DNA of 64,000 bases. Origin: Flavobacteriales bacterium (GTDB lineage Bacteria > Bacteroidota > Bacteroidia > Flavobacteriales_F > PHOS-HE28). The translations under genes were made by a program, and so were the position numbers. Each line of letters begins with the position of its first letter. The stretch's first letter is position 1. Where the stretch lies: positions 372,001-436,000 of the forward strand of contig JAHBUK010000003.1 of the NCBI GenBank assembly GCA_019638115.1, given 5' to 3'. The notes beneath the pieces were generated by a model that saw only the letters and a program-made list of their open reading frames with translations, had not been told where the DNA came from and made no database searches. Shown here piece by piece: positions 1-64,000 of this stretch.

Positions 1-1
1 G

Positions 2-169
2 GACATCACCGGCGCTCCCTTCCGCGTGATCGATGCCGCTGGCAAACTGGTGCTCGGTGGCCGCATCGCTGGCAACACCATCGATGTTTCCATGCTCCAG
101 GCCGGTGCCTACACCATCCAGGTGCTCGATCAGCAGGAGCCCATGCTCCAGCGCTTCGTGAAGCAGTGA
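2..169 (+). CDS. C-terminal end of a T9SS cargo protein (type A sorting domain)
   Basis: Only the last 55 codons are in the window; the frame is open to the left edge and ends at TGA 167-169. The peptide reads as a Por-secretion-system type A tail: a GKLVLGG turn, a DVSMLQAGAYTIQV strand and a terminal RFVKQ. Such tails direct an exported protein through the type IX secretion system to the cell surface, where they are usually removed. The function of the missing N-terminal part cannot be told. A strong intrinsic terminator follows the stop codon, so this gene is the end of its transcription unit. Confidence 0.8.
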   Translation, partial: DITGAPFRVIDAAGKLVLGGRIAGNTIDVSMLQAGAYTIQVLDQQEPMLQRFVKQ

Positions 170-191
170 TCGGACCACGGAATTGGTAAGC

Positions 192-225
192 GAACGGCGC
201 CCATTGGGCGCCGTTCCTTTTTGTT
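192..225 (+). terminator. Rho-independent terminator of the T9SS cargo gene
   Basis: An 11-bp perfect GC-rich stem (192-202 with 206-216) closes a 3-nt loop and is followed by a T-rich tract. It separates the cargo gene from the formate dehydrogenase genes. Confidence 0.9.
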
Positions 226-256
226 GTCCTGCGGATGCGGTGGTCCGTGCCCGCCT

Positions 257-264
257 TACCTTCG
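257..264 (+). promoter_or_regulatory. Bacteroidota-type -7 box of fdsB
   Basis: TACCTTCG matches the TAnnTTTG -7 consensus of Bacteroidota at all but one base. It ends only 6 nt before the ATG at 271, so the transcript would be leaderless or nearly so. No clear TTG -33 element is seen. Confidence 0.45.
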
Positions 265-270
265 GAACCC

Positions 271-1983
271 ATGTCCAAGAACATCTCCTCCCTCTCCGGC
301 CGGCCCGACAAGGAACTGAAGGATCCCCTGTGGGAACGCCTGCAACAGGCTGCCGAAGCGAACGATGGTTCACCCACGGCCGAGGCCCTCACCCAGGTGG
401 CCGACGACTTCCTCGTGGGCGAGGCCATCGCCTATGGCACCAGCAGCTTCTACGACTTCCTGCGGCGCGAGAACCACGGCAAGAAGGCCTACGTGTGCAA
501 CGGCAGCACCTGCCTGGTGGCCGGCACGCAGGACAAGGTGCACCATGCACTGCGCAAGCACTTCAAGGAGGAGGAGATCGGCCACATGTGTTGCCTGGGG
601 CGCTGCCATGAGAACAGCGCGTTCAATGTGGGTGGGCACAACTACAGTGGTGATGCGGTGGATAGGATCGAGGCGATCATCACCGCTCCTCCGGCACCGT
701 CGACCCATGCTGAGCGGAGTCGAAGCGGGGTCGACTCCTACCATGTCGGCACCACCATGCCCGCACCCATCCTCACCGCACCCATGCCCCCGCTGGAGGA
801 ATTCTACGCCTTGTGGGAGCGTGTATTGAGGAGCGATAGCGCCGACATCCTCAACGAGATCAAGACGGCCACCATCCGCGGACGCGGCGGCGCGGGCTTC
901 CCCATGGGTTTCAAGCTGGAGGCCTGCCGCAACGCCGAGGACGTGAGCGGCGGTGAGGGCACCCGCAAGTACATCGTGTGCAACGCCGATGAGGGCGACC
1001 CCGCCGCCTACAGCGATCGGTACTTGTTGGAGCAACAGCCCCACCGCGTGCTGCTGGGCATGATGATCGCTGGCTACTGCGTGGGTGCCGACACCGGTGT
1101 GCTCTACATCCGCGCCGAGTACCCCGAAGCGGTGGAGATCGTGAAGCAGGCCATTGCCGACCTGGAATCGAAAGGCTGGATCGGTGCCGACATCAAGGGC
1201 AGCGGCTTCAACTGGCGCTTCAAGGTGATCAAGGCTGCCGGTGCATATGTGTGTGGTGAAGAGACCGCCCTGCTCAACAGCATCGAAGGCAAACGTGGTG
1301 AGGTGCGCACGCGTCCGCCGTACCCCGCGCAGCAGGGCCTCTTCAACCGGCCCACGGTGGTGAACAACGTGGAGACGCTGGCCTGTGTGCCCTGGGTGAT
1401 CGAACACGGTGGCGCGGCCTACACCAAGCTCGGCACCGAGAAGACCAATGGCAGCAAGCTGGTTTGTTTGGACAGCGCCTTCAATCGACCCGGCCTCTAC
1501 GAAGTGGAGTGCGGCACACCCTTACGCGTAGTGATCGACGACCTCGGTCAGGGCTTCAGGAAGAAAGTGAAAGCCCTGCACATCGGCGGTCCGCTGGGTG
1601 GCATCGTGCCCATGCACAAGATCGACGCGCTCAGCATCGACTTCGAATCGTTCCAAAAGGAAGGCTTCCTGCTCGGCCACGCCAGCGTGCTCAGCATCCC
1701 GGAGGACTTCCCCATGATCGAATACCTCGAGCACCTCTTCCAGTTCACCGCAGTGGAAAGTTGCGGCAAGTGTTTCCCTTGCCGCATCGGCAGCAAGCGC
1801 GGCGAGGAGCTGCTGCATAAGGCCCGCACCGAGGGCTACAAGATCGACCGCAAGCTCTTCGACGACCTGGTGGAGACCCTGGAGATCGGCAGCCTGTGCG
1901 CACTGGGTGGTGGATTGCCGCTGGGGGTGAAGAACGCGTTGCAGTATTTCAAGGGGGAGTTGGAGGGGTACTTCAACGGGTGA
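271..1983 (+). CDS. fdsB: NAD-dependent formate dehydrogenase beta subunit (NuoE-like/NuoF fusion)
   Basis: A 570-residue protein. Residues about 60-135 form a NuoE/FdsG-like thioredoxin-fold [2Fe-2S] domain (Cys76, Cys81, Cys108, Cys112). Residues about 170-570 are NuoF-like, with the GRGGAGFP and NADEGDP motifs for NADH and FMN binding, then ESCGKCFPCR and a late Cys for a [4Fe-4S] cluster. It should pass electrons from the molybdenum subunit to NAD+. The next gene encodes that subunit, which favours formate dehydrogenase over respiratory complex I, since no other nuo genes follow. An in-frame start 12 codons upstream exists, but 271 is preferred because translation resembles the family from there and the -7 box lies in between. 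A short palindromic repeat occupies the linker at residues 143-155. Confidence 0.85.
   Translation: MSKNISSLSGRPDKELKDPLWERLQQAAEANDGSPTAEALTQVADDFLVGEAIAYGTSSFYDFLRRENHGKKAYVCNGSTCLVAGTQDKVHHALRKHFKEEEIGHMCCLGRCHENSAFNVGGHNYSGDAVDRIEAIITAPPAPSTHAERSRSGVDSYHVGTTMPAPILTAPMPPLEEFYALWERVLRSDSADILNEIKTATIRGRGGAGFPMGFKLEACRNAEDVSGGEGTRKYIVCNADEGDPAAYSDRYLLEQQPHRVLLGMMIAGYCVGADTGVLYIRAEYPEAVEIVKQAIADLESKGWIGADIKGSGFNWRFKVIKAAGAYVCGEETALLNSIEGKRGEVRTRPPYPAQQGLFNRPTVVNNVETLACVPWVIEHGGAAYTKLGTEKTNGSKLVCLDSAFNRPGLYEVECGTPLRVVIDDLGQGFRKKVKALHIGGPLGGIVPMHKIDALSIDFESFQKEGFLLGHASVLSIPEDFPMIEYLEHLFQFTAVESCGKCFPCRIGSKRGEELLHKARTEGYKIDRKLFDDLVETLEIGSLCALGGGLPLGVKNALQYFKGELEGYFNG
699..735 (+). repeat. Palindromic mini-repeat in frame inside fdsB
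   Basis: An 8-bp inverted repeat (GTCGACCC at 699-706, GGGTCGAC at 728-735) encloses GCTGAGCGGAGTCGAAG at 709-725. That 17-mer is the exact reverse complement of the repeat in sucB at 46002-46018. It encodes the linker between the NuoE-like and NuoF-like domains and preserves the frame. Confidence 0.75.
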
Positions 1984-2016
1984 TGCCGGAATGGAACGCA
2001 GGAATACAACGAATGC

Positions 2017-2126
2017 GAACCGCGGATGACGCAGATATGCGCAGATAGCTTTGAGGGAAGAATGAAGCGTTGCATCATGTTCACCGGTATCGCATTCATC
2101 CGCGTTCATCTGCGTCATCCGCGGTT
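2017..2126. repeat. Intergenic inverted repeat (REP-like element)
   Basis: The arms AACCGCGGATGACGCAGAT (2018-2036) and ATCTGCGTCATCCGCGGTT (2108-2126) are perfect 19-bp reverse complements separated by about 70 bp. Partial extra copies of the motif lie inside. This is a typical intergenic palindromic repeat and fills most of the 221-bp gap between fdsB and fdsA. No gene is seen in the gap. Confidence 0.8.
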
Positions 2127-2177
2127 GAACAGCATTTCAGTCCGGCTCTGCGGCGACCCTCCCGCTGGTTCGGACAT

Positions 2178-2185
2178 TAACTTCG
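2178..2185 (+). promoter_or_regulatory. Possible -7 box of fdsA
   Basis: TAACTTCG resembles TAnnTTTG and lies 19 nt before the ATG at 2205. It would let fdsA be transcribed separately from fdsB despite the repeat between them. No convincing -33 element is present. Confidence 0.35.
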
Positions 2186-2204
2186 TAGCTCAACCCTTCC
2201 GCCC

Positions 2205-5171
2205 ATGACCCGGATGCCCGATGCCAAGACCCAAGCCCAGGCCACCCCGATCGCTGCGGCCACCGGCACCGACGTCGCCTACATCAACGGCGAAGCGCAC
2301 CCCATCATCCAAGGCGAGACCATCCTCGACCTATTGCGCCGCACCATGGGTCCCGAACCCGTGCCCACCCTCTGCGACGCGCCCAACCTGGAGCCCTTCG
2401 GAAGCTGCCGCGTGTGCAGCGTGGAAGTAGCCTTGCAGGCCGACGGCCCCACCCGCGTGATGGCCAGCTGCCACACCCCCGTGGCCAAGGGGCAGTACAT
2501 CACCACCCACAGCGAGCGCATGAAGCGCCTGCGCAACAACCTGGTGGAACTGGTGCTCACCAACTACCCGGTGGACAAGCTGAAGACCGAGGACCACGGC
2601 GCCAACGAGCTCTACAACGTGGTGCAGCAGATCGGCTTCGACCTGGACAGCGTGCGCTACCCCAAGGGCGCGCACCCGCTGGATGCCGCCGGTCCCGATC
2701 GCGCCTTCGCCAAGGACACCAGCCACCCCTACATGGTGAGCGACCTGGAGAGCTGCATCAACTGCTACCGCTGCGTGCGCGCCTGCGACGAGGTGCAGGG
2801 CGAGATGGTGCTCACCATGGCCGGCCGCGGTTTCGACAGCTGGATCGCCAAGGGCACCGGCGAGAGCTTCTTCGACAGCGAGTGCGTGAGCTGCGGCGCC
2901 TGTGCGCAGGCCTGTCCCACCAGCGCCATCACCGACGTGTTCCGCGCCAAGGAGACCAAGGCCGATGAGGTGGTGCGCACCGTGTGTACGTACTGCGGTG
3001 TGGGCTGCAACCTCGAAGTGAAGGTGAAGGACGGCATGGTCGTGGGCATCACGGCCCCCTACGATGCCGAGGCCAACCAAGGCCACACCTGCTTGAAAGG
3101 CCGCTACGCCTTCCGCTTCTACGATCATCCCGAGCGCCTGCGCACACCGCTGATCAAGCGCAATGGCGAGTTCGTTCCCGCCACCTGGGATGAAGCCTAC
3201 GACTACATCGTGGACAAGTTCATCGCCATCCGCGAGAAGCACGGTCCGGATGCGATCGGTGCGGTGAGCAGCGCGCGCTGCCCCAACGAGGAGAACTACC
3301 TGCTGCAGAAGTTCATCCGCGCGCAGATCGGCACCAACAACATCGACAGCTGCGCGCGCGTATGCCACAGCCCCACGGCCCTGGGCATGCAGAAGACCTT
3401 CGGCACGGGCGCGGCCACCAACAGCATCGACGACCTGAAGGACACGCACACCATCATGGTCATCGGCGCCAACCCCACCGACGCGCACCCCGTCACCGGC
3501 GCCAAGATCAAGCAGCAGATCATGAAGGGGAAGACCCTGATCGTGATCGATCCGCGCCGCACCGAACTGGCCCGCTACGCCAAGTACCACCTGCAGCTGA
3601 AGCCCGGCACCAACGTGGCCCTGCTGAACATGTTCATGTACTACATCGTGAGCGAGGGGCTGGTGAAGCAGGACTTCATCGACACGCGCACCGAGGGCTG
3701 GGACGATTTCAAGAAGGAGCTGCTGGCCGTGGACATCGCCGCCATGGAGCGCGAGACGGGTGTGGACCGCAACCTGGTGCGCGAGGCCGCCATCGCCTAC
3801 GCGAAGAGCCCCGCCGCCATGAGCTTCCACGGCCTGGGCGTCACCGAGCACTACCAGGGCACCTTCACCGTGATGCAGATCGCCGACATCGCTATGATGA
3901 CCGGCAACATCGGCCGTCGCGGCGTGGGCGTGAACCCCCTGCGCGGCCAGAACAACGTGCAGGGCGCCGCCGACATGGGCTGCCAGCCCCACCAGGGCGC
4001 AGGCTACTTCGCGGTGGACAACCCGGAGTATGCGCAGATGTACAACGAGTTCTACGGCACCGAGATCCCCAGCGTCATCGGCAAGAAGATCCCGCAGATG
4101 TACGACGCCATGCTCGACGGCAGCCTCAAGGCCTTCTGGGTGGTGGGCGAGGACATGGGCCAGACGGACCCGAACACGCTGCACGTGCGCAAGGCCCTCG
4201 GCGAGCTGGAGCTCTTCGTGGTGCAGGAGCTCTTCATGACCGAGACCGCCAAGATGGCCCACGTGGTGCTGCCCGGCGCCAGCTTCCTGGAGAAGAGCGG
4301 CACCTTCACCAACGGCGAGCGCCGCATCCAGCGCGTGAACGCCGTGGTGGAACCCATCGAGGGCACCAAGAGCGACGGCCAGATCACCTGCGACATCATG
4401 GAGCGCTACGCGGCCAAGACGGGCAGGAAGAGCGGAAACAAATACGGCCTCACCCCCGGCCCCTCTCCCGGGGAGAGGGGGGAAGGCCTCACCCCGGCCC
4501 TCTCCCAAGGAGAGGGAGGAATGCCGCCAACTGGAACGGGCGGTGTTACAGGTTTCGGCGTTTACCATCCGAAGTGGGTGCTGGAGGAGATCAGCCGCAT
4601 CGTGCCCTTCTTCGCCGGGGTGAAGTGGGACGAGCTGGGCGAGAATGGCAAGCAGTGGCCCGTGAAGCCCGACGGCACCGACACCAAGATCCTGCACACC
4701 GACAGCTTCAAGCGCGGGCTCGGCCACTTCTACTTCAACGCCTGGGAGAAGAGCCCCGAGGTGCGCGCCAACGAGAAGGACTACCCCTACATCATCACCA
4801 CCAACCGCGAGCTGGAGCACTACAACTGCGGCGCCATGACCCGCCGCACCGGCAACGAGGTGATCCTCGGCGAGGACGTGCTCCTGATCAACCCCGCCGA
4901 CGCGCAACAGAACGGCATCGCCGATGGCGACATGGTCTGCGTGGAAAGCCCGCGCGGCAAGGTGGACATCAAGGCGAAGGTGACCGACGAGGTGAAGCCC
5001 GGCATCCTCTCCAGCACCTTCCACTTCCCGGAGATCATGCTCAACATCATCACCAGCAGTGTGAGCGATTCACTGGCCATGTGCCCGGAGTACAAGGTGG
5101 TGACGTGTCGGATCAGGAAGGCGAAGAAGGGGTATTTGAGGAAGGCGGGAGAGGTGGTGGGGAAGGCGTGA
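2205..5171 (+). CDS. fdsA: NAD-dependent formate dehydrogenase alpha (molybdenum) subunit
   Basis: A 988-residue protein that oxidises formate to CO2 at a Mo/W-bis-MGD centre and passes electrons through Fe-S clusters to FdsB. The order is: N-terminal [2Fe-2S] ferredoxin-like domain (Cys pattern around LCDAPNL and SCRVC), two [4Fe-4S] sites (ESCINCYRCVRAC and SECVSCGACAQAC), the molybdopterin oxidoreductase [4Fe-4S] motif CTYCGVGC, then the catalytic domain. The active-site ligand is Cys387 in ARVCHSPT, encoded by TGC, so this is the cysteine form rather than the selenocysteine form. A C-terminal molydopterin dinucleotide-binding domain contains REGELEHYN-like sequence (NRELEHYNCGAMTRR). A tandem palindromic repeat adds about 24 residues near position 750. 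The start could also be the ATG three codons further on. Confidence 0.9.
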   Translation: MTRMPDAKTQAQATPIAAATGTDVAYINGEAHPIIQGETILDLLRRTMGPEPVPTLCDAPNLEPFGSCRVCSVEVALQADGPTRVMASCHTPVAKGQYITTHSERMKRLRNNLVELVLTNYPVDKLKTEDHGANELYNVVQQIGFDLDSVRYPKGAHPLDAAGPDRAFAKDTSHPYMVSDLESCINCYRCVRACDEVQGEMVLTMAGRGFDSWIAKGTGESFFDSECVSCGACAQACPTSAITDVFRAKETKADEVVRTVCTYCGVGCNLEVKVKDGMVVGITAPYDAEANQGHTCLKGRYAFRFYDHPERLRTPLIKRNGEFVPATWDEAYDYIVDKFIAIREKHGPDAIGAVSSARCPNEENYLLQKFIRAQIGTNNIDSCARVCHSPTALGMQKTFGTGAATNSIDDLKDTHTIMVIGANPTDAHPVTGAKIKQQIMKGKTLIVIDPRRTELARYAKYHLQLKPGTNVALLNMFMYYIVSEGLVKQDFIDTRTEGWDDFKKELLAVDIAAMERETGVDRNLVREAAIAYAKSPAAMSFHGLGVTEHYQGTFTVMQIADIAMMTGNIGRRGVGVNPLRGQNNVQGAADMGCQPHQGAGYFAVDNPEYAQMYNEFYGTEIPSVIGKKIPQMYDAMLDGSLKAFWVVGEDMGQTDPNTLHVRKALGELELFVVQELFMTETAKMAHVVLPGASFLEKSGTFTNGERRIQRVNAVVEPIEGTKSDGQITCDIMERYAAKTGRKSGNKYGLTPGPSPGERGEGLTPALSQGEGGMPPTGTGGVTGFGVYHPKWVLEEISRIVPFFAGVKWDELGENGKQWPVKPDGTDTKILHTDSFKRGLGHFYFNAWEKSPEVRANEKDYPYIITTNRELEHYNCGAMTRRTGNEVILGEDVLLINPADAQQNGIADGDMVCVESPRGKVDIKAKVTDEVKPGILSSTFHFPEIMLNIITSSVSDSLAMCPEYKVVTCRIRKAKKGYLRKAGEVVGKA
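4447..4520 (+). repeat. Two tandem GGAGAGGG-type palindromic repeats in frame in fdsA
   Basis: Unit 1 (about 4447-4482) and unit 2 (about 4486-4520) share the pattern CCTCACCCC(C)GGCCC-TCTCCC followed by a GGAGAGGG arm, each able to form a hairpin. They translate as LTPGPSPGERGE and LTPALSQGEGG. These peptides are the signature of a dispersed intergenic repeat, here carried inside the catalytic subunit without breaking the frame. Confidence 0.9.
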
Positions 5172-5329
5172 GTTATTGGGGCGTTCCGGCTCGAAGAGCC
5201 TCGGTGTCCGGAGCTTCCCTTGGTAGTGCTCGCTGAAGACATATCCGACTCTTTCCACTTCTCCCTCCAGTGCTGCCTCCCGAAGACGACGTACTTCGCG
5301 AAAAACAGTCATCACTAAATTGCCTCATC

Positions 5330-6565
5330 ATGACAGGTTCAATTAGCCGCTATTTTCCGGACAAGCATCACGGATTCATCCACCCGGATGTGGGAGTACA
5401 ATCTGTTTTCTTCCGACCGGAGGATTTCGTTGATCAGAGTATTGAGTTCAAGGAAGGCGACAGGGTGGATTACACGCTCGACCCTCAGCCTGGATTCAAG
5501 TATGCTAGAGCAAGAACAATCGTTCTGATTACCACATCTAAGAGCGCGAACTCGCATCCCAGCTCTAACAACTGCTTCGTGGTTATGCAGCATGGGCGCA
5601 CACCTGAAGAGGTGCGCTGGTTCAAGGGCTGGTATGAGGTTGTAATCAGACCGGCGGTACTGGAAGCGGGGTACGAACCCGTGCTATCTGCAGTGCTGGA
5701 CCAACCAAGCGCAATCAATGATGAAATCCGGGCTCATCTAGCCATTGACCCCATGGTTGTCATCGATTTGGGAGGGTTTAGAGCAGAGAATGACCCCAAT
5801 CCCAACGTGATGTACGAATTGGGTATTCGACATGCTTTCAATCTACCTCATGTTCTCATGGCTTGGCAAGGTCAAAGACTCCCATTCGACATCGCGAATC
5901 AGCGTGTAATTATGGAGCAACGTGAGATGGTAAATGTTACAACGAATCGCGAACGACTTGTTAGTTTCATTCGGGAGGCTAGAGAAGGGAACTATTATAG
6001 ACCTATGGAGGCTGTCAATCGCATCGCCACCCTTGAAGAAGCCGAGAGCAAGCTTTCTACGAAATCAGTGCTAGGGGCTTTGATTCAGGAGGTGCGTAAT
6101 CTTGGGAAAGGAAAGGACAAGGTTCGATTTGTCCCACGAGTTCCATTGAAGAAGGCAATGGGGAGCACAAAGGCCGAACGCAAGGCTGTAATGGAGAGGT
6201 TTCTCAAACTCGGTGGCACCCATACTCTATGGCATCGACTTACACAATTAGAGGTGACCCAATCTGAATTGAATCACTCAGATAAGTTAGAACTGTTGTT
6301 TGAGCTAGCCCAGAAACATTTCCCCGAAAGTCCCGGGGCTTGGCCTCGAATTGCGAGCACCGACCATGACAGTAACGCAAGTGACGGAAGTAATCCTACT
6401 GGCACACCAGAGTATCCAGAGGGCTCACGGGCTGAGACCATACAAGGTGAAAGCCACGAACATGTCGGCCAAGGACTCAAGACAGACCCATCAACACTCG
6501 AATCAACCCCTGAACGATTGGCGGAAGATGGTTCGGAGTTAGATCAAAGGCAGCATAGATCATAG
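5330..6565 (+). CDS. Cold-shock domain fused to a nucleoside-deoxyribosyltransferase/TIR-like domain
   Basis: A 411-residue protein. Residues 1-65 resemble a cold-shock nucleic-acid-binding fold (GSISRYFPDKHHGFIHPD, then VFFRPEDF and a glycine-spaced end). Residues about 85-215 look like the nucleotide-hydrolase fold shared by nucleoside 2-deoxyribosyltransferases and TIR-like effectors: FVVMQHGRTPEE, the VVIDLGG strand, the NPNVMYELGIRHAF motif with a likely catalytic Glu, and PFDIANQRVI. The C-terminal 190 residues are unrecognised and end in a low-complexity tail. Codon use is more A/T-rich than in the neighbours, which suggests transfer. It converges on the defence genes that follow. The inferred role is a nucleotide- or NAD-degrading effector triggered by nucleic acid; the activity is not shown. 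ATG 5330 was chosen because the cold-shock homology starts there. Confidence 0.65.
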   Translation: MTGSISRYFPDKHHGFIHPDVGVQSVFFRPEDFVDQSIEFKEGDRVDYTLDPQPGFKYARARTIVLITTSKSANSHPSSNNCFVVMQHGRTPEEVRWFKGWYEVVIRPAVLEAGYEPVLSAVLDQPSAINDEIRAHLAIDPMVVIDLGGFRAENDPNPNVMYELGIRHAFNLPHVLMAWQGQRLPFDIANQRVIMEQREMVNVTTNRERLVSFIREAREGNYYRPMEAVNRIATLEEAESKLSTKSVLGALIQEVRNLGKGKDKVRFVPRVPLKKAMGSTKAERKAVMERFLKLGGTHTLWHRLTQLEVTQSELNHSDKLELLFELAQKHFPESPGAWPRIASTDHDSNASDGSNPTGTPEYPEGSRAETIQGESHEHVGQGLKTDPSTLESTPERLAEDGSELDQRQHRS

Positions 6566-6596
6566 GTTCCATTACTGTATTTGGTGCTGCGTGGGG

Positions 6597-7673
6597 CTAT
6601 TCAAACCAAACTGGTTCACAAAACTCCCAAGCCGCTGGAGAAATGACATCCACAAAGTCGTTCGAGATAGGACCGGATTGATACCAAGCGAATCGGAACT
6701 CTTCCTGTGACTGGTACTCAAGCGTCTTCAGGAAGATCTCATCACCAGGAGCGGCGGCCCTGAACTTGTCTAGATCCTTGCCGTCCTTGAAATCAATGCT
6801 GGCATGGGCTAGTGCCTCAGGCGTCCCAGCCTCAAGATGCTGGATGCGTGTCTCCGTATAGTCGCAATATCCGGCTTGACCATGCGTGACCCCCGGAATA
6901 GCCGCGCCAATGGCTAAGCCGAAGCGATATGGGTCGGTGATCTTGATCGCGCCTGTACGCTCAGCTTTGAACTCCCTCCGATTCTCCGGTGTGTCTGCTA
7001 CTGTGCCACATAAGATGTAGGCATCAGCCCCGACTTCATAGCCAGTGATGATGGTTGTGCCATCCGAGCGTGTTGACCACAAAGCGTTATCGCCTTCACG
7101 CTTGTCTCCTTGAAGCCCTTCGTGCTTCTTGCAGGCCGAGAGGGTGCTGATGCGTAGTGCACCAGTTCTCCAGAATTCCTCCAAGTACTCCCGTTGCGAC
7201 ATCATGCGGTAGATCGGCATGTCGTAGGTGCGAACCAGATCTGTACGAAGCTGCCAGAGAGGAGGGTGTTGATCTTCTGACCGGCCGGCTGGGTATCTAA
7301 CACCTAGGGCAGAACAAATGCTCGGTCGACGGCGCAGTTCTGTGGACCATCCTTGCCTTAACCAGAAACCAAACAACTCTTCCGCACCATGATCTTGCCA
7401 CAAGAGATTCAATCCGTAGAGCATTTGCTGGCATTGGGTCGCTCGTTGGTGCATTCCCCGGAATGTGAAGGACGCCTTGACGCGCGCGAGTGCGGTCAGC
7501 ATAGGCTCATAGGGTTCATCCTGGTTTACTGCACGAAGAAAGAGACCCACCGTTCGGGGGCCGTCGGTGACAGCAATATCCCAAAGCATGCATGCAAGGC
7601 CCAGCTTGCTGCCGAACTCGCCGATGAAGATTTGCGCCGCTCTGGTCCTTTGCTCGTCGAATGTCGTTTCCAT
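6597..7673 (-). CDS. Uncharacterised protein of the defence island (weak DUF2971 resemblance)
   Basis: A 358-residue soluble protein with no signal peptide or membrane segment. The N-terminal half is helical. A segment around residues 155-200 (YRMMSQREYLEEFW, then LRISTLSACKKHEG) recalls DUF2971-type proteins, which often sit near defence genes, but the match is weak. It is the last gene of a minus-strand run that begins with the methyltransferase at 13579. It lies 63 bp after the KTSC-like gene and converges on the cold-shock fusion gene with a 31-bp gap. Codon use is less G/C-biased than in the housekeeping genes. No function is assigned. Confidence 0.6.
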   Translation of the reverse strand: METTFDEQRTRAAQIFIGEFGSKLGLACMLWDIAVTDGPRTVGLFLRAVNQDEPYEPMLTALARVKASFTFRGMHQRATQCQQMLYGLNLLWQDHGAEELFGFWLRQGWSTELRRRPSICSALGVRYPAGRSEDQHPPLWQLRTDLVRTYDMPIYRMMSQREYLEEFWRTGALRISTLSACKKHEGLQGDKREGDNALWSTRSDGTTIITGYEVGADAYILCGTVADTPENRREFKAERTGAIKITDPYRFGLAIGAAIPGVTHGQAGYCDYTETRIQHLEAGTPEALAHASIDFKDGKDLDKFRAAAPGDEIFLKTLEYQSQEEFRFAWYQSGPISNDFVDVISPAAWEFCEPVWFE

Positions 7674-7736
7674 GATTTACGATGCCGTGTCAGAATCTCA
7701 CCGGCCTCGTCGGCCAAGGTTCATCGTGTCCTTCTT

Positions 7737-7958
7737 CTACCACTTGCGCTCGTACTGTGGCCTGTTCTGCGTAACGTATGTACTGAGTCCTTGCGACGCG
7801 CGAGCAAGTCGCTTCATGGTCTCGACGTGGGTCTGTCCGCAACTGGCATATGTATATAGATAGCGCGGGCCATCGAACTCAATGATGATGCGGTCCTCAC
7901 CGATCTCAATCCCGGTAGCGCCGAACTTCTTGCCACTGGTACTTCTGTAGGGTTGCAT
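7737..7958 (-). CDS. Small KTSC-like protein
   Basis: A 73-residue protein. The central part (ATGIEIGEDRIIIEFDG, then YLYTYASCGQTHVETMKRLA and a final GLSTYVTQ) follows the pattern of the small KTSC fold: paired beta strands, an aromatic YxY step and a helix ending before a Y-rich strand. The ATG at 7958 follows the OLD nuclease stop codon by 7 nt, so the two are surely co-transcribed. It may be a partner of the nuclease. The family assignment is by eye. Confidence 0.6.
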   Translation of the reverse strand: MQPYRSTSGKKFGATGIEIGEDRIIIEFDGPRYLYTYASCGQTHVETMKRLARASQGLSTYVTQNRPQYERKW

Positions 7959-7965
7959 GTTGGTG

Positions 7966-9777
7966 TTAGTTCTTCGGGATTAAGGCGGAACAGAGGTTGG
8001 CGAACACACTCTTCCAACTACCTGTCAGCGATTCCACGTCGTCACCCCAGTTCTTGGAGATGAAGGTATGGGCAGAGTATGGCTTCTCGCTGGTAGGCGC
8101 CGCATACCCTAGAGCATCTTCGATGCACTCCTCAAGCACTATTAAAATCCCCTTTGAACCCACAGCCGTCGCTATGGGCGCATTGAACTTCTCAGCGCCT
8201 GCTACGCCTTGATCACGGTCGTGTATCACAACTACCGGGACCCCAAGTGCCACGAAGTACTTCACTAAAGAGATGATGGCGGCTTTACCCCTAGCTCGAA
8301 CAACCTCGGCTGCGCGGTTGAAGAGTACTCTTTCCGCCTTCGATAGACGACGGACGGACTCACGCAGAACTAGCTCTTCCGTATCCCCTTCAACTATAAG
8401 TGCGTGGTGGGAGAAGAACACGCGAGCAATGCTCTCATCAGCAAGTAGAAGCATCTTGACGTATGCCCTGTCGTCTTCGACAAGCTGATTGTATTCGTCG
8501 GTCACATTGAAGGCTGTAGTGCGCACCTTCTGTTGTTCGATCCTGAAGGAGTTCAACACTTGCCTGGGCTTCTTGGCGAGATCAATCATGTACGGTGAGT
8601 GCGTCGTAGAAACGATCTGCGCTCCTTGAGCCGACAACTCGTAGATGGTCTCGCGCATCTGATATGCCGCAGCCGGATGCAAGTACATTTCGGGTTCTTC
8701 AAAGCCGATCAAAAGGCTCCGCGTTTCCTCTTGTCCTCGCCGCGAGATCCATTCGCTCCTGTAGCGCAACATCCCGAAAACTGCCGAGCGCACCATTCCA
8801 GTACCTTGGAGGTCAACGGATGTCCGCACATTGCTGGACATCGACACCTCAAACTTTGGCTTCAATGAACTATCCGCGTCGCTCAGATTCGCCGTGGCGT
8901 GAAGCTCTGCTTCGGGGAAGACCGAGCGTAGGACGCCATTCAGGCCATTCATCAGCTTGCCGAACTCGCTTTCATGATTGCTTGGGTCAAGCTCCTTTTC
9001 AAGAAGTGCCAGGTGCTCTTGGGCCTTTTGATAGTTAGGGGATGCCTTCCGCACATCGCTGAATAGATCAGTGAGCGTCTTGCCCAACGCACCAGTCTTT
9101 GCATCCATCTCTTCAGAACCAGAGTGGGCAGGAATGAGCAGTAAGCGCGGCAAGCGGGAAACGATGTTGGCCGGAATCCCACCTGGATTCTCAAACCACT
9201 CTATCTCCTCAGAGACATCCCAAATCTCATCAAGCGTTTCGAGCACCGCCTCATGCTTCTTCGCCAGCTTCGTCGCGGCATCGCCTAGCATTGAAACAGC
9301 CAAGTCGCCATCGAGGCCCTTGTCGATAAGATCCTGAACCGTCTTCGCTCCCTCAAAGACAGCTTTCATGCTTCGCTTCCTGGCGCGCAGGAATACCCTT
9401 ACGTCTTCTCCCAAGGGATAGATTTTCTTGTAAGTAACGCTCAGGCCAGTTTCGCCTGAGTCAGCAGGAATGTCATAGTTGAACACACGACCCTTAAAGC
9501 CCCGCCAGCTAGTGGCCTCGGCCGGCACATTACGAAACTCGGCCTCGAGTTCGATAGCTTTCACCGAGATTTTCTCCTCTCCGGTTTCAGTATCCTTCTC
9601 GGAGAAGTAGTGTGCCTCGGGCTGTCGCTTGTTCACGGAGAGCAAAGCTTCGATCGCATGTAGCACGGAGCTCTTTCCCGCATTGTTCGCTCCAATCAGA
9701 AATGTCGTATCGCCGAAAAGTACTTCGACAGATTCGAGTCGTCGAAACCCGGCAATACGAAGACGGTGGAGTTTCAT
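7966..9777 (-). CDS. OLD-family ATPase/TOPRIM nuclease
   Basis: A 603-residue protein. The N-terminal SMC/RecF-like ATPase has Walker A GANNAGKSS near residue 30. An ABC-type signature and Walker B region (LLIGFEEPEMYLHP) and the switch histidine (STTHSPYM) lie near residues 345-400. The C-terminal TOPRIM nuclease domain shows IVEGDTEE and VVIHDRDQ. This is the layout of the overcoming-lysogenisation-defect nucleases, an anti-phage family. No UvrD-like helicase (GajB) is adjacent, so it is not a Gabija pair and fits the single-gene class 1 OLD type. It lies 21 bp downstream of the DUF2130 gene and 7 bp upstream of the KTSC-like gene. Confidence 0.85.
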   Translation of the reverse strand: MKLHRLRIAGFRRLESVEVLFGDTTFLIGANNAGKSSVLHAIEALLSVNKRQPEAHYFSEKDTETGEEKISVKAIELEAEFRNVPAEATSWRGFKGRVFNYDIPADSGETGLSVTYKKIYPLGEDVRVFLRARKRSMKAVFEGAKTVQDLIDKGLDGDLAVSMLGDAATKLAKKHEAVLETLDEIWDVSEEIEWFENPGGIPANIVSRLPRLLLIPAHSGSEEMDAKTGALGKTLTDLFSDVRKASPNYQKAQEHLALLEKELDPSNHESEFGKLMNGLNGVLRSVFPEAELHATANLSDADSSLKPKFEVSMSSNVRTSVDLQGTGMVRSAVFGMLRYRSEWISRRGQEETRSLLIGFEEPEMYLHPAAAYQMRETIYELSAQGAQIVSTTHSPYMIDLAKKPRQVLNSFRIEQQKVRTTAFNVTDEYNQLVEDDRAYVKMLLLADESIARVFFSHHALIVEGDTEELVLRESVRRLSKAERVLFNRAAEVVRARGKAAIISLVKYFVALGVPVVVIHDRDQGVAGAEKFNAPIATAVGSKGILIVLEECIEDALGYAAPTSEKPYSAHTFISKNWGDDVESLTGSWKSVFANLCSALIPKN

Positions 9778-9798
9778 GATTCCGTTCGTTGTATTTGT

Positions 9799-11040
9799 TT
9801 ATTCCTCCTGTGTGCTTGATGGTAGCTCCAGGCTCTGCACCGTCGCTATCGCGGCACCCGCAATGCCCTTGATGGAGCCGTACATCTGCGCCGTGTTGGA
9901 GATCACCAAATCCAGGTTCTTTTCGCGCTCGTTCCAGATGCGTTCATAGGCGCGGCGCTCCGAGGCGATGTCTCCTTTCAGCTTCCGGAAGCTGCCCACG
10001 ATGGCCTCGATGTGCATGGCGAACTCCGAGCCGGTGAGGTAGTTGTAGAGCATGGCCATCTTGTCGCCCTTGTTCTCCTGCGCGGCCACGGCGGTACCCA
10101 CCTGCAGGATCATTTCGCGGAGCACGTAGCACAGGCTCTTGAACTCATCGTAGGTGCAGATCCATAGGCCTTCCCGTTGTCCCATGCGGTCCATGCCATC
10201 GGGCATCGCCTCGGTGACAATGACGCCGATGTGGGTCTTGGCCGCCTGCATGTCCTGTTTCAGCTTGGTGATCCACGGTGCTTGGAAGTGCTTGGTGCGT
10301 TTGCTCTCGTAGTAGATCGCCCCCAGCTCGTGCCCCGCACGGTCGCGCACCCGATGGATGCAGTCGCCGCCGCGCACCCCCTTACTGATCTCTTCCACCT
10401 CATCCAGCGGGAATGCATTCCGTAGCCATTCCTCAATGGCCAACTCCTGCACTTCGCCCTGCGATTGCATGGAACCCTGTTCGGCCCGCCGCTTCATGTC
10501 CTCCATCTGCGCGCTGAGGGACTTGATCAGCTCATCCTTCTCCTTGATCGCCAGCTCCTGTTTGTCGGCCTCCGCCTTCGCGATCTTCGCCTTCTCCTGC
10601 TTCAGCAGTTCGTTCAGCTTCACTTCTGCCTCTGCGTTGATCTTGTCCGCCAGCTCGTCCTTCTCACGTTGCGCCTTGGCCAAGGCCGCGCGGGTCTGGT
10701 TCAACTCCTTCAACTGGGCGCTCTTTTCCTCCAGCTCTTTCTGCATGGCGGTCACACTTTCCTCCACCTCGCCTCGTATCGACTTGCGAAGGCTGTCTTC
10801 CTGTTCCTTCTTCGCCTTGGCCAACTGCTGCTCCACGGCTGTCTTAACTTGGTCATCCAGCAGCTTCTTCTGCTCGTCCACCTTCTTCTGTGCATCGGCG
10901 AGCTTCTCTCGCTCCTGCTCCATGGTGCGCTCGTACTGCTGGCCGATCTCCGCCTGTACCTTGTCGTACAGCACCTTGTTCACGTCCACCGGGGTGCCGC
11001 ACTTGGGGCAATTGATCTGGGCTTGGGCAGTTTCGTTCAT
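9799..11040 (-). CDS. DUF2130 protein with zinc ribbon and coiled coil
   Basis: A 413-residue protein. The N-terminus holds an INCPKCGTPV half zinc ribbon. Residues about 35-205 are a long coiled coil rich in Glu, Lys and Gln. Residues about 210-370 are the DUF2130 domain, with QELAIEEWLRNAFP, GGDCIHRV and IYYESKRTKHF. The spaced acidic and ESK residues recall PD-(D/E)xK nucleases and the RmuC-like layout of a coiled coil joined to a nuclease. The likely role is DNA-end processing or phage defence, by inference from the fold and the island. A TTG-N21-TATTTTG promoter lies just upstream, so this gene can start the downstream run. Confidence 0.8.
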   Translation of the reverse strand: MNETAQAQINCPKCGTPVDVNKVLYDKVQAEIGQQYERTMEQEREKLADAQKKVDEQKKLLDDQVKTAVEQQLAKAKKEQEDSLRKSIRGEVEESVTAMQKELEEKSAQLKELNQTRAALAKAQREKDELADKINAEAEVKLNELLKQEKAKIAKAEADKQELAIKEKDELIKSLSAQMEDMKRRAEQGSMQSQGEVQELAIEEWLRNAFPLDEVEEISKGVRGGDCIHRVRDRAGHELGAIYYESKRTKHFQAPWITKLKQDMQAAKTHIGVIVTEAMPDGMDRMGQREGLWICTYDEFKSLCYVLREMILQVGTAVAAQENKGDKMAMLYNYLTGSEFAMHIEAIVGSFRKLKGDIASERRAYERIWNEREKNLDLVISNTAQMYGSIKGIAGAAIATVQSLELPSSTQEE

Positions 11041-11083
11041 GAAGAGTTGTGATTGACAAGAAACTTGGCAATGTGTAGGAGTT

Positions 11084-11114
11084 CAAAATAACACGCCGGG
11101 TGTGACTATTCCAA
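11084..11114 (-). promoter_or_regulatory. Promoter of the DUF2130-OLD-KTSC run
   Basis: On the minus strand TTG (11114-11112) is followed after 21 nt by TATTTTG (11090-11084). This fits the Bacteroidota -33/-7 arrangement and lies 44 bp before the ATG at 11040. Confidence 0.5.
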
Positions 11115-11183
11115 TGAGGATTCGGGGTCACTGCGGTAGCAGCGACATTTCACCTTTTGTTGCGAGTTCTTACCGCACTTGGC

Positions 11184-11888
11184 TCACGCCAACACCTCCC
11201 CAACCCTTCCCCGTATCGCCGCCTCGAACTTGGCCCAGCTCAGGTCGGCATCAGGTTCGCGCACGCCATTCACACCCTGCTTGGGGTTCACCACCGCGTA
11301 CCACGCAGCGTTGTAGAGGCGCTTCATGAGCAGGCGGCGCAACCAGATGGAGGCGCGTTGTTGGTAGGTGGCGCCCACGAATGCATCGTCCACGGGGAAG
11401 TGGGGCTGCTTGAGGCTCTTGCCGCCGCCGCGCGACTTGTCATCATCCTGCATGAAGAACACGAAGCCCAGCCAGGGTGGGCGCGTGCCGATGAGGCCTT
11501 GCTCCGCCGCTTCGAGCAAGTCGGTGGCATTGCCGAGGGATTCCTCGGTGCGGTTGTTCATGTTGTTGCCGTAGCTGCCCAGGATGCTCTTGAACTCCAC
11601 GGCCGCCACCAGCACGCCTTGGTGTACCACCACCACATCCCACTTCTTCTGCGGGCGGTAGAAGCCGGGGACCTCCAGGTTGCGCCCACCGCAATGCACG
11701 CTCTCGGGTGGCATGCCCGCATCGATGAAGATGCTGCGCACCAGTTCGGAGAGCGGATCAAGATGACGGCCGGAGGTGACACCTGCACGCAGACCGAGGT
11801 CCTTGTTGCCGCCTTCGCGGGCCTTCTTCTCGGCCTTGGAGCGCAGCTTCCACAGCGCCAGCACTTCCTTGCGCGGGTCCTTCTTCAT
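11184..11888 (-). CDS. PaeR7I/XhoI-type type II restriction endonuclease (predicted CTCGAG)
   Basis: A 234-residue protein. It matches the PaeR7I family in order: an N-terminal helical part with GVTSGRHLDP, a VPGFYRPQKKWDVVVV strand, a VAAVEFKSILG motif containing the Glu-x-Lys of a PD-(D/E)xK site, NNMNNRTEE, and a late RLYNAAWY helix. PaeR7I and XhoI cut CTCGAG; the same target is predicted here but not shown. The ATG at 11888 follows the methyltransferase stop by 2 nt; a longer in-frame extension overlapping the methyltransferase is less likely. Its last 18 codons are duplicated in degenerate form at 13652-13702. Confidence 0.85.
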   Translation of the reverse strand: MKKDPRKEVLALWKLRSKAEKKAREGGNKDLGLRAGVTSGRHLDPLSELVRSIFIDAGMPPESVHCGGRNLEVPGFYRPQKKWDVVVVHQGVLVAAVEFKSILGSYGNNMNNRTEESLGNATDLLEAAEQGLIGTRPPWLGFVFFMQDDDKSRGGGKSLKQPHFPVDDAFVGATYQQRASIWLRRLLMKRLYNAAWYAVVNPKQGVNGVREPDADLSWAKFEAAIRGRVGEVLA

Positions 11889-11890
11889 GC

Positions 11891-13579
11891 TCACTTGAAG
11901 CTGGGCAGGGTGTTCAGTCCGTACGCCTGCAATGCGGCACACGTGGCACCGGCGCGGTCGCGATCGCGGAAGGTTTGGCGCAGCGCATCGCGTTGTGCAT
12001 CGCTGAGGCTATCGGGCGCTGGCACGCGGATCATGCGCAGGTATTGCGATTGGAAGCGCATGGTGCCGTTGCGCATCTTCACGCCATAGGCGCGCACGAA
12101 GAGCTCGGCCACTTCGGAGAGCAGCAGGCCGCCGAGCACTTCGAGGTCCCAGCCGGTGCTGGTGATCCAGTAGAGGTTGTGGTGCGGGTAGTGCTGCGCA
12201 TCGAGCACCGGCGAAATGGTGCTGCTCATGTCCTGCAGGACCAGCTTGGGCCGTTCGCGCAAGCCCGCATGCACCTTGTCGATGGTGGCATACCAACGGT
12301 CCGGGCGCTTCTGGGCCACGTGGCGCTTCTTCAGCGCGGTGGCGTGTTGCTGGAAGTAGGCGCTGAGTTTCGGGTAGTGCGCGAGGTCCACCAACTGGCC
12401 ATCCGCATTCCAGGGGTTCACCAAGTAATCGCCTTTCCATTGCACGCGGCCGGTGGTGATGTCCGCCGACATGAGCAGCGGGATGAGCCGCTCGGCTTCC
12501 ACGCCGTGCGCATCGTCAGTGATGAAAACATCGTCCGCACCGGTGGCGATGCCGATGCCCACCTTGGTGCCGGTGGCGGCATCTTCCAAGGGATGGAAGC
12601 GTTCGGCCATGTCCTCCAGAAAGGCCAGCACTTCCGGCGAGCCGCTGGGCCAGATCTCTTCGGTGCGGAACCAATCGGGCAGTACGCAGGCGGAGAACAG
12701 GGGGTCGCGCACAGCACCGGGTGCGTCGTGCTCGAACCAGCTTGTTAGTCTTGCGCCACCGTGTTCATCCAATTCAGCTTGTGCCGATGCGTACAGCACG
12801 CGCCCTTGCGCACCGTTGCGGATCATGGTGATCGCAGGGTACGCGGACACCGGTGCTGCGAAGGCATCCACGCCGTGCATCTCGAACATGGCATCCACCG
12901 CGTAGTGCTCGCTGATGAGCTTGCGCAGTTTGCGTCCGTAAGCGTTGTGCTGCCAGCGGTCGGCCACGATGAAGCAGAGGCGGCCGCCCGGTTTCAAGGA
13001 GCGCAAGCCCTTTTCGATGAAGCCGACGAAGATGTCGGTGCCCATGGTCATGGTGTTCCACAGGCCGATGTAGGTGTTGCGCCGCTCTTCGGGGATCTCC
13101 TGCGCACGGATGTAGGGCGGGTTGCCCACCACGAGGTCGAAGTCGGCGCCATCGGCAGCGAGCAGGTAGTCGGCATGGCGGATCCAATGCGCGACGATCT
13201 CGTCCACGTTGGTCCAGCCTTTCGCCACGAGCAACTCGGCTATGCGTTCGCGCGCGGCTTGCACGTTGCGGCCTTGCAGGTCGTACGCGCGGATGGCGTT
13301 GCGGGCGTCGCTCAAGGTGAGGCCGTGCGCACGCAGTGAATCCGACAGGCGCTTCACGATGCGTTGCAGGAAGGCACCATCGCCGCAGGAGGGCTCCAGA
13401 AGCCGCAGCTTCGACAGGTCGCGTTCCGCGCGGTAGTCGCAGAGGTCGAGCATGAGGTCCACCACCCATTCCTTGGTGAAGACGGCCCCGTGGTTGTCGC
13501 CTTCCTCGATGGGCGGCAGCGCCGGAACAAGTTCCAGGAGCTCGCTTTGGTCGAGGAGGGTGAGTTGGGTTGGGGGCAT
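11891..13579 (-). CDS. N6-adenine DNA methyltransferase of the PaeR7I-like system
   Basis: A 562-residue class I SAM-dependent methyltransferase. Motif I is LEPSCGDGAFL near residue 65. Motif IV is NPPYIRAQEI, the NPPY type used by m6A enzymes. A C-terminal target-recognition region follows (residues about 300-560), as in M.PaeR7I and TaqI-like enzymes. It should methylate the adenine of CTCGAG and protect the host, which has at least six such sites in this window. Being first in the operon, ahead of the nuclease, it is made before the cutting enzyme. A possible -7 box (TACTTTG, minus strand, 13626-13620) lies 41 bp upstream of the ATG. Confidence 0.85.
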   Translation of the reverse strand: MPPTQLTLLDQSELLELVPALPPIEEGDNHGAVFTKEWVVDLMLDLCDYRAERDLSKLRLLEPSCGDGAFLQRIVKRLSDSLRAHGLTLSDARNAIRAYDLQGRNVQAARERIAELLVAKGWTNVDEIVAHWIRHADYLLAADGADFDLVVGNPPYIRAQEIPEERRNTYIGLWNTMTMGTDIFVGFIEKGLRSLKPGGRLCFIVADRWQHNAYGRKLRKLISEHYAVDAMFEMHGVDAFAAPVSAYPAITMIRNGAQGRVLYASAQAELDEHGGARLTSWFEHDAPGAVRDPLFSACVLPDWFRTEEIWPSGSPEVLAFLEDMAERFHPLEDAATGTKVGIGIATGADDVFITDDAHGVEAERLIPLLMSADITTGRVQWKGDYLVNPWNADGQLVDLAHYPKLSAYFQQHATALKKRHVAQKRPDRWYATIDKVHAGLRERPKLVLQDMSSTISPVLDAQHYPHHNLYWITSTGWDLEVLGGLLLSEVAELFVRAYGVKMRNGTMRFQSQYLRMIRVPAPDSLSDAQRDALRQTFRDRDRAGATCAALQAYGLNTLPSFK

Positions 13580-13651
13580 TGTGGGTGGCGTGACGGGAAG
13601 ATCGTCAATAGGGCGTGTTCAAAGTAAAGGATGCGGGGGCAGACTTGCTGA

Positions 13652-13702
13652 CAACACCTCCCCAACCCATCCCCGCCTCGCCGCCTCAGACTTGCCCCAG
13701 CT
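13652..13702 (-). pseudogene. Remnant of a second restriction-gene 3' end
   Basis: This segment repeats the end of the restriction gene (11190-11242) with scattered substitutions; the run CAACACCTCCCCAACCC is identical. Translated on the minus strand it gives RGSWGKSEAARRGWVGEVL beside the functional LSWAKFEAAIRGRVGEVLA end. The rest of the 393-bp gap (13580-13972) holds no recognisable gene. Confidence 0.65.
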
Positions 13703-13972
13703 CCCTCGTTCGGCAATAGAGAGCCGGTGGATCGGAACTCGGTTATGAAAGATGTAGGAAGTGGTGGTGGTCGTGAAGCCGGTGATCAAGGACGGTGCCT
13801 CCCCTGCCTCCATACCTCCATTGCACCCATCGCACAAGTTCCGATCATATTTACCGGCTCGGGGCCCCCGTGGCCAGTGGCATCCAAGAAGCCTTTTTCC
13901 TCCCACCTCCGTCTTTGTTGATCGACGTTCCCGCTCATTTTTTCAGCATTAGTTTAGCCCACCTTTCATTCC

Positions 13973-15106
13973 ATGCGCCTCCTCCCCATCGCCTGCCTTG
14001 TGGGCCTGCTCGCGGCCTGTGGCGAGGCGCCCAAGCCCGACATGACACCCCGCGTGGTGACCACCGCCGTGGTGAGCGACACGGTGCCCGTGTACCGCGA
14101 GTACGTGGGCCAGGTCTTCGGCCGGCAGGACGTACCCATCCGTGCGCGGGTGGAAGGCTGGGTGGAAGGGCTGCACTTCGCCGAGGGCACGCTGGTGAAG
14201 GAGGGGCAGCTCCTGTACACCATCGATCCGCAGCCCTTCGAGGAGCAGGTGGCGCGCATGCAGAGCGAACTGGCCGCCGCGCGCATCAATGCCACCAAGG
14301 CCAAGGGTGATCTGGACCGCTACGAACCGCTGGCCGCGATCAATGCGGTGAGCAAGAGCGACCTGGACGCCGCCCGGGCAAACCACGGTGCTTCCGCCGC
14401 CAAGGTGGAGGCCGCCGAGGCCAACCTGCGCGTGGCCCGCATCCAGCTGGACTACACCCGCGTGAAGAGCCCCATCAGCGGCCTTATCGGCAAGACCGCC
14501 GCGCGCCGCGGCGAGTTCGTGGGGCGCGAACCCAACCCGGTGATCGTGAACACGGTGAGCGCCATCGATTCGGTGCGCGTGCAGTTCCACCTCAGCGAGC
14601 GCGACTACCTGTACGTGGCGCGACGGGCCATGCAGCGCGAGTCCGACCCCACGCACGGCCCCAGGCCCACCACCGCCTTCGACCTGCTGCTGGCCGACGG
14701 CAGCCTCTTCCCCGAGCCGGGCCACTTCGATTTCATGGACCGCAGCGTGGACCCCAGCACCGGCACCATCCTCGTGCAGGTCTCCTTCGCCAACCCCGAC
14801 CTGCTGGTGCGGCCCGGCCAGTTCGCCAAGGTGCGGGTGCGCACCGAGCTGCGGCCCGATGGTGTGCTGGTGCCCCAACGCGCCGTGCGCGAGTTCCAGG
14901 GCCGCCACCTGGCCTACGTGGTGGAGGCCGATGGCACCGTGCGCGAACGCCTGCTGAAGCTGGGGCCCACCTACGGCGACCGCTACCTGGTGGAGGAGGG
15001 CGTGCGGCCCGGTGAACGCATCGTGCTGGAAGGCGTGCAGAAGGTGCGCGACGGCATCACCGTGCTGGCCACCGACACCGTGTTCTCCCCCAAGCGCATG
15101 CCATGA
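13973..15106 (+). CDS. RND efflux periplasmic adaptor (membrane fusion protein), lipoprotein
   Basis: A 377-residue protein. A signal peptide ends in the lipobox LLAACGE, so it is anchored as a lipoprotein. A biotinyl-lipoyl-like hairpin domain surrounds a coiled coil (residues about 50-170), followed by beta-barrel and membrane-proximal domains ending in a KVRDGITVLA segment. It should bridge the inner-membrane pump and the outer-membrane channel encoded next. Its stop overlaps the pump start by 4 nt (ATGA). CACCTTTC at 13960-13967, five bases before the ATG, is a possible -7 box. Confidence 0.9.
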   Translation: MRLLPIACLVGLLAACGEAPKPDMTPRVVTTAVVSDTVPVYREYVGQVFGRQDVPIRARVEGWVEGLHFAEGTLVKEGQLLYTIDPQPFEEQVARMQSELAAARINATKAKGDLDRYEPLAAINAVSKSDLDAARANHGASAAKVEAAEANLRVARIQLDYTRVKSPISGLIGKTAARRGEFVGREPNPVIVNTVSAIDSVRVQFHLSERDYLYVARRAMQRESDPTHGPRPTTAFDLLLADGSLFPEPGHFDFMDRSVDPSTGTILVQVSFANPDLLVRPGQFAKVRVRTELRPDGVLVPQRAVREFQGRHLAYVVEADGTVRERLLKLGPTYGDRYLVEEGVRPGERIVLEGVQKVRDGITVLATDTVFSPKRMP

Positions 15107-18100
15107 GCACCCCGCCCGAGCAGCACCACTTCTTCGTGCGCCGGCCCATCGTGGCCATGGTCATCGCCATCATCACCGTGATCGTGGGTACGGTGAGCAT
15201 GCTGGGCCTGCCCATTGAACAGTACCCGGACATCACACCGCCCATCGTGCAGGTGCGCTCCTTCTACACCGGCGCCAACGCCATCAGCGTGGAGCGCTCG
15301 GTGGCCACCCCGCTGGAGCAGCAGATCAACGGCGTGGACAACATGCTCTACATGAAGAGCACCAACGCCAACGACGGGTCCATGGTGATCGATGTGACCT
15401 TCGAGGTGGGCACCGATCCGGACATGAACACGGTGTTCACGCAGACGCGTGTGAGCGCCGCCACGGCCAAGCTGCCCGAGGAGGTGAAGCGCCTGGGGGT
15501 GACCACGCAGAAGTCGTTGCCCAACGTGATGCAGGCCATCACCCTCACCGCCACCGACGGCCGCTACGACCAGCAGTTCCTGGGCAACTACGCGCTGATC
15601 AACATCAAGGACGAGCTGGCGCGCCTGCCCGGCGTGGGCCGTGTGGAGGTGATGGGCGCCAGCGATTACGCCATGCGCATCTGGGTGAAGCCCGACCTGC
15701 TGGCCAAGATGGGCATCGGGGTGAACGAGATCGTGGACGCCATCCGGCAGCAGAGCGCCATCGTGCCCGGCGGCAAGTTCGGCGCGGAGCCCGCCCCGCC
15801 CGGCACCGAGCTCACCTACTCCGTGCGCATGCCGGACCGCCTGCAGACCGAGGAGGCCTTCGGCGCCATCGTGGTGCGCACCCATGCCGATGGCAGCCAG
15901 GTGCGGGTGAAGGACATCGCCCGCGTGGAGCTGGGCGTGGAGAACTACCTGATGACCACCCGCATGAACGGGTCGCCCTGCGCGCTGATCGCCGTGTACC
16001 AGGCGCCCGGCAGCAACGCGGTGGAACTGGCCGCCCGCCTGGACGAGGCCATGGCCGGGCTGGCGGCGAAATTCCCCGAGGGCATGCGCCACGAGGTGGC
16101 CCTGGATTCCACCGAGCCCATCCGCGCCGGCATCGAGGAGATCGTACACACCCTCTTCGAGGCGCTGCTGCTGGTCATCCTGGTGGTGTTCCTCTTCATC
16201 CAGGACTGGCGCGCCACGCTCATCCCCACGCTCGCCATCCCCGTGTCGCTGGTGGGCGCCTTCATGCTCTTCCCGCTGCTGGGTTTCAGCATCAACGTGC
16301 TCAGCCTGCTGGGGCTGGTGCTGGCCATCGGCATCGTGGTGGACGATGCGATCGTGGTGGTGGAGGCCGTGCAGGTGAACATGGAAAAGGGCATGGACGC
16401 CGCGCGGGCCACCACCGCCGCCATGAAGGAGGTGACCGCGCCGATCATCGCCACCACCCTGGTGATGGTGGCCGTGTTCGTACCCGTGGCCACCATGGCG
16501 GGCATCACCGGCAAGCTCTACCAGCAGTTCGCCGTCACCATCGTGGTGTCGGTGTTGATCAGCTCGGTGAACGCCCTTTCGCTGAGCCCCGCGCTGTGCG
16601 CCGTGCTGATGCGCCCGCACGGCACCACGGGCGGGCCGTTGGGTCGCTTCTTCGCCGGCTTCAACCGCGTGTTCGACCGCAGCACCAACCGCTACATGGG
16701 CTTCACGCAGGTGGTGGCGCGCAAGATCACCCGCAGCATGGTGTTCGTGGGCGTGCTGGTGCTGGGCGTGCTGCTGCTGGGGCGCGCGGTGCCCGGCGGC
16801 TTCCTGCCCGAGGAGGACCAGGGCTACTTCTACGTGAACATCCAGCTGCCCGAGGCCGCCTCGCTGCAACGCACCGACGAAGTGTGCGCGCAGGTGGAAC
16901 GCATCCTGGCCGAGGTGCCCGGCGTGGAGATGGTGACCACCGCCGCGGGCTTCAGCCTGCTGAGCGGCGCCATGAGCAGCAACGCCGGCTTCATGTTCGT
17001 GAGCGCCGCCGACTGGGCCGACCGCCCGTGGACCGTGGCGCAGGCCATCCGCAAGATCAACTACCGGCTGGCCACCGAGGTCTCCGGCGGACAGGCCTTC
17101 TGCTTCGGCCCGCCCGCCATTCCCGGCCTGGGCAGCGGTTCGGGCTTCAGCATGATGCTGCTGGACAAGGGGGGCAACGAACCCGCCTACCTCGCCGAGC
17201 ATGCCGGGCGCTTCATGAAGGCCGCCATGCAACGGCCGGAGATCGCCAGCGCATTCACCCCCTTCAACGCCGGCGTGCCGCAGCGCTACCTGGACATCGA
17301 CAAGGAGAAGGCCATGAAGCTGGGCGTGCCGCTCAACAGCATCTACAGCACCGTGGGCAGCTTCCTGGGCGGCACCTACGTGAACGACTTCGACCGCTTC
17401 GGCCGCCTCTACAAGGCTTACGTGCAGGCCGAACCCGAGTACCGCCTGGGCCCCGAGCAGCTGGACCTCTTCCACGTGAAGAACAACGCCGGCCAACCCG
17501 TGCCGCTGAGCACCCTGGTGCATGTGGAGGAAAGCACCGGGCCGGAATTCACCAACCGCTTCAACCTCTACCGATCGGTGGAGCTCACCGGCGCGCCGGC
17601 ACCGGGCTTCAGCTCCAGCCAGGCCCTGGCCGCGCTGGAAGAGGTGGCCGCCGAAGTGCTGCCGGACGACATGGGCTACAGCTGGAACGCCATGTCGTAC
17701 CAGGAGAAGGCCTCCAGCGGTTCGGCCACCATGGTGTTCGCCTTCTCGCTCTTCTTCGTGTTCCTCATCCTGGCCGCGCAGTACGAAAGCTGGTCGCTGC
17801 CCCTCACCATCCTGCTGGGCACGCCCTTCGCGGTGTTCGGCGCGTTCCTGCTGCTGTGGGTGTTCCGCTTCTTCAACGAGACCTACGTGCTCAACGTGTT
17901 CGTGCAGATCAGCCTGGTGATGCTCATCGCCATGGCCGCCAAGAACGCCATCCTCATCGTGGAGTTCGCCAAGCTGCGCTTCGATGAGGGCATGAGCCTG
18001 TACGACGCGGCCATGCAGGGCGCCCGCGACCGTTTCCGCCCGATCCTGATGACCGTGTTCGCCTTCATCCTGGGCATCTTGCCGCTGGTGCTCGCCACGG

Positions 18101-18255
18101 GCGCCGGATCGCTGGCCCGCAACGTGATGGGCGTGGCCCTGCTGGGCGGCATCGGCATCGCCACGCTGATCGGCGTGTTCATGTACCCCATGTTCTTCGT
18201 GCTCATCGGCAAGCTGGCACGCTACGAGCAGCACCGCGAAAAAGCCGCGTCATGA
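15103..18255 (+). CDS. RND multidrug efflux permease (HAE1/AcrB type)
   Basis: A 1050-residue proton-driven inner-membrane pump with twelve predicted membrane helices and two large periplasmic loops. It opens with the usual FFVRRPIVAMVIAI helix. The proton-relay pair is intact in TM4 (GIVVDDAIVVVEA) and the TM10 lysine is present (MAAKNAILIVEFAK). The pump should export hydrophobic or amphipathic compounds from the periplasm and membrane, with the adaptor upstream and the channel downstream. Both junctions are 4-nt overlaps, so the three genes form one operon. The substrate cannot be told from sequence. Confidence 0.93.
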   Translation: MSTPPEQHHFFVRRPIVAMVIAIITVIVGTVSMLGLPIEQYPDITPPIVQVRSFYTGANAISVERSVATPLEQQINGVDNMLYMKSTNANDGSMVIDVTFEVGTDPDMNTVFTQTRVSAATAKLPEEVKRLGVTTQKSLPNVMQAITLTATDGRYDQQFLGNYALINIKDELARLPGVGRVEVMGASDYAMRIWVKPDLLAKMGIGVNEIVDAIRQQSAIVPGGKFGAEPAPPGTELTYSVRMPDRLQTEEAFGAIVVRTHADGSQVRVKDIARVELGVENYLMTTRMNGSPCALIAVYQAPGSNAVELAARLDEAMAGLAAKFPEGMRHEVALDSTEPIRAGIEEIVHTLFEALLLVILVVFLFIQDWRATLIPTLAIPVSLVGAFMLFPLLGFSINVLSLLGLVLAIGIVVDDAIVVVEAVQVNMEKGMDAARATTAAMKEVTAPIIATTLVMVAVFVPVATMAGITGKLYQQFAVTIVVSVLISSVNALSLSPALCAVLMRPHGTTGGPLGRFFAGFNRVFDRSTNRYMGFTQVVARKITRSMVFVGVLVLGVLLLGRAVPGGFLPEEDQGYFYVNIQLPEAASLQRTDEVCAQVERILAEVPGVEMVTTAAGFSLLSGAMSSNAGFMFVSAADWADRPWTVAQAIRKINYRLATEVSGGQAFCFGPPAIPGLGSGSGFSMMLLDKGGNEPAYLAEHAGRFMKAAMQRPEIASAFTPFNAGVPQRYLDIDKEKAMKLGVPLNSIYSTVGSFLGGTYVNDFDRFGRLYKAYVQAEPEYRLGPEQLDLFHVKNNAGQPVPLSTLVHVEESTGPEFTNRFNLYRSVELTGAPAPGFSSSQALAALEEVAAEVLPDDMGYSWNAMSYQEKASSGSATMVFAFSLFFVFLILAAQYESWSLPLTILLGTPFAVFGAFLLLWVFRFFNETYVLNVFVQISLVMLIAMAAKNAILIVEFAKLRFDEGMSLYDAAMQGARDRFRPILMTVFAFILGILPLVLATGAGSLARNVMGVALLGGIGIATLIGVFMYPMFFVLIGKLARYEQHREKAAS

Positions 18256-19688
18256 GCAGTTCCCTCCGCACCCTGCTGCTGCTGGTGGCCGCCACCGGCC
18301 TGCTGCACGCCTGCAAGGTGGGCCGCAACTACAGCGGCATGGGCATGGCCGCGCCCCAGCAGTTCCGCGATACGGCCCTGACCGCCGACACCACCGCGCT
18401 GGCCGGCCTGGCGGGACACGCCGGGCTGGAATGGTGGACGCTGTTCCGCGATCCCGTGCTGGACACCCTCGTACACGAAGCGCTGCGCAACAACCGCGAC
18501 CTCAACGCCGCCGTGCTGCGCATCGACCAGGCCGCCGCCGCACTGGCCATCCGCCGCGCCGACCTCGCGCCGCGCATCGGTGTGCAGGGCGACTACACTT
18601 ACGGCAACTACCCGCTACTGGGCAGCGACGAGGCGCGTACCAACGTGTTCGGCGGGGGTGTGCTGGCCTGGGAGCTGGACCTCTGGGGTCGCCTGCGCCG
18701 CCTGAACGAGGCCGCCCGCGCCGAACTGCTGGGCACCCAGCTCGCCGTGCGCGGCCTGCGGATCGACCTGGTGAGCGCCGTGGCCTCCACCTACTTCCAA
18801 CTGCTGGAGTTCCGCACCGCGCTGGGGATCGCCGAGGAGACCGTGGCCCTGCGCGACAGCATGCTCACGCTGATCGATGCGCGCTTCAACGGTGGCATCG
18901 CGGCGGAGATCGAACTGGACCAGGCGCGCATCCAACTCGCCATCGCGGCGGCCGCCGTTCCGCAGTACAAGCGCCAGATCGCCACCACCGAGCACGCCCT
19001 GAGCATCCTGGTGGGCCGCGCGCCGGGCGCCGTGGGTACGGGTGCGCCCTTGGCCCAGCAGCCGCCCGTGCCGGAGATCCCCGTGGGCCTGCCCAGCGAA
19101 CTGCTGAAACGCCGTCCGGACATCCTCGCCGCCGAGCAGGCCGTGGTGGCGCAGAACGCACGCGCCGGTGCCGCCGTGGCGCAGCGCTTCCCCACCATCA
19201 GCCTCACCGGCCTGCTGGGCGTGGCCAGCGCGGACCTCGCCAGTTTCACCTCGGGCACCACCGCGTACAGCATCACCGGCGGGCTGTTCGGGCCGCTGTT
19301 CAACTGGGGGCAGAACGTGCGGCGTGTGGAGATCGAACGGCTGCGCACCGAGGAGGCCGCCCTGCGCTACGAACAGAGCGTACTGCAGGCGTTGGGCGAG
19401 GTGCAGGACGCGCTGGTGGCCATCCGTACCCTGAAGGACGAACAGGTGGCCCGCGAGGCCCACGTGAAGGCGGCCGTGAACGCGCAGTTCCTCTCGCAAC
19501 AGCGCTACGACAAGGGCGTCACCAGCTACCTGGAGGCGCTGGAATCGCAGCGGCAGGCCTTCGAGTCGCAGCTGTTGCTGGCCAGCGTGCGTCGCCAATT
19601 GCTGCAGAACCACGTGCTGCTGTACCGCGCGCTGGGGGGCGGTTGGCCCACGGCGGAAGAGAAGAAGGCCGAGCAGGAGGGACGTTGA
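18252..19688 (+). CDS. Outer-membrane efflux channel (OprM/NodT type), lipoprotein
   Basis: A 478-residue TolC-like protein with two outer-membrane efflux repeats. The lipobox LLHACKVG marks it as a lipoprotein. Typical features include LEWWTLFRDPVLD, RRADLAPRIGV and a LLKRRPDILAAEQ segment at the start of the second repeat. It completes the tripartite pump with the two upstream genes. The start overlaps the permease stop (ATGA). Confidence 0.9.
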   Translation: MSSSLRTLLLLVAATGLLHACKVGRNYSGMGMAAPQQFRDTALTADTTALAGLAGHAGLEWWTLFRDPVLDTLVHEALRNNRDLNAAVLRIDQAAAALAIRRADLAPRIGVQGDYTYGNYPLLGSDEARTNVFGGGVLAWELDLWGRLRRLNEAARAELLGTQLAVRGLRIDLVSAVASTYFQLLEFRTALGIAEETVALRDSMLTLIDARFNGGIAAEIELDQARIQLAIAAAAVPQYKRQIATTEHALSILVGRAPGAVGTGAPLAQQPPVPEIPVGLPSELLKRRPDILAAEQAVVAQNARAGAAVAQRFPTISLTGLLGVASADLASFTSGTTAYSITGGLFGPLFNWGQNVRRVEIERLRTEEAALRYEQSVLQALGEVQDALVAIRTLKDEQVAREAHVKAAVNAQFLSQQRYDKGVTSYLEALESQRQAFESQLLLASVRRQLLQNHVLLYRALGGGWPTAEEKKAEQEGR

Positions 19689-19797
19689 CGGCCGTGGTGC
19701 GCAGCAGCGGTCCTGCAGAACGACCGCTCCAGAAGGGTGTGGTGGAGTGCGTTGATCGGCCGGTGGAAGTGCCTCGGACCCACCGGGATCGGCATGC

Positions 19798-20172
19798 TCA
19801 GTTCGCCAGCTTCTTCAGCACCCACACCGCACCGAACACCTCCACCATGCTCCAGGGGATCGCATAAGGCAGCACGCTGAAGGGCAGCACACCCAGGTTG
19901 CCCACCACGATCCACATCAGCACGAAGCCCACGAGCCATCCGATGGCAGCGGTCTCCACCATGCTGAAGCGCTTGGCCACGATGAACAGTGCGATGGAAA
20001 AACACAGGGCCCACACGCCCCAAAGGGCGCCGTTGATCGGCTCGCCGGGGAAGGTGAGGCCCATGGCTCGGTAGTGGCCGGTCCAGTGGTCGATGAGGAG
20101 CAACTGGTTGCGCAAGAATTCGTGGAAGGAGATCCACACGGTGGCGGCCAGGATGGCGAGGAGGGGGCGCAT
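19798..20172 (-). CDS. Four-helix membrane protein, unknown function
   Basis: A 124-residue protein with an N-terminal helix, a short loop with NQLLLIDHW and GLTFPGEPINGALWG, and three further hydrophobic helices. ATG 20172 gives a clean signal-anchor start; six more codons are open upstream. It stands alone, convergent with the efflux operon. The pattern resembles small Bacteroidota integral membrane proteins, but no family is recognised. Confidence 0.65.
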   Translation of the reverse strand: MRPLLAILAATVWISFHEFLRNQLLLIDHWTGHYRAMGLTFPGEPINGALWGVWALCFSIALFIVAKRFSMVETAAIGWLVGFVLMWIVVGNLGVLPFSVLPYAIPWSMVEVFGAVWVLKKLAN

Positions 20173-20233
20173 GGTGCAGGGTGGTGGCACCCAAAGCTAT
20201 GCGGCGGCACGAACTAGCCCCGACCTTCGCCCC

Positions 20234-20680
20234 ATGCAGAAACACGTGCTGCTCGCCCACCTCAACACCTTGCTGGATCAGCGCATGCAAGCCCTGAAGT
20301 CCGAGCTCGCCGCCACCCTCGAGGCCCGCAACAGCGACACCAAGAGCAGCGCGGGCGACAAGCACGAGGTGGGCCGCGCCATGGTGCAGCAGGAGTTGGA
20401 TCAACTGGAAGCGCAGCTCGCCAAGACACAAGCCATGCAGCAGGAACTCGCACGTGTACCGCTGGACCGCAGCTACGATCGTGTGGCCTTCGGCAGCCTG
20501 GTCACCACCGATCAAGGGTGCTACTTCATCGCCATCGGGCTGGGGGCAATGGAGGTCGAAGGCGAAACGTGCTACGCGATCTCCCTCGCTTCACCCATCG
20601 GTCAGGCGTTGAAGGACAAGTGTGTGGGCGATGCGATCGACTTCAACGGGAAGCGGATCAGGGTGCAAGCGATTCAGTGA
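20234..20680 (+). CDS. GreA/GreB-like C-terminal domain protein, copy 1
   Basis: A 148-residue protein. The N-terminal half is a helical coiled coil (residues 1-75, with RNSDTKSSAGDKHEVGRAM). The C-terminal half has the Gre-factor FKBP-like domain: VAFGSLVTTDQGCYFIAI, ISLASPIGQALKDK and a final G-D-x-I-x-F strand. It may bind RNA polymerase as an elongation-factor relative. This small Bacteroidota family is sometimes mislabelled as an acyl-carrier-protein synthase. A close paralogue lies at 35630. GACCTTCG, a -7-like box, ends four bases before the ATG. Confidence 0.75.
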   Translation: MQKHVLLAHLNTLLDQRMQALKSELAATLEARNSDTKSSAGDKHEVGRAMVQQELDQLEAQLAKTQAMQQELARVPLDRSYDRVAFGSLVTTDQGCYFIAIGLGAMEVEGETCYAISLASPIGQALKDKCVGDAIDFNGKRIRVQAIQ

Positions 20681-20723
20681 GCTGGCAAGGGGGCGATGTT
20701 TTGCTCTGCCTGCTGACCTTCCT

Positions 20724-20979
20724 ACTCAATCCTCCGCCGCGCTCCCATCCCCGCACATGCGCACGATCTTCGGCGTGAACGATCCGATCACTTCGATCAA
20801 TTCGCGCTGGCTGGCCATTACGGTGTTGATGTCCTTGTAGGCCATGGGCGCTTCGTCGATGCCGCCACCGATGAGCTCGATGCCGTGCTGCTCCAAGTGC
20901 TTCTTCACTACGGAAGGGCTGATGGTCTCCTTCGCCTTGGTACGGCTCATCAAACGACCCGCGCCGTGGCTGGCCGATG
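20724..20979 (-). pseudogene. rtcB': Detached 3' fragment of rtcB (direct repeat copy A)
   Basis: These 256 bp match 24808-25063 without gaps and with six differences, all at third codon positions and all synonymous. The fragment encodes the last 85 residues of RtcB and ends at the same stop codon. It lacks the catalytic part, so it should be inactive even if translated from the in-frame TTG at 20986. It marks the left border of the inserted cassette. Confidence 0.9.
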
Positions 20980-20991
20980 AGGACAATGAGC

Positions 20992-21710
20992 CTACCGCTG
21001 TGCCCCGTGCTTCCGCAGGCGGAATACCCGATGAACATGCTGGTTCAGATCGACACAGAGCAATTTCCCGTCAAGTGATCCACCACGGCCGAGCAACACC
21101 TTCAATGCTTCATTGGCCTGCATACCGCCCAGTACCATGGCGGTGGACGGCATGATTCCTGCCTCCTCGCAATTCATCACCGCATCGGCGTAGTACGCTT
21201 CCAGATCGAATGCGTCGCTCAGGCTGAAGCAGTGGTGGTGGTGCAGCACGGTAAGGTAGCCTACCCATTCGCGCACGGCCGCGAAAACCAATGGAACACC
21301 AGCACTCCCGCATGCCTTATCGATCGCGATTCGGGCCTCAAGGTTGTCGGTGCAATCACAAACGATATCGTGGCGATCGACCAGGTCCTTTTCGGCTCCC
21401 GTGAACCTCTTCGTGATCGCTCGCAGACGCACTTCCGGGTTCTGAGTGGCCAATCGCGAGGAAAGGACCGCAGCCTTGGACATCCCGACATCAGTGGGGA
21501 AGTAATGGAACTGCCGGTGCAGATTGGAGTGTTCCACGAGGTCCCCATCAACGATCGTGATGTTGCCGACGCCCGTGGCGGCAAGCAGTGTGGCAACAGG
21601 CGTGCCCAAGCCACCAGCACCGATGATCAGTGCCCTGCCCTTGCTCAGACGCGCTTGGGATCCAGCACCGAATCCCTCCACAATGACCTGCTTCGCGTAG
21701 CGTGAAAGGT

Positions 21711-21714
<4 letters not shown>
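20992..21714 (-). CDS. E1-like adenylyltransferase (ThiF/MoeB/HesA family)
   Basis: A 240-residue Rossmann-fold enzyme. The ATP site GAGGLGTP is at residues 32-39, followed by IVDGDLVEHSNLHRQ (Asp plus the Arg of the adenylation site) and CDCTDN at 119-124. Cys182 in NCEEAGIMP falls where ThiF carries its reactive cysteine. The two CxxC zinc pairs of MoeB are missing. Such enzymes adenylate the C-terminal Gly-Gly of a ubiquitin-like protein. A suitable partner with a C-terminal Gly-Gly is encoded two genes upstream. The GTG start overlaps the DUF4132 stop (GTGA), so the genes are translationally coupled. No thiamine or molybdopterin genes are nearby. Confidence 0.85.
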
Positions 21715-24311
<2,597 letters not shown>

Positions 24312-24313
24312 GT

Positions 24314-24745
24314 TCAACCGCCCACCAGGGGAGTAAGCTTGATGAAACAGATGCTCGTGTTCTTCGAGAGCAGGATCACTTCTTCAAGCGAACTGGCTTG
24401 TTCGTCATCCACCAATATGAAGAATCCGTTGCGCTGGAACGCTTCTAGTGCGATGTAGACCTGCTTCTCCCCATCGACCAAACGCTGGTTGCGCAACCGT
24501 ACACCATTCAGAGTTCGCTCTGCATCCGTGGGATCCACCAATCCTTGGTAAAACTCAGGTCGCTTGGTATTGTAGCGCTCCACCTCCTGAAGCACGCGCG
24601 CTTCAATGATGTCCTTGACCGTAACTCGTTCACTCGCGAATTCCAGTTCGATCTCGTTGAGAAGGTCACCGGAAAAGGACTCGTCTTTGACCGCAATGCG
24701 CATGGGAATGTCGTTGGTCCCGCTAATATCGAAACGGGTAGCCAT
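24314..24745 (-). CDS. Ubiquitin-like beta-grasp protein with C-terminal Gly-Gly
   Basis: A 143-residue protein. Strands at residues 15-21 and 30-37, then a helix (TVKDIIEARVLQEVERYN, 42-59), follow the beta-grasp order. An insertion of about 45 residues comes next (FYQGLVDPTDAERTLNG). The last 35 residues line up with the end of ubiquitin in length and pattern: FFILVDDEQ, a LEEVILL turn, SICFIKLTPLVGG. The protein stops exactly after Gly142-Gly143, the mature end needed for adenylation by an E1. It heads a three-gene operon with DUF4132 and the E1-like enzyme. ATG 24745 was preferred over an upstream start that would read into the repeat. Confidence 0.7.
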   Translation of the reverse strand: MATRFDISGTNDIPMRIAVKDESFSGDLLNEIELEFASERVTVKDIIEARVLQEVERYNTKRPEFYQGLVDPTDAERTLNGVRLRNQRLVDGEKQVYIALEAFQRNGFFILVDDEQASSLEEVILLSKNTSICFIKLTPLVGG

Positions 24746-24766
24746 ATCAGGTGCAAATCCGGTCGA

Positions 24767-24797
24767 CAAGCTAGGGAACCGGAGCGTAAAAGCGCAA
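24767..24797 (-). promoter_or_regulatory. Promoter of the ubiquitin-like operon
   Basis: On the minus strand TTG (24797-24795), 21 nt, then TAGCTTG (24773-24767), 22 bp before the ATG. Spacing equals that of the DUF2130 promoter. It lies inside the cassette, so the unit carries its own promoter. Confidence 0.45.
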
Positions 24798-24807
24798 CCG
24801 ACACTGA

Positions 24808-25063
24808 ACTCAATCCTCCGCAGCGCTCCCATCCCCGCACATGCGCACGATCTTCGGTGTGAAGGAACCGATCACTTCGATCAATTCGCGCTGGCTGGCC
24901 ATCACGGTGTTGATGTCCTTGTAGGCCATGGGCGCTTCGTCGATGCCGCCACCGATTAGCTCGATGCCGTGCTGCTCCAAGTGCTTCTTCACTACGGAAG
25001 GGCTGATGGTCTCCTTCGCCTTGGTACGGCTCATCAAACGACCCGCGCCGTGGCTGGCCGATG
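24808..25063. repeat. Direct repeat copy B (3' end of intact rtcB)
   Basis: The partner of 20724-20979, 250 of 256 positions identical and collinear. The start-to-start distance of 4084 bp defines the inserted unit. Confidence 0.95.
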
Positions 25064-26225
25064 CGATGCTCTCCGTAACGCCGGTGCCGCGCACGATGTA
25101 GCCGGGTGCCGTCATGCTGCCGGGGATCACGCCGAGCACGCCCTTGCCTGCGGGAGTTGCGCCCTTGCGATGCACGATCACTTCCTTGCCTTCATGCACT
25201 TCCTTCCACGCGAAATTGTGGTGGTTCTCCACCATGGCAGCAGGCTTCTCGCCCAAGGCCTTCGCGATGCGTGCATGGATGTGATGATGACATGCTGAAG
25301 CGAAGTCGCCCGCGAGGTTCATGGCCAGCCAGTACTCCATGCCTTCGGCGCTATCGAGCGAGAGCCACGCGAGGTTCTGCGCCTCTGCGGGCAATTTGCA
25401 GAGCTCCTTCGCCACGCGCGTGTAGTGCGCAGCGATGCCTGCACCCAAGCCACGTGATCCGCTGTGCGAGAGCAGCGCGAGGTACTTGCCCGGTGCGAGT
25501 CCGAATTCGTTTTTCGCATCGGTGATCTCGGCCACACCGAATTCCACGAAGTGGTTGCCGCTGCCGCTTGAACCGATCTGGCGCCAAGCGCGGTCCTTCA
25601 GCTGCTTCACCACGGGGATGGTGTCGAACTCCGCGCGCTCCAGCACGGCATCGCCCATGGGCTTCTCGTGTACGGCACGGCCGAAGCGCGTGTGTTCCAC
25701 GAGCAGGCGCTTGTGGTCCTCGCGGTGCGTGGCCAGCACTTCAGGCGCGATGTGGAACACGCTGAGGCACATGCGGCAGCCGATGTCCACGCCCACGCCG
25801 TAGGGGATCACCGCGTTCTCCACGGCGAGCACGCCACCAATGGGCAGGCCGTAGCCTTGGTGCGCATCGGGCATGAGGGCACCGGCCACCGTCACGGGAA
25901 GCTTCATGGCGATCTCCATTTGGTGGATGGCTCCTTGCTCGATGTGCTCGTTGCCGAAAGCACGATAGTCTTTCCGCGCCACTAACTCGTGCATCGCTTC
26001 AGATTTCCGGTCGCGACCGGTGAGTGCGTCGGCGATGGGCGCATAGTGCTCGTGCTCTGCGAATGCAGCCGGATCCGCTGCGATACGGGCCAACTCAGCG
26101 AGCACCTCTTCCTTGTTCGTCTTGCGGTGATGCTTCAGCATCACGTTGATGGCAATGCCGATCGCGCGTCCTTCCGGGAATCCGAGGGCGATCAAGTCCT
26201 TACCGCGTAGTTTCAAGCCTTTCAT
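24810..26225 (-). CDS. rtcB: RtcB-family RNA ligase
   Basis: A 471-residue protein that joins 2',3'-cyclic phosphate or 3'-phosphate and 5'-OH RNA ends using GTP and metal ions, in tRNA repair or RNA stress. Family motifs are in place: GVDIGCRMCLS (metal Cys), GSGNHFVEFG, LSHSGSRGLG, ENHHNFAW, HRKGATPAGKG and the terminal MCGDGSAAED, whose preceding His/Gly region carries the guanylylation site. ATG 26225 starts the conserved MKGLKLRGKDL sequence; a start 12 codons upstream is less likely. The gene is complete although a cassette abuts its 3' end. It is divergent from a small membrane protein gene with a 36-bp gap. Confidence 0.93.
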   Translation of the reverse strand: MKGLKLRGKDLIALGFPEGRAIGIAINVMLKHHRKTNKEEVLAELARIAADPAAFAEHEHYAPIADALTGRDRKSEAMHELVARKDYRAFGNEHIEQGAIHQMEIAMKLPVTVAGALMPDAHQGYGLPIGGVLAVENAVIPYGVGVDIGCRMCLSVFHIAPEVLATHREDHKRLLVEHTRFGRAVHEKPMGDAVLERAEFDTIPVVKQLKDRAWRQIGSSGSGNHFVEFGVAEITDAKNEFGLAPGKYLALLSHSGSRGLGAGIAAHYTRVAKELCKLPAEAQNLAWLSLDSAEGMEYWLAMNLAGDFASACHHHIHARIAKALGEKPAAMVENHHNFAWKEVHEGKEVIVHRKGATPAGKGVLGVIPGSMTAPGYIVRGTGVTESIASASHGAGRLMSRTKAKETISPSVVKKHLEQHGIELIGGGIDEAPMAYKDINTVMASQRELIEVIGSFTPKIVRMCGDGSAAED

Positions 26226-26261
26226 GTTCAGTAATATTGGGAGTTCATTGGCACTGTTCAC

Positions 26262-26636
26262 ATGGATCTCTTGGCTGCCGCTGTCAGATTTGCCATCGGG
26301 GCGCTGCTCTTCGGCGGTTCAATAGTGATCTCTTGTGCAATTGGATTCTCGCTCTTCCCTGCTACCAAGCGTACTTGGCAGCTTGGGAGCAGCTTGGTCT
26401 TGTTGGCACTTCTCAACCTGGTTTCGTTCCACAAGTTCGCTGTGGAAGCGCCGATCGTATACGTTCTTGTGGTGCTAGTGTCTTGTGCTGTGCTTACGAT
26501 GCGGCTGCTGGATACCACGAACTCCATGTCCTTCAATGTGATCAGGTCTGGGATGTTCATTCTCATCGGGGTGCTTGGTGTGTTGCACTTGGGTGCGCTG
26601 GTCTTCTTGGCTGGCATGTGGTTGATCGGCCGTTGA
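26262..26636 (+). CDS. Small four-helix membrane protein
   Basis: A 124-residue, almost wholly hydrophobic protein with four predicted transmembrane helices (about 4-28, 36-55, 60-80, 93-118) and a charged FPATKRTW loop. No family is recognised. It is divergent from rtcB; TAATATTG just upstream (26231-26238) resembles a -7 box. It ends 10 bp before a minus-strand tRNA. Confidence 0.55.
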   Translation: MDLLAAAVRFAIGALLFGGSIVISCAIGFSLFPATKRTWQLGSSLVLLALLNLVSFHKFAVEAPIVYVLVVLVSCAVLTMRLLDTTNSMSFNVIRSGMFILIGVLGVLHLGALVFLAGMWLIGR

Positions 26637-26646
26637 AAGAGCACTG

Positions 26647-26717
26647 TGGAAGAGGATGGGATCGAACCATCACCTGCCGGGCTTCAACCGGCCGCTCTAC
26701 CCGAGAGCTGCTCTTCC
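26647..26717 (-). tRNA. tRNA-Phe (GAA), slightly irregular
   Basis: A 71-nt cloverleaf: acceptor GGAAGAG/CTCTTCC perfect, D stem GCTC/GAGC, anticodon stem GCCGG/CCGGC with loop TTGAAGC (anticodon GAA), T arm GATGG-TTCGATC-CCATC, discriminator A, no encoded CCA. Position 8 is C instead of U and the D loop is short and lacks A14. Confidence 0.75.
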
Positions 26718-26726
26718 ATAAGTGTG

Positions 26727-26806
26727 ATATGTGAAATTTGAGTTGTGAAGTGTGAAGTCGCTTCCCTTCGCCTCTCACACCTCCGCATTCACACATCACA
26801 TTTTTT
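26727..26806. repeat. Palindromic TGTGAAGTGTGAA-type spacer
   Basis: The spacer between two tRNAs carries GTGTGA/GTGAAGTGTGAA motifs on its left and CTCACACC/CATTCACACATCACA on its right, an imperfect long inverted repeat. A related element lies at 26960-27046. Confidence 0.5.
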
Positions 26807-26808
26807 CG

Positions 26809-26880
26809 CGGTGCTGGCGAGGATCGAACTCGCGACATCCCGATAGACAGTCGGGCATTCTACCACTGAACTACAGCACC
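26809..26880 (-). tRNA. tRNA-Asp (GTC)
   Basis: A 72-nt cloverleaf: acceptor GGTGCTG/CAGCACC, U8-A9, D stem GTTC/GAAT, anticodon stem CCCGA/TCGGG with loop CTGTCTA (anticodon GTC), T arm GCGAG-TTCGATC-CTCGC, discriminator G as expected for Asp. Position 37 is T, where a purine is normal. Confidence 0.8.
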
Positions 26881-26884
26881 GTTG

Positions 26885-26958
26885 TGACGGGTATGGGATT
26901 CGAACTCCCAACCGTCCGGGTCGAAACCGGGCACTCTGATCCATTGAGCTACAGGTGG
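26885..26958 (-). tRNA. tRNA-Arg-like (TCG) with non-pairing acceptor
   Basis: D arm (GCTC/GAGT), anticodon arm (CCGG-TTTCGAC-CCGG, anticodon TCG) and T-arm sequence (GTTCGAA) are tRNA-like, and the length of 74 nt is right. The 5' strand CCACCTG cannot pair with the 3' strand ACCCGTC, and the T stem pairs only if the loop is shifted by one base. It ends 4 nt before tRNA-Asp. It may be a pseudo-tRNA. Confidence 0.4.
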
Positions 26959-26959
26959 A

Positions 26960-27046
26960 GATGTGATGTGTGAAGTGCTAGCTGTGATGTGTGAGGTCGT
27001 ACGCCCCTTCACACCTCACCATTCACACCTCACACTTCACCTTTCC
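26960..27046. repeat. Second palindromic TGTGAAGTG-type spacer
   Basis: GTGATGTGTGAAGTG on the left faces CACCTCACACTTCAC on the right, with further GTGTGAGG / TTCACACC pairs inside. It belongs to the same family as 26727-26806 and separates the slipin gene from the tRNAs. Confidence 0.55.
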
Positions 27047-27047
27047 G

Positions 27048-28154
27048 CTACGGCGCCTTACCCGGAGAGAAGATCTCCTTCAATTGGTCGAGCACCTTGG
27101 CGTTGCCGCTGATGGAGAGCGTGTTCACCTTCTCGGCGATCTTCTCCACGTACTCCATCTCCTTCAGCTTGAAGAGCATGGCGTTGTCCTCCATCAGCTT
27201 CGCGGTGTTCAGCAGGCTGCGCGTGCTTGCCGTTTCCTCGCGACGCATGATGGTGTTCGCTTCCGCCTTCTTCTGCGCGATCAGCACCTGGTTCATGATC
27301 TCCTTCATGTCGCCAGGAAGGATGATGTCCTTGATGCCGTTGTACTTGATCGCCACACCGATGGCCTCGGCCTTCTCCTTCACGGTGGCGTCCACGTAGG
27401 CCGTCACCTCCTCCTTGTTGCCGAGGATCTCGTCCAGCGTCTTCGTACCGATGAACTCACGCAGGGCCAGCTGCACGGTCACATACAACTGCTTCTCGAA
27501 GTCCTTGGTCTCCAACAGGGCCTTGCGGATGTCGGTTACGCGGTACTGCGTGTTGAAGTTGATGCGCAGCGCGGCCTTGTCCTTGGTGAGGATGTCCTGG
27601 CCGTTCACTTCCAATTGGAGCAAACGCAGGTCGGCCTTCAGCACTTGGATCACGGTGCTGTTCTTCGCGTAGAAGTACACACCGGGCTGCAGCAAGGCCT
27701 TGGCTTCACCATCCACCATCAGGATGCCCTGCTCGTGCGGGTCCACGCTGTACACGCGGATGTACGGCAGCAGCGCGGGCTTCATCAGCAGGTCGCGGTC
27801 GATCTCTTTGTTGATCTCGATCTCGCCGAGGTCCATCGTGATGAACTTCAGCTCGATCAAGCCCTTGAAGAAGGCGTAGCGACCGGGCTTCAGCACCTCC
27901 TGGAAGTTGCCGTTGCGGTACTTCAGCACAAGCTGGTTGTCAGCCACCTCCACGATGGTGAGCAGGGCCGCCAGCTCCGCATCGCGCAGGAGCAGCTCCA
28001 GTGCGATGGGCGCGTTGAAGGGCACCGCCATGTCGTAGACCTTCACCTCGTCGAAGGGGCTGACGAAATGCTGGCCGGGTTTCAATACACGGCGGTAGTC
28101 GCCGTTGCGGAAGACGAGGCCGAGCTTGCCTTCCTGGATACGTTGGGTCATCAT
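27048..28154 (-). CDS. Slipin-like SPFH/band-7 protein
   Basis: A 368-residue protein. Its N-terminal 150 residues contain two copies of an LVFRNGDYRRVLKPGQH / LVLKYRNGNFQEVLKPGRY motif, typical of bacterial slipins of the Bacteroidota. An SPFH domain follows (about 150-300), with VYSVDPHEQGILMVDGEA and IRVTD-type strands, then a helical C-terminus with KKAEANTIMRREETASTR. Such proteins oligomerise on membranes and act as scaffolds. A clear N-terminal membrane helix is absent. No operon partner is seen. A second ATG one codon later is equally possible. Confidence 0.8.
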   Translation of the reverse strand: MMTQRIQEGKLGLVFRNGDYRRVLKPGQHFVSPFDEVKVYDMAVPFNAPIALELLLRDAELAALLTIVEVADNQLVLKYRNGNFQEVLKPGRYAFFKGLIELKFITMDLGEIEINKEIDRDLLMKPALLPYIRVYSVDPHEQGILMVDGEAKALLQPGVYFYAKNSTVIQVLKADLRLLQLEVNGQDILTKDKAALRINFNTQYRVTDIRKALLETKDFEKQLYVTVQLALREFIGTKTLDEILGNKEEVTAYVDATVKEKAEAIGVAIKYNGIKDIILPGDMKEIMNQVLIAQKKAEANTIMRREETASTRSLLNTAKLMEDNAMLFKLKEMEYVEKIAEKVNTLSISGNAKVLDQLKEIFSPGKAP

Positions 28155-28558
28155 GGTACTTCAGGTGTTGGCCAGCGCTTCGCGGTACCGCGCGAGACGT
28201 TGGTGAATTGTGGTGCCGCTTCCGGTGGGCACCGTTGACCGGGTATGTGGTGAGCACATCCAGGAGCATTGTCCGGGTTCGCTCTTGATCAGCAAGAGAA
28301 AGCGATGAGGACCCACCACCCGCGTTCGGCGGGGATCAGGGTGCAGGGCCTTGGCCTTTCGTTGACCGATCACTCTGGGGCATCATCGCCATTGCACATG
28401 TAGTGCGGTGGTCCCGATGCGTTCGGGTGAAGGGTGTTCGTGGGCCGCAGCCGTGCAGTGCGTGATCCGCAGGACGGACGCCGGTCGTTCTGCGCACTCG
28501 AGGGCAGCGCGCATTACCGGTGGATCCAACATCGCTTTCAGGGATGGACATTTGATAG
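28155..28558. other. Gene-free interval upstream of the slipin gene
   Basis: No open frame with protein-like composition and no structured RNA was recognised. A CTCGAG site is at 28497-28502. The interval probably holds the slipin promoter, but no clear TAnnTTTG box was found. Confidence 0.5.
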
Positions 28559-28686
28559 GGGAGTGTCCGACTCCCACCTTCTGGATTTGCAGTCCAGTGA
28601 ACCACCTTTCGGTGTTGCTTGGTGCTCTTACCACCTGAGCTACATCGTTCGAGACGATGGCAGGATTCGAACCTGCGACATCCAAA
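28559..28686 (-). other. Rearranged tRNA-like locus
   Basis: On the minus strand a tRNA 3' half comes first (28686-28654: TTTGG, ATGTC, GCAGG-TTCGAAT-CCTGC, CATCGT). After 5 nt a 5' half follows (28648-28618: ACGATG, TA, GCTC, AGGTGGTAA, GAGC, A, CCAAG). The halves fit one cloverleaf: 6-bp acceptor ACGATG/CATCGT and anticodon stem CCAAG/TTTGG with one G-U pair. Next come a CACC-GAAA-GGTG hairpin (28614-28603), a Cys-type anticodon arm CTGGA-CTGCAAA-TCCAG (28597-28581, GCA) and a hairpin GGGAG-TCGGACA-CTCCC (28575-28559). No canonical full tRNA can be drawn. Confidence 0.5.
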
Positions 28687-28893
28687 GGAGAGGAAACGGA
28701 ACGACCGTGCGGCGGCATACCGCGGGCGAGGCGCTGCGGTACCATGGGGCGATAAAAACCCTCATCTGGTCCGACACGTGCGGCCTTTCCTCGTGCTTGC
28801 CCTTTCGAGCAAGATGTTTTGTGCTGAAAGCACAGTATGTAAAGAACGTCTTTGTATCGGGTGAAAGGCTCAATTCTTCCGGCACCATCAGGA

Positions 28894-28939
28894 GATCCCC
28901 GCCACGCTGTTGCCAGCGTGTGCAGCCAGTGCGGGGATC
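28894..28939. repeat. Nested perfect hairpin
   Basis: The outer stem GATCCCCGC (28894-28902) pairs with GCGGGGATC (28931-28939). The inner stem-loop CACGCTG-TTGC-CAGCGTG (28903-28920) stacks directly on it. Its function is unknown. It lies 46 bp beyond the terminator of the small gene at 29035. Confidence 0.6.
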
Positions 28940-28984
28940 CCCTCCATGCCTTCGGCAGGCAGGCGCGTGCGTTGCAGGCGGCAA

Positions 28985-29010
28985 CAAAAAACCCGGTCTT
29001 GCGGACCGGG
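28985..29010 (-). terminator. Rho-independent terminator (minus strand)
   Basis: The stem CCCGGTC/GACCGGG (28992-28998 with 29004-29010) is followed, on the minus strand, by a run of Ts (As at 28986-28991). It lies 25 bp beyond the stop of the small gene at 29035-29265. Confidence 0.8.
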
Positions 29011-29034
29011 CTCGTCATCGTTGATGCGTGAACA

Positions 29035-29265
29035 TCAGCGGTGTCGGTGCCGGTCTATGGGGCAGGGTTTCTCATCGAAACCCTGGAAGCGCTGGGCATT
29101 GAGTGCGTGCATGGGCGTGCGCCGTAGCCAGCAATTCACTGTCCGTTGCTCAATGTGGTTGGTGCTTCTCATCTTCTTCTTGTTCGGGTCGATCATGACC
29201 GCCCCGTACTTGTTTTCATCTATCTCCTGAAATGCGAAGCCCCGGCTTTCGCGCAGGGCTTCCAT
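29035..29265 (-). CDS. Small hypothetical protein
   Basis: A 76-residue basic peptide (FQEIDENKYGAVMIDP, then NCWLRRTPMHALNAQRFQGFD). Composition is protein-like and an intrinsic terminator follows its stop codon at the right distance, which supports a real gene. No family is recognised, and there is no signal peptide or membrane segment. Confidence 0.45.
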   Translation of the reverse strand: MEALRESRGFAFQEIDENKYGAVMIDPNKKKMRSTNHIEQRTVNCWLRRTPMHALNAQRFQGFDEKPCPIDRHRHR

Positions 29266-29593
29266 GGTGATCGTACTATTGATCCGTCATGAAAGCCCAT
29301 GCCTCATAAAGAGGTCGCGCTGTTCGTTGCTTATGGTGTGCAGCTTCCGCATTTCGGGGGTGTAGACGGCATGGATCAGGACATGGTTGCTTTCGCACGG
29401 AAAATATTTTGGTACCCATGCTCTTCGTCTTGGCCAGAGCTATGTTGAGCGACCGGGAGTTCCGGTCCGTTGTTCGAGTTGGGCTCGTATACCAAACCCG
29501 TTACAAGCATCTTCGGTTTTCCGGACCATGAAGGATCGCTCGGGTGCATGGGCATGCACGGTGTGCCAGCTTGCACTTCCCGAGCTTCAGGCC
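29266..29593 (-). other. Interval with possible frameshifted remnant
   Basis: No intact gene. On the minus strand one frame (from about 29515) reads MLVTGLVYEPNSNNGPELP and stops near 29376. A second frame, open to a stop near 29288, reads HAVYTPEMRKLHTISNEQRD. The two pieces could be one short gene broken by a frameshift. This is weak evidence. Confidence 0.25.
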
Positions 29594-31015
29594 TTACCGC
29601 CAGCCACCTCCCAGCGCTTTGTACAGATCTACTGCGGCAAAACGTTGACGTTTGGCCAGGTCAACCACTTCCAAATTGGCGTTCAATGCATTCTGTTGGC
29701 TCAGGAGGACCTCTATGTAGCTGGCTTTGGCGCTGCGGTACAGTTCGCGACTGGTGCTCACAGAGCGTTGCAGTACTTCGCTTTGTTGCTGTTTCAATCC
29801 GAGGGCCTCGCGCAGGTTCCGTAGGTCGCTCAGTTCGTTCACCACTTCCAAGTATCCCCTCAGAATGTTCTGTTGGTAGGTGTACATCGCTTCCAGCTGC
29901 TGAGCACTTGCCGCTTTGAACTGTGCTTTCAGCGCGCTCCGGTTCAGTAGTGGAGCAGCCAGGTTGCCGATCAACTGGTAGGTGATCGAGCTTGGTGAGT
30001 CGAACAACAGATCGGTCCGGAAGGCTTGGTAGCCGTAGCCGGCCATCAAATTCAAGTTCGGGTAAAAGGCTGCACGTGCTGCTTTCAAATCAAAGCGGGT
30101 GGCAAGTAGTTCATACTCGGATGCACGCACATCGGGCCTGTTGCTCAGCAGTTGCGCCGGAAGCCCGATGGCTGGATCCGTTGGGTCCGGTTTACGCAAC
30201 GCATTGATGTCTCGTTCGATCGGTCGTGGATATCGGCCCAATAGAAAATTGACGAGGTTCTCGTTCTCGTAAACGCGCTGCAAAAGCTCTTTTTCCAACG
30301 CTTGGGTACCCAATAGTTGGGCCTCGAACTGTTGCACTGCCAACTCGTTTGCACGGCCGGCTTCCTTCTGTTGCTGGATCACGTCCAGTGCTTCGCGCTG
30401 TTTGGTCGCTGTTTCGCGGATGATCAGCAACTCGTTGTCCAACGCTACGAGTTCATAGTACGCCAGGGCAACATCGGCCACCAGGTTGGTCTGCACCAGG
30501 TGTTGTGCTTCCTGGCTGGCCATGTAGCGCGCCATGGCTGCTTTTCGCTGGTTGCGAAGGCGGCCCCAGATGTCCACTTCCCACGAGGCTTGCAGCGCCA
30601 TGTAGTAGTCCGGTAGGTCGATGGGTACGATCTGTCCGGGCAGGATCTCGGTGCTGATGTTCCCTGCGCCGTCCATGGTGTATAGGCCGAAACGCCGTTG
30701 GGCGGCTGTGGCATTGACACCCACCACGGGTAGTTGTGCACCACGTGCGGCACGGGTACTTGCACGGGCCACTTCCATACGCTGGAGAGCCATGCGCAGA
30801 TCGAAGTTGTGCGTTATTGCACTGTCCAGAAGCTGCACCAGCAGTGGGTCGCCGAAGTAGGTGCGCCAGTCCATGGTGGCCACGTTGGCACTGTCGGTCG
30901 TGCCGGCATAGGTGGTGGGCAGCCCTTCACGAGGCTTTTTCAAGGGATCATCCAAGGTGGCGCAGCCGGTAAAAAGCAGGGCCGCGAGCAGGGTGGCGGA
31001 CAGGATGCGGGCCAT
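29594..31015 (-). CDS. Outer-membrane efflux channel of the second RND system, lipoprotein
   Basis: A 473-residue TolC/OprM-type protein with two efflux repeats. The lipobox LLFTGCATL predicts a lipoprotein. MDWRTYFGDPLLVQLL and ARGAQLPVVGV open the first repeat; LLSNRPDVRASEYELLA opens the second. It is the last gene of the operon, 5 bp after the permease. Sequence similarity to the first channel (18252) is low, so the two pumps are not a recent duplication. Confidence 0.9.
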   Translation of the reverse strand: MARILSATLLAALLFTGCATLDDPLKKPREGLPTTYAGTTDSANVATMDWRTYFGDPLLVQLLDSAITHNFDLRMALQRMEVARASTRAARGAQLPVVGVNATAAQRRFGLYTMDGAGNISTEILPGQIVPIDLPDYYMALQASWEVDIWGRLRNQRKAAMARYMASQEAQHLVQTNLVADVALAYYELVALDNELLIIRETATKQREALDVIQQQKEAGRANELAVQQFEAQLLGTQALEKELLQRVYENENLVNFLLGRYPRPIERDINALRKPDPTDPAIGLPAQLLSNRPDVRASEYELLATRFDLKAARAAFYPNLNLMAGYGYQAFRTDLLFDSPSSITYQLIGNLAAPLLNRSALKAQFKAASAQQLEAMYTYQQNILRGYLEVVNELSDLRNLREALGLKQQQSEVLQRSVSTSRELYRSAKASYIEVLLSQQNALNANLEVVDLAKRQRFAAVDLYKALGGGWR

Positions 31016-31020
31016 GGTGA

Positions 31021-34000
31021 TCAGATCGTTTCGGTGAAGGCCGCTTCCTCCTTACGGCCCGAGCGGTTGAAGCGTTCGGCCAGGGTGGCGAAGATCACGT
31101 AGAGACCGGGCACCACGATAACGCCGAAAATGGTGCCGAAGATCATGCCGCCGGCCGCCGCCGAGCCGATGGTGCGGTTGCCGATCTCGCCCGCGCCGCT
31201 GGCCAGCATCAAGGGGATGAGGCCCGCGATGAAGGCGAAGCTGGTCATCAGGATGGGGCGCAGGCGGTCGTTGGCGGCTTCCACCGCGGCGTTGAAGGGC
31301 GTGGCCCCGGCGCGGTGCTTCAGCGCGGCGAACTCGATGATCAGGATGGCGTTCTTGCCCAATATGCCGATCAGCATGATCATGGCGATCTGCGCGTAGA
31401 TGTTGTTCTCCAAGCCCAGCAGCAGCAGGAAGAACAGCGCGCCGAACACACCGATGGGCAGCGAGAGGATGATGGGCAGCGGCAGCAGGAAGCTCTCGTA
31501 CTGTGCGGCCAGCAGCAGGTACACGAAGAGCAGGCTGATGGCAAAGATCACGATGGCCTGGTTGCCCGCGTTGGCCTGGTCGCGCGAGGAGCCCGCCCAG
31601 TCGTAGCCGTAGCCCTGCGGCAGTTCGGCGGCCGCCACCTCCTTGATGGCCGCGATGGCATCGCCGCTGCTGTAGCCGGGCGCGGGCTGGCCGTTCACCA
31701 TGGCCGAGGTGTACATGTTGTAGCGCGTGATCTGCTCCGGACCGTACACCTTCTCAATGCTGAGGAAGGCGCTGTAAGGCACCATCTCACCCGCGTCGTT
31801 CTTGATGTAGAGCGCCAGGATGTCGTCCGGCTCGTCGCGGTACTGCGGCGCGGCCTGCACCATCACCTTGTACATCTGCGCGAAGCGGATGAAGTTGGTG
31901 GCGTACTCGCTGCCGATGAGCGTCTGCAGGGTGCTCATGGCGTGGTCGGCGGTAATGCCCTTCTCGGCGGCCTTCTCCACATCGATGTGCAGCAGGTACT
32001 GTGGGAAGGTGGCGTTGAAGGTGGTGAAGGAGTTGCTGATCTCCGGCCGCTGGTTCAGTTTGTACACGAAGTCGTTGGCCACGCGTTGCAGGTCCTCCAG
32101 GTCGCCGGTGCCGGTGCGGTCCAGCAAGCGTAGCTCGAAACCGCTGGAGTTGCCGTAGCCGGGCACGGGCGGTGGGGTGAAGAACTCGATCTCGCCGTCC
32201 TTGATGTGCTTGGTGCGTTCGATGAGCTCGGCGATGAGTTCCTGGTCGCTCTGGTCGCGGTCCTTCCAGTTCTTCAGGCTGATCAGGTTCATGCCATAGG
32301 TCGCGCCGGTGCCCTCGCTCAGCAGGCTGTAACCGGCCAGGCTGCTCACGTTGGCCACGGCATCCAGCTCGGCGGCCACGCGCTGGATCTCGTCGCTCAC
32401 GCGCTCGGTGCGCTCCAGGGTGGCGCCGGTGGGTGCGTTGATGTTGGCGTAGATGGTGCCCTGGTCCTCGTTGGGGATGAAGCCCGTGGGCACGAAGGCG
32501 CCCGTGAGTCCGGCCCCCACACTGAAGCCGAGCAGTATGCCCCAGGTGACCACGCGCCGGTTGGCGATGGCACCCACAAGTGTCTTGTAGCGCGCGCCAA
32601 GCCCGTCGTACCAGCGGTTGAAGGCGGTGAAGAAGCCCGCCAACCGGCCCGGTGCATGGGCATGGTGGTGGTCCACTTTCTTCAGGAAGGTGGCGCACAG
32701 GGCGGGGGTGAGGGTGAGCGCCGTGACACCGCTGAGCACGATGGCGATGGCCATGGTGAGGCTGAACTCGCGGTAGAAGATGCCGGTGGGGCCTTCCAGG
32801 AAGGAGACCGGGATGAACACCGCGCTCATCACCAGGGTGATGGCGATGATGGCGCCGGTGATCTCGCGCATGGCACGCTCGGTGGCCTTGCGCGGACCCA
32901 TGCCGGTCTGCTCCATCTTGGCGTGCACGGCCTCGATCACCACGATGGCGTTGTCCACCACGATGCCGATGGCCAGCACCAGCGCGAAGAGGGTGATGAG
33001 GTTGAGCGAGAAGCCCAGCAGGCCCATGAAGAAGAAGGTGCCCACCAGCGATACGGGGATGGCGATGATGGGGATGATGGTGGAGCGCACGTCCTGCAGG
33101 AAGATGAACACCACGAGCGCCACCAGGATGAAGGCCTCCAGCAGGGTCTTCAACACTTCGCTGATGGAGGCGTCGAGGAACTCGCTCACGTCGTAGCCCA
33201 GGGTGTACTCCATGCCGGGCGGGAAGGAGCGGGCCTCGATCTCCTCCATCTTGGCCTTGATGTCGGCGATGACCTCACGGGCGTTGGTGCCGGGGCGCTG
33301 CTTCAGCATGATGGCGGCGGAGGGCTGGCCGTTCTCCTTGCTCAGCACCTTGTAGTCCTGCGAGTCGAACTCGATCTCCGCGATGTCCTTCAAGCGCACC
33401 AGTTCACCCTGGTCGGTGGCCTTCACCACCATGTTCTCGTAGCCCTCGGGAGTGTTGAATTTGCCGGTGTAGCGCAGCACGTATTGCAAGGTGTTGGCGC
33501 GCTTGCCGCTGCTTTCCCCGATCTTGCCGGGCGCGGCCTCCACGTTCTGCCGCTTCAGCACTTCCACCACCTCGTTGGCGCCGATGTCGTACATCAGCAG
33601 CTTGTCGGGCTTCAGCCATACGCGCATGGCGTATTCGCGGGCGCCGAGGATCTCCGCCAGACCCACACCCTCGATGCGCTTGAGCTCCTTGAGGATGTTG
33701 ATGTCGGCGAAGTTGAAGAGGAACTTCTCGTCGAGGGTGGTGTCGGTGCTCAGCACGTTGATGTAGAGCAGCATGCTGTTCTGCACCTTCTCCACCTCCA
33801 CGCCGGATTTGATCACCTCCTCGGGCAGTTCGTCCAGCACGGTGCTCACGCGGTTCTGCACGTTCACGGCCGCCAGGTCGGGGTCCACGCCGGGCTTGAA
33901 GATGATCTGGATGACGCTGACCCCGTCGTTGCCGCTCACGCTGGTCATGTACTGCATGCCGGGCACGCCGTTGATGGCGCGCTCCAGCGTGGTCACCACG

Positions 34001-34179
34001 GCCTTCACGCTGGTCTCGGCGTTGGCACCGGTGTAGCGGGTGGTCACGTTCACCTCGGGCGGGGCGATGTCCGGGAACTGGGTCACGGGCAGGCCCTGCA
34101 GCCCGATGATCCCCAGCACTACGATGATGATGGAGAGGACGATCGAGAGGACGGGGCGGTGGATGAACTTGGCGGTCAC
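31021..34179 (-). CDS. RND multidrug efflux permease, second system
   Basis: A 1052-residue pump of the HAE1/AcrB family with twelve predicted helices. It starts FIHRPVLSIVLSIIIVVLG. The second acidic residue of the TM4 proton-relay pair is replaced: GIVVDNAIVVIEA, with Asp409 kept but Asn410 (codon AAC, 32952-32950 on the minus strand) where AcrB has Asp408. The TM10 lysine is present (GILGKNAILIIEF). It is transcribed between its adaptor (13 bp upstream) and its outer-membrane channel. Confidence 0.93.
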   Translation of the reverse strand: MTAKFIHRPVLSIVLSIIIVVLGIIGLQGLPVTQFPDIAPPEVNVTTRYTGANAETSVKAVVTTLERAINGVPGMQYMTSVSGNDGVSVIQIIFKPGVDPDLAAVNVQNRVSTVLDELPEEVIKSGVEVEKVQNSMLLYINVLSTDTTLDEKFLFNFADINILKELKRIEGVGLAEILGAREYAMRVWLKPDKLLMYDIGANEVVEVLKRQNVEAAPGKIGESSGKRANTLQYVLRYTGKFNTPEGYENMVVKATDQGELVRLKDIAEIEFDSQDYKVLSKENGQPSAAIMLKQRPGTNAREVIADIKAKMEEIEARSFPPGMEYTLGYDVSEFLDASISEVLKTLLEAFILVALVVFIFLQDVRSTIIPIIAIPVSLVGTFFFMGLLGFSLNLITLFALVLAIGIVVDNAIVVIEAVHAKMEQTGMGPRKATERAMREITGAIIAITLVMSAVFIPVSFLEGPTGIFYREFSLTMAIAIVLSGVTALTLTPALCATFLKKVDHHHAHAPGRLAGFFTAFNRWYDGLGARYKTLVGAIANRRVVTWGILLGFSVGAGLTGAFVPTGFIPNEDQGTIYANINAPTGATLERTERVSDEIQRVAAELDAVANVSSLAGYSLLSEGTGATYGMNLISLKNWKDRDQSDQELIAELIERTKHIKDGEIEFFTPPPVPGYGNSSGFELRLLDRTGTGDLEDLQRVANDFVYKLNQRPEISNSFTTFNATFPQYLLHIDVEKAAEKGITADHAMSTLQTLIGSEYATNFIRFAQMYKVMVQAAPQYRDEPDDILALYIKNDAGEMVPYSAFLSIEKVYGPEQITRYNMYTSAMVNGQPAPGYSSGDAIAAIKEVAAAELPQGYGYDWAGSSRDQANAGNQAIVIFAISLLFVYLLLAAQYESFLLPLPIILSLPIGVFGALFFLLLLGLENNIYAQIAMIMLIGILGKNAILIIEFAALKHRAGATPFNAAVEAANDRLRPILMTSFAFIAGLIPLMLASGAGEIGNRTIGSAAAGGMIFGTIFGVIVVPGLYVIFATLAERFNRSGRKEEAAFTETI

Positions 34180-34192
34180 GGCGTGGTGGCGA

Positions 34193-35323
34193 TCAGTTGA
34201 TGTTCAGCTTGGCCAGTGCCGCCTCGGTGGCGATGGGCTGCGGTACGATGCGGTCGCCCTGGCGCAGGCGCTGCACGCCCTCGAACACGATGCGCTCCTC
34301 GGGCGCCAGGCCGTTGGCCACCACGTACAGGTCGGGCAATCGGAACGATGTGCTGATGTTGCGCTGCTCCACGGTGCTGTCGGCCTTCACCACCAGCACG
34401 TACAACTTGTCCTGCACCTCGAAGGTGGAACGCTGGGGCACCAGCATTGCCTTGGACGCGGTGCGGCGCAACACCACCTTGGCGTTGGAGCCGTGGCGAA
34501 GGGTGCGCTCGGGGTTGGGGAATCGGGCGCGCAGGGCGATGTTGCCCGTTCCCTGGTCGAACTCGCTCTCGGCGATCTCGATGTACCCGGGGTGCGTGTA
34601 GGCCTCGCCGTTGGGCAGCAGCAGGGTCACGCGGCGCATGCTGCTGTCGTTCAGTTCCGGCCGCAGGTTGAAGAATTCCAGCTCGGAGAGATGGAAGTAG
34701 GCGAACATCTCGTTGTTGTCCGTGATCGTGGTGAGCACATCTTCGGGCTTCACCACACTGCCCACCTTGTACGGGGTGCGGTTGATACGCCCTTTGTAGG
34801 GGGCCTTGATCCGTGAGAAGCCGAGGTTCAACGCGGCCTGGTCCCGGTGCGAGGTGGCCTCGTCCACACGGGCCTTCAGGGCGTCCACCTTCGCCTTCAA
34901 CATGTCGAACTCGGCCTGCGAGGAGATGTCCTTGCGCACCAGTCCCCATACGTTCTCGAGCTCCACCTCGGCGGCCTTGAGTTCGGCTTCGGCGACCTTC
35001 AGCGCCGCGGCGGCCTTCTGCAGTTCGATCTCGCTCTCCTTGCTGCTCACATCGAAGAGCAGCTGGCCTTCCTCCACCGGTTGGCCCTCGTCCACGTAGA
35101 TCCGCTCCACATAGCCCCCGATCCTGCTGCGCACCTCCACGTAGCGGATGCTTTGCACCTCGGCCACGAACTCGCGCTCGCGGGTGGCGTCCTGAACGAT
35201 GGGGCTCAGGACTTCGAAGGCTTCCGCTTCAGTGGTGGTCGGTGCATCACCACAGGCGGTGAGCAGGGTATAGATGACCGGCGCTATCCAGTAGCGCAAC
35301 TGCGAGGAAGAGAGGAGGTCCAT
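34193..35323 (-). CDS. RND efflux periplasmic adaptor of the second system, lipoprotein
   Basis: A 376-residue membrane fusion protein. ATG 35323 gives a signal peptide ending in the lipobox LLTACGD; twelve more codons are open upstream. The lipoyl/coiled-coil region (residues about 45-170, GGYVERIYVDEGQPVEEGQLLF) and the barrel domain are present, ending in RLRQGDRIVPQPIA. It is first in the operon. A TACATTTG -7 box lies about 140 bp upstream. Confidence 0.9.
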   Translation of the reverse strand: MDLLSSSQLRYWIAPVIYTLLTACGDAPTTTEAEAFEVLSPIVQDATREREFVAEVQSIRYVEVRSRIGGYVERIYVDEGQPVEEGQLLFDVSSKESEIELQKAAAALKVAEAELKAAEVELENVWGLVRKDISSQAEFDMLKAKVDALKARVDEATSHRDQAALNLGFSRIKAPYKGRINRTPYKVGSVVKPEDVLTTITDNNEMFAYFHLSELEFFNLRPELNDSSMRRVTLLLPNGEAYTHPGYIEIAESEFDQGTGNIALRARFPNPERTLRHGSNAKVVLRRTASKAMLVPQRSTFEVQDKLYVLVVKADSTVEQRNISTSFRLPDLYVVANGLAPEERIVFEGVQRLRQGDRIVPQPIATEAALAKLNIN

Positions 35324-35460
35324 GGTTGGTGCGGGTGCATGGCAAGCCCGCGCCGGCATTGGCCGACGAAGGGCAGGTTCTTACATGGTGGGAGTTGCGA
35401 TCAGGTGGCGGACCGGAATGTGTGGCGCAGGGATCGGAACTGGGTGCCGCTAAAGCGGTG

Positions 35461-35468
35461 CAAATGTA
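35461..35468 (-). promoter_or_regulatory. Promoter -7 box of the second efflux operon
   Basis: On the minus strand TACATTTG is a perfect match to TAnnTTTG. A TTG lies 14 nt further upstream, closer than the usual spacing. The rest of the 306-bp gap between the adaptor gene and the GreA-like gene (35324-35629) shows no gene. Confidence 0.5.
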
Positions 35469-35629
35469 TCAGCAAGTGCCACCAACGCTGATCATGCTCA
35501 TACATCGGTGAATCACAATTGTTGTGAACGGTCACTGGGCTATCCCGTTTGTAGGTCCTTGGTGGTGTCTCGGGTCACTACATGTGGCTGGTCAGGTTGG
35601 TGTTCCAAGGCATCCCCGACCTTCGCCCC

Positions 35630-36091
35630 ATGCGGAAACACGCCCTGCTCGCCCACCTCAACACCTTGCTCGATCAGCGCATACACGCCCTGAAGTCCGA
35701 GCTCGCCACCACCCTCGAGGCCCGCAACAGCGACACCAAGAGCAGTGCAGGGGACAAGCACGAGGTGGGCCGCGCCATGGTGCAGCAGGAGCTGGATCAG
35801 CTGGAAACGCAACTGGCCAAGACGCAGGCCATGCAGCAGGTACTCGCACGTGTGCCGCTGGACCGCAGTTACGATCGTGTGGCCTTCGGCAGCTTGGTCA
35901 CCACCGACCAAGGGTGCTACTTCATCGCCATCGGGCTGGGGGCGGTGGAGGTGGGCCGAAGTGCTGCGGAGAGCACAGCTTGTTTTGCGGTGTCGCTGGC
36001 TGCGCCCATCGGGCAGGCTTTGCAGGGGCGCAGGGTGGGAGAGGAACTCGTTTTCAACGGGCGAACGATCCGTGTTCTGGCCGTGGTCTAA
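35630..36091 (+). CDS. GreA/GreB-like C-terminal domain protein, copy 2
   Basis: A 153-residue paralogue of the protein at 20234. The first 105 residues differ at about eight positions; the C-terminal quarter diverges and is slightly longer (GAVEVGRSAAESTACFAVSLAAPIGQ). The -7-like GACCTTCG again ends four bases before the ATG, inside a conserved stretch CCCCGACCTTCGCCCCATGC, so the duplication included the promoter. The role is inferred to be the same, an RNA-polymerase-binding Gre-type domain. Confidence 0.75.
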   Translation: MRKHALLAHLNTLLDQRIHALKSELATTLEARNSDTKSSAGDKHEVGRAMVQQELDQLETQLAKTQAMQQVLARVPLDRSYDRVAFGSLVTTDQGCYFIAIGLGAVEVGRSAAESTACFAVSLAAPIGQALQGRRVGEELVFNGRTIRVLAVV

Positions 36092-36130
36092 GCCTGTGCT
36101 TTCGCACTGCTGAGGTTCCGTGGGAATGTG

Positions 36131-36138
36131 TACTTTTG
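36131..36138 (+). promoter_or_regulatory. Promoter -7 box of the rimP-nusA-infB operon
   Basis: TACTTTTG matches TAnnTTTG exactly and lies 75 bp before rimP. No good TTG -33 element is seen at the expected distance. Confidence 0.55.
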
Positions 36139-36165
36139 CCGCCGACAGACGGCGGGCGAATGAGG

Positions 36166-36190
36166 AAGAGGGGACCGCCCCTCTTTTTTG
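36166..36190 (+). terminator. Intrinsic terminator or attenuator in the rimP-nusA leader
   Basis: The stem GAGGGG (36168-36173) / CCCCTC (36178-36183), extended by A-T pairs, is followed by six Ts. It lies between the -7 box at 36131 and the rimP ATG. It may end the GreA-like transcript, attenuate the operon, or both. Confidence 0.75.
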
Positions 36191-36213
36191 TTCCCCGCAT
36201 CCGGAAGACCAGA

Positions 36214-36678
36214 ATGATCACCGTGGAACAGGTTAAAAGCCTCGTGGAAAGGCACTTGGAGGGCACTACGCACTTCCTGGTGGACGTGGCCGTGCGCCCC
36301 GGTGGCAAGGTGGTGGTGGAAGTGGACAACGACAAGGCCATAACCATCGATGAGCTGGTGCGCCTGAACAAAGCCGTGCGCGAGGACCTGGGCGAGGAGG
36401 CCGACGACTACGAGTTCCAGTTCAGCAGCCCGGGCATGGGGCGCCCCTTCAAGGTGGAGCGCCAATTCCGCAAACACACCGGCCGCATCGTGGAGGTCCT
36501 CTTCAACGACGGGCGTAAAATGAACGGCCAACTGGCCGATTACAACGGAGACTCCATCGGTATCCGCATCCAACACCCCAGCAAGGTGAAGGGGCGTTTG
36601 CCAAAACTCGACGAGGAGGTGACCACCTTCCCCGTCGCGGACATCAAAGCCACTCAAGCAATCATCAAGTTCAACTGA
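36214..36678 (+). CDS. rimP: Ribosome maturation factor RimP
   Basis: A 154-residue protein needed for 30S subunit maturation. The N-terminal alpha/beta domain (VEQVKSLVERHLEGT, then VVVEVDNDKAITIDEL) carries the conserved YEFQFSSPGMGRPF end; the C-terminal part is a small SH3-like barrel. ATG 36214 fits the family start, and the frame is open further upstream without protein-like content. nusA follows after 7 bp, the usual order in bacteria. Confidence 0.92.
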   Translation: MITVEQVKSLVERHLEGTTHFLVDVAVRPGGKVVVEVDNDKAITIDELVRLNKAVREDLGEEADDYEFQFSSPGMGRPFKVERQFRKHTGRIVEVLFNDGRKMNGQLADYNGDSIGIRIQHPSKVKGRLPKLDEEVTTFPVADIKATQAIIKFN

Positions 36679-36685
36679 TCGTGCC

Positions 36686-37924
36686 ATGAGCACTGTGAAC
36701 CTCATCGAATCCTTCGGGGAATTCAAGGACCTGAAGAACATTGACCGTGTGACCATGATGGGCATCCTGGAGGATGTCTTCCGCGGTGTTGTGAAACGCC
36801 GTTTCGGGGACGAAGCCAACGTGGACATCATCATCAACCCCGACAAGGGTGACCTGGAGATCTGGCTCAACCGCGTGATCGTGGAGGACGGCATGAGCGA
36901 GGACGACAACCTGGAGATCGAGCTGGCCGAGGCCCGCAAGATCGAGCCCGACTTCGAGGTGGGCGAGGAGGTGAGCCAGGAGGTGAAGATCGCCGACTTC
37001 GGCCGCCGCAACATCCTCTCCCTGAAACAGAACCTCCAGAGCCGCATCATGGAGCTGGAGAAGGACCACCTCTACAAGAAGTACGCGGACCGCGTGGGCG
37101 AGATCATCACCGGTGAGGTGTACCAGATCTGGAAGCGCGAGACCCTGGTGCTGGACGATGAGGGCAACGAACTGATCCTGCCCAAGGACCAGCAGATCAA
37201 GACCGACTTCTTCAAGAAGGGCGACAGTGTGCGCGCCGTGGTGTGGAAGGTGGACATGTACAACAACTCGCCCAAGGTGATCCTGAGCCGCACGGCCCCG
37301 GAGTTCCTGGCCAAACTGTTCGAGCAGGAAGTGCCCGAGGTGGCCGATGGCCTCATCACCATCAAGCGCATCGTGCGCGAGCCCGGTGAGCGCGCCAAGG
37401 TGGCGGTGGAGAGCTACGATGACCGCATCGATCCGGTGGGCGCATGCGTGGGCATGAAGGGCAGCCGCATCCATGGCATCGTGCGCGAGCTGCGCAACGA
37501 GAACATCGACGTGATCAACTTCACCAGCAACGAGCAACTGCTCATCCAGCGCGCCCTCAGCCCCGCCAAGGTGGGCGAGATCAAGTTGGACCAGGAGCAC
37601 AAGCGTGCCGAGGTGTACATGAAGCCCGATCAGGTGGCGCTCGCCATCGGCAAGGGTGGGCACAACATCAAGCTGGCCGGCCGCCTGTCCGGTTTCGACA
37701 TCGATGTGTACCGCGAGACCGACGAGGTGACCGATGACGTGAGCTTGGACGAGTTCAGCGACGAGATCGATCAGTGGATCATCGACGAGTTCAAGAAGAT
37801 CGGGTTCGATACCGCGCGCAGCGTGCTGGATGTACCGGCCGAAGACCTGGTGAAGCGCACCGATCTGGAAGAAGAGACCATCAACGAAGTGCTGCGCGTG
37901 CTCCGCGCTGAACTGGAAGGATAA
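36686..37924 (+). CDS. nusA: Transcription termination/antitermination factor NusA
   Basis: A 412-residue protein. The N-terminal RNA-polymerase-binding domain (residues 1-130), an S1 domain (about 135-205) and two KH domains (about 230-350, with VGACVGMKGSRIHGIVREL and IGKGGHNIKLAGRL) are in order. A short acidic helical tail (residues 360-412) replaces the two acidic repeats of the E. coli protein, as is usual in this phylum. NusA promotes pausing and hairpin-dependent termination. A terminator-like hairpin in its own leader suggests autoregulation. Confidence 0.95.
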   Translation: MSTVNLIESFGEFKDLKNIDRVTMMGILEDVFRGVVKRRFGDEANVDIIINPDKGDLEIWLNRVIVEDGMSEDDNLEIELAEARKIEPDFEVGEEVSQEVKIADFGRRNILSLKQNLQSRIMELEKDHLYKKYADRVGEIITGEVYQIWKRETLVLDDEGNELILPKDQQIKTDFFKKGDSVRAVVWKVDMYNNSPKVILSRTAPEFLAKLFEQEVPEVADGLITIKRIVREPGERAKVAVESYDDRIDPVGACVGMKGSRIHGIVRELRNENIDVINFTSNEQLLIQRALSPAKVGEIKLDQEHKRAEVYMKPDQVALAIGKGGHNIKLAGRLSGFDIDVYRETDEVTDDVSLDEFSDEIDQWIIDEFKKIGFDTARSVLDVPAEDLVKRTDLEEETINEVLRVLRAELEG

Positions 37925-37986
37925 GCAGAGCGCCTGCACCATGGGGTGGGGCGACGAAAGGGACGAACGAACATTGAAGGCAGCGC

Positions 37987-40767
37987 ATGAGCGAAGCGAC
38001 GGATAAGGGCATACGACTGAGCAAAGTGGCCAGGGAATTCAACCTGGCCGTGAGTACCGTGGCCGAATTCCTGGAAAAGAAGGGCCACAAGGTGGAGACC
38101 AACCCCAACACCAAGATCGATGGGGCGCTCTACGACCTGCTGATGGCCGAGTTCGGGAAGGACAAGGAGATCAAGCAGGCCAGTCGTGCCGTGGTGGAGC
38201 AGCGCCAGGAGCGTGAGACCATCACCCTGGCAGGTGGTCAGCCCAAGCCCGAGGCCAAGCCGAAGGAGGAGCCTGAGGTGCCTGCGCCGAGCGCGGTAGC
38301 CGAAACTCCTGTACCCGTGCGTACGCCACAGCCTGCGCCGGAAGCTCCGGCCGAGCCCGAGGTGATCAAGGCCAAGGCCGAGAAGCCTGCCGTGAAAGTG
38401 GTGCGCAGCATTGACCTGGATGCGCCGCTGAAGAAAAAAGCAGCCGCAGCGCCCGAGCCCAAAGCCGAAGCGCCCGCCGCTCCGGAAACGCCCGCAGTGG
38501 AGCCCGAGCCGGTGGCCCAAGCACCTGCCGCCACGGAAGAACCCGCTGCGCCCGAGGTGCCCGAAGTGCCTGCAGCACCTGCAGCACCCGCAACTTCCGC
38601 CGCGCCGGAAACTACGGCCGCACCCGCTGCTCCCGCCACGCCCGCCGAGCCGGAGACCATCCGTGTGAACGTGCAGAAGCTCGCTGGTCTGAAGACCCTG
38701 GGCAAGATCGAACTGCCGGTGGAGCGCCAGCGCAAACCGGCCGAACGCCCGGACAACGAGCGAGGCCGCCGCAAGCGCATCGTGAAGCCCGGTCCGGTGA
38801 ACGTGGACCGTGCCGTGCAGCAGGAGCAACGCAATGCGCCCGCAGGCCGCCCCGGCGAACTGGACGAGAACGCCGTGAAGCGCAAGGTGAGCGAGACGCT
38901 CGCTCGCCTTACCGGCACCGGCAAGAGCAAGGGCTCCAAACTGCGTCGCGACAAACGCGATCAGCGCTACCAGCGCTTCGAGGAAGAGCAGGCCGCACGC
39001 GAACTGGCCGGCAAGACCATCAAGGTCACCGAGTTCGTTACCGCCAGCGAATTGGCGTCCATGGTGGGCGTTAATGTCACCGACATCATCAAGGCCTGTT
39101 TCAGCCTGGGTATGATGGTGAGCATCAACCAGCGCCTCGATGCGGAGACCCTTGCGGTCATTGCGGAGGAGTACGGCTTCAAGGTGGAGTTCGTAGGTGC
39201 CGATGTGCAGGAGAACATTTCCGAGGAAGCCGACGATCCCGCACGCGTTGCGCCGCGTTCGCCCATCGTTACCGTGATGGGCCACGTGGACCACGGTAAG
39301 ACCTCGCTGCTCGACTATGTGCGCAAGGCCAACGTCATCGCCGGTGAGGCCGGTGGCATCACCCAGCACATCGGTGCGTACAGCGTGATGCTGGAGAACG
39401 GCAAACGCATCACCTTCCTCGATACTCCGGGTCACGAGGCCTTCACCGCCATGCGTGCACGGGGTGCGCAGGTCACCGACATCGCCATCATCGTGATCGC
39501 GGCGGACGACAGCGTGATGCCACAGACCCGCGAGGCCATCAATCACGCGCAAGCCGCTGGTGTGCCCATGGTCTTCGCCTTCAATAAGATGGACAAGGAG
39601 GGCGCCAACGCGGAAAAGATCCGCGAGGAGCTCAGCCAGATGAACATCCTGGTGGAGGAGTGGGGTGGCAAGTTCCAGACCCAGGAGATCAGTGCCAAGA
39701 AGGGCACCAACGTGGACCAGCTGCTGGAGAAAGTGCTCCTGGAGGCGGAGATCCTCGACCTGAAGGCCGACCCCGGCAAACGGGCGCACGGTGTCATCAT
39801 CGAAAGCTCGTTGGAACAGGGCCGCGGTTATGTGAGCACCCTGTTGGTGGACTCCGGTACCCTGCGCAAAGGCGATGTGATCCTGGCCGGTCAGTACAGC
39901 GGCCGTGTCCGCAACATGTTCAACGAACGGGGCCAGCAGGTCGCCGAGGCAGGGCCTTCAACGCCCGTCTCCATCCTGGGCCTCGATGGTGCTCCCAACG
40001 CCGGCGACCAGTTCCTGGTGTTCGAGGACGAACGCGAAGCGCGCCAGATCGCCACGCGTCGCCAGCAGTTGCAGCGCGAACAAGGCATCCGTACCCACAA
40101 GCACATCACGCTGGACGAGATCGGACGACGCCTGGCCATCGGCGACTTCAAGGAGCTCAACATCATTGTGAAGGGCGACGTGGACGGTTCCGTGGAAGCA
40201 CTCACCGACTCCTTGCTGAAGCTCACCACCGAGTCCATCAAGGTGAACGTGATCCACAAGGCCGTAGGTCCCATCGCGGAAAGCGACATCCTGCTCGCCA
40301 GCGCATCGGACGCCATCGTCATCGGTTTCCAGGTACGCCCCACGCCCGGTGCGCGCAAACTGGCCGAGACCGAAGAGATCGACATCCGCCTCTACTCCAT
40401 CATCTACGACGCGATCGAGGAGATCAAGCAGGCCATGGAAGGCATGCTGGCGCCCAAGGAGGTGGAGAAGATCACCGGTACCGCCGAGGTGCGCGAGGTC
40501 TTCAAGATCAGCAAGGTGGGTACCGTGGCCGGTTGCTACGTGCTGGATGGCAAGATCGAGCGCAAGAACAAGGTGCGCCTCATCCGCGACGGTATCGTGG
40601 TGTACACCGGCGACCTCGATGCTCTGAAACGTTTCAAGGACGAAGTGAAGGAGGTGACACACGGATACGAGTGCGGTCTCTCCATCAAGAACTTCAACGA
40701 CATCAAGGTCGGCGACAACGTCGAGGCCTTCGAGATGACCGAAGTGAAGCGCACCTTGGGCGATTGA
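37987..40767 (+). CDS. infB: Translation initiation factor IF-2
   Basis: A 926-residue GTPase that brings initiator tRNA to the 30S subunit. An N-terminal IF2-N helix bundle ([22 protein letters not shown]) is followed by a long Ala/Pro/Glu-rich linker (residues about 80-230). The G domain starts near residue 430 with [11 protein letters not shown] (G1), [10 protein letters not shown] (G2), DTPGHEAF (G3), NKMDK (G4) and SAKKG (G5). Domains II to IV follow. A 62-bp gap separates it from nusA and a terminator follows it. Confidence 0.96.
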
Positions 40768-40793
40768 TCCAAGTTGTGAACGCTATTCATCAG

Positions 40794-40820
40794 AAGGCCG
40801 GGAGCGATCCCGGCCTTTTG
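40794..40820. terminator. Terminator after infB
   Basis: A 10-bp stem AAGGCCGGGA / TCCCGGCCTT with a GCGA loop is followed by TTTTGCTTTT. It serves infB; the A-rich left flank is weak for the opposite strand. Confidence 0.85.
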
Positions 40821-40826
40821 CTTTTC

Positions 40827-41267
40827 TCATCCATCGGCCCGCTTCACCAAAGTCTCACCGGTGTCGTTCTTCCGCGTCATCTGCGCGATCAATTCGCGAT
40901 GCACGAAGAACAGGAAAGCACTGTGTGTTGCGAGCAGCAGTAGGGGAATGAGCGCGGTTGCTGACCTCGTTACATCCACGGGAACAAGCAGGGCGATCAG
41001 CAGGAAGAGCAGCGCGGCAGGATGATGGAGCACATAGTGCAGCCGACCATGGTGCACATACACTTGTGTGCGTGATACGAGCAGGTAGGGATGGTACAGG
41101 ATGAACTGCGCCCAGTGCGGGCCGAAGTTCCGTTGCGATGTTGTGCCTTCGCGAAGTTGCTGGCCGCGTGCCATGATCACCTCTTGTGCACGCTCCAGCA
41201 CGGCCTCATCCGCGCCTTGCAGCGCAACCGAGAAATGCGACCTGACGAGCAGGGGCCACCAATGCAT
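40827..41267 (-). CDS. Membrane-associated hypothetical protein
   Basis: A 146-residue protein. The N-terminal 75 residues are polar; two adjacent hydrophobic helices follow (AALLFLLIALLVPV and LIPLLLLATHSAFLFFV), then a short polar tail. No family is recognised. It is convergent with infB and 21 bp downstream of the next minus-strand gene, so the two may be co-transcribed. Confidence 0.6.
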   Translation of the reverse strand: MHWWPLLVRSHFSVALQGADEAVLERAQEVIMARGQQLREGTTSQRNFGPHWAQFILYHPYLLVSRTQVYVHHGRLHYVLHHPAALLFLLIALLVPVDVTRSATALIPLLLLATHSAFLFFVHRELIAQMTRKNDTGETLVKRADG

Positions 41268-41288
41268 GCTGCAGGCAGCAAGGCACGG

Positions 41289-42164
41289 TCAGCGTGCGCG
41301 CATCACGTTCACCAGGTCCTCGGCAATGATGCCTTCCTTCTTGCCCATGATGGCCTGGTCGTCGCGCAGGTACATCAGCTCGCCGGTGCCGGCGTTGAAG
41401 AAGCGCTTGAAGCAATGCTTGTTGCGATGGTCGCCGATGGTGATCACCACGTCGCTCACCACCGCACCGCGGTTCTGCTCCTCCACGGCGGCCAGCACCT
41501 TGCTGCGGCCCACCACCTGTACGGGGGCGGTGTACTGCTCCTTCACCTTGGCCGCATCGGCCAGGCTTTTGTCCAAGTCCTCCTGGGCCAGCATCAGCTC
41601 CGCATCACGGATCAGGCGCCCGCGTGATGCATAGATGCGGTCGGCCGTGGCCTTGTCGGTGATCTTGCCGCTCTCCACCAGCTTCAGGTAGTCCTGCAGG
41701 TGTTTCACATAAGCGGCCACCATGGCGGTGCCGGTCTCGAAGCTCTTGGGGTCGATCAGCAGGAAGGCCAGGTCGCGCTCGGCAGGGATGCCGGTGAAGG
41801 CGTTGTCCGACACTTGCAAGGTCTCGCCCTTCTTGGCTTTCCAGCCTTGCACCACGGCCATGAAGGTGCCCTCGAACTTCACGGGATCGGTGCGGCGCAC
41901 TTTCATCAGGTAGGTCTTTTCGGGGCTTACCGGCTGCATGCCCAGATCGGCCACGGTAATGAACTCGAAGGCCGCGTTGAACTTCCAGTGGCTCTTCACG
42001 GCCTCCATCACGGCGCGGTCGTAGGGCGTATTCCCGCCATCGAGCACCACGTGCAGGGTGCTTGCTTTGGCAGCCTTGGCAGCAGCGCCATCGAATGTGC
42101 CGTATTGGGCGTTCGTATTGAGGAGCAGGAGGGATGAAGCGAGTACGGTGAGAAGGTGGCGCAT
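41289..42164 (-). CDS. Secreted hypothetical protein
   Basis: A 291-residue protein. ATG 42164 gives a classical signal peptide (MRHLLTVLASSLLLLNTNAQ). The mature part has an alternating strand/helix pattern (LHVVLDGGNTPYDRAVMEAV, then FEFITVADLGM and a long helical stretch) and no cysteine pairs of note. It looks like a Bacteroidota periplasmic protein of unknown function. An upstream in-frame start would precede the signal peptide by 31 poorly protein-like residues. Confidence 0.75.
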   Translation of the reverse strand: MRHLLTVLASSLLLLNTNAQYGTFDGAAAKAAKASTLHVVLDGGNTPYDRAVMEAVKSHWKFNAAFEFITVADLGMQPVSPEKTYLMKVRRTDPVKFEGTFMAVVQGWKAKKGETLQVSDNAFTGIPAERDLAFLLIDPKSFETGTAMVAAYVKHLQDYLKLVESGKITDKATADRIYASRGRLIRDAELMLAQEDLDKSLADAAKVKEQYTAPVQVVGRSKVLAAVEEQNRGAVVSDVVITIGDHRNKHCFKRFFNAGTGELMYLRDDQAIMGKKEGIIAEDLVNVMRAR

Positions 42165-42283
42165 CGGGGGTCGAAGGGGTTGTCTGTTTCTGGAACGTAA
42201 GTCCGGTGTGCGGCGGAACCTGTTGGGGATCCATCCACCACACCGGATGCAGGCCAAGTGCCCGGCGAAATTAGTGCCACCCT

Positions 42284-42679
42284 ATGCCCACCTTTGGCCC
42301 AGTTGCTAACAGGGTGAACAACACAGTGTCGAAACCGGAGGATGATGGCCTGCAACGCTGGCTGGACCGGAGCGAAGTGCTGCGCGATACCGTGGCGCAA
42401 CTCCGCAAGGACCTGGCATTGCCGGAGGAGGATCTGCCGGTGCCGCCCGTGGGGGAGGAAGCCTTCGAGACCCTGCGCGCTGCCGTCCTTCCCGTGCTGG
42501 AACGCTTGCTGCGCAAGGGCATGAGCGCCCTGCAGGTGGCGCTGTACCGCGTGGATATCCCGGAGGCCCACATGCGGCGCACCATGCAGCTTGGTGGGCT
42601 GTATGCCCTGGCCGGCGAGTGTGTGCTGAGGGCCTTGCAGAAGGTGCTTACACGCATGCGTTTCGCCGGTCGTTTTTGA
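42284..42679 (+). CDS. Small helical hypothetical protein
   Basis: Up to 131 residues, mostly helical and charged (WLDRSEVLRDTVAQLRKDL, LLRKGMSALQVALYRVDIPEAHMRR), without signal peptide or membrane helix. CACCTTTG, a -7-like box, lies at 42289-42296, inside the first codons, so the true start may be GTG 42314 or GTG 42329. No family is named. It is 101 bp upstream of sucA and could be co-transcribed. Confidence 0.6.
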   Translation: MPTFGPVANRVNNTVSKPEDDGLQRWLDRSEVLRDTVAQLRKDLALPEEDLPVPPVGEEAFETLRAAVLPVLERLLRKGMSALQVALYRVDIPEAHMRRTMQLGGLYALAGECVLRALQKVLTRMRFAGRF

Positions 42680-42746
42680 ATGAACGATAGTGGGAACACC
42701 CACGGCCTTTGAGGCGTATGAAGGGCCGCCCGCAAAGCGGAAAACC

Positions 42747-42754
42747 TACCTTTG
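42747..42754 (+). promoter_or_regulatory. Promoter -7 box of sucA
   Basis: TACCTTTG is a perfect TAnnTTTG match, 26 bp before the ATG at 42781. Confidence 0.6.
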
Positions 42755-42780
42755 CACCAGGATCCGAACAGGACCCCACC

Positions 42781-45585
42781 ATGGACAAACACTCCTACCT
42801 GAGCAACGGCGACACGTCAGCGCTCGACGCCATCTACCAGCAATACCTCAGCGACCCCGCCTCCGTCGATGCCGGATGGGCGCGCTTCTTCGAAGGTTTC
42901 GAGCTGGCACGTACCGAGTTCAACGCATTGCCCGGCGTGAAACACGCCGTTGGTGGTGGGGACAGCGAACACCTCCGCAAGGAGTTCAAGGTGCTCGACC
43001 TGATCGTGGGCTACCGTGCCCGCGGCCACTTCTTCACACACACCAATCCGGTGCGCGAGCGGCGCAAGTACGAGCCCACCCTCGCCGTGGAGAACTTCGG
43101 CCTTTCCACCGCAGACCTGGACACCGTGTTCGAGGCAGGCAACGAGATCGGCATCGGTGCCGCCAAGCTGCGCGACATCATCGCCATGTTGGAGCAGACC
43201 TACTGCAACAACATCGGCGTGGAATTCCGCCACATCCGCCAGCCCGAAAAGGCCAAGTGGCTCGAACAGCGCATGGAGAAGGTGCGCAACACGCCCGAGT
43301 TCTCACTGGAAGAGAAGAAGGAGTTCCTCTTCAAGCTCAACCAGGCCGTGGTCTTCGAGAAGTTCCTCGGCAAGAAGTTCATCGGCCAGAAGCGCTTCAG
43401 CATTGAAGGTGTGGAATGCCTGATCCCCGCGCTGGATTGGATCATTGAGCACGGCGCCAAGGCCCACGATGTGAAGGACGTGGTGATCGGCATGGCGCAC
43501 CGCGGTCGCCTCAACGTGCTGGCCAACACGCTGAACAAGACCTACGAGAGCATCTTCACCGAGTTCGAAGGCAAGGACTACGAGGATGCCCTGGTGGAAG
43601 GCGACGTGAAGTACCACATGGGCTACAACAGCCGTGTGAAGACCGAGAGCGGCAAGGAGGTGACCCTCACCCTGAGCCCCAACCCCAGCCACCTGGAGAG
43701 CGTGGGACCCGTGGTGCAGGGCATGGCACGCGCCATCATCGAGCGTCACCATGGCTTCGACTTCCGCAAGGCCGTGCCAGTGATCATACACGGCGATGCC
43801 GCCATCGCAGGCCAGGGTGTGGTGTACGAACTGGTGCAGATGGCGGGCCTGAAGGCCTACACCACCGGCGGCACCGTGCACATCGTCACCAACAACCAGG
43901 TGGGCTTCACCACCAACTACATCGACGGGCGCACCAGCATCTACTGCACCGATGTGGGCAAGGTGACGCAGTGCCCCATCTTCCACGTGAACGCCGATGA
44001 TGTGGAGGCCGTGGCCTACGTGATGCAACTCGCGCTGGACTACCGCCAGGAGTTCGGCACCGACGTGTTCATCGACCTGCTGGGCTACCGCCGCCACGGA
44101 CACAACGAGGGCGACGAGCCCAAGTTCACGCAACCCGTGCTGTACAAGGCGATCTCCAAACATCCCGATCCCCGCGAGATCTACAAGGAGAAGCTGCTCG
44201 CCAGCGGAACCATCGAGGCCGGCTTGGCCAAGGAGATGGAGCAGCAGTACCAGGACATGCTGCAGGCGCGTCTGGACGAGGCCAAGCAGATCGAGAAGAG
44301 CAAGATCACACCCTTCCTCGCACACCGCTGGGTGGGCTTCGAGCGGCCGGACATCAGCGCTTTCGATGAAAGCCCCGCCACCGGTGTGGCCAAGAAGACC
44401 CTGAAGGCGATCGGTGCCAAGCTCACCGAGATACCGGAAGGCAAGAAGTTCTTCAGCAAGCTGGAGCGCATCCTGCAGGACCGCGCCCGCATGATGGAGG
44501 AGGAGAAGCTGGATTGGGGCATGGCCGAGCTGCTCGCTTTCGGCAGTGTGGCCATGGACGGCAAGCCCATGCGCCTCACCGGGCAGGACGTGGAACGCGG
44601 CACCTTCAGCCACCGCCACGCCGTGGTGAAAGTGGAGGACAGCGAGGAGGAATACATGCACCTGGCGCACCTCTCCAAGGACCAGGGCCTGGTGGAGATC
44701 TACAACAGCCTGCTGAGCGAATACGCCGTTATGGGCTTCGAGTACGGCTACGCGTTCTATGAGCCGGAAGCCCTGCAGATCTGGGAGGCCCAGTTCGGCG
44801 ACTTCGTGAACGGGGCACAGATCATCCTTGACCAGTACCTCTGTGCTGCCGAGGAGAAATGGAACGCCATGAACGGCCTGGTGCTGCTGCTGCCCCACGG
44901 CTACGAAGGACAAGGTGCCGAGCACAGCAGTGCGCGCATGGAACGTTTCCTGAGCACCGCCGCCGATGGCAACATGCAACTGGTGAACTGCACCACACCG
45001 GCCAACTATTTCCACGTGCTGCGTCGCCAGTTGGCGCGCAACTTCCGCAGGCCGCTGGTGGTGTTCACGCCCAAGAGCCTGTTGCGCCACCCCAAGTGCG
45101 TGAGCAGCCTGGACGATCTGGCCAAGGGCCGTTTCCAGGAGGTGATCGACGATGCCAGCGCCGACCCCAAGAAGGTGACCACCGTGGTCCTCTGCCAGGG
45201 CAAGATCTATTACGAACTGCTGGAGAAGCAACAGGAGCTGGGTGCGGAGGACACCGCCATCGTGCGCGTGGAGCAACTGCATCCGCTGCCCGACAAGCAA
45301 CTCGCCGCCGTTCTTAAGAAGTACAGCAACTCCACCCGTACCCTGTGGGTGCAGGAGGAGCCCGCCAACATGGGTGCATGGATGTACATGCAGATGAACT
45401 TCACCGAACATCCTGTCCTCTCTGCGTACAAGCTGCAGCGCATCAGCCGCAAAGCCAGCGGTGCACCCGCCACGGGCAGCAGCGTGCGCTGGGCCATGCA
45501 GCAGAAGTCCATCATCGAAGAAGCGTTCACCGACCGGGTCGTAGGTAAGGACGGCAAAAGCACCAAGTCCAAGGCCCGCGCGTGA
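42781..45585 (+). CDS. sucA: 2-oxoglutarate dehydrogenase E1 component
   Basis: A 934-residue thiamine-diphosphate enzyme of the TCA cycle that decarboxylates 2-oxoglutarate and passes the succinyl group to the E2 lipoyl arm. The N-terminal E1 helix (YLSNGDTSALDAIYQQYL, GWARFFEGFE) is present. GMAHRGRLNVLAN, HGDAAIAGQGVVYE, NNQVGFTTN and YRRHGHNEGDEP mark the cofactor and substrate sites. The C-terminal transketolase-like domain ends with WVQEEPANMGAW. ATG 42781 follows the promoter box and starts the conserved sequence. sucB follows after 130 bp containing a repeat. Confidence 0.96.
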   Translation: MDKHSYLSNGDTSALDAIYQQYLSDPASVDAGWARFFEGFELARTEFNALPGVKHAVGGGDSEHLRKEFKVLDLIVGYRARGHFFTHTNPVRERRKYEPTLAVENFGLSTADLDTVFEAGNEIGIGAAKLRDIIAMLEQTYCNNIGVEFRHIRQPEKAKWLEQRMEKVRNTPEFSLEEKKEFLFKLNQAVVFEKFLGKKFIGQKRFSIEGVECLIPALDWIIEHGAKAHDVKDVVIGMAHRGRLNVLANTLNKTYESIFTEFEGKDYEDALVEGDVKYHMGYNSRVKTESGKEVTLTLSPNPSHLESVGPVVQGMARAIIERHHGFDFRKAVPVIIHGDAAIAGQGVVYELVQMAGLKAYTTGGTVHIVTNNQVGFTTNYIDGRTSIYCTDVGKVTQCPIFHVNADDVEAVAYVMQLALDYRQEFGTDVFIDLLGYRRHGHNEGDEPKFTQPVLYKAISKHPDPREIYKEKLLASGTIEAGLAKEMEQQYQDMLQARLDEAKQIEKSKITPFLAHRWVGFERPDISAFDESPATGVAKKTLKAIGAKLTEIPEGKKFFSKLERILQDRARMMEEEKLDWGMAELLAFGSVAMDGKPMRLTGQDVERGTFSHRHAVVKVEDSEEEYMHLAHLSKDQGLVEIYNSLLSEYAVMGFEYGYAFYEPEALQIWEAQFGDFVNGAQIILDQYLCAAEEKWNAMNGLVLLLPHGYEGQGAEHSSARMERFLSTAADGNMQLVNCTTPANYFHVLRRQLARNFRRPLVVFTPKSLLRHPKCVSSLDDLAKGRFQEVIDDASADPKKVTTVVLCQGKIYYELLEKQQELGAEDTAIVRVEQLHPLPDKQLAAVLKKYSNSTRTLWVQEEPANMGAWMYMQMNFTEHPVLSAYKLQRISRKASGAPATGSSVRWAMQQKSIIEEAFTDRVVGKDGKSTKSKARA

Positions 45586-45602
45586 AAAGCCGAGATCAAA
45601 TG

Positions 45603-45684
45603 CACAGTGAATGGTCATTCGTGACTGGTGAATGGAAGTCGGCGTTAGAGCCCATTCGCCATTGACCATTCACCATTCACTCAC
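45603..45684. repeat. Palindromic GAATGGTGAATGG-type element between sucA and sucB
   Basis: GTGAATGGTCATTCGTGACTG and GGTGAATGG on the left face CCATTCGCCATTGACCATTC and ACCATTCAC on the right, forming a long imperfect hairpin. It resembles the intergenic palindromes beside the tRNAs in style. Confidence 0.6.
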
Positions 45685-45715
45685 AACCATCAACCTCCAA
45701 CTGCCTCAACCTTCA

Positions 45716-46987
45716 ATGGCAACCATCGACATCAAAGTCCCCAGTCCCGGAGAGAGCATCAGCGAAGTGCGCATTGCGCAATGGCTCGTGAAGAACGGCG
45801 ACGTGGTGGAGAAGGACCAAGTGATCGCCGAGATCGACAGCGACAAGGCGACGCTTGAACTGAGTTCCGATGCCGAGGGCCGCATTGAACTGCTCGCCGA
45901 GGCCGATGTGCCGGTGAACGTGGGTGATGTGGTGGCGAAGGTGGATACCAGCGTGAAGGCCGAGAAAAAGGCTTCGGCTCCGGCCAGCGTGAAGGAGGAC
46001 GCTTCGACTCCGCTCAGCGTGAAGAAGGAGGACGCTTCGACTTCGCTCAGCGGGAAGAAGCCTGCGCCTGCCGCTGCTCCCGCTACCGCTGCATCCGCCA
46101 CTCCGGTGGCCAAGGCCGTGATGGCGGAGAAGGGTGTGGATGCCAGCAAGCTGAAGGGCAGTGGTCCCAACGGCCGCATCACCAAGAGCGATGTGGAAGC
46201 CTACATCGCCGGCGGTGTGGATGCTGGTGGCCTGCTGATGAACGGCTGGGGCGGAAGCCGCGACCAGAGCCGCAACAAGATGAGCACCCTGCGCAAGAAG
46301 GTGGCCGAGCGCTTGGTGAGCGTAAAGAACAACACTGCCATGCTCACCACCTTCAACGAGGTGGACATGAGCGCGGTGATGGCCCTGCGCGACAAGTACA
46401 AGGACAAGTTCAAGGAGCAGAAGGGCGTGAACCTGGGCTTCATGAGCTTCTTCACCAAGGCCTGCACCGAAGCGTTGCGCCTGTTCCCCGCAGTGAACGC
46501 GCAGATCGATGGTGAAGAGATGCTGATGCACGACTATGCCGACATCGGCATCGCCGTAAGCAGTCCCAAGGGCCTGATGGTGCCTGTGGTGCGCAACGCC
46601 GAGCGCATGAGCCTGGCGGAGATCGAGGCCAAGATCAAGGAGCTTGCGATCAAGGCGCGCGACGGCAAGCTGAGCATCGATGAGATGACCGGTGGCACCT
46701 TCACCATCACCAACGGCGGCGTGTTCGGCAGCATGCTCAGCACACCCATCATCAACCCGCCGCAGAGCGCAATTCTGGGTATGCACAACATCGTGGAGCG
46801 CCCAGTGGCCGTGAATGGACAGGTCGTGATCCGCCCCATCATGTACGTGGCCCTCAGCTACGATCACCGCATCATCGACGGCAAGGAGAGCGTGAGCTTC
46901 CTGTACAAGGTGAAGGAGATGATCGAGGATCCCACGAAGCTGGTGTTCGGAGGGAAGGATCCGGGGGAGGTGTTGTTGGGGCTTTAG
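45716..46987 (+). CDS. sucB: Dihydrolipoyllysine succinyltransferase (2-oxoglutarate dehydrogenase E2)
   Basis: A 423-residue core enzyme of the 2-oxoglutarate dehydrogenase complex. The N-terminal lipoyl domain (residues 1-78) has the modified Lys in [11 protein letters not shown]. The peripheral-subunit-binding domain (about 138-165) has [19 protein letters not shown]. The catalytic domain ends in [15 protein letters not shown] with the active His and Asp. The linker between lipoyl and binding domains contains three imperfect repeat units that encode [21 protein letters not shown] and [12 protein letters not shown] 45716 starts the lipoyl domain. Confidence 0.95.
45971..46060 (+). repeat. 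Three CTTCGACTCCGCTCAGC-type units in frame in sucB
   Basis: Unit positions are about 45972-45998, 46002-46030 and 46035-46060. The central CTTCGACTCCGCTCAGC (46002-46018) is exactly complementary to the core of the fdsB repeat. The units keep the frame and lie in the flexible interdomain linker. Confidence 0.75.
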
Positions 46988-47060
46988 TCCAACAGGCGCC
47001 CCGCCTGTTGACTGAAGGCACGACAACTGCCCGTATCAAACCGTAGTTGCACCCTGAGCG

Positions 47061-47456
47061 ATGGATGATCATGCTTCCTCGATTTATGGGTCTTTGCGGA
47101 CCTATCGTAACCAACGACTGCTCTATTGGGAACGACGCAGGCTTATCTTCTTGGGCCTCCTGTGCATTCCAACTGCACTGGTGTTGCTGTCATCGGAGAT
47201 CATTGGCGCGGCAGTGGCGGACAAGGGAGGCGGCCTGTTGATAGCATTGATCTACCTCCTTGTGGGTTTTGTGGGAGCGAATGCATGCTATTCAGTGGTG
47301 TACATTCCCGAGTTCCTGCTTATGGGCACCCAGTGGATAAAGCTTTGGGAGCGGGCGAGGGTATGGATATTCTTGGTGGGATGTATGGTCGGTATCGTGT
47401 TCGCATTCGGGTATTGCAAGGAGGTGATATGGCTGCTGGCTCGCAGCAGCGGTTGA
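47061..47456 (+). CDS. Three-helix membrane protein
   Basis: A 131-residue protein. The start is polar and basic (SLRTYRNQRLLYWERRR), followed by three hydrophobic segments (about 29-48, 58-80, 100-120). The first helix begins LIFLGLLCIPTALVLLS. No family is recognised and no partner gene is coupled to it. TAGTTGCA at 47042-47049 is a weak -7-like box. Confidence 0.6.
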   Translation: MDDHASSIYGSLRTYRNQRLLYWERRRLIFLGLLCIPTALVLLSSEIIGAAVADKGGGLLIALIYLLVGFVGANACYSVVYIPEFLLMGTQWIKLWERARVWIFLVGCMVGIVFAFGYCKEVIWLLARSSG

Positions 47457-47949
47457 AGCCGTTCATTGAGGGCAATGGCGCATCCCGCCACTGTCTTGAT
47501 CGATGATGGTGAAGGAAGCGCGCGATCTAGGCTATTCGTACCCGAAATAGCGCCGCCTTGCTTCCTCCCTTTTCAGGTGCCTTTCATAGCGCGCCTGATC
47601 GAGGAATGGAATGTGGTCGGACATCGTGAAGTGCCAATGTGAGCTTGTTGAATCATACCGGTGGGCCTTAGTCATCTTTCGGTATGGTGTCAAGTGCTGG
47701 TCGGCTGACCTGTTTGGTCGGCAGCATGAGCCGGTCCTTGTGTGCCTCGTTAGCCTGCCGTGAACCGTAGTTGATGTGCCTATCCATTTTGTCGACGAAT
47801 AAGGGCGAGGCGTCGATGAGTGGTGAAATTTTTCACATGGATGGAAATTCCAGGCGGGTCTTGTTGGGTTCAGCTTTCCGAGCATGCGCCCACACGGGTA
47901 TGTTGACAACTGGTAATGTTTGTCAATAAAAACCACCCGTTGAGGCGGC
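47457..47949. other. Interval with no confident gene
   Basis: About 490 bp without a convincing gene. A minus-strand frame at 47532-47675 could encode a 47-residue basic peptide ending DQARYERHLKREEARRRYFGYE; its tail looks protein-like, but no start signal or neighbour supports it. Confidence 0.4.
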
Positions 47950-47957
47950 TACGTTTG
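47950..47957 (+). promoter_or_regulatory. Promoter -7 box of the surface-adhesin operon
   Basis: TACGTTTG is a perfect TAnnTTTG match. It would give a leader of about 175 nt before the ATG at 48140, unusually long for this window. No -33 element at the standard spacing was found. Confidence 0.5.
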
Positions 47958-48139
47958 CCCGGATCCCATCCGTATCATGCTCGTGCCAAACCCGTTCGCT
48001 CCGGTCGTTAAGTACGATCGCCCAGGTGACCTCGGGTGCTTTGTGAAGTCCCAATGCCCTGGAATAGCCGGTGGCATGGTGCGCTTCCTCGAAGCAGCAA
48101 ATGGTATGACCGGCCGGAGACCATCATACTGGACGCTAC

Positions 48140-51100
48140 ATGGCTGAACACGTACGCTTCGCACCCGCTGCCCGATCGATCGGCAGCATCCTGCTCAAGT
48201 CCTTCAAAACCTTCTTCGCCGTAGCGACGGTGCTGCTGCTTTGGAGTACCGAGGCACAAGCCACGCACGCCATGGGGGGCGAGCTCACTTACGAGTGCGT
48301 GGGGCCGAACCGCTATCGGGTGCGCCTCAATTTCTACCGTGATTGTAACGGTGTTTCCGCTCCGAGCAACTGCTCCAACGGACGCCAGTTCCGTGTGCGC
48401 AGCACCCAGTGCAACGCCAACTTCACGGCCTGCTTCGGCCTTGATGGCGTGGAGGTGGTGACGCCCATCTGCTTGAGCGCCATCGACCGTTGCGTGAACA
48501 CTGCCGGTCAGTACGGTATCCAGCGCTACCGCTATAGCACCATCATCGACCTCAACCAGTGGGCCAGCTGTGGTACCGACTGGATCATTGATTGGGACCT
48601 GTGCTGCCGCAACAACGCCATCACTTCGCTGAACAACCCGGGCGGCCGCAACCTGTACCTCTATGCTCGGTTGAACAATACCCTCGCCGCTTGCAACAAC
48701 TCACCCCGCTACCTCAACGATCCCACACCCTTTGCTTGCGTGGGCCAGCAGGTGTCCTACAACCACGGCTTCAATGATGTTGATGGCGACTCGCTGAGCT
48801 TCTCCCTTACTCCCGCGTTGGGTACCAATGGTAGTACCATCCCCTACAACGCTGGCTACAGTTTCACACAACCCATCGTGACGAGCGGCGGTGCGAACGC
48901 GGTGCAGATAGACCCGGTGACGGGTACGATCAGTTTCGTGCCAAGTATCCAGCAATTCAGCGTGGTGAGCGTGCTGGTGCGCGAATGGCGGAACGGTGTT
49001 CAGATCGGTGAATACATCCGCGATGTGCAGTTCGCCATCATCGCCTGTGTGAACAACAACCCGTCCGTATCGGGTATCAATGGCTCGGGCCAATTCAGCA
49101 CCACGGTGTGCGCCGGTCAGCCGATCACCTTCACGGTCCCTTCCACCGATGCCGACCCCGGGCAGACCGTTACGATGACCTGGAACAATGGTATTCCGGG
49201 TGCGAGCTTCACGGTGGGTGCCGGGCCTTTGCCGGTGGGAACGTTCACCTGGACGCCCACGGCAGCGAACATCGGGCAGAACCTGTTCACCGTGAACGTG
49301 CAGGATGATGCTTGTGCACTGAACGGGGTGAACAATTTCGGTTTCTCCATACAAGTAACACCGCCCTTTACACCAGCCAATGCCGGGCCCGACCAGAGCG
49401 TGTGCGGCCTGAGCACCACCATGGCGGCTTTGCTACCCTTCGCGCAAGTGCCAGGACAATGGAGCGTGATCAGTGGCAGTGGAACTTTCGCCAATCCGGG
49501 CAGTCCCACCAGCACGGTGACCGGACTTACGCCTGGCCCCAACGTGTTCCAATGGAGCGTGAACTATGGCACCTGCGGAACCACCAATGCACAGGTGACG
49601 GTAAATGCCTTCGACCCCGCACAGCCTGCAGCCAATGCCGGCCCCAACCAGGACCTGTGCCTGCCAACAACGAGCACCACGCTTGCTGGCAATACCGCCA
49701 CCTTCCCGGCGGTGGGCACGTGGACCGTGGTAAGCGGCTCCGGCGTCTTCGCCAATGCCAACAGTGCCAATACCGCGGTGAGCGGGCTGGCGCCCGGGAA
49801 CAACGTGTTCCGCTGGACGATCGACAACGGTGCCTGCACGCCGCCTACCAACAGCCTGGTGACGATCCGTGTGTTCGACAACAACCAGCCCGCCGCCAAC
49901 GCCGGCCCCGACCAACAACTGTGCGCACCCAATACCAGCACCACGCTGGCCGGTAACCAGCCCATCGTGCCCGCCACCGGACTGTGGACCGTGGTGAGCG
50001 GTACCGGAACGTTCGCCAATGCGGCCCAGCGGAACACCACGGTAAGCGGCCTCTCCATCGGTGTGAACACGCTTCGCTGGACGATCACTAATGGCCCCTG
50101 CTTGCCGCCGAACACGGCTGATGAAGTGAACATCGTGGTCTTCGACCCGAACAGCCCCAACGCCAACGCCGGTCCCAACCAGCAGGTCTGCAGCGCCACC
50201 GCTACGCTGGCAGGCAGTACGCCCACCGCACCGGCCACCGGCACCTGGACCGTGGTGAGCGGCACCGGCACCTTCGCCAACGCATCTTCGCCCGGCACAG
50301 GTGTGAGCGGACTGAGCATTGGCAACAACGTGTTCCAGTGGACGGTGAACAATGGTCCGTGCGCCAACGGCATCACCACCTCGCAGGTCACCATCACCCG
50401 TTTCGATACCAACACACCGGTAGCCAACGCTGGACCCGATATCGACCTGTGCTCGATCAACGGCACCGGCCAGGCCACCGCTACCATGGCAGGTACTGCC
50501 GCCACCGCTCCCGCAACAGGTGTTTGGACCTTGGTGAGCGGGGTGGGGGGCACCATTACCAACGCGGCGAGTCCCACCACCACCATCACCGGCATTCCAG
50601 TGGGCACGCACGTGTACCAATGGACGGTGAACAACGGCCCATGCGTGCCGCCCACCAGTAACGACCAGGTCACCATCCGCGTGTTCGACCGCAATGCACC
50701 GGTGGCCAATGCGGGACCCGACCAAGAACTCTGCGCGCCTGTGGCGAACGTTACCCTGGCGGGTAATGCGGCCACCGCACCGGCTTCCGGCCAATGGACG
50801 GTTGTGAGCGGCAACGGTGTGTTCGCGAATGCCAATAGCCCCACCACCACGGTCTCCGGGATGGCCATTGGCAACAACGTGTACCGCTGGACGATCAGCA
50901 ACGGACCCTGCCCTGGTGCCGTTACCACGGATGATGTGATCATTCGCCTCTTCGACCCTGCAACGGCTGCCGCCAATGCCGGACCGGACCAGGAGATCTG
51001 CGGCACCGGCACCACCAACCTGGCGGGCAATGCGGTGGCACTGCCTGCCACCGGAGCTTGGACCCTGGTGAGCGGCAGTGGTGTGATCGCCAATGCGGCC

Positions 51101-54100
51101 AGCCCGACCACCAGTGTTAGTGGTGTGGGTATAGGCACCAACGTGTTCCGTTGGACGGTGAACAACGGTCCTTGCGGAACGAGCTCCGATGAGGTGACCA
51201 TCTTCCGTTTCGACCCCAGCAATCCTGCTGCCAATGCAGGCCCGGACCAAAGCATCTGCTTGCCTGTTGCCCCCAACGTGGTGATCATGGCCGGAAGCGC
51301 GGTGATCGCTCCTGCCTCCGGCACATGGTCACAAGTGAGCGGCCCCAACACGGCCAACATCGTGTCGGTGAACTCACCCACCACCAGCATCGGTGGGTTG
51401 ATCCCGGGTACTTATGTGTTCCAGTGGGCTGTTAGCAACGGTCCTTGCCCCAACGGCAACACCACCGATCTGGTGAACGTGTTGGTATACGATGCAGGAA
51501 CGCCTGCCGCGGATGCTGGACCGGATATCAACCTCTGCTCCGAAAGCGGCAGCACCACCATGGCCGGCAGCTCCCTGATAGCACCCGCTACGGGTACCTG
51601 GATCTTGGTGAACGGCAGCGGCACCATTACCGATCCGAGCGCTCCGAACACCACGGTGACCGGGCTGGGCGTGGGCCAGAACATCTTCCAATGGACGGTG
51701 AACAATGGTCCCTGCGGGATCACCACCGACCAGATGAGCATCTTCGTTTACGATCCGAACAACCCTTCCGCCAGCGCGGGTCCGGATCAGCAGCTGTGCA
51801 CCACGGCGGGCAATACCATCAACCTGCAGGGCAGCCCGGTCACCTTCCCGGCCTTCGGTGTGTGGAGTGTTTCCGGTGGCCCTGCCAACATACAGGACCC
51901 CAACAGCCCCAACACGATCGTTACCGATCTGACCAGTGGCACCTACTCCTTCACTTGGACGGTGAACAACGGCGTGTGCCCCAACCCGATCTCCAGCAGC
52001 ACGCAGATAACGGTGGTGGCCGATGGCAATGCACAACCCGCACTTGCCGGACCCGATCAGAGCATTTGCGGCAACAGCGGCACGGTGACCATGAGCGCCA
52101 ATGCTGCGGTGCTACCTGCCACCGGCTTCTGGACCGTGGTACAAGGTCAGGCGAGCTTCAGCAATGTGGCCGACCACAACGCGGTGGTGAGCGGCCTGGC
52201 GACCGGGGTGAACATCTTGCAGTGGAACATCGACAACCTGCAGTGCGGCATCACCACCGACCAGTTGACCATTCTGGTGTACGACCCGAACAACCCGGTG
52301 GCCAACGCGGGTGCCGATCAGCAGCTCTGCACCAGCACCGGTACCGCCAGCACCAACCTGGCCGGTAGCGCGGTGGTCGTGCCGGCAGTGGGTCAGTGGA
52401 CGCTCATCAGCGGAAGCGGTACTCTGGCAAGCCCAAACAGCCCGAACAGTGGCGTAAGTGGACTTGGGCTTGGTGCCAACGTGTTCCAATGGACGGTGAA
52501 CAATGGTGTGTGCGCCAACCCGATCACCACCGACCAGGTGACCATCTTCCTCTATGAGCAGGATGCGCCGGTAGCCAATGCAGGACCCGATCAGGAGATC
52601 TGCACCCCGCAGAGCACCGTGAACATGGCCGCCAACAGCGCAACCAACAGCGCCATCGGCACCTGGACAAGCCCGAGCGGTGTGGGTGTGATCGCTTCGC
52701 CGAACAACCCGAACACCCAGATCAGCGGCCTGCCCGTGGGTGAGCACACCTTCATCTGGAGCATCGACAACGGCCCTTGCGGCATTACCACCGATGCCGT
52801 GGTGATCCGCGTGTTCGACGCCACCAACCCCGTGGCCAACGCCGGTCCCGACCAGCAGATTTGCACCCCGGCATCCAGCACCACGTTGGCCGGCAGCTCC
52901 TTGATCTTCCCTGCCACCGGTCAGTGGACCGTGGTGAGCGGTAACGGTGTATTCGCCGATGCCTCCAACCCCGGCACCACCGTAAGCGGATTGACCGTAG
53001 GTGTGCACGTCTTTGCATGGACGGTAAGCAACGGCCCCTGCGCCAACGGTATCACGGTGGACCAGGTGACCATTGAGGTATTCGAGGACAGCGCGCCTGC
53101 GGCCAACGCCGGTCCCGATCAGGAACTCTGCACCACCAATGCCAGCACCACGCTCGCCGGTTCACCGGTAGTAGCCCCGGCCACCGGACAGTGGGTGGTG
53201 GTCTCCGGCACTGCCACCATTGCGGACCCCACTTCGCCCAACACTGCTATCACCAACATCGGCCAAGGCATCTGCGTGCTGGAGTGGGTGGTGAACAACG
53301 GTGCCTGCGGCACCACTTCCGACCAGGTGAGCATCCTGGTGTTCGACGAGAACAACGCGGATGCGGACGCTGGCCCCGATCAGGAACTGTGCACGCCGAC
53401 CTCCACCACCAACCTGCAGGGCAACACGCCCACCATACCCGCCGTGGGTACCTGGACCCTGGTGAACGGCTTCGGTGTGATCGCCGATGCGAACGACCCC
53501 AACTCCGCGGTGAGCGGATTGCAAGTGGGGGAGAACATCTTCCGCTGGACGGTCTACAACGGCCCCTGTACGAACGGCACCACCTTCGATGAGGTGAGCA
53601 TCTTCGTGTTCGACGAGAACAACCCGGTGGCCAACGCCGGTGCGGACCAAGAGTTCTGCACCCCCAACACCATCACCACGCTTATCGGAAGCTCCGTCAC
53701 TTTCCCGGCCACGGGCACTTGGACATTGGCCGACGGCAGCGGTGTGATCACCAACCCCAACTCGCCTGTTACCACGGTGACCGGACTGGGTGTGGGTGAG
53801 AACATCTTCGTGTGGACCGTAAGCAACGGCCCTTGCGCCAATGGCGTAACGGACGATGCGGTGAGCATCTTCCTCTTCGATGCGAACAACCCGCAGCCCA
53901 ACGCAGGGCCCGACCAGGAACTGTGCACCGCCACGGGTACCACCTCCGCCACCATGGCCGGCAGCGCTGTGACCTTCCCCGCCCAGGGCACGTGGTCCAT
54001 CATCAACGGCAGCGGCACCATCGTTTCGCCGAACGACCCCAACACCTTGGTGACCGATCTGCCCGTGGGAGAGCACGTGTTGCTCTGGACCGTGGAGAAC

Positions 54101-57100
54101 GGACCCTGCGAGACCGGTGCAGGCATCAGCAGCATGACCATCCGCGTGTTCGATGAGAACAACCCGGTGGCCAACGCAGGTGCCGATCAGGAACTCTGCA
54201 CCACCAGCATTGCCACCACCAACATGCAAGGCAGCCCGGTCACCTTCCCGGCCAGCGGTGAATGGACGATCGTGAGCGGAAGTGGCGTGATCGCCAATCC
54301 GAGCGATCCCAACACCGTGGTTTTCGACCTGGGCATCGGTGAGACCATTCTGGAATGGACCGTGAGCAACGGCCCATGCACCAACGGCATCACCACGGAC
54401 CAGGTGAGCATCCAGGTGTTCGACGTGAACAACTTGAACGCCAACGCCGGGCCCGACCAGGATCTCTGCACCCCGCAGACCAGCACCACCCTCAGCGGTA
54501 GCGCCATCGTCTTCCCGGCCCAAGGCACCTGGACCGTGGTGAGCGGCCAGGGCACAGTGACCGATCCGAACGACCCGAACAGCACCATCACCAACCTTGG
54601 TGTGGGTGTGATCGTGGTGGAGTGGACCGTGGACAATGGTCCCTGCTCCAATGGCATCACCAGCGACCAGATGGTGATCACCCTATACGACGAGAGCAAC
54701 CCCGTGGCCAATGCCGGTCCCGACCAGCAGTTGTGTACTCCGACCGGCACCACCACTTCCTCCACCTTGCAGGGCAGCAACATCATCTTCCCTGCGGTGG
54801 GTGCCTGGCAGGTGATCGGTGGCACGGGCGTGGTCGCCAACGTGAACGATCCCAACTCGGCGGTGAGCGGCCTCTCCATCGGTGAGAACATCTTCCAGTG
54901 GACCGTGAGCAACGGCGTTTGCGCCAACTCGCTCACGAGCGATGTGATGAGCATCTTCGTGTTCGACGAGAACAACCCCGACGCAAACGCGGGCCCCGAT
55001 CAGCAGGTCTGCACGCCGGTCACCAACGCCTTCATGAACGGCAGCCCCATCACCTTCCCGGCGGTGGGCACCTGGACCGTTAGCGCTGGCAGCGGCGACA
55101 TCGAGGACATCAACGATCCGCTCACCAACATCACCAACCTGGGTCTCGGCACCAACGTCTTCACCTGGACGGTGTTCAATGGCGCCTGCCCGAACAGCCT
55201 CACCAGCGATGCAGTGACCATCGTGCTCTTCGATGCTGATGCACCACCCGCAGCGGCCGGTCCCGACCAGGAGCTCTGCTTCCCCGATGATGTGGTGACC
55301 CTGAGCGGCAACCCCACGGTGGGTGCGGCCATCGGTACCTGGACGCTGGTGCAGGGTGCGGGTAACATTGCCAGCCCGAACAGCAACGTCACACAGGTAA
55401 GCGACCTGGAGATCGGCATCAACATCTTCGCCTGGACCATTGAGAGCGGCGATTGTGTGACGACCACCGACCAGGTGAGCATCCTGGTGTTCGACCCCAA
55501 CAACCTCAATGCGAACGCGGGCCTCGATCAGCAGCTCTGCACCCCGCAGGACAGTGTGTTCATGGCCGGCAGCCCGGTGATCGTTCCTGCGGTGGGCACC
55601 TGGACCGTGGTGAGCGGCTCGGGCAACATCGTGGACCCGAACGACCCGAACACCCTGATCACCGAGTTGGGTGTGGGCGTGAACATCTTCCAGTGGGAGG
55701 TGTACAACGGCCCCTGCGCCAACAGCCTCACGAGCGATCTGGTGAGCATCACGCTTTTCAGCGATACCACCGCTGCAGCGAATGCAGGCCCCAACCTGGA
55801 GTCTTGCGTACCGATCAACACGGTGCAGTTGCAGGCTGAAACGCCTCCGCCACCCGCAGTGGGTACCTGGAGCGTGATCGCCGGCGCGGGTGTGTTCTCC
55901 GATGTGAACGATCCGAATGCCACCGTATCCGAGCTGGTACAGGGCGTGAACACCTTCGTCTGGACCCTGGAATGGGACCCCTGCCCCAACAACGGTATCC
56001 TCACCGATACGGTGAACGTGCTGCTCTACAACCCGAACGCGCCCTTGGCGAACGCGGGTCCCGATCAGCAACTCTGCACCCCCGACAGCCAGACCAACCT
56101 GCAGGCCAACACTCCGGAAACCCCGGGTGTGGGCACCTGGACGGTGACCCTCGGTAACGCCACGGTGGTGGATGTGAACGATCCCAACACCTTGGTGACC
56201 GACCTGACCGTGGGTGTGCACGAGTTCGTGTGGACCATCTACAACGGTCAGTGCGGCTTCGGCCCACCAAGCACCGACACAGTGCGTGTTTCCGTGTATG
56301 ATGGTGATGCGCCCGATGCAGCCGTTGGTGCGAACATCGACCTGTGCACGCCGGTGACCGAGGTGCAGTTGGAAGCCAATGATCCGGTCTTCCCCGCTGT
56401 GGGTACCTGGGTGTCGCTGAGCGGCCAAGGCACCATTACCGACCCCAATGACCCCAACACCACGGTGACCGGTCTTGGTGTGGGTGTTTACGACTTCCAG
56501 TGGACCATCGACAACGGTGCTTGCGGCAGCAGCTCGGCCACCGTTGCGGTCTCCATCTACGACGGTGATGCCAACGCGGCCAACGCTGGTCCTGATAAAG
56601 CGCTCTGCACGCCCGAGACCTCCACGCAGATGGCCGGCAACGCACCGGTATTCCCTGGCACGGGCCTGTGGACGGTGAGCGCTGGCACCGGCATCTTCGC
56701 GGATGCCACCAACCCCACCACCTCGGTGAGCGGTCTGTCCATCGGCACCAACACCTTCGTTTGGACCATCAGCAACGGGCCTTGCGGCGATACGCAGGAT
56801 GCGGTGACCATCACCGTGTTCGACCAGAACCAGCCCAACGCCAACGCAGGTCCCGACCAGGAACTTTGCACGCCGACCTCCAGCACACAGTTGCAGGGTA
56901 GCGCTGTCACCTTCCCGGCCGTGGGTACCTGGGTTATCGTAAGCGGCAACGGCAACGTTTCGGACCCCAACAACCCCAACGCCACCCTCAGTGGCCTGGG
57001 CGTGGGCCAGGTGGTGTTGCAGTGGGTGGTGGACAACGGTCCCTGCGACAACGGCATCACCACGGACGAAGTGACCATCAGCATCTTCGACAGCAATGCA

Positions 57101-57901
57101 CAAGCTGCCGCCGCTGGTCCTGACCAGAGCTTCTGCACGCCGATCACCGAGACCGTGAGCATGTTCGCCAGCGCTGCAACGCTCCCGGGCGCAGGCAGCT
57201 GGAGCCTGGTGAGCGGCGCGGGTACCATCGTGTCGCCAAGCGATCCCTTCTCCGCCATCACGGGCCTTGGGCTCGGGCAGAACGTGTTCGCCTGGACCAT
57301 CGACAATGGTGCTTGCGGCAGCACGAGCGACCAAGTGACCATCTTCGTGTACGACCACACGGTGCCCCCGGCCAACGCAGGCCCAAGCCAGCAGTTCTGC
57401 CAGGACATCACCACCACCAACCTGCAGGCCGTTCCGGCCACCAGCACCGCCTTCGGCACCTGGAGCCTCTTCAGCGGCAACGGTGTGATCGCCGAGCCGA
57501 ACGACCCGAACACCTTCGTGTCAGGTCTTACGCTGGGCAACAATTGGTTCACTTGGACGGTGGACAACGGTGCCTGCGGCAGCACTTCGGACACCATGCT
57601 GGTGTTCATCAAGGACTGCCTCACCATCCGCATCCCCGACGCATTCTCGCCCAACGACGATGGTGTGAACGATGTGGTGGTGATCCCCAACATCGAGTCC
57701 TACCCACAGAACCGCATCACCATCTTCAACCGCTGGGGCAACAAGGTCTACGAGGCCGCGCCCTACACCAACCAGTGGGACGGCACCAGCCAGTTCGGCT
57801 CGGTGTACGGTGAGAAACTGCCCGAGAGCACCTATTACTACGTACTCGACCTCGGTGACGGCTCCGATGCCTACACCGGCTTCATCTACCTGCGCCGATG
57901 A
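48140..57901 (+). CDS. Giant repeat-containing T9SS-secreted surface protein (SprB-like, type B sorting domain)
   Basis: A 3253-residue exported protein. A signal peptide with a long basic N-region ends near AQATHAMGG. The N-terminal domain (residues about 45-410, THAMGGELTYECVGPNRYRV then NFYRDCNG) is typical of large Bacteroidota cell-surface proteins. Residues 412 to about 3155 are 31 repeats of about 89 residues, of PKD/Ig-like type, each starting near ANAGPDQxLC and carrying a second Cys in an NGPC step. The C-terminal gliding-motility-associated domain (IPDAFSPNDDGVND, FNRWGNKVYE, then GFIYLRR) is a type B T9SS signal. The stop overlaps the SprF-like gene (ATGA), as in sprB-sprF. The likely role is adhesion or gliding. 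Confidence 0.9.
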   Translation: MAEHVRFAPAARSIGSILLKSFKTFFAVATVLLLWSTEAQATHAMGGELTYECVGPNRYRVRLNFYRDCNGVSAPSNCSNGRQFRVRSTQCNANFTACFGLDGVEVVTPICLSAIDRCVNTAGQYGIQRYRYSTIIDLNQWASCGTDWIIDWDLCCRNNAITSLNNPGGRNLYLYARLNNTLAACNNSPRYLNDPTPFACVGQQVSYNHGFNDVDGDSLSFSLTPALGTNGSTIPYNAGYSFTQPIVTSGGANAVQIDPVTGTISFVPSIQQFSVVSVLVREWRNGVQIGEYIRDVQFAIIACVNNNPSVSGINGSGQFSTTVCAGQPITFTVPSTDADPGQTVTMTWNNGIPGASFTVGAGPLPVGTFTWTPTAANIGQNLFTVNVQDDACALNGVNNFGFSIQVTPPFTPANAGPDQSVCGLSTTMAALLPFAQVPGQWSVISGSGTFANPGSPTSTVTGLTPGPNVFQWSVNYGTCGTTNAQVTVNAFDPAQPAANAGPNQDLCLPTTSTTLAGNTATFPAVGTWTVVSGSGVFANANSANTAVSGLAPGNNVFRWTIDNGACTPPTNSLVTIRVFDNNQPAANAGPDQQLCAPNTSTTLAGNQPIVPATGLWTVVSGTGTFANAAQRNTTVSGLSIGVNTLRWTITNGPCLPPNTADEVNIVVFDPNSPNANAGPNQQVCSATATLAGSTPTAPATGTWTVVSGTGTFANASSPGTGVSGLSIGNNVFQWTVNNGPCANGITTSQVTITRFDTNTPVANAGPDIDLCSINGTGQATATMAGTAATAPATGVWTLVSGVGGTITNAASPTTTITGIPVGTHVYQWTVNNGPCVPPTSNDQVTIRVFDRNAPVANAGPDQELCAPVANVTLAGNAATAPASGQWTVVSGNGVFANANSPTTTVSGMAIGNNVYRWTISNGPCPGAVTTDDVIIRLFDPATAAANAGPDQEICGTGTTNLAGNAVALPATGAWTLVSGSGVIANAASPTTSVSGVGIGTNVFRWTVNNGPCGTSSDEVTIFRFDPSNPAANAGPDQSICLPVAPNVVIMAGSAVIAPASGTWSQVSGPNTANIVSVNSPTTSIGGLIPGTYVFQWAVSNGPCPNGNTTDLVNVLVYDAGTPAADAGPDINLCSESGSTTMAGSSLIAPATGTWILVNGSGTITDPSAPNTTVTGLGVGQNIFQWTVNNGPCGITTDQMSIFVYDPNNPSASAGPDQQLCTTAGNTINLQGSPVTFPAFGVWSVSGGPANIQDPNSPNTIVTDLTSGTYSFTWTVNNGVCPNPISSSTQITVVADGNAQPALAGPDQSICGNSGTVTMSANAAVLPATGFWTVVQGQASFSNVADHNAVVSGLATGVNILQWNIDNLQCGITTDQLTILVYDPNNPVANAGADQQLCTSTGTASTNLAGSAVVVPAVGQWTLISGSGTLASPNSPNSGVSGLGLGANVFQWTVNNGVCANPITTDQVTIFLYEQDAPVANAGPDQEICTPQSTVNMAANSATNSAIGTWTSPSGVGVIASPNNPNTQISGLPVGEHTFIWSIDNGPCGITTDAVVIRVFDATNPVANAGPDQQICTPASSTTLAGSSLIFPATGQWTVVSGNGVFADASNPGTTVSGLTVGVHVFAWTVSNGPCANGITVDQVTIEVFEDSAPAANAGPDQELCTTNASTTLAGSPVVAPATGQWVVVSGTATIADPTSPNTAITNIGQGICVLEWVVNNGACGTTSDQVSILVFDENNADADAGPDQELCTPTSTTNLQGNTPTIPAVGTWTLVNGFGVIADANDPNSAVSGLQVGENIFRWTVYNGPCTNGTTFDEVSIFVFDENNPVANAGADQEFCTPNTITTLIGSSVTFPATGTWTLADGSGVITNPNSPVTTVTGLGVGENIFVWTVSNGPCANGVTDDAVSIFLFDANNPQPNAGPDQELCTATGTTSATMAGSAVTFPAQGTWSIINGSGTIVSPNDPNTLVTDLPVGEHVLLWTVENGPCETGAGISSMTIRVFDENNPVANAGADQELCTTSIATTNMQGSPVTFPASGEWTIVSGSGVIANPSDPNTVVFDLGIGETILEWTVSNGPCTNGITTDQVSIQVFDVNNLNANAGPDQDLCTPQTSTTLSGSAIVFPAQGTWTVVSGQGTVTDPNDPNSTITNLGVGVIVVEWTVDNGPCSNGITSDQMVITLYDESNPVANAGPDQQLCTPTGTTTSSTLQGSNIIFPAVGAWQVIGGTGVVANVNDPNSAVSGLSIGENIFQWTVSNGVCANSLTSDVMSIFVFDENNPDANAGPDQQVCTPVTNAFMNGSPITFPAVGTWTVSAGSGDIEDINDPLTNITNLGLGTNVFTWTVFNGACPNSLTSDAVTIVLFDADAPPAAAGPDQELCFPDDVVTLSGNPTVGAAIGTWTLVQGAGNIASPNSNVTQVSDLEIGINIFAWTIESGDCVTTTDQVSILVFDPNNLNANAGLDQQLCTPQDSVFMAGSPVIVPAVGTWTVVSGSGNIVDPNDPNTLITELGVGVNIFQWEVYNGPCANSLTSDLVSITLFSDTTAAANAGPNLESCVPINTVQLQAETPPPPAVGTWSVIAGAGVFSDVNDPNATVSELVQGVNTFVWTLEWDPCPNNGILTDTVNVLLYNPNAPLANAGPDQQLCTPDSQTNLQANTPETPGVGTWTVTLGNATVVDVNDPNTLVTDLTVGVHEFVWTIYNGQCGFGPPSTDTVRVSVYDGDAPDAAVGANIDLCTPVTEVQLEANDPVFPAVGTWVSLSGQGTITDPNDPNTTVTGLGVGVYDFQWTIDNGACGSSSATVAVSIYDGDANAANAGPDKALCTPETSTQMAGNAPVFPGTGLWTVSAGTGIFADATNPTTSVSGLSIGTNTFVWTISNGPCGDTQDAVTITVFDQNQPNANAGPDQELCTPTSSTQLQGSAVTFPAVGTWVIVSGNGNVSDPNNPNATLSGLGVGQVVLQWVVDNGPCDNGITTDEVTISIFDSNAQAAAAGPDQSFCTPITETVSMFASAATLPGAGSWSLVSGAGTIVSPSDPFSAITGLGLGQNVFAWTIDNGACGSTSDQVTIFVYDHTVPPANAGPSQQFCQDITTTNLQAVPATSTAFGTWSLFSGNGVIAEPNDPNTFVSGLTLGNNWFTWTVDNGACGSTSDTMLVFIKDCLTIRIPDAFSPNDDGVNDVVVIPNIESYPQNRITIFNRWGNKVYEAAPYTNQWDGTSQFGSVYGEKLPESTYYYVLDLGDGSDAYTGFIYLRR
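49373..57615 (+). repeat. 31 tandem 89-residue repeats in the giant surface protein
   Basis: The unit is about 266 bp. Consensus landmarks are ANAGPDQ-LC, FPA-GTWTVVSG-G, PN-P-T-VSGL-VG-N-F-WTV-NGPC and TTDQV-I-VFD. Copies differ by many substitutions, so they are old rather than freshly amplified. Confidence 0.9.
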
Positions 57902-58863
57902 ACACCAGAAGCCACCAACATTCCATGCGCATGCTCAACCTGATGCCACGTTGGAAAGGAACGGTGATCGCCCTGGGGCTGGTCACCGGTCTGCAGGCCC
58001 AGCAGGACCCGCAGTTCACCCAATACATGTTCAACCTGCTGGCGATCAACCCGGCCTATGCCGGCAGTGCCGATCGTGTAAGCCTGAAGGGCCTCTCCCG
58101 ACACCAGTGGGTGGGCTTCGATGGGGCACCCACCACGCAGACCATTACGGCACACGCGCCCTTGTGGCACGAAAGCCTCGGCCTCGGTGGTACCATCCTG
58201 CGCGACTCCCACGGGCCGCTCACGCAGTACACCTTCATGGCCGACATAGCCTACCGCATACACATGGGTGATGCCAAGCTGGCCTTCGGACTGAAGGGTG
58301 GTTTGAACCTGTTGCAAGGCCGCTTCGGAGAGTTGAACCCGATCGATCCGAACGACCAGGTCTTCCAAGCCAACGTGAACACCAAGCTCGATCCCCAGTT
58401 CGGCTTCGGGGTCATGTACTACAGCGACCGCTATTTCATCGGCCTCAGCTCACCCAAGATGCTGGGCACGGAGTTCTTCGAAACGGACTCACTGACCTTC
58501 GTTTCCGAAGCGGGACAGCGCGCTCACTACTTCCTCTCCGGTGGTTACGTGTTCGATCTGGGTGTGTACCACAAGTTCAAGCCCACCTTCCTGATGAAGG
58601 CCGTGGAGGGTGCACCGCTGAGCTTCGACCTCAGTGCCAACTTCCTCTTCTATGAGAAGTTCTGGCTGGGCGCCATGTACCGCCATACCGATGCGGTGGG
58701 TGCCCTCTTCCAATACCACATCACCAACGACCTGACGGTGGGCTACGCCTACGACTACCCCTTGTCGATACTCCGCAACTACAGCGGTGGCTCGCACGAG
58801 ATCATGCTGGGCTTCGAGTTCGGCAACAAGTTGAAAGGCATCCGCTCACCGCGTTATTTCTGA
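57898..58863 (+). CDS. PorP/SprF-family T9SS-associated outer-membrane protein
   Basis: A 321-residue beta-barrel-type protein with a signal peptide (GTVIALGLVTGLQAQ). The family hallmark QQDPQFTQYMFNLLAINPAYAGS follows, then LSRHQWVGFDGAPTTQ, FGLKGGLNLLQG, and strand pairs to the end (SHEIMLGFEFGNKLKG). SprF/PorP proteins are encoded next to type B T9SS cargo and help secrete or anchor it. The start overlaps the adhesin stop. An internal ATG (57925) is a possible alternative start. Confidence 0.93.
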   Translation: MNTRSHQHSMRMLNLMPRWKGTVIALGLVTGLQAQQDPQFTQYMFNLLAINPAYAGSADRVSLKGLSRHQWVGFDGAPTTQTITAHAPLWHESLGLGGTILRDSHGPLTQYTFMADIAYRIHMGDAKLAFGLKGGLNLLQGRFGELNPIDPNDQVFQANVNTKLDPQFGFGVMYYSDRYFIGLSSPKMLGTEFFETDSLTFVSEAGQRAHYFLSGGYVFDLGVYHKFKPTFLMKAVEGAPLSFDLSANFLFYEKFWLGAMYRHTDAVGALFQYHITNDLTVGYAYDYPLSILRNYSGGSHEIMLGFEFGNKLKGIRSPRYF

Positions 58864-58865
58864 TC

Positions 58866-61061
58866 ATGATCCAACGCAAGCACACCCCCTCGCTCGGCCT
58901 GCTGCTGCCGGCCCTGCTCCTTGCGGCTTTGTTGCAGGCACCCGCCGCTCAGGCCCAGAAGCTCAAAGAGCGCATGGCCGATCGGCATTCGGAGGTCTTC
59001 GACTATCCCAAGGTCGCTTCCATCTACGAGAACCTATCCGCCAAAGGGAAGGCCGATGCCAACGACCTGCGCTTGCTGGCCGTTACCTACCGCAAGATGG
59101 GTGAGCCCAAATTGGCCGAAAGCGCATACAACCGCCTGATGGCCCTTGGCCCTGCGAGACCCGGCGACATGCTGGCCTACGCCGACCTGTTGCGTGCCAA
59201 CGGCAAGTATCCGGAAGCCTTGGAGTGGTATGGCAACTACGCTGTGGTGGTGCCCGATGATGCGCGTGTGAACGCGTACCTGGCCGATCCCGGGTTGTTC
59301 GGTCGCTTGCTGGCGGACAGCAGCAGCGCCAGCATCCGCACGGTTCCCATCAACTCGCCCCAGGCCGACCTGGGCATGTCCGTGTTGGAGGAATTGCTTT
59401 TATTCTCCAGCGCTCGGGGCGAAGGCGTGGGAGGTCGTCGTGCTTACAACTGGGATGAGGAGCCTTTCCTCAACCTCTACTCCGCGCTCTTGAAAGGGGA
59501 GACCGCCGAGGATCCCATGGTGATGCACAAGGACATCAACAGCCGCTACCACGATGGTACGGTCACCTACGATTCCCTGGCCAAGCGGCTCTATTTCACC
59601 CGCAACAACCTGCACTACGGCGTGCTGTCCATGAGCGCCAAGGGCAACCTCAACCTCGGTATCTACTTCGCCGATGTGGTGACCGGTGAGTTCGGCCAGC
59701 CGGAATGGGGCGTGTTGATCCCCTTCGAACATAACGATCCGGACCACAACTACGGCCAACCCTGCATCTCGCCTGATGGTCGCAAACTCTATTTCGTGAG
59801 CGATCGACCCGGTGGCATGGGAGGTACCGACATCTGGTTCTGCGATAACCTGGGCAACCAGTGGGGAGCACCCCAGAACATGGGCCCCAAGGTGAACACT
59901 TCCGCGGATGAGATGTACCCCTTCCACGCGGTGAACAACTTCTTCTATTTCGCCAGCAACGGGCACCCCGGCCTGGGCGGCATGGACCTGTTCCGTACCC
60001 GCGCCACGGATGGCGTTGCGGGCAACGTGTTCAACCTGGGTTATCCCATGAACACGCAGTACAACGATCACAGCCTGATCTTGCTCAACGACAGCACGGG
60101 CTTCTTTGCCAGCGACCGTCCGGGTGGCATGGGTAGCGATGACATCTACGGCTGCACCATCCGTCCGCCGATGATCTTCCTCTCGGGCATCGTGGTGGAC
60201 AAGAACACCCGCGAACCCATTGAAGGTGCCACGGTCTTGTTGAAGGACCCCACGGGTCAACAGATCAAGCGCTACCAGTTGCAGACCGAGCCTGGAGGCA
60301 AGTTCAAGATCGAGGTGGAGTACCGCGAACGCTACCTCTTGGTGGCCAACATGAGCGGCTACTTCCAGGCCGAGATGCCGATCAATACCGATGGCGATCC
60401 TTTGGATGGCATCGTGGTGGAGTTGGTGAAGTACGACTACGCGGCCGAGGGTACCATCTTCAACGGTGAGACCGAACAGCCTTTGGCCGATGCCGTAGTG
60501 GTCCTTACCGATGGCAAGGATGTGGAGTTGGGCCGATACACCACCGATGCCTCGGGCCGCTACCAGTTCGCCCTGATGCCCGAGAGCGACTACCGCTTGA
60601 AGGTGGAACGCGACGGCTTCTTCAAACAGAGCGCACGCATCAGCACCAAGGGCAAACCCAGTGCTGTCATCTACACCGATTTCCGCCTCTTCCCGCTCAA
60701 GGTGGACCAGGTGGTGCGCTTGGAGAACATCCTCTACGATTACAACAAGGCCGACATCCGTCCCGATGCTGCGCTTGAGCTCGATAAGCTGATCGCAACC
60801 TTGCAGGACAACCCCACGGTGAGCATCGAGCTGAGCTCGCACACGGACTGCCGTGGTAAGGACGCATACAACCAAAGCCTTTCCGAGCGCCGTGCCAAGA
60901 GCGCCGTGGATTACATCATCTCCAAAGGCATCGACAAGAGCCGTGTGAAGAGCAAGGGCTACGGTAAGTCCAAGCCTTCCGAAAGCTGCAAGTGCGAAGA
61001 GTGCACCGAGGAACAGAACCAGCGTAACCGACGCACCGAATTCAAGGTGCTCGGCTTGTAG
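58866..61061 (+). CDS. OmpA-family protein with WD40-like and carboxypeptidase-regulatory domains (PorE-like)
   Basis: A 731-residue exported protein (signal peptide ending APAAQAQ). The order is: TPR-like helices (about 40-150), a WD40/PD40-like propeller with SPDGRKLYFVSDRPGG and FASDRPGGMGSDDIYG (about 220-440), two carboxypeptidase-regulatory-like beta sandwiches (about 445-600), and a C-terminal OmpA peptidoglycan-binding domain (LSSHTDCRGKDAYNQSLSERRA). This is the layout of T9SS PorE. It likely anchors the machinery or the adhesin to peptidoglycan. It follows the SprF-like gene by 2 bp. Confidence 0.92.
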   Translation: MIQRKHTPSLGLLLPALLLAALLQAPAAQAQKLKERMADRHSEVFDYPKVASIYENLSAKGKADANDLRLLAVTYRKMGEPKLAESAYNRLMALGPARPGDMLAYADLLRANGKYPEALEWYGNYAVVVPDDARVNAYLADPGLFGRLLADSSSASIRTVPINSPQADLGMSVLEELLLFSSARGEGVGGRRAYNWDEEPFLNLYSALLKGETAEDPMVMHKDINSRYHDGTVTYDSLAKRLYFTRNNLHYGVLSMSAKGNLNLGIYFADVVTGEFGQPEWGVLIPFEHNDPDHNYGQPCISPDGRKLYFVSDRPGGMGGTDIWFCDNLGNQWGAPQNMGPKVNTSADEMYPFHAVNNFFYFASNGHPGLGGMDLFRTRATDGVAGNVFNLGYPMNTQYNDHSLILLNDSTGFFASDRPGGMGSDDIYGCTIRPPMIFLSGIVVDKNTREPIEGATVLLKDPTGQQIKRYQLQTEPGGKFKIEVEYRERYLLVANMSGYFQAEMPINTDGDPLDGIVVELVKYDYAAEGTIFNGETEQPLADAVVVLTDGKDVELGRYTTDASGRYQFALMPESDYRLKVERDGFFKQSARISTKGKPSAVIYTDFRLFPLKVDQVVRLENILYDYNKADIRPDAALELDKLIATLQDNPTVSIELSSHTDCRGKDAYNQSLSERRAKSAVDYIISKGIDKSRVKSKGYGKSKPSESCKCEECTEEQNQRNRRTEFKVLGL

Positions 61062-61089
61062 GCCGTTAGTTGGGGTAGGGACCAAGGGA

Positions 61090-61124
61090 ACGGACGGGCC
61101 AAGGCGAAAGCCGCGGCCCGTTCG
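61090..61124. terminator. Convergent terminator hairpin
   Basis: The stem ACGGGCC/GGCCCGT (61094-61100 with 61115-61121), with an inner GGC-GAAA-GCC, lies between the two convergent transcription units. The T tract is poor. Confidence 0.55.
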
Positions 61125-62222
61125 TCATTTCCGGAGTTTACCCGCCGCGCGCTCGGCATAGAAGCCGCCTTGCGCGGCAATGCGTCCGAAGGCCTCCTGC
61201 GCAGCTTCCGATTCGCCCATGCGTTCCAAGGTGAGCGCATGGTACCAGGTGGCCTCCTCATCGAATACCGCTATGGGGTGTGTCGATGCCCGGTGCAACA
61301 GGTCGCGAGCGCGGCTGTACAAGCCCAGGTTGTAGCTGCACAGGCCGCCATAGAACAAGGCGTTCACATCGTTCGGGTATTGGGCCAACAGAAAGCGCAA
61401 GTCCTCCAGGCAGTTCTTGTGGTCGTTCCGCACGAAGGACTCCAAGGCTTTGTCCATGAAGTGCAGGTACTGCATCATCACGGGGCGCTTGCTTGCGAGC
61501 TGCTGCTCCTGCAGGTCGGCATAGCGCGCACTCACTCCCTGCGCCGCCAATTCCACCTGCGGTTCCCGCGGATAGAGCTCCGAGGGGTGCACCAGTTTCA
61601 GGCCGTGCAGGAAGAAGAGCTGCAGCGAGCTGCCGCCAGCACGGCGAGGCGAACGCTCGCGTGCATCGGACGTGGCGTCGATCGGCGGTGTGCTGCTCGG
61701 CAAACGTTCCAGTGCCTGCTCCCGGACCACCACCTCCCGCTTGGCGACCACTTCCGTGTGCCGTTCGTCGGCAGCATGTCCGATGCGCAGGGTCTCAGCC
61801 TGTTCCACAGCGGCGATGATCTCCTCCGCCTGCAGTGGAATTGGAGCTGTTACGATCTGCGGTGTTGCTTCGTGTGCGGTCGGGCCCACTTGGGTGGGTT
61901 GCCGATCCTGGTCCAACAACGAGGAGATCACCAGCCAGGCACCTGCCACCAGTACAACACCCACCACGGTAAGCCCGGTGTACCACGTGGAGCCGGTGAT
62001 GCTGGTGTTGGGGCGCACGGCACGCAGCGCTTCCAGGCCCGCCAGTGCACCGGGCAGCTGCAAGCCTTCCACGGCATCGGCCAACAGGGGGTCGGCCTCC
62101 ATGGCCTGCTCCACGGCATGCGCCTGCACAGGATCGAGCCGGCCTTCCACATAGGCCCGCAGCTGCTCCTGGCCGATGGCAGGCGCTGCGCGGAAGGGAT
62201 TATCGGGTGTTGCGTTGGACAT
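61125..62222 (-). CDS. Anti-sigma-like single-pass protein with periplasmic TPR-like domain
   Basis: A 365-residue protein. The cytoplasmic N-terminus (about 1-75, EQLRAYVEGRLDPVQAHAVEQAMEADPLLADAVEGL) resembles anti-sigma/zinc-finger-like domains without the zinc ligands. One membrane helix follows (GLTVVGVVLVAGAWLVIS, about 83-103). After a low-complexity linker, the C-terminal part is helical and TPR-like (FYGGLCSYNLGLYSRARDLL, WYHALTLERMGES). Position directly after an ECF sigma gene (3-bp gap) supports an anti-sigma or sensing role. Confidence 0.75.
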   Translation of the reverse strand: MSNATPDNPFRAAPAIGQEQLRAYVEGRLDPVQAHAVEQAMEADPLLADAVEGLQLPGALAGLEALRAVRPNTSITGSTWYTGLTVVGVVLVAGAWLVISSLLDQDRQPTQVGPTAHEATPQIVTAPIPLQAEEIIAAVEQAETLRIGHAADERHTEVVAKREVVVREQALERLPSSTPPIDATSDARERSPRRAGGSSLQLFFLHGLKLVHPSELYPREPQVELAAQGVSARYADLQEQQLASKRPVMMQYLHFMDKALESFVRNDHKNCLEDLRFLLAQYPNDVNALFYGGLCSYNLGLYSRARDLLHRASTHPIAVFDEEATWYHALTLERMGESEAAQEAFGRIAAQGGFYAERAAGKLRK

Positions 62223-62225
62223 GGT

Positions 62226-62795
62226 TCAGGCTGCGTTCCACGACTGTTGTTGCAGCTTCAATTTCAGGTTGCGACGTCCGTTCTGCAGGTTGCTGCGCAC
62301 TTGTTCAAGGTCCATGCCTGTTAACCTGGCCACCTCCTGGTAGCTGTGGCGTTGCAGGTAGAACAACTGGATGCAGGTGCGTTGCTGCTCGTTCAGTTGT
62401 GCAATGGCCAGTTCCAGGCGTTCCAAGGTGGCTTCGTGCAACACCTTGTCGGCGATCGCATCGTGGTCCTCGCTGTTGCCGGGGTCGTTGTTCAGGCCTC
62501 TCACCTGCTGCTCCTTGCGCAGGCTCATCAGGCAGCGGTTGCGCATCACCGTGTGCACCCACGGCCTGAAACGTTCCACCGGGTGTTTCCTCAGCAGTTC
62601 GGGGAGCTGCTCGAAGAGGCCCGCCACCTCATCCTTGCTGCGCTCCACGTCCTTCAGGTATTTCATGGCCGTGCCAAAAAGCAAGTGGGCGTACCTGTCC
62701 CACAGGTAGCCCAGCGAGGCCCGGTCCCCCTTGCGCAAGAGCTGCACCAGGTCCTCGTCGCTTGCTTGTTGTATGGCTTTCCGGCGCAGGAACAT
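62226..62795 (-). CDS. ECF-family RNA polymerase sigma factor
   Basis: A 189-residue protein. Region 2 (about 20-85, LGYLWDRYAHLLFGTAMKYLKD, then WVHTVMRNRCLMSLRKE) and region 4 (about 125-180, LNEQQRTCIQLFYLQRHSYQEVARLTGMDLEQVRSNLQN) have the usual spacing. The region 4 helix-turn-helix is clear. The ATG abuts the stop of the plug-domain gene with no gap, and the anti-sigma-like gene follows, so the three form one operon. Confidence 0.9.
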   Translation of the reverse strand: MFLRRKAIQQASDEDLVQLLRKGDRASLGYLWDRYAHLLFGTAMKYLKDVERSKDEVAGLFEQLPELLRKHPVERFRPWVHTVMRNRCLMSLRKEQQVRGLNNDPGNSEDHDAIADKVLHEATLERLELAIAQLNEQQRTCIQLFYLQRHSYQEVARLTGMDLEQVRSNLQNGRRNLKLKLQQQSWNAA

Positions 62796-63569
62796 TCAGG
62801 GTTCGCTTTCCTCGTCGTCGTATTCTTCAGCCTCAGCGCGTGCCCGTTTCTCGGCGAGCATCATTTGCCGTGCGCGTTCCTGTTCGTATAGCTCGAAGTA
62901 GTTCTTGGTCTCCAGCACCACCACGCCACCGGTCACATCGCCGTAGCGCGCCGGCAGGCCACCGGTGTACACGGAGATGCTGCTGATGCCCGAGGGTGGC
63001 ACACGCGGCATGGCACCGCTCACCTTCACCCCATCCACGAAGGCCACCATGTTCTCCGTGCGCGATCCGCGGAAATGCAGGCCATCATCGGTCCGTGAGC
63101 GGGTCACGCCGGGGAAGTTCTTCTCCACCATGCCCGCAGGGTCCTTGCGGGTGGCATCGTGCGCCAGGTCCTCGGCCAGCAGGCTCATGCGGCTGGGGTC
63201 CTCCTTGTCGATGAGCTTGCGGCGGTAGGCGATCACTTCCACGGTGTCGGCGCTGATCACGGAATAGGCCAGGCGCTCGTCGGAAAGGTAGGTGGCCCGG
63301 TCGGTGACGTGGATGCCGGTGAGCGTTTTGGTGCGGTAACCGGCGTAGGAGAGCTTCACCTGGTAGGTGCCGGGCGGCAGGGGTTTCAGCACGAAGCGGC
63401 CGTCCATGTCGGCCACCGCGCCGAGCATCTGGCCTCCCACCTCGGTGGTGACGTGGGCCATGGGAAGGGATTCGCCGGTGGGGCCGAAGACGCGCCCGCG
63501 GATCTCGCCTTGCTGGGCGAAGCTCAGGGTGCTCAGAAGCACCAGTGGAAGAAGGAGCAGCTGTTTCAT
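62796..63569 (-). CDS. Secreted carboxypeptidase-regulatory plus TonB plug-domain protein, no barrel
   Basis: A 257-residue protein with a signal peptide (MKQLLLLPLVLLSTLSFAQQ). Residues about 22-100 are a CarboxypepD_reg-like fold (GRVFGPTGESLPMAHVTTEVGG, KLSYAGYRTKTL). Residues about 120-225 are a TonB-receptor plug-like domain (FRGSRTENMVAFVDGV, YTGGLPARYGDVTGG). The protein ends in an acidic tail (EEYDDEESEP) where a 22-strand barrel would start, so it is not a complete receptor. It heads the sigma/anti-sigma operon and may act in its signalling. Similar short plug proteins occur in Bacteroidota. Confidence 0.8.
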   Translation of the reverse strand: MKQLLLLPLVLLSTLSFAQQGEIRGRVFGPTGESLPMAHVTTEVGGQMLGAVADMDGRFVLKPLPPGTYQVKLSYAGYRTKTLTGIHVTDRATYLSDERLAYSVISADTVEVIAYRRKLIDKEDPSRMSLLAEDLAHDATRKDPAGMVEKNFPGVTRSRTDDGLHFRGSRTENMVAFVDGVKVSGAMPRVPPSGISSISVYTGGLPARYGDVTGGVVVLETKNYFELYEQERARQMMLAEKRARAEAEEYDDEESEP

Positions 63570-63645
63570 GACGGTTGTTTCAGGATAGGATGCAACACCG
63601 CCGCGGATCGCATAAAGGGTGCAGGGAATTCCTGCACAACGGCGA

Positions 63646-64000
63646 TCACAACTCCTCCGCCACCACTTCCCGAACGCCCGGCACCTCGTGCTTCAGCAGG
63701 TTCTCAATGCCCTGTTTCAGCGTTACCATGCTGCTGGGGCAACCGCTGCAGGATCCCCGCAAGGAAACGGTGACGATGCCCTCGTTGAAGCTCTTGAAGG
63801 CGATGTGCCCGCCGTCGCCTTCCACCGCCGGGCGGATGTACTCCTCCAGCACACGGATGATCTTTTCGTCTTCAGGGCTCTTGGCATCAGCGTGGGTGCT
63901 GGCCCGCTCGTTGGCATCGGCCAGTGCTTGTGCAGGAGCATCCTCGTACACCACGCGGCCGTCGGTGTTCAGGTATTCCTGGATGTACTCGCGCAGCTCC
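63646..64000 (-). CDS. Nfu-type iron-sulfur cluster scaffold protein (5' end outside window)
   Basis: The frame is open to the right edge of the window, so the N-terminus is missing. The visible 117 residues end with the NifU C-terminal domain: RPAVEGDGGHIAFKSF, then RGSCSGCPSSMVTLKQGIE, with the CxxC (CSGC) that binds a [4Fe-4S] cluster, and a final VREVVAEEL. The upstream part (REYIQEYLNTDGRVVYE) looks like the end of an Nfu N-terminal domain. It delivers Fe-S clusters to apo-enzymes. A GTG at 63954 could start a short form, but upstream coding is coherent. Confidence 0.88.
   Translation of the reverse strand, partial: ELREYIQEYLNTDGRVVYEDAPAQALADANERASTHADAKSPEDEKIIRVLEEYIRPAVEGDGGHIAFKSFNEGIVTVSLRGSCSGCPSSMVTLKQGIENLLKHEVPGVREVVAEEL

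Follow-up and report, generated by a model that had tools for sequence, protein, structure and literature searches.

The bacterial Y RNA YrlA (Rfam RF02553) carries a T arm, an acceptor hairpin and a D arm in permuted order, with an outer stem replacing the anticodon stem, and in Salmonella it is encoded in the rsr-yrlBA-rtcBA operon. This operon is induced by damaged (cut) tRNAs, and the authors of that work suggested that the tRNA-like domain of YrlA may competitively inhibit the anticodon nuclease; Salmonella YrlA is not cleaved by its nuclease, and what tRNA-like Y RNAs do in rtcB operons was outside the scope of that study (PMC7790460). Algae and archaea have circularly permuted tRNA genes, in which the 3' half also comes before the 5' half; these genes mature to working tRNAs (PMC3978253, PMC3218864). 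In the yjdF riboswitch, a mimic of the tRNA elbow precedes a coding gene, and such tRNA-like leaders raise translation 2- to 6.3-fold (PMC9142559). In Anabaena, a silent 26-tRNA operon, rtcB and a slipin are controlled together by the repressor TrcR (PMC10272220).

Here we analyse a 64,000-nucleotide stretch of a Flavobacteriales genome (hereinafter, the window), whose minus strand encodes a conserved noncoding RNA containing a circularly permuted tRNA fold (module 1; Table 1). The RNA resembles YrlA in the permuted order of its arms, in its rtcB operon setting and in that a few RNA-bearing genomes have Ro60 in the same gene cluster. It differs from YrlA in that it usually has two modules, a changing anticodon on an arm, a pseudoknot, and 5' and 3' domains of its own; moreover, its constant neighbour is slipin, its RF02553 score is below threshold, and Ro60 is missing in 26 of 30 genomes. 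Unlike the permuted genes of algae and archaea, module 1 has a closed hairpin as acceptor, lacks an anticodon and is part of a larger RNA. The yjdF leader, in contrast, is unpermuted, lies beside the ribosome-binding site, and has neither a changing anticodon nor a repair operon. The TrcR regulon likewise places a tRNA array, RtcB and slipin under one stress regulator, but its loci are scattered, and we found no tRNA-mimic RNA described in the available part of that report.

A structured RNA with a permuted tRNA module

The RNA is 550–619 nt long in eight same-genus relatives. Its consensus structure, computed with RNAalifold on nine sequences (alignment A2), contains 152 pairs, 40 of which show compensatory changes. 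The 5' domain contains a core hairpin that takes the form CC[AT]GATGnGnGTTTC..GCnCCATAGT[AG] across Bacteroidota, with a covarying stem. A protein-coding reading of the conserved stretch was rejected because many of the indels between conserved blocks are not multiples of three. Judged by its sequence, the RNA behaves as a structured RNA, not as a gene for a protein. No curated Rfam family covers the whole RNA, the only convincing overlaps being partial tRNA and YrlA matches. We found no published description of it; an earlier mention in Burroughs and Aravind 2016 or Chen et al. 2014 is possible. An apparent remnant of a tRNA of Leu-CAG or Met-CAT type lies at ~28850-28895 on the minus strand of the window, and in six of the eight relatives (L027-L032) the corresponding tRNA is intact and directly precedes the RNA.

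Table 1. Features of the RNA and its operon in the window (positions from the first nucleotide of the window)
Feature	Position	Strand	Basis or remark
Whole conserved noncoding RNA, ~555 nt	28293..28847	-	9-sequence alignment A2 and RNAalifold
5' domain: two hairpins and GAGGAAAG...GTTCCTC domain	28690..28847	-	Covariance models R1/R2
Core hairpin GGACCAGATGAGGG...CGCCCCATGGTA	28740..28772	-	Present in distant loci
Module 1, circularly permuted tRNA fold: T arm, acceptor hairpin, D arm, outer 'anticodon' stem	28618..28686	-	
Outer strand TTTGG	28686-28682	-	
Linker ATGTC, 5 nt, variable-loop-like	Between outer strand and T arm	-	
T arm GCAGG-TTCGAAT-CCTGC	28676-28660	-	
Acceptor hairpin CATCGT-CTCGA-ACGATG	28643..28659	-	Couples 3' and 5' acceptor strands
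Acceptor 3' strand CATCGT	28659-28654	-	5-nt loop CTCGA next
Acceptor 5' strand ACGATG	28648-28643	-	TA next
D arm GCTC-AGGTGGTAA-GAGC	28640-28624	-	One base next
Second outer strand CCAAG	28622-28618	-	
Mini-hairpin CACC-GAAA-GGTG	28603..28614	-	Occupies place of module 2 T/acceptor/D arms
Anticodon arm CTGGA-CTGCAAA-TCCAG, Cys-type	28581..28597	-	Anticodon GCA at 28590-28588
H-type pseudoknot GGGAG-TCGGACA-CTCCC, A-rich linker	28546..28575	-	TGTCC pairs with loop GGACA
3' domain, closed by GAAAGCGATG/CATCGCTTTC	28298..28539	-	RNAalifold on A2
Slipin (SPFH/Band 7)	27048..28154	-	Pfam PF01145, E 2.4e-32; synteny
tRNA-Asp(GTC), operon array	26808..26880	-	ARAGORN, Rfam
tRNA-Phe(GAA), operon array, diverged from housekeeping tRNA-Phe	26646..26717	-	ARAGORN, Rfam
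RtcB RNA ligase	24810..26261	-	Pfam PF01139, E 6.3e-81

Module 1 has no anticodon loop. An earlier note on this DNA had described a tRNA 3' half lying five bases before its own 5' half, acceptor strands pairing over 6 bp, and outer ends forming a 5-bp anticodon-type stem. All three features were recovered: the two halves are separated by the 5-nt acceptor loop, the acceptor has six pairs, and the outer stem has 5 bp including one G-U pair. The T loop and D loop are of the normal tRNA type. ARAGORN detects no ordinary tRNA at this site. Rfam matches module 1 to YrlA with 41.1 bits (E 7.4e-7), short of the gathering score of 69, as is the best RF02553 score among relatives (46.6 bits); in addition, a weak tRNA match covers the Cys-type arm. 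Because the RF02553 model also matches ordinary tRNAs that lie in tandem in E. coli and B. subtilis, this match is insufficient as sole proof of a permuted fold. Module 1 differs from tandem tRNAs in that its two acceptor strands pair together.

Covariation supports the fold of module 1

Module sequences were chosen by their T arm and acceptor hairpin, so the pairing of these two elements is partly a selection effect; the outer stem played no part in the choice. The module search was positive in 53 of 58 homologous loci and in 27 of 1160 shuffles, and 17 of the 19 module 1 pairs show compensatory changes. Acceptor strands pair with their own partner over a mean of 6.1 bp. Specifically, at least 5 bp form in 51 of 51 module 1 acceptors with their own strands, compared with 14% when strands are swapped between species (8% for module 2 with swapped partners). 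The outer stem lies in the tRNA register, with a 5-nt variable loop and one base at position 26; at least four of its five pairs form in 35 of 51 sequences, compared with 29% after swapping, and all five pairs covary.

De novo RNAalifold prediction on 37 mostly distant module 1 sequences returned the permuted tRNA fold. In the module 1 alignment, 95.6% of cells are paired (74.0% shuffled), and the covariation is 0.620, compared with 0.220 for shuffled alignments (0 of 500 shuffles reach the observed value) and 0.08–0.16 for slid ones. Because outer-stem covariation and unguided RNAalifold agree, module 1 is predicted to be a tRNA with an opened anticodon loop and a closed acceptor end. The acceptor strands, which usually form 5-7 clean bp, are closed by a hairpin in all modules found; in module 1 the loop is ~3-16 nt long. 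With its acceptor ends tied in this way, folded module 1 would have no free, chargeable CCA end.

The earlier note had also considered the locus as the wreck of a tandem tRNA pair. Tandem tRNAs do mimic the order of the halves and trigger RF02553, which speaks for decayed tandem tRNAs or a chance arrangement. However, the acceptor hairpin is rebuilt with different sequences, by compensatory changes, in nearly every species, the fold is conserved over many families with compensatory changes throughout, and a comparison of relatives for an intact tandem ancestor found two normal tRNAs at this place in none of them. The covariation refutes this reading, to which we give next to no probability. 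The permuted order is likewise not due to chance, since the Rfam YrlA order, the module search against shuffles and the strong covariation all point to its conservation.

An arm with a variable anticodon beside a pseudoknot

The Cys-type anticodon arm that the earlier note saw adjoining the permuted halves is part of the same RNA. What that note suggested might be a mosaic is a second tRNA-like module (module 2); this module is a full permuted tRNA with an anticodon arm in relatives and is reduced in the window and in a second genome (G065). Specifically, five same-genus relatives have two permuted modules with the anticodon arm in the second, and L027-L031, L033 and L034 have a module 2 with complete T, acceptor and D arms. 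In the window and in G065, module 1 and the anticodon arm are present, and the module 2 T and D arms are reduced to the mini-hairpin. In two other relatives, G064 and G060, there is a single permuted tRNA, complete with its anticodon arm.

The module of G064 and G060, which contains every arm of one tRNA in permuted order, and the RtcB gene alongside would fit a true circularly permuted tRNA gene, in which the acceptor loop would be cleaved and RtcB would join the ends at the variable loop. We consider this very improbable, because the acceptor usually has just its 5-7 clean pairs and is closed by a hairpin, module 1 lacks an anticodon, module 2 decays freely but keeps its anticodon arm, and an ordinary tRNA-Cys encoded in the window's genome already serves the GCA anticodon. 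The earlier proposal of a permuted gene giving an ordinary tRNA was not upheld: module 1 lacks an anticodon loop, has its acceptor tied as a hairpin and is embedded in a larger RNA.

The anticodon arm is followed by an H-type pseudoknot with an A-rich linker, whose topology we take to resemble that of the preQ1-I riboswitch. Across loci the pattern is GAAG...CTTC, an A-rich linker, and a tail complementary to the loop; loop and tail vary by species yet remain complementary (score 12.6, compared with 7.1 for shuffles). In most loci 4-11 nt separate the anticodon arm and the pseudoknot, even where module 2 has lost its T and D arms.

Within the genus, the stem of the anticodon arm and U33 are invariant, and the anticodons are GCA, GCA, GAT, TGT, GTT, GTT, TCG and GAG (Cys, Ile, Thr, Asn, Arg and Leu), leaving out G023, which has a one-base deletion in the arm. 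The diversity of the anticodon triplet in the genus is 0.65, compared with a mean of 0.225, and just 1.9% of the triplets of the RNA are as diverse. All loci together give 49 anticodons of 14 isotypes, in a list partly read by eye. In the raw count, Ala, Gly and Val are absent from these 49; of the tRNAs in the linked arrays, only 11 of 234 belong to the same three isotypes. A few anticodons look unnatural (AAA, ATT and ATC), and U33 is missing in a few loops (L121, L127 and L137).

No offset was enriched when the anticodon loop was searched for complementarity to fixed positions within the RNA or around the slipin start, and inspection by eye revealed no consistent pattern in which the RNA anticodon is the isotype missing from the linked array. 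The possibility that the arm was copied from a real tRNA was rejected: the genome's tRNA-Cys shares the loop, and its stem differs.

Linkage to slipin and RNA-repair genes

The 5' stretch of the RNA is found at 79-100% identity in 9 of 45 genus genomes, the window's own counted. At all nine loci slipin follows the RNA, and then, where the contig permits, come tRNA genes (2-10) and RtcB. Among the 45 genomes, eight have both the RNA and RtcB and 34 have neither; the contig with the ninth RNA locus, in G065, stops before rtcB would be reached. Ten of the 45 encode RtcB, and in two of these, G018 and G033, neither slipin nor the RNA lies beside it.

Searching 395 genomes of the class with R1, a covariance model of the 5' domain, yielded four matches in other families; each lies just upstream of slipin and has modules that are permuted or reduced. 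A second model, R2, yielded three further loci, again adjacent to slipin; thus, all seven genome-wide matches outside the genus adjoin slipin. In the reverse direction, R1 matched 44 of 80 slipin loci of the genome collection, always on the slipin strand and ~0.5-0.9 kb upstream. Four more of these loci have the core motif, and at least 27 of the remaining 32 have T-arm/acceptor-hairpin modules upstream. Permuted tRNA modules are present in ~70 of 80 slipin loci. By this sequence survey, the RNA is widespread across Bacteroidota upstream of slipin. It is an accessory element, because ~1-2% of sampled species match, a lower bound under strict filters. Viral contigs and phage records contained no relative of the slipin that would indicate phage carriage.

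Single examples come from beyond the Bacteroidota. Citrobacter has rtcR-slipin-nucleotidyltransferase, with a T arm and hairpin in the rtcR/slipin gap, and in a Clostridia record (L183) slipin-rtcB is preceded by a permuted module. The tRNA-like elements of Burkholderia and Photobacterium are in normal order. The Burkholderia element (L185, 2654-2726, plus strand), upstream of slipin-rtcB, has a GAAA tetraloop replacing the anticodon loop.

In the window the operon order is RNA, slipin, tRNA array, RtcB, with the RNA directly upstream of slipin. The loci of relatives have the composition of an RtcB RNA-repair operon, namely RtcB with further repair genes and regulators: tRNA arrays, Thg1, RlaP, and a WYL-WCX regulator on the opposite strand. 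At two loci (L065 1315-3048 and L068 1824-3584, minus strand), the WYL-WCX regulator is fused to a PhyH dioxygenase domain and lies on the strand opposite the operon. The tRNA arrays have up to 20 genes; L102, L077 and L136 are slipin loci with 15-20 extra tRNA genes, and the Ala, Val, Thr and Gly isotypes are rare in arrays of this type.

The tRNA genes of the window's operon have features of their own. The tRNA-Phe has the anticodon arm GCCGG-TTGAAGC-CCGGC, compared with ATGGA-TTGAAAA-TCCAT in the housekeeping tRNA-Phe, and is possibly a damage-resistant spare. The tRNA-Asp is the sole tRNA-Asp among the ~35 of 40 assembly tRNAs that were decoded, with copies possibly missing from the assembly; the remaining assembly tRNAs are unlikely to be tRNA-Asp because they are 82-90 nt long. 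Downstream, a second RtcB C-terminus (20729-21022, minus strand; 98 aa, 90% identical) lies just past a DUF4132 gene, an arrangement expected if insertion of a 172-aa ORF plus the DUF4132 gene (24832-21711) had duplicated the end of rtcB.

The YrlA match of module 1, with the same permuted order in an rtcB operon, raises the reading of the RNA as a YrlA-type Y RNA, a scaffold or gate for Ro60/Rsr, another RNA-binding protein or an exonuclease, whose mimic would recruit tRNA-binding enzymes. TROVE (Ro60) is encoded within the same gene cluster in G084, L065, L087 and L077, which parallels the rsr-Y RNA-rtcB arrangement of Salmonella (PMC7790460). However, 26 of 30 RNA-bearing genomes, including that of the window, have no TROVE match, and the YrlA model contains nothing equivalent to the anticodon arm, the pseudoknot or the 5' domain. 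We consider this reading unlikely and do not file the RNA as a Y RNA, because the Rfam cut-off is missed and Ro60 is usually absent.

The position of the RNA suggests another reading, namely that it is a cis-acting, long 5' leader controlling slipin-rtcB expression, either through ribosome binding as in the tRNA-like yjdF leader or through refolding upon cutting or binding of the anticodon arm. The RNA is strictly on the same strand upstream of slipin at every locus found, terminator-like sites lie between the two in only 6 of 58 loci, and tRNA-like leaders are known to boost translation, as cited above. In contrast, hundreds of bases separate the tRNA-like part from the slipin start, whereas the yjdF T-loop can pair with the Shine-Dalgarno sequence; a ribosome-binding role leaves the switching anticodon unexplained; and tRNA genes lie upstream in many loci, which places the RNA mid-operon. 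A leader function is therefore somewhat unlikely, although less so than a Y RNA scaffold.

Discussion

We rank a bait or sensor function first, a cis-acting leader second and a Y RNA scaffold third. The leading explanation, held tentatively at somewhat below even probability, is that this RNA of a tRNA-repair operon is a non-chargeable tRNA mimic, which acts as a bait for anticodon-cutting nucleases or as a sensor of them. Sequence comparison establishes the predicted structure, the operon linkage, the conserved closed acceptor end and the variable anticodon in a fixed frame; expression, nuclease binding or cutting, RtcB repair and benefit to the cell are steps that we infer.

Specifically, nucleases that attack tRNAs in the anticodon loop would encounter in the RNA a tRNA elbow together with an exchangeable anticodon loop. 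The RNA would act as bait for these nucleases and possibly as a sensor, its cutting being registered by the operon. RtcB would reseal cut RNAs, and the spare tRNAs of the array would refill the pool. The anticodon would switch between species because the attacking nucleases differ. The species-variable anticodon suggests a bait or sensor for tRNA-cutting enzymes, and the induction of the Salmonella operon by damaged tRNAs, with the competitive inhibition suggested for YrlA, speaks for this reading (PMC7790460). The unnatural anticodons, the loops without U33 and the resistance of Salmonella YrlA to its nuclease count against a bait, and the same-strand position before slipin everywhere counts against a purely trans-acting bait, which would need no such linkage. 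Bait and leader are compatible, since a leader with an arm that is cut could be a sensor.

The loci form a natural series, widespread and mostly without Ro60, in which the tRNA mimic persists and anticodon identity changes in a fixed frame, and the existence of this series makes the bait or sensor idea directly testable. One RNA ties together slipins, RtcB and extra tRNA arrays. It is conceivable, at about one chance in three, that it represents a new bacterial RNA class: a non-chargeable permuted tRNA mimic with an exchangeable anticodon, which would act as bait and damage sensor and is encoded with a ligase and spare tRNAs in Bacteroidota and perhaps in other phyla.
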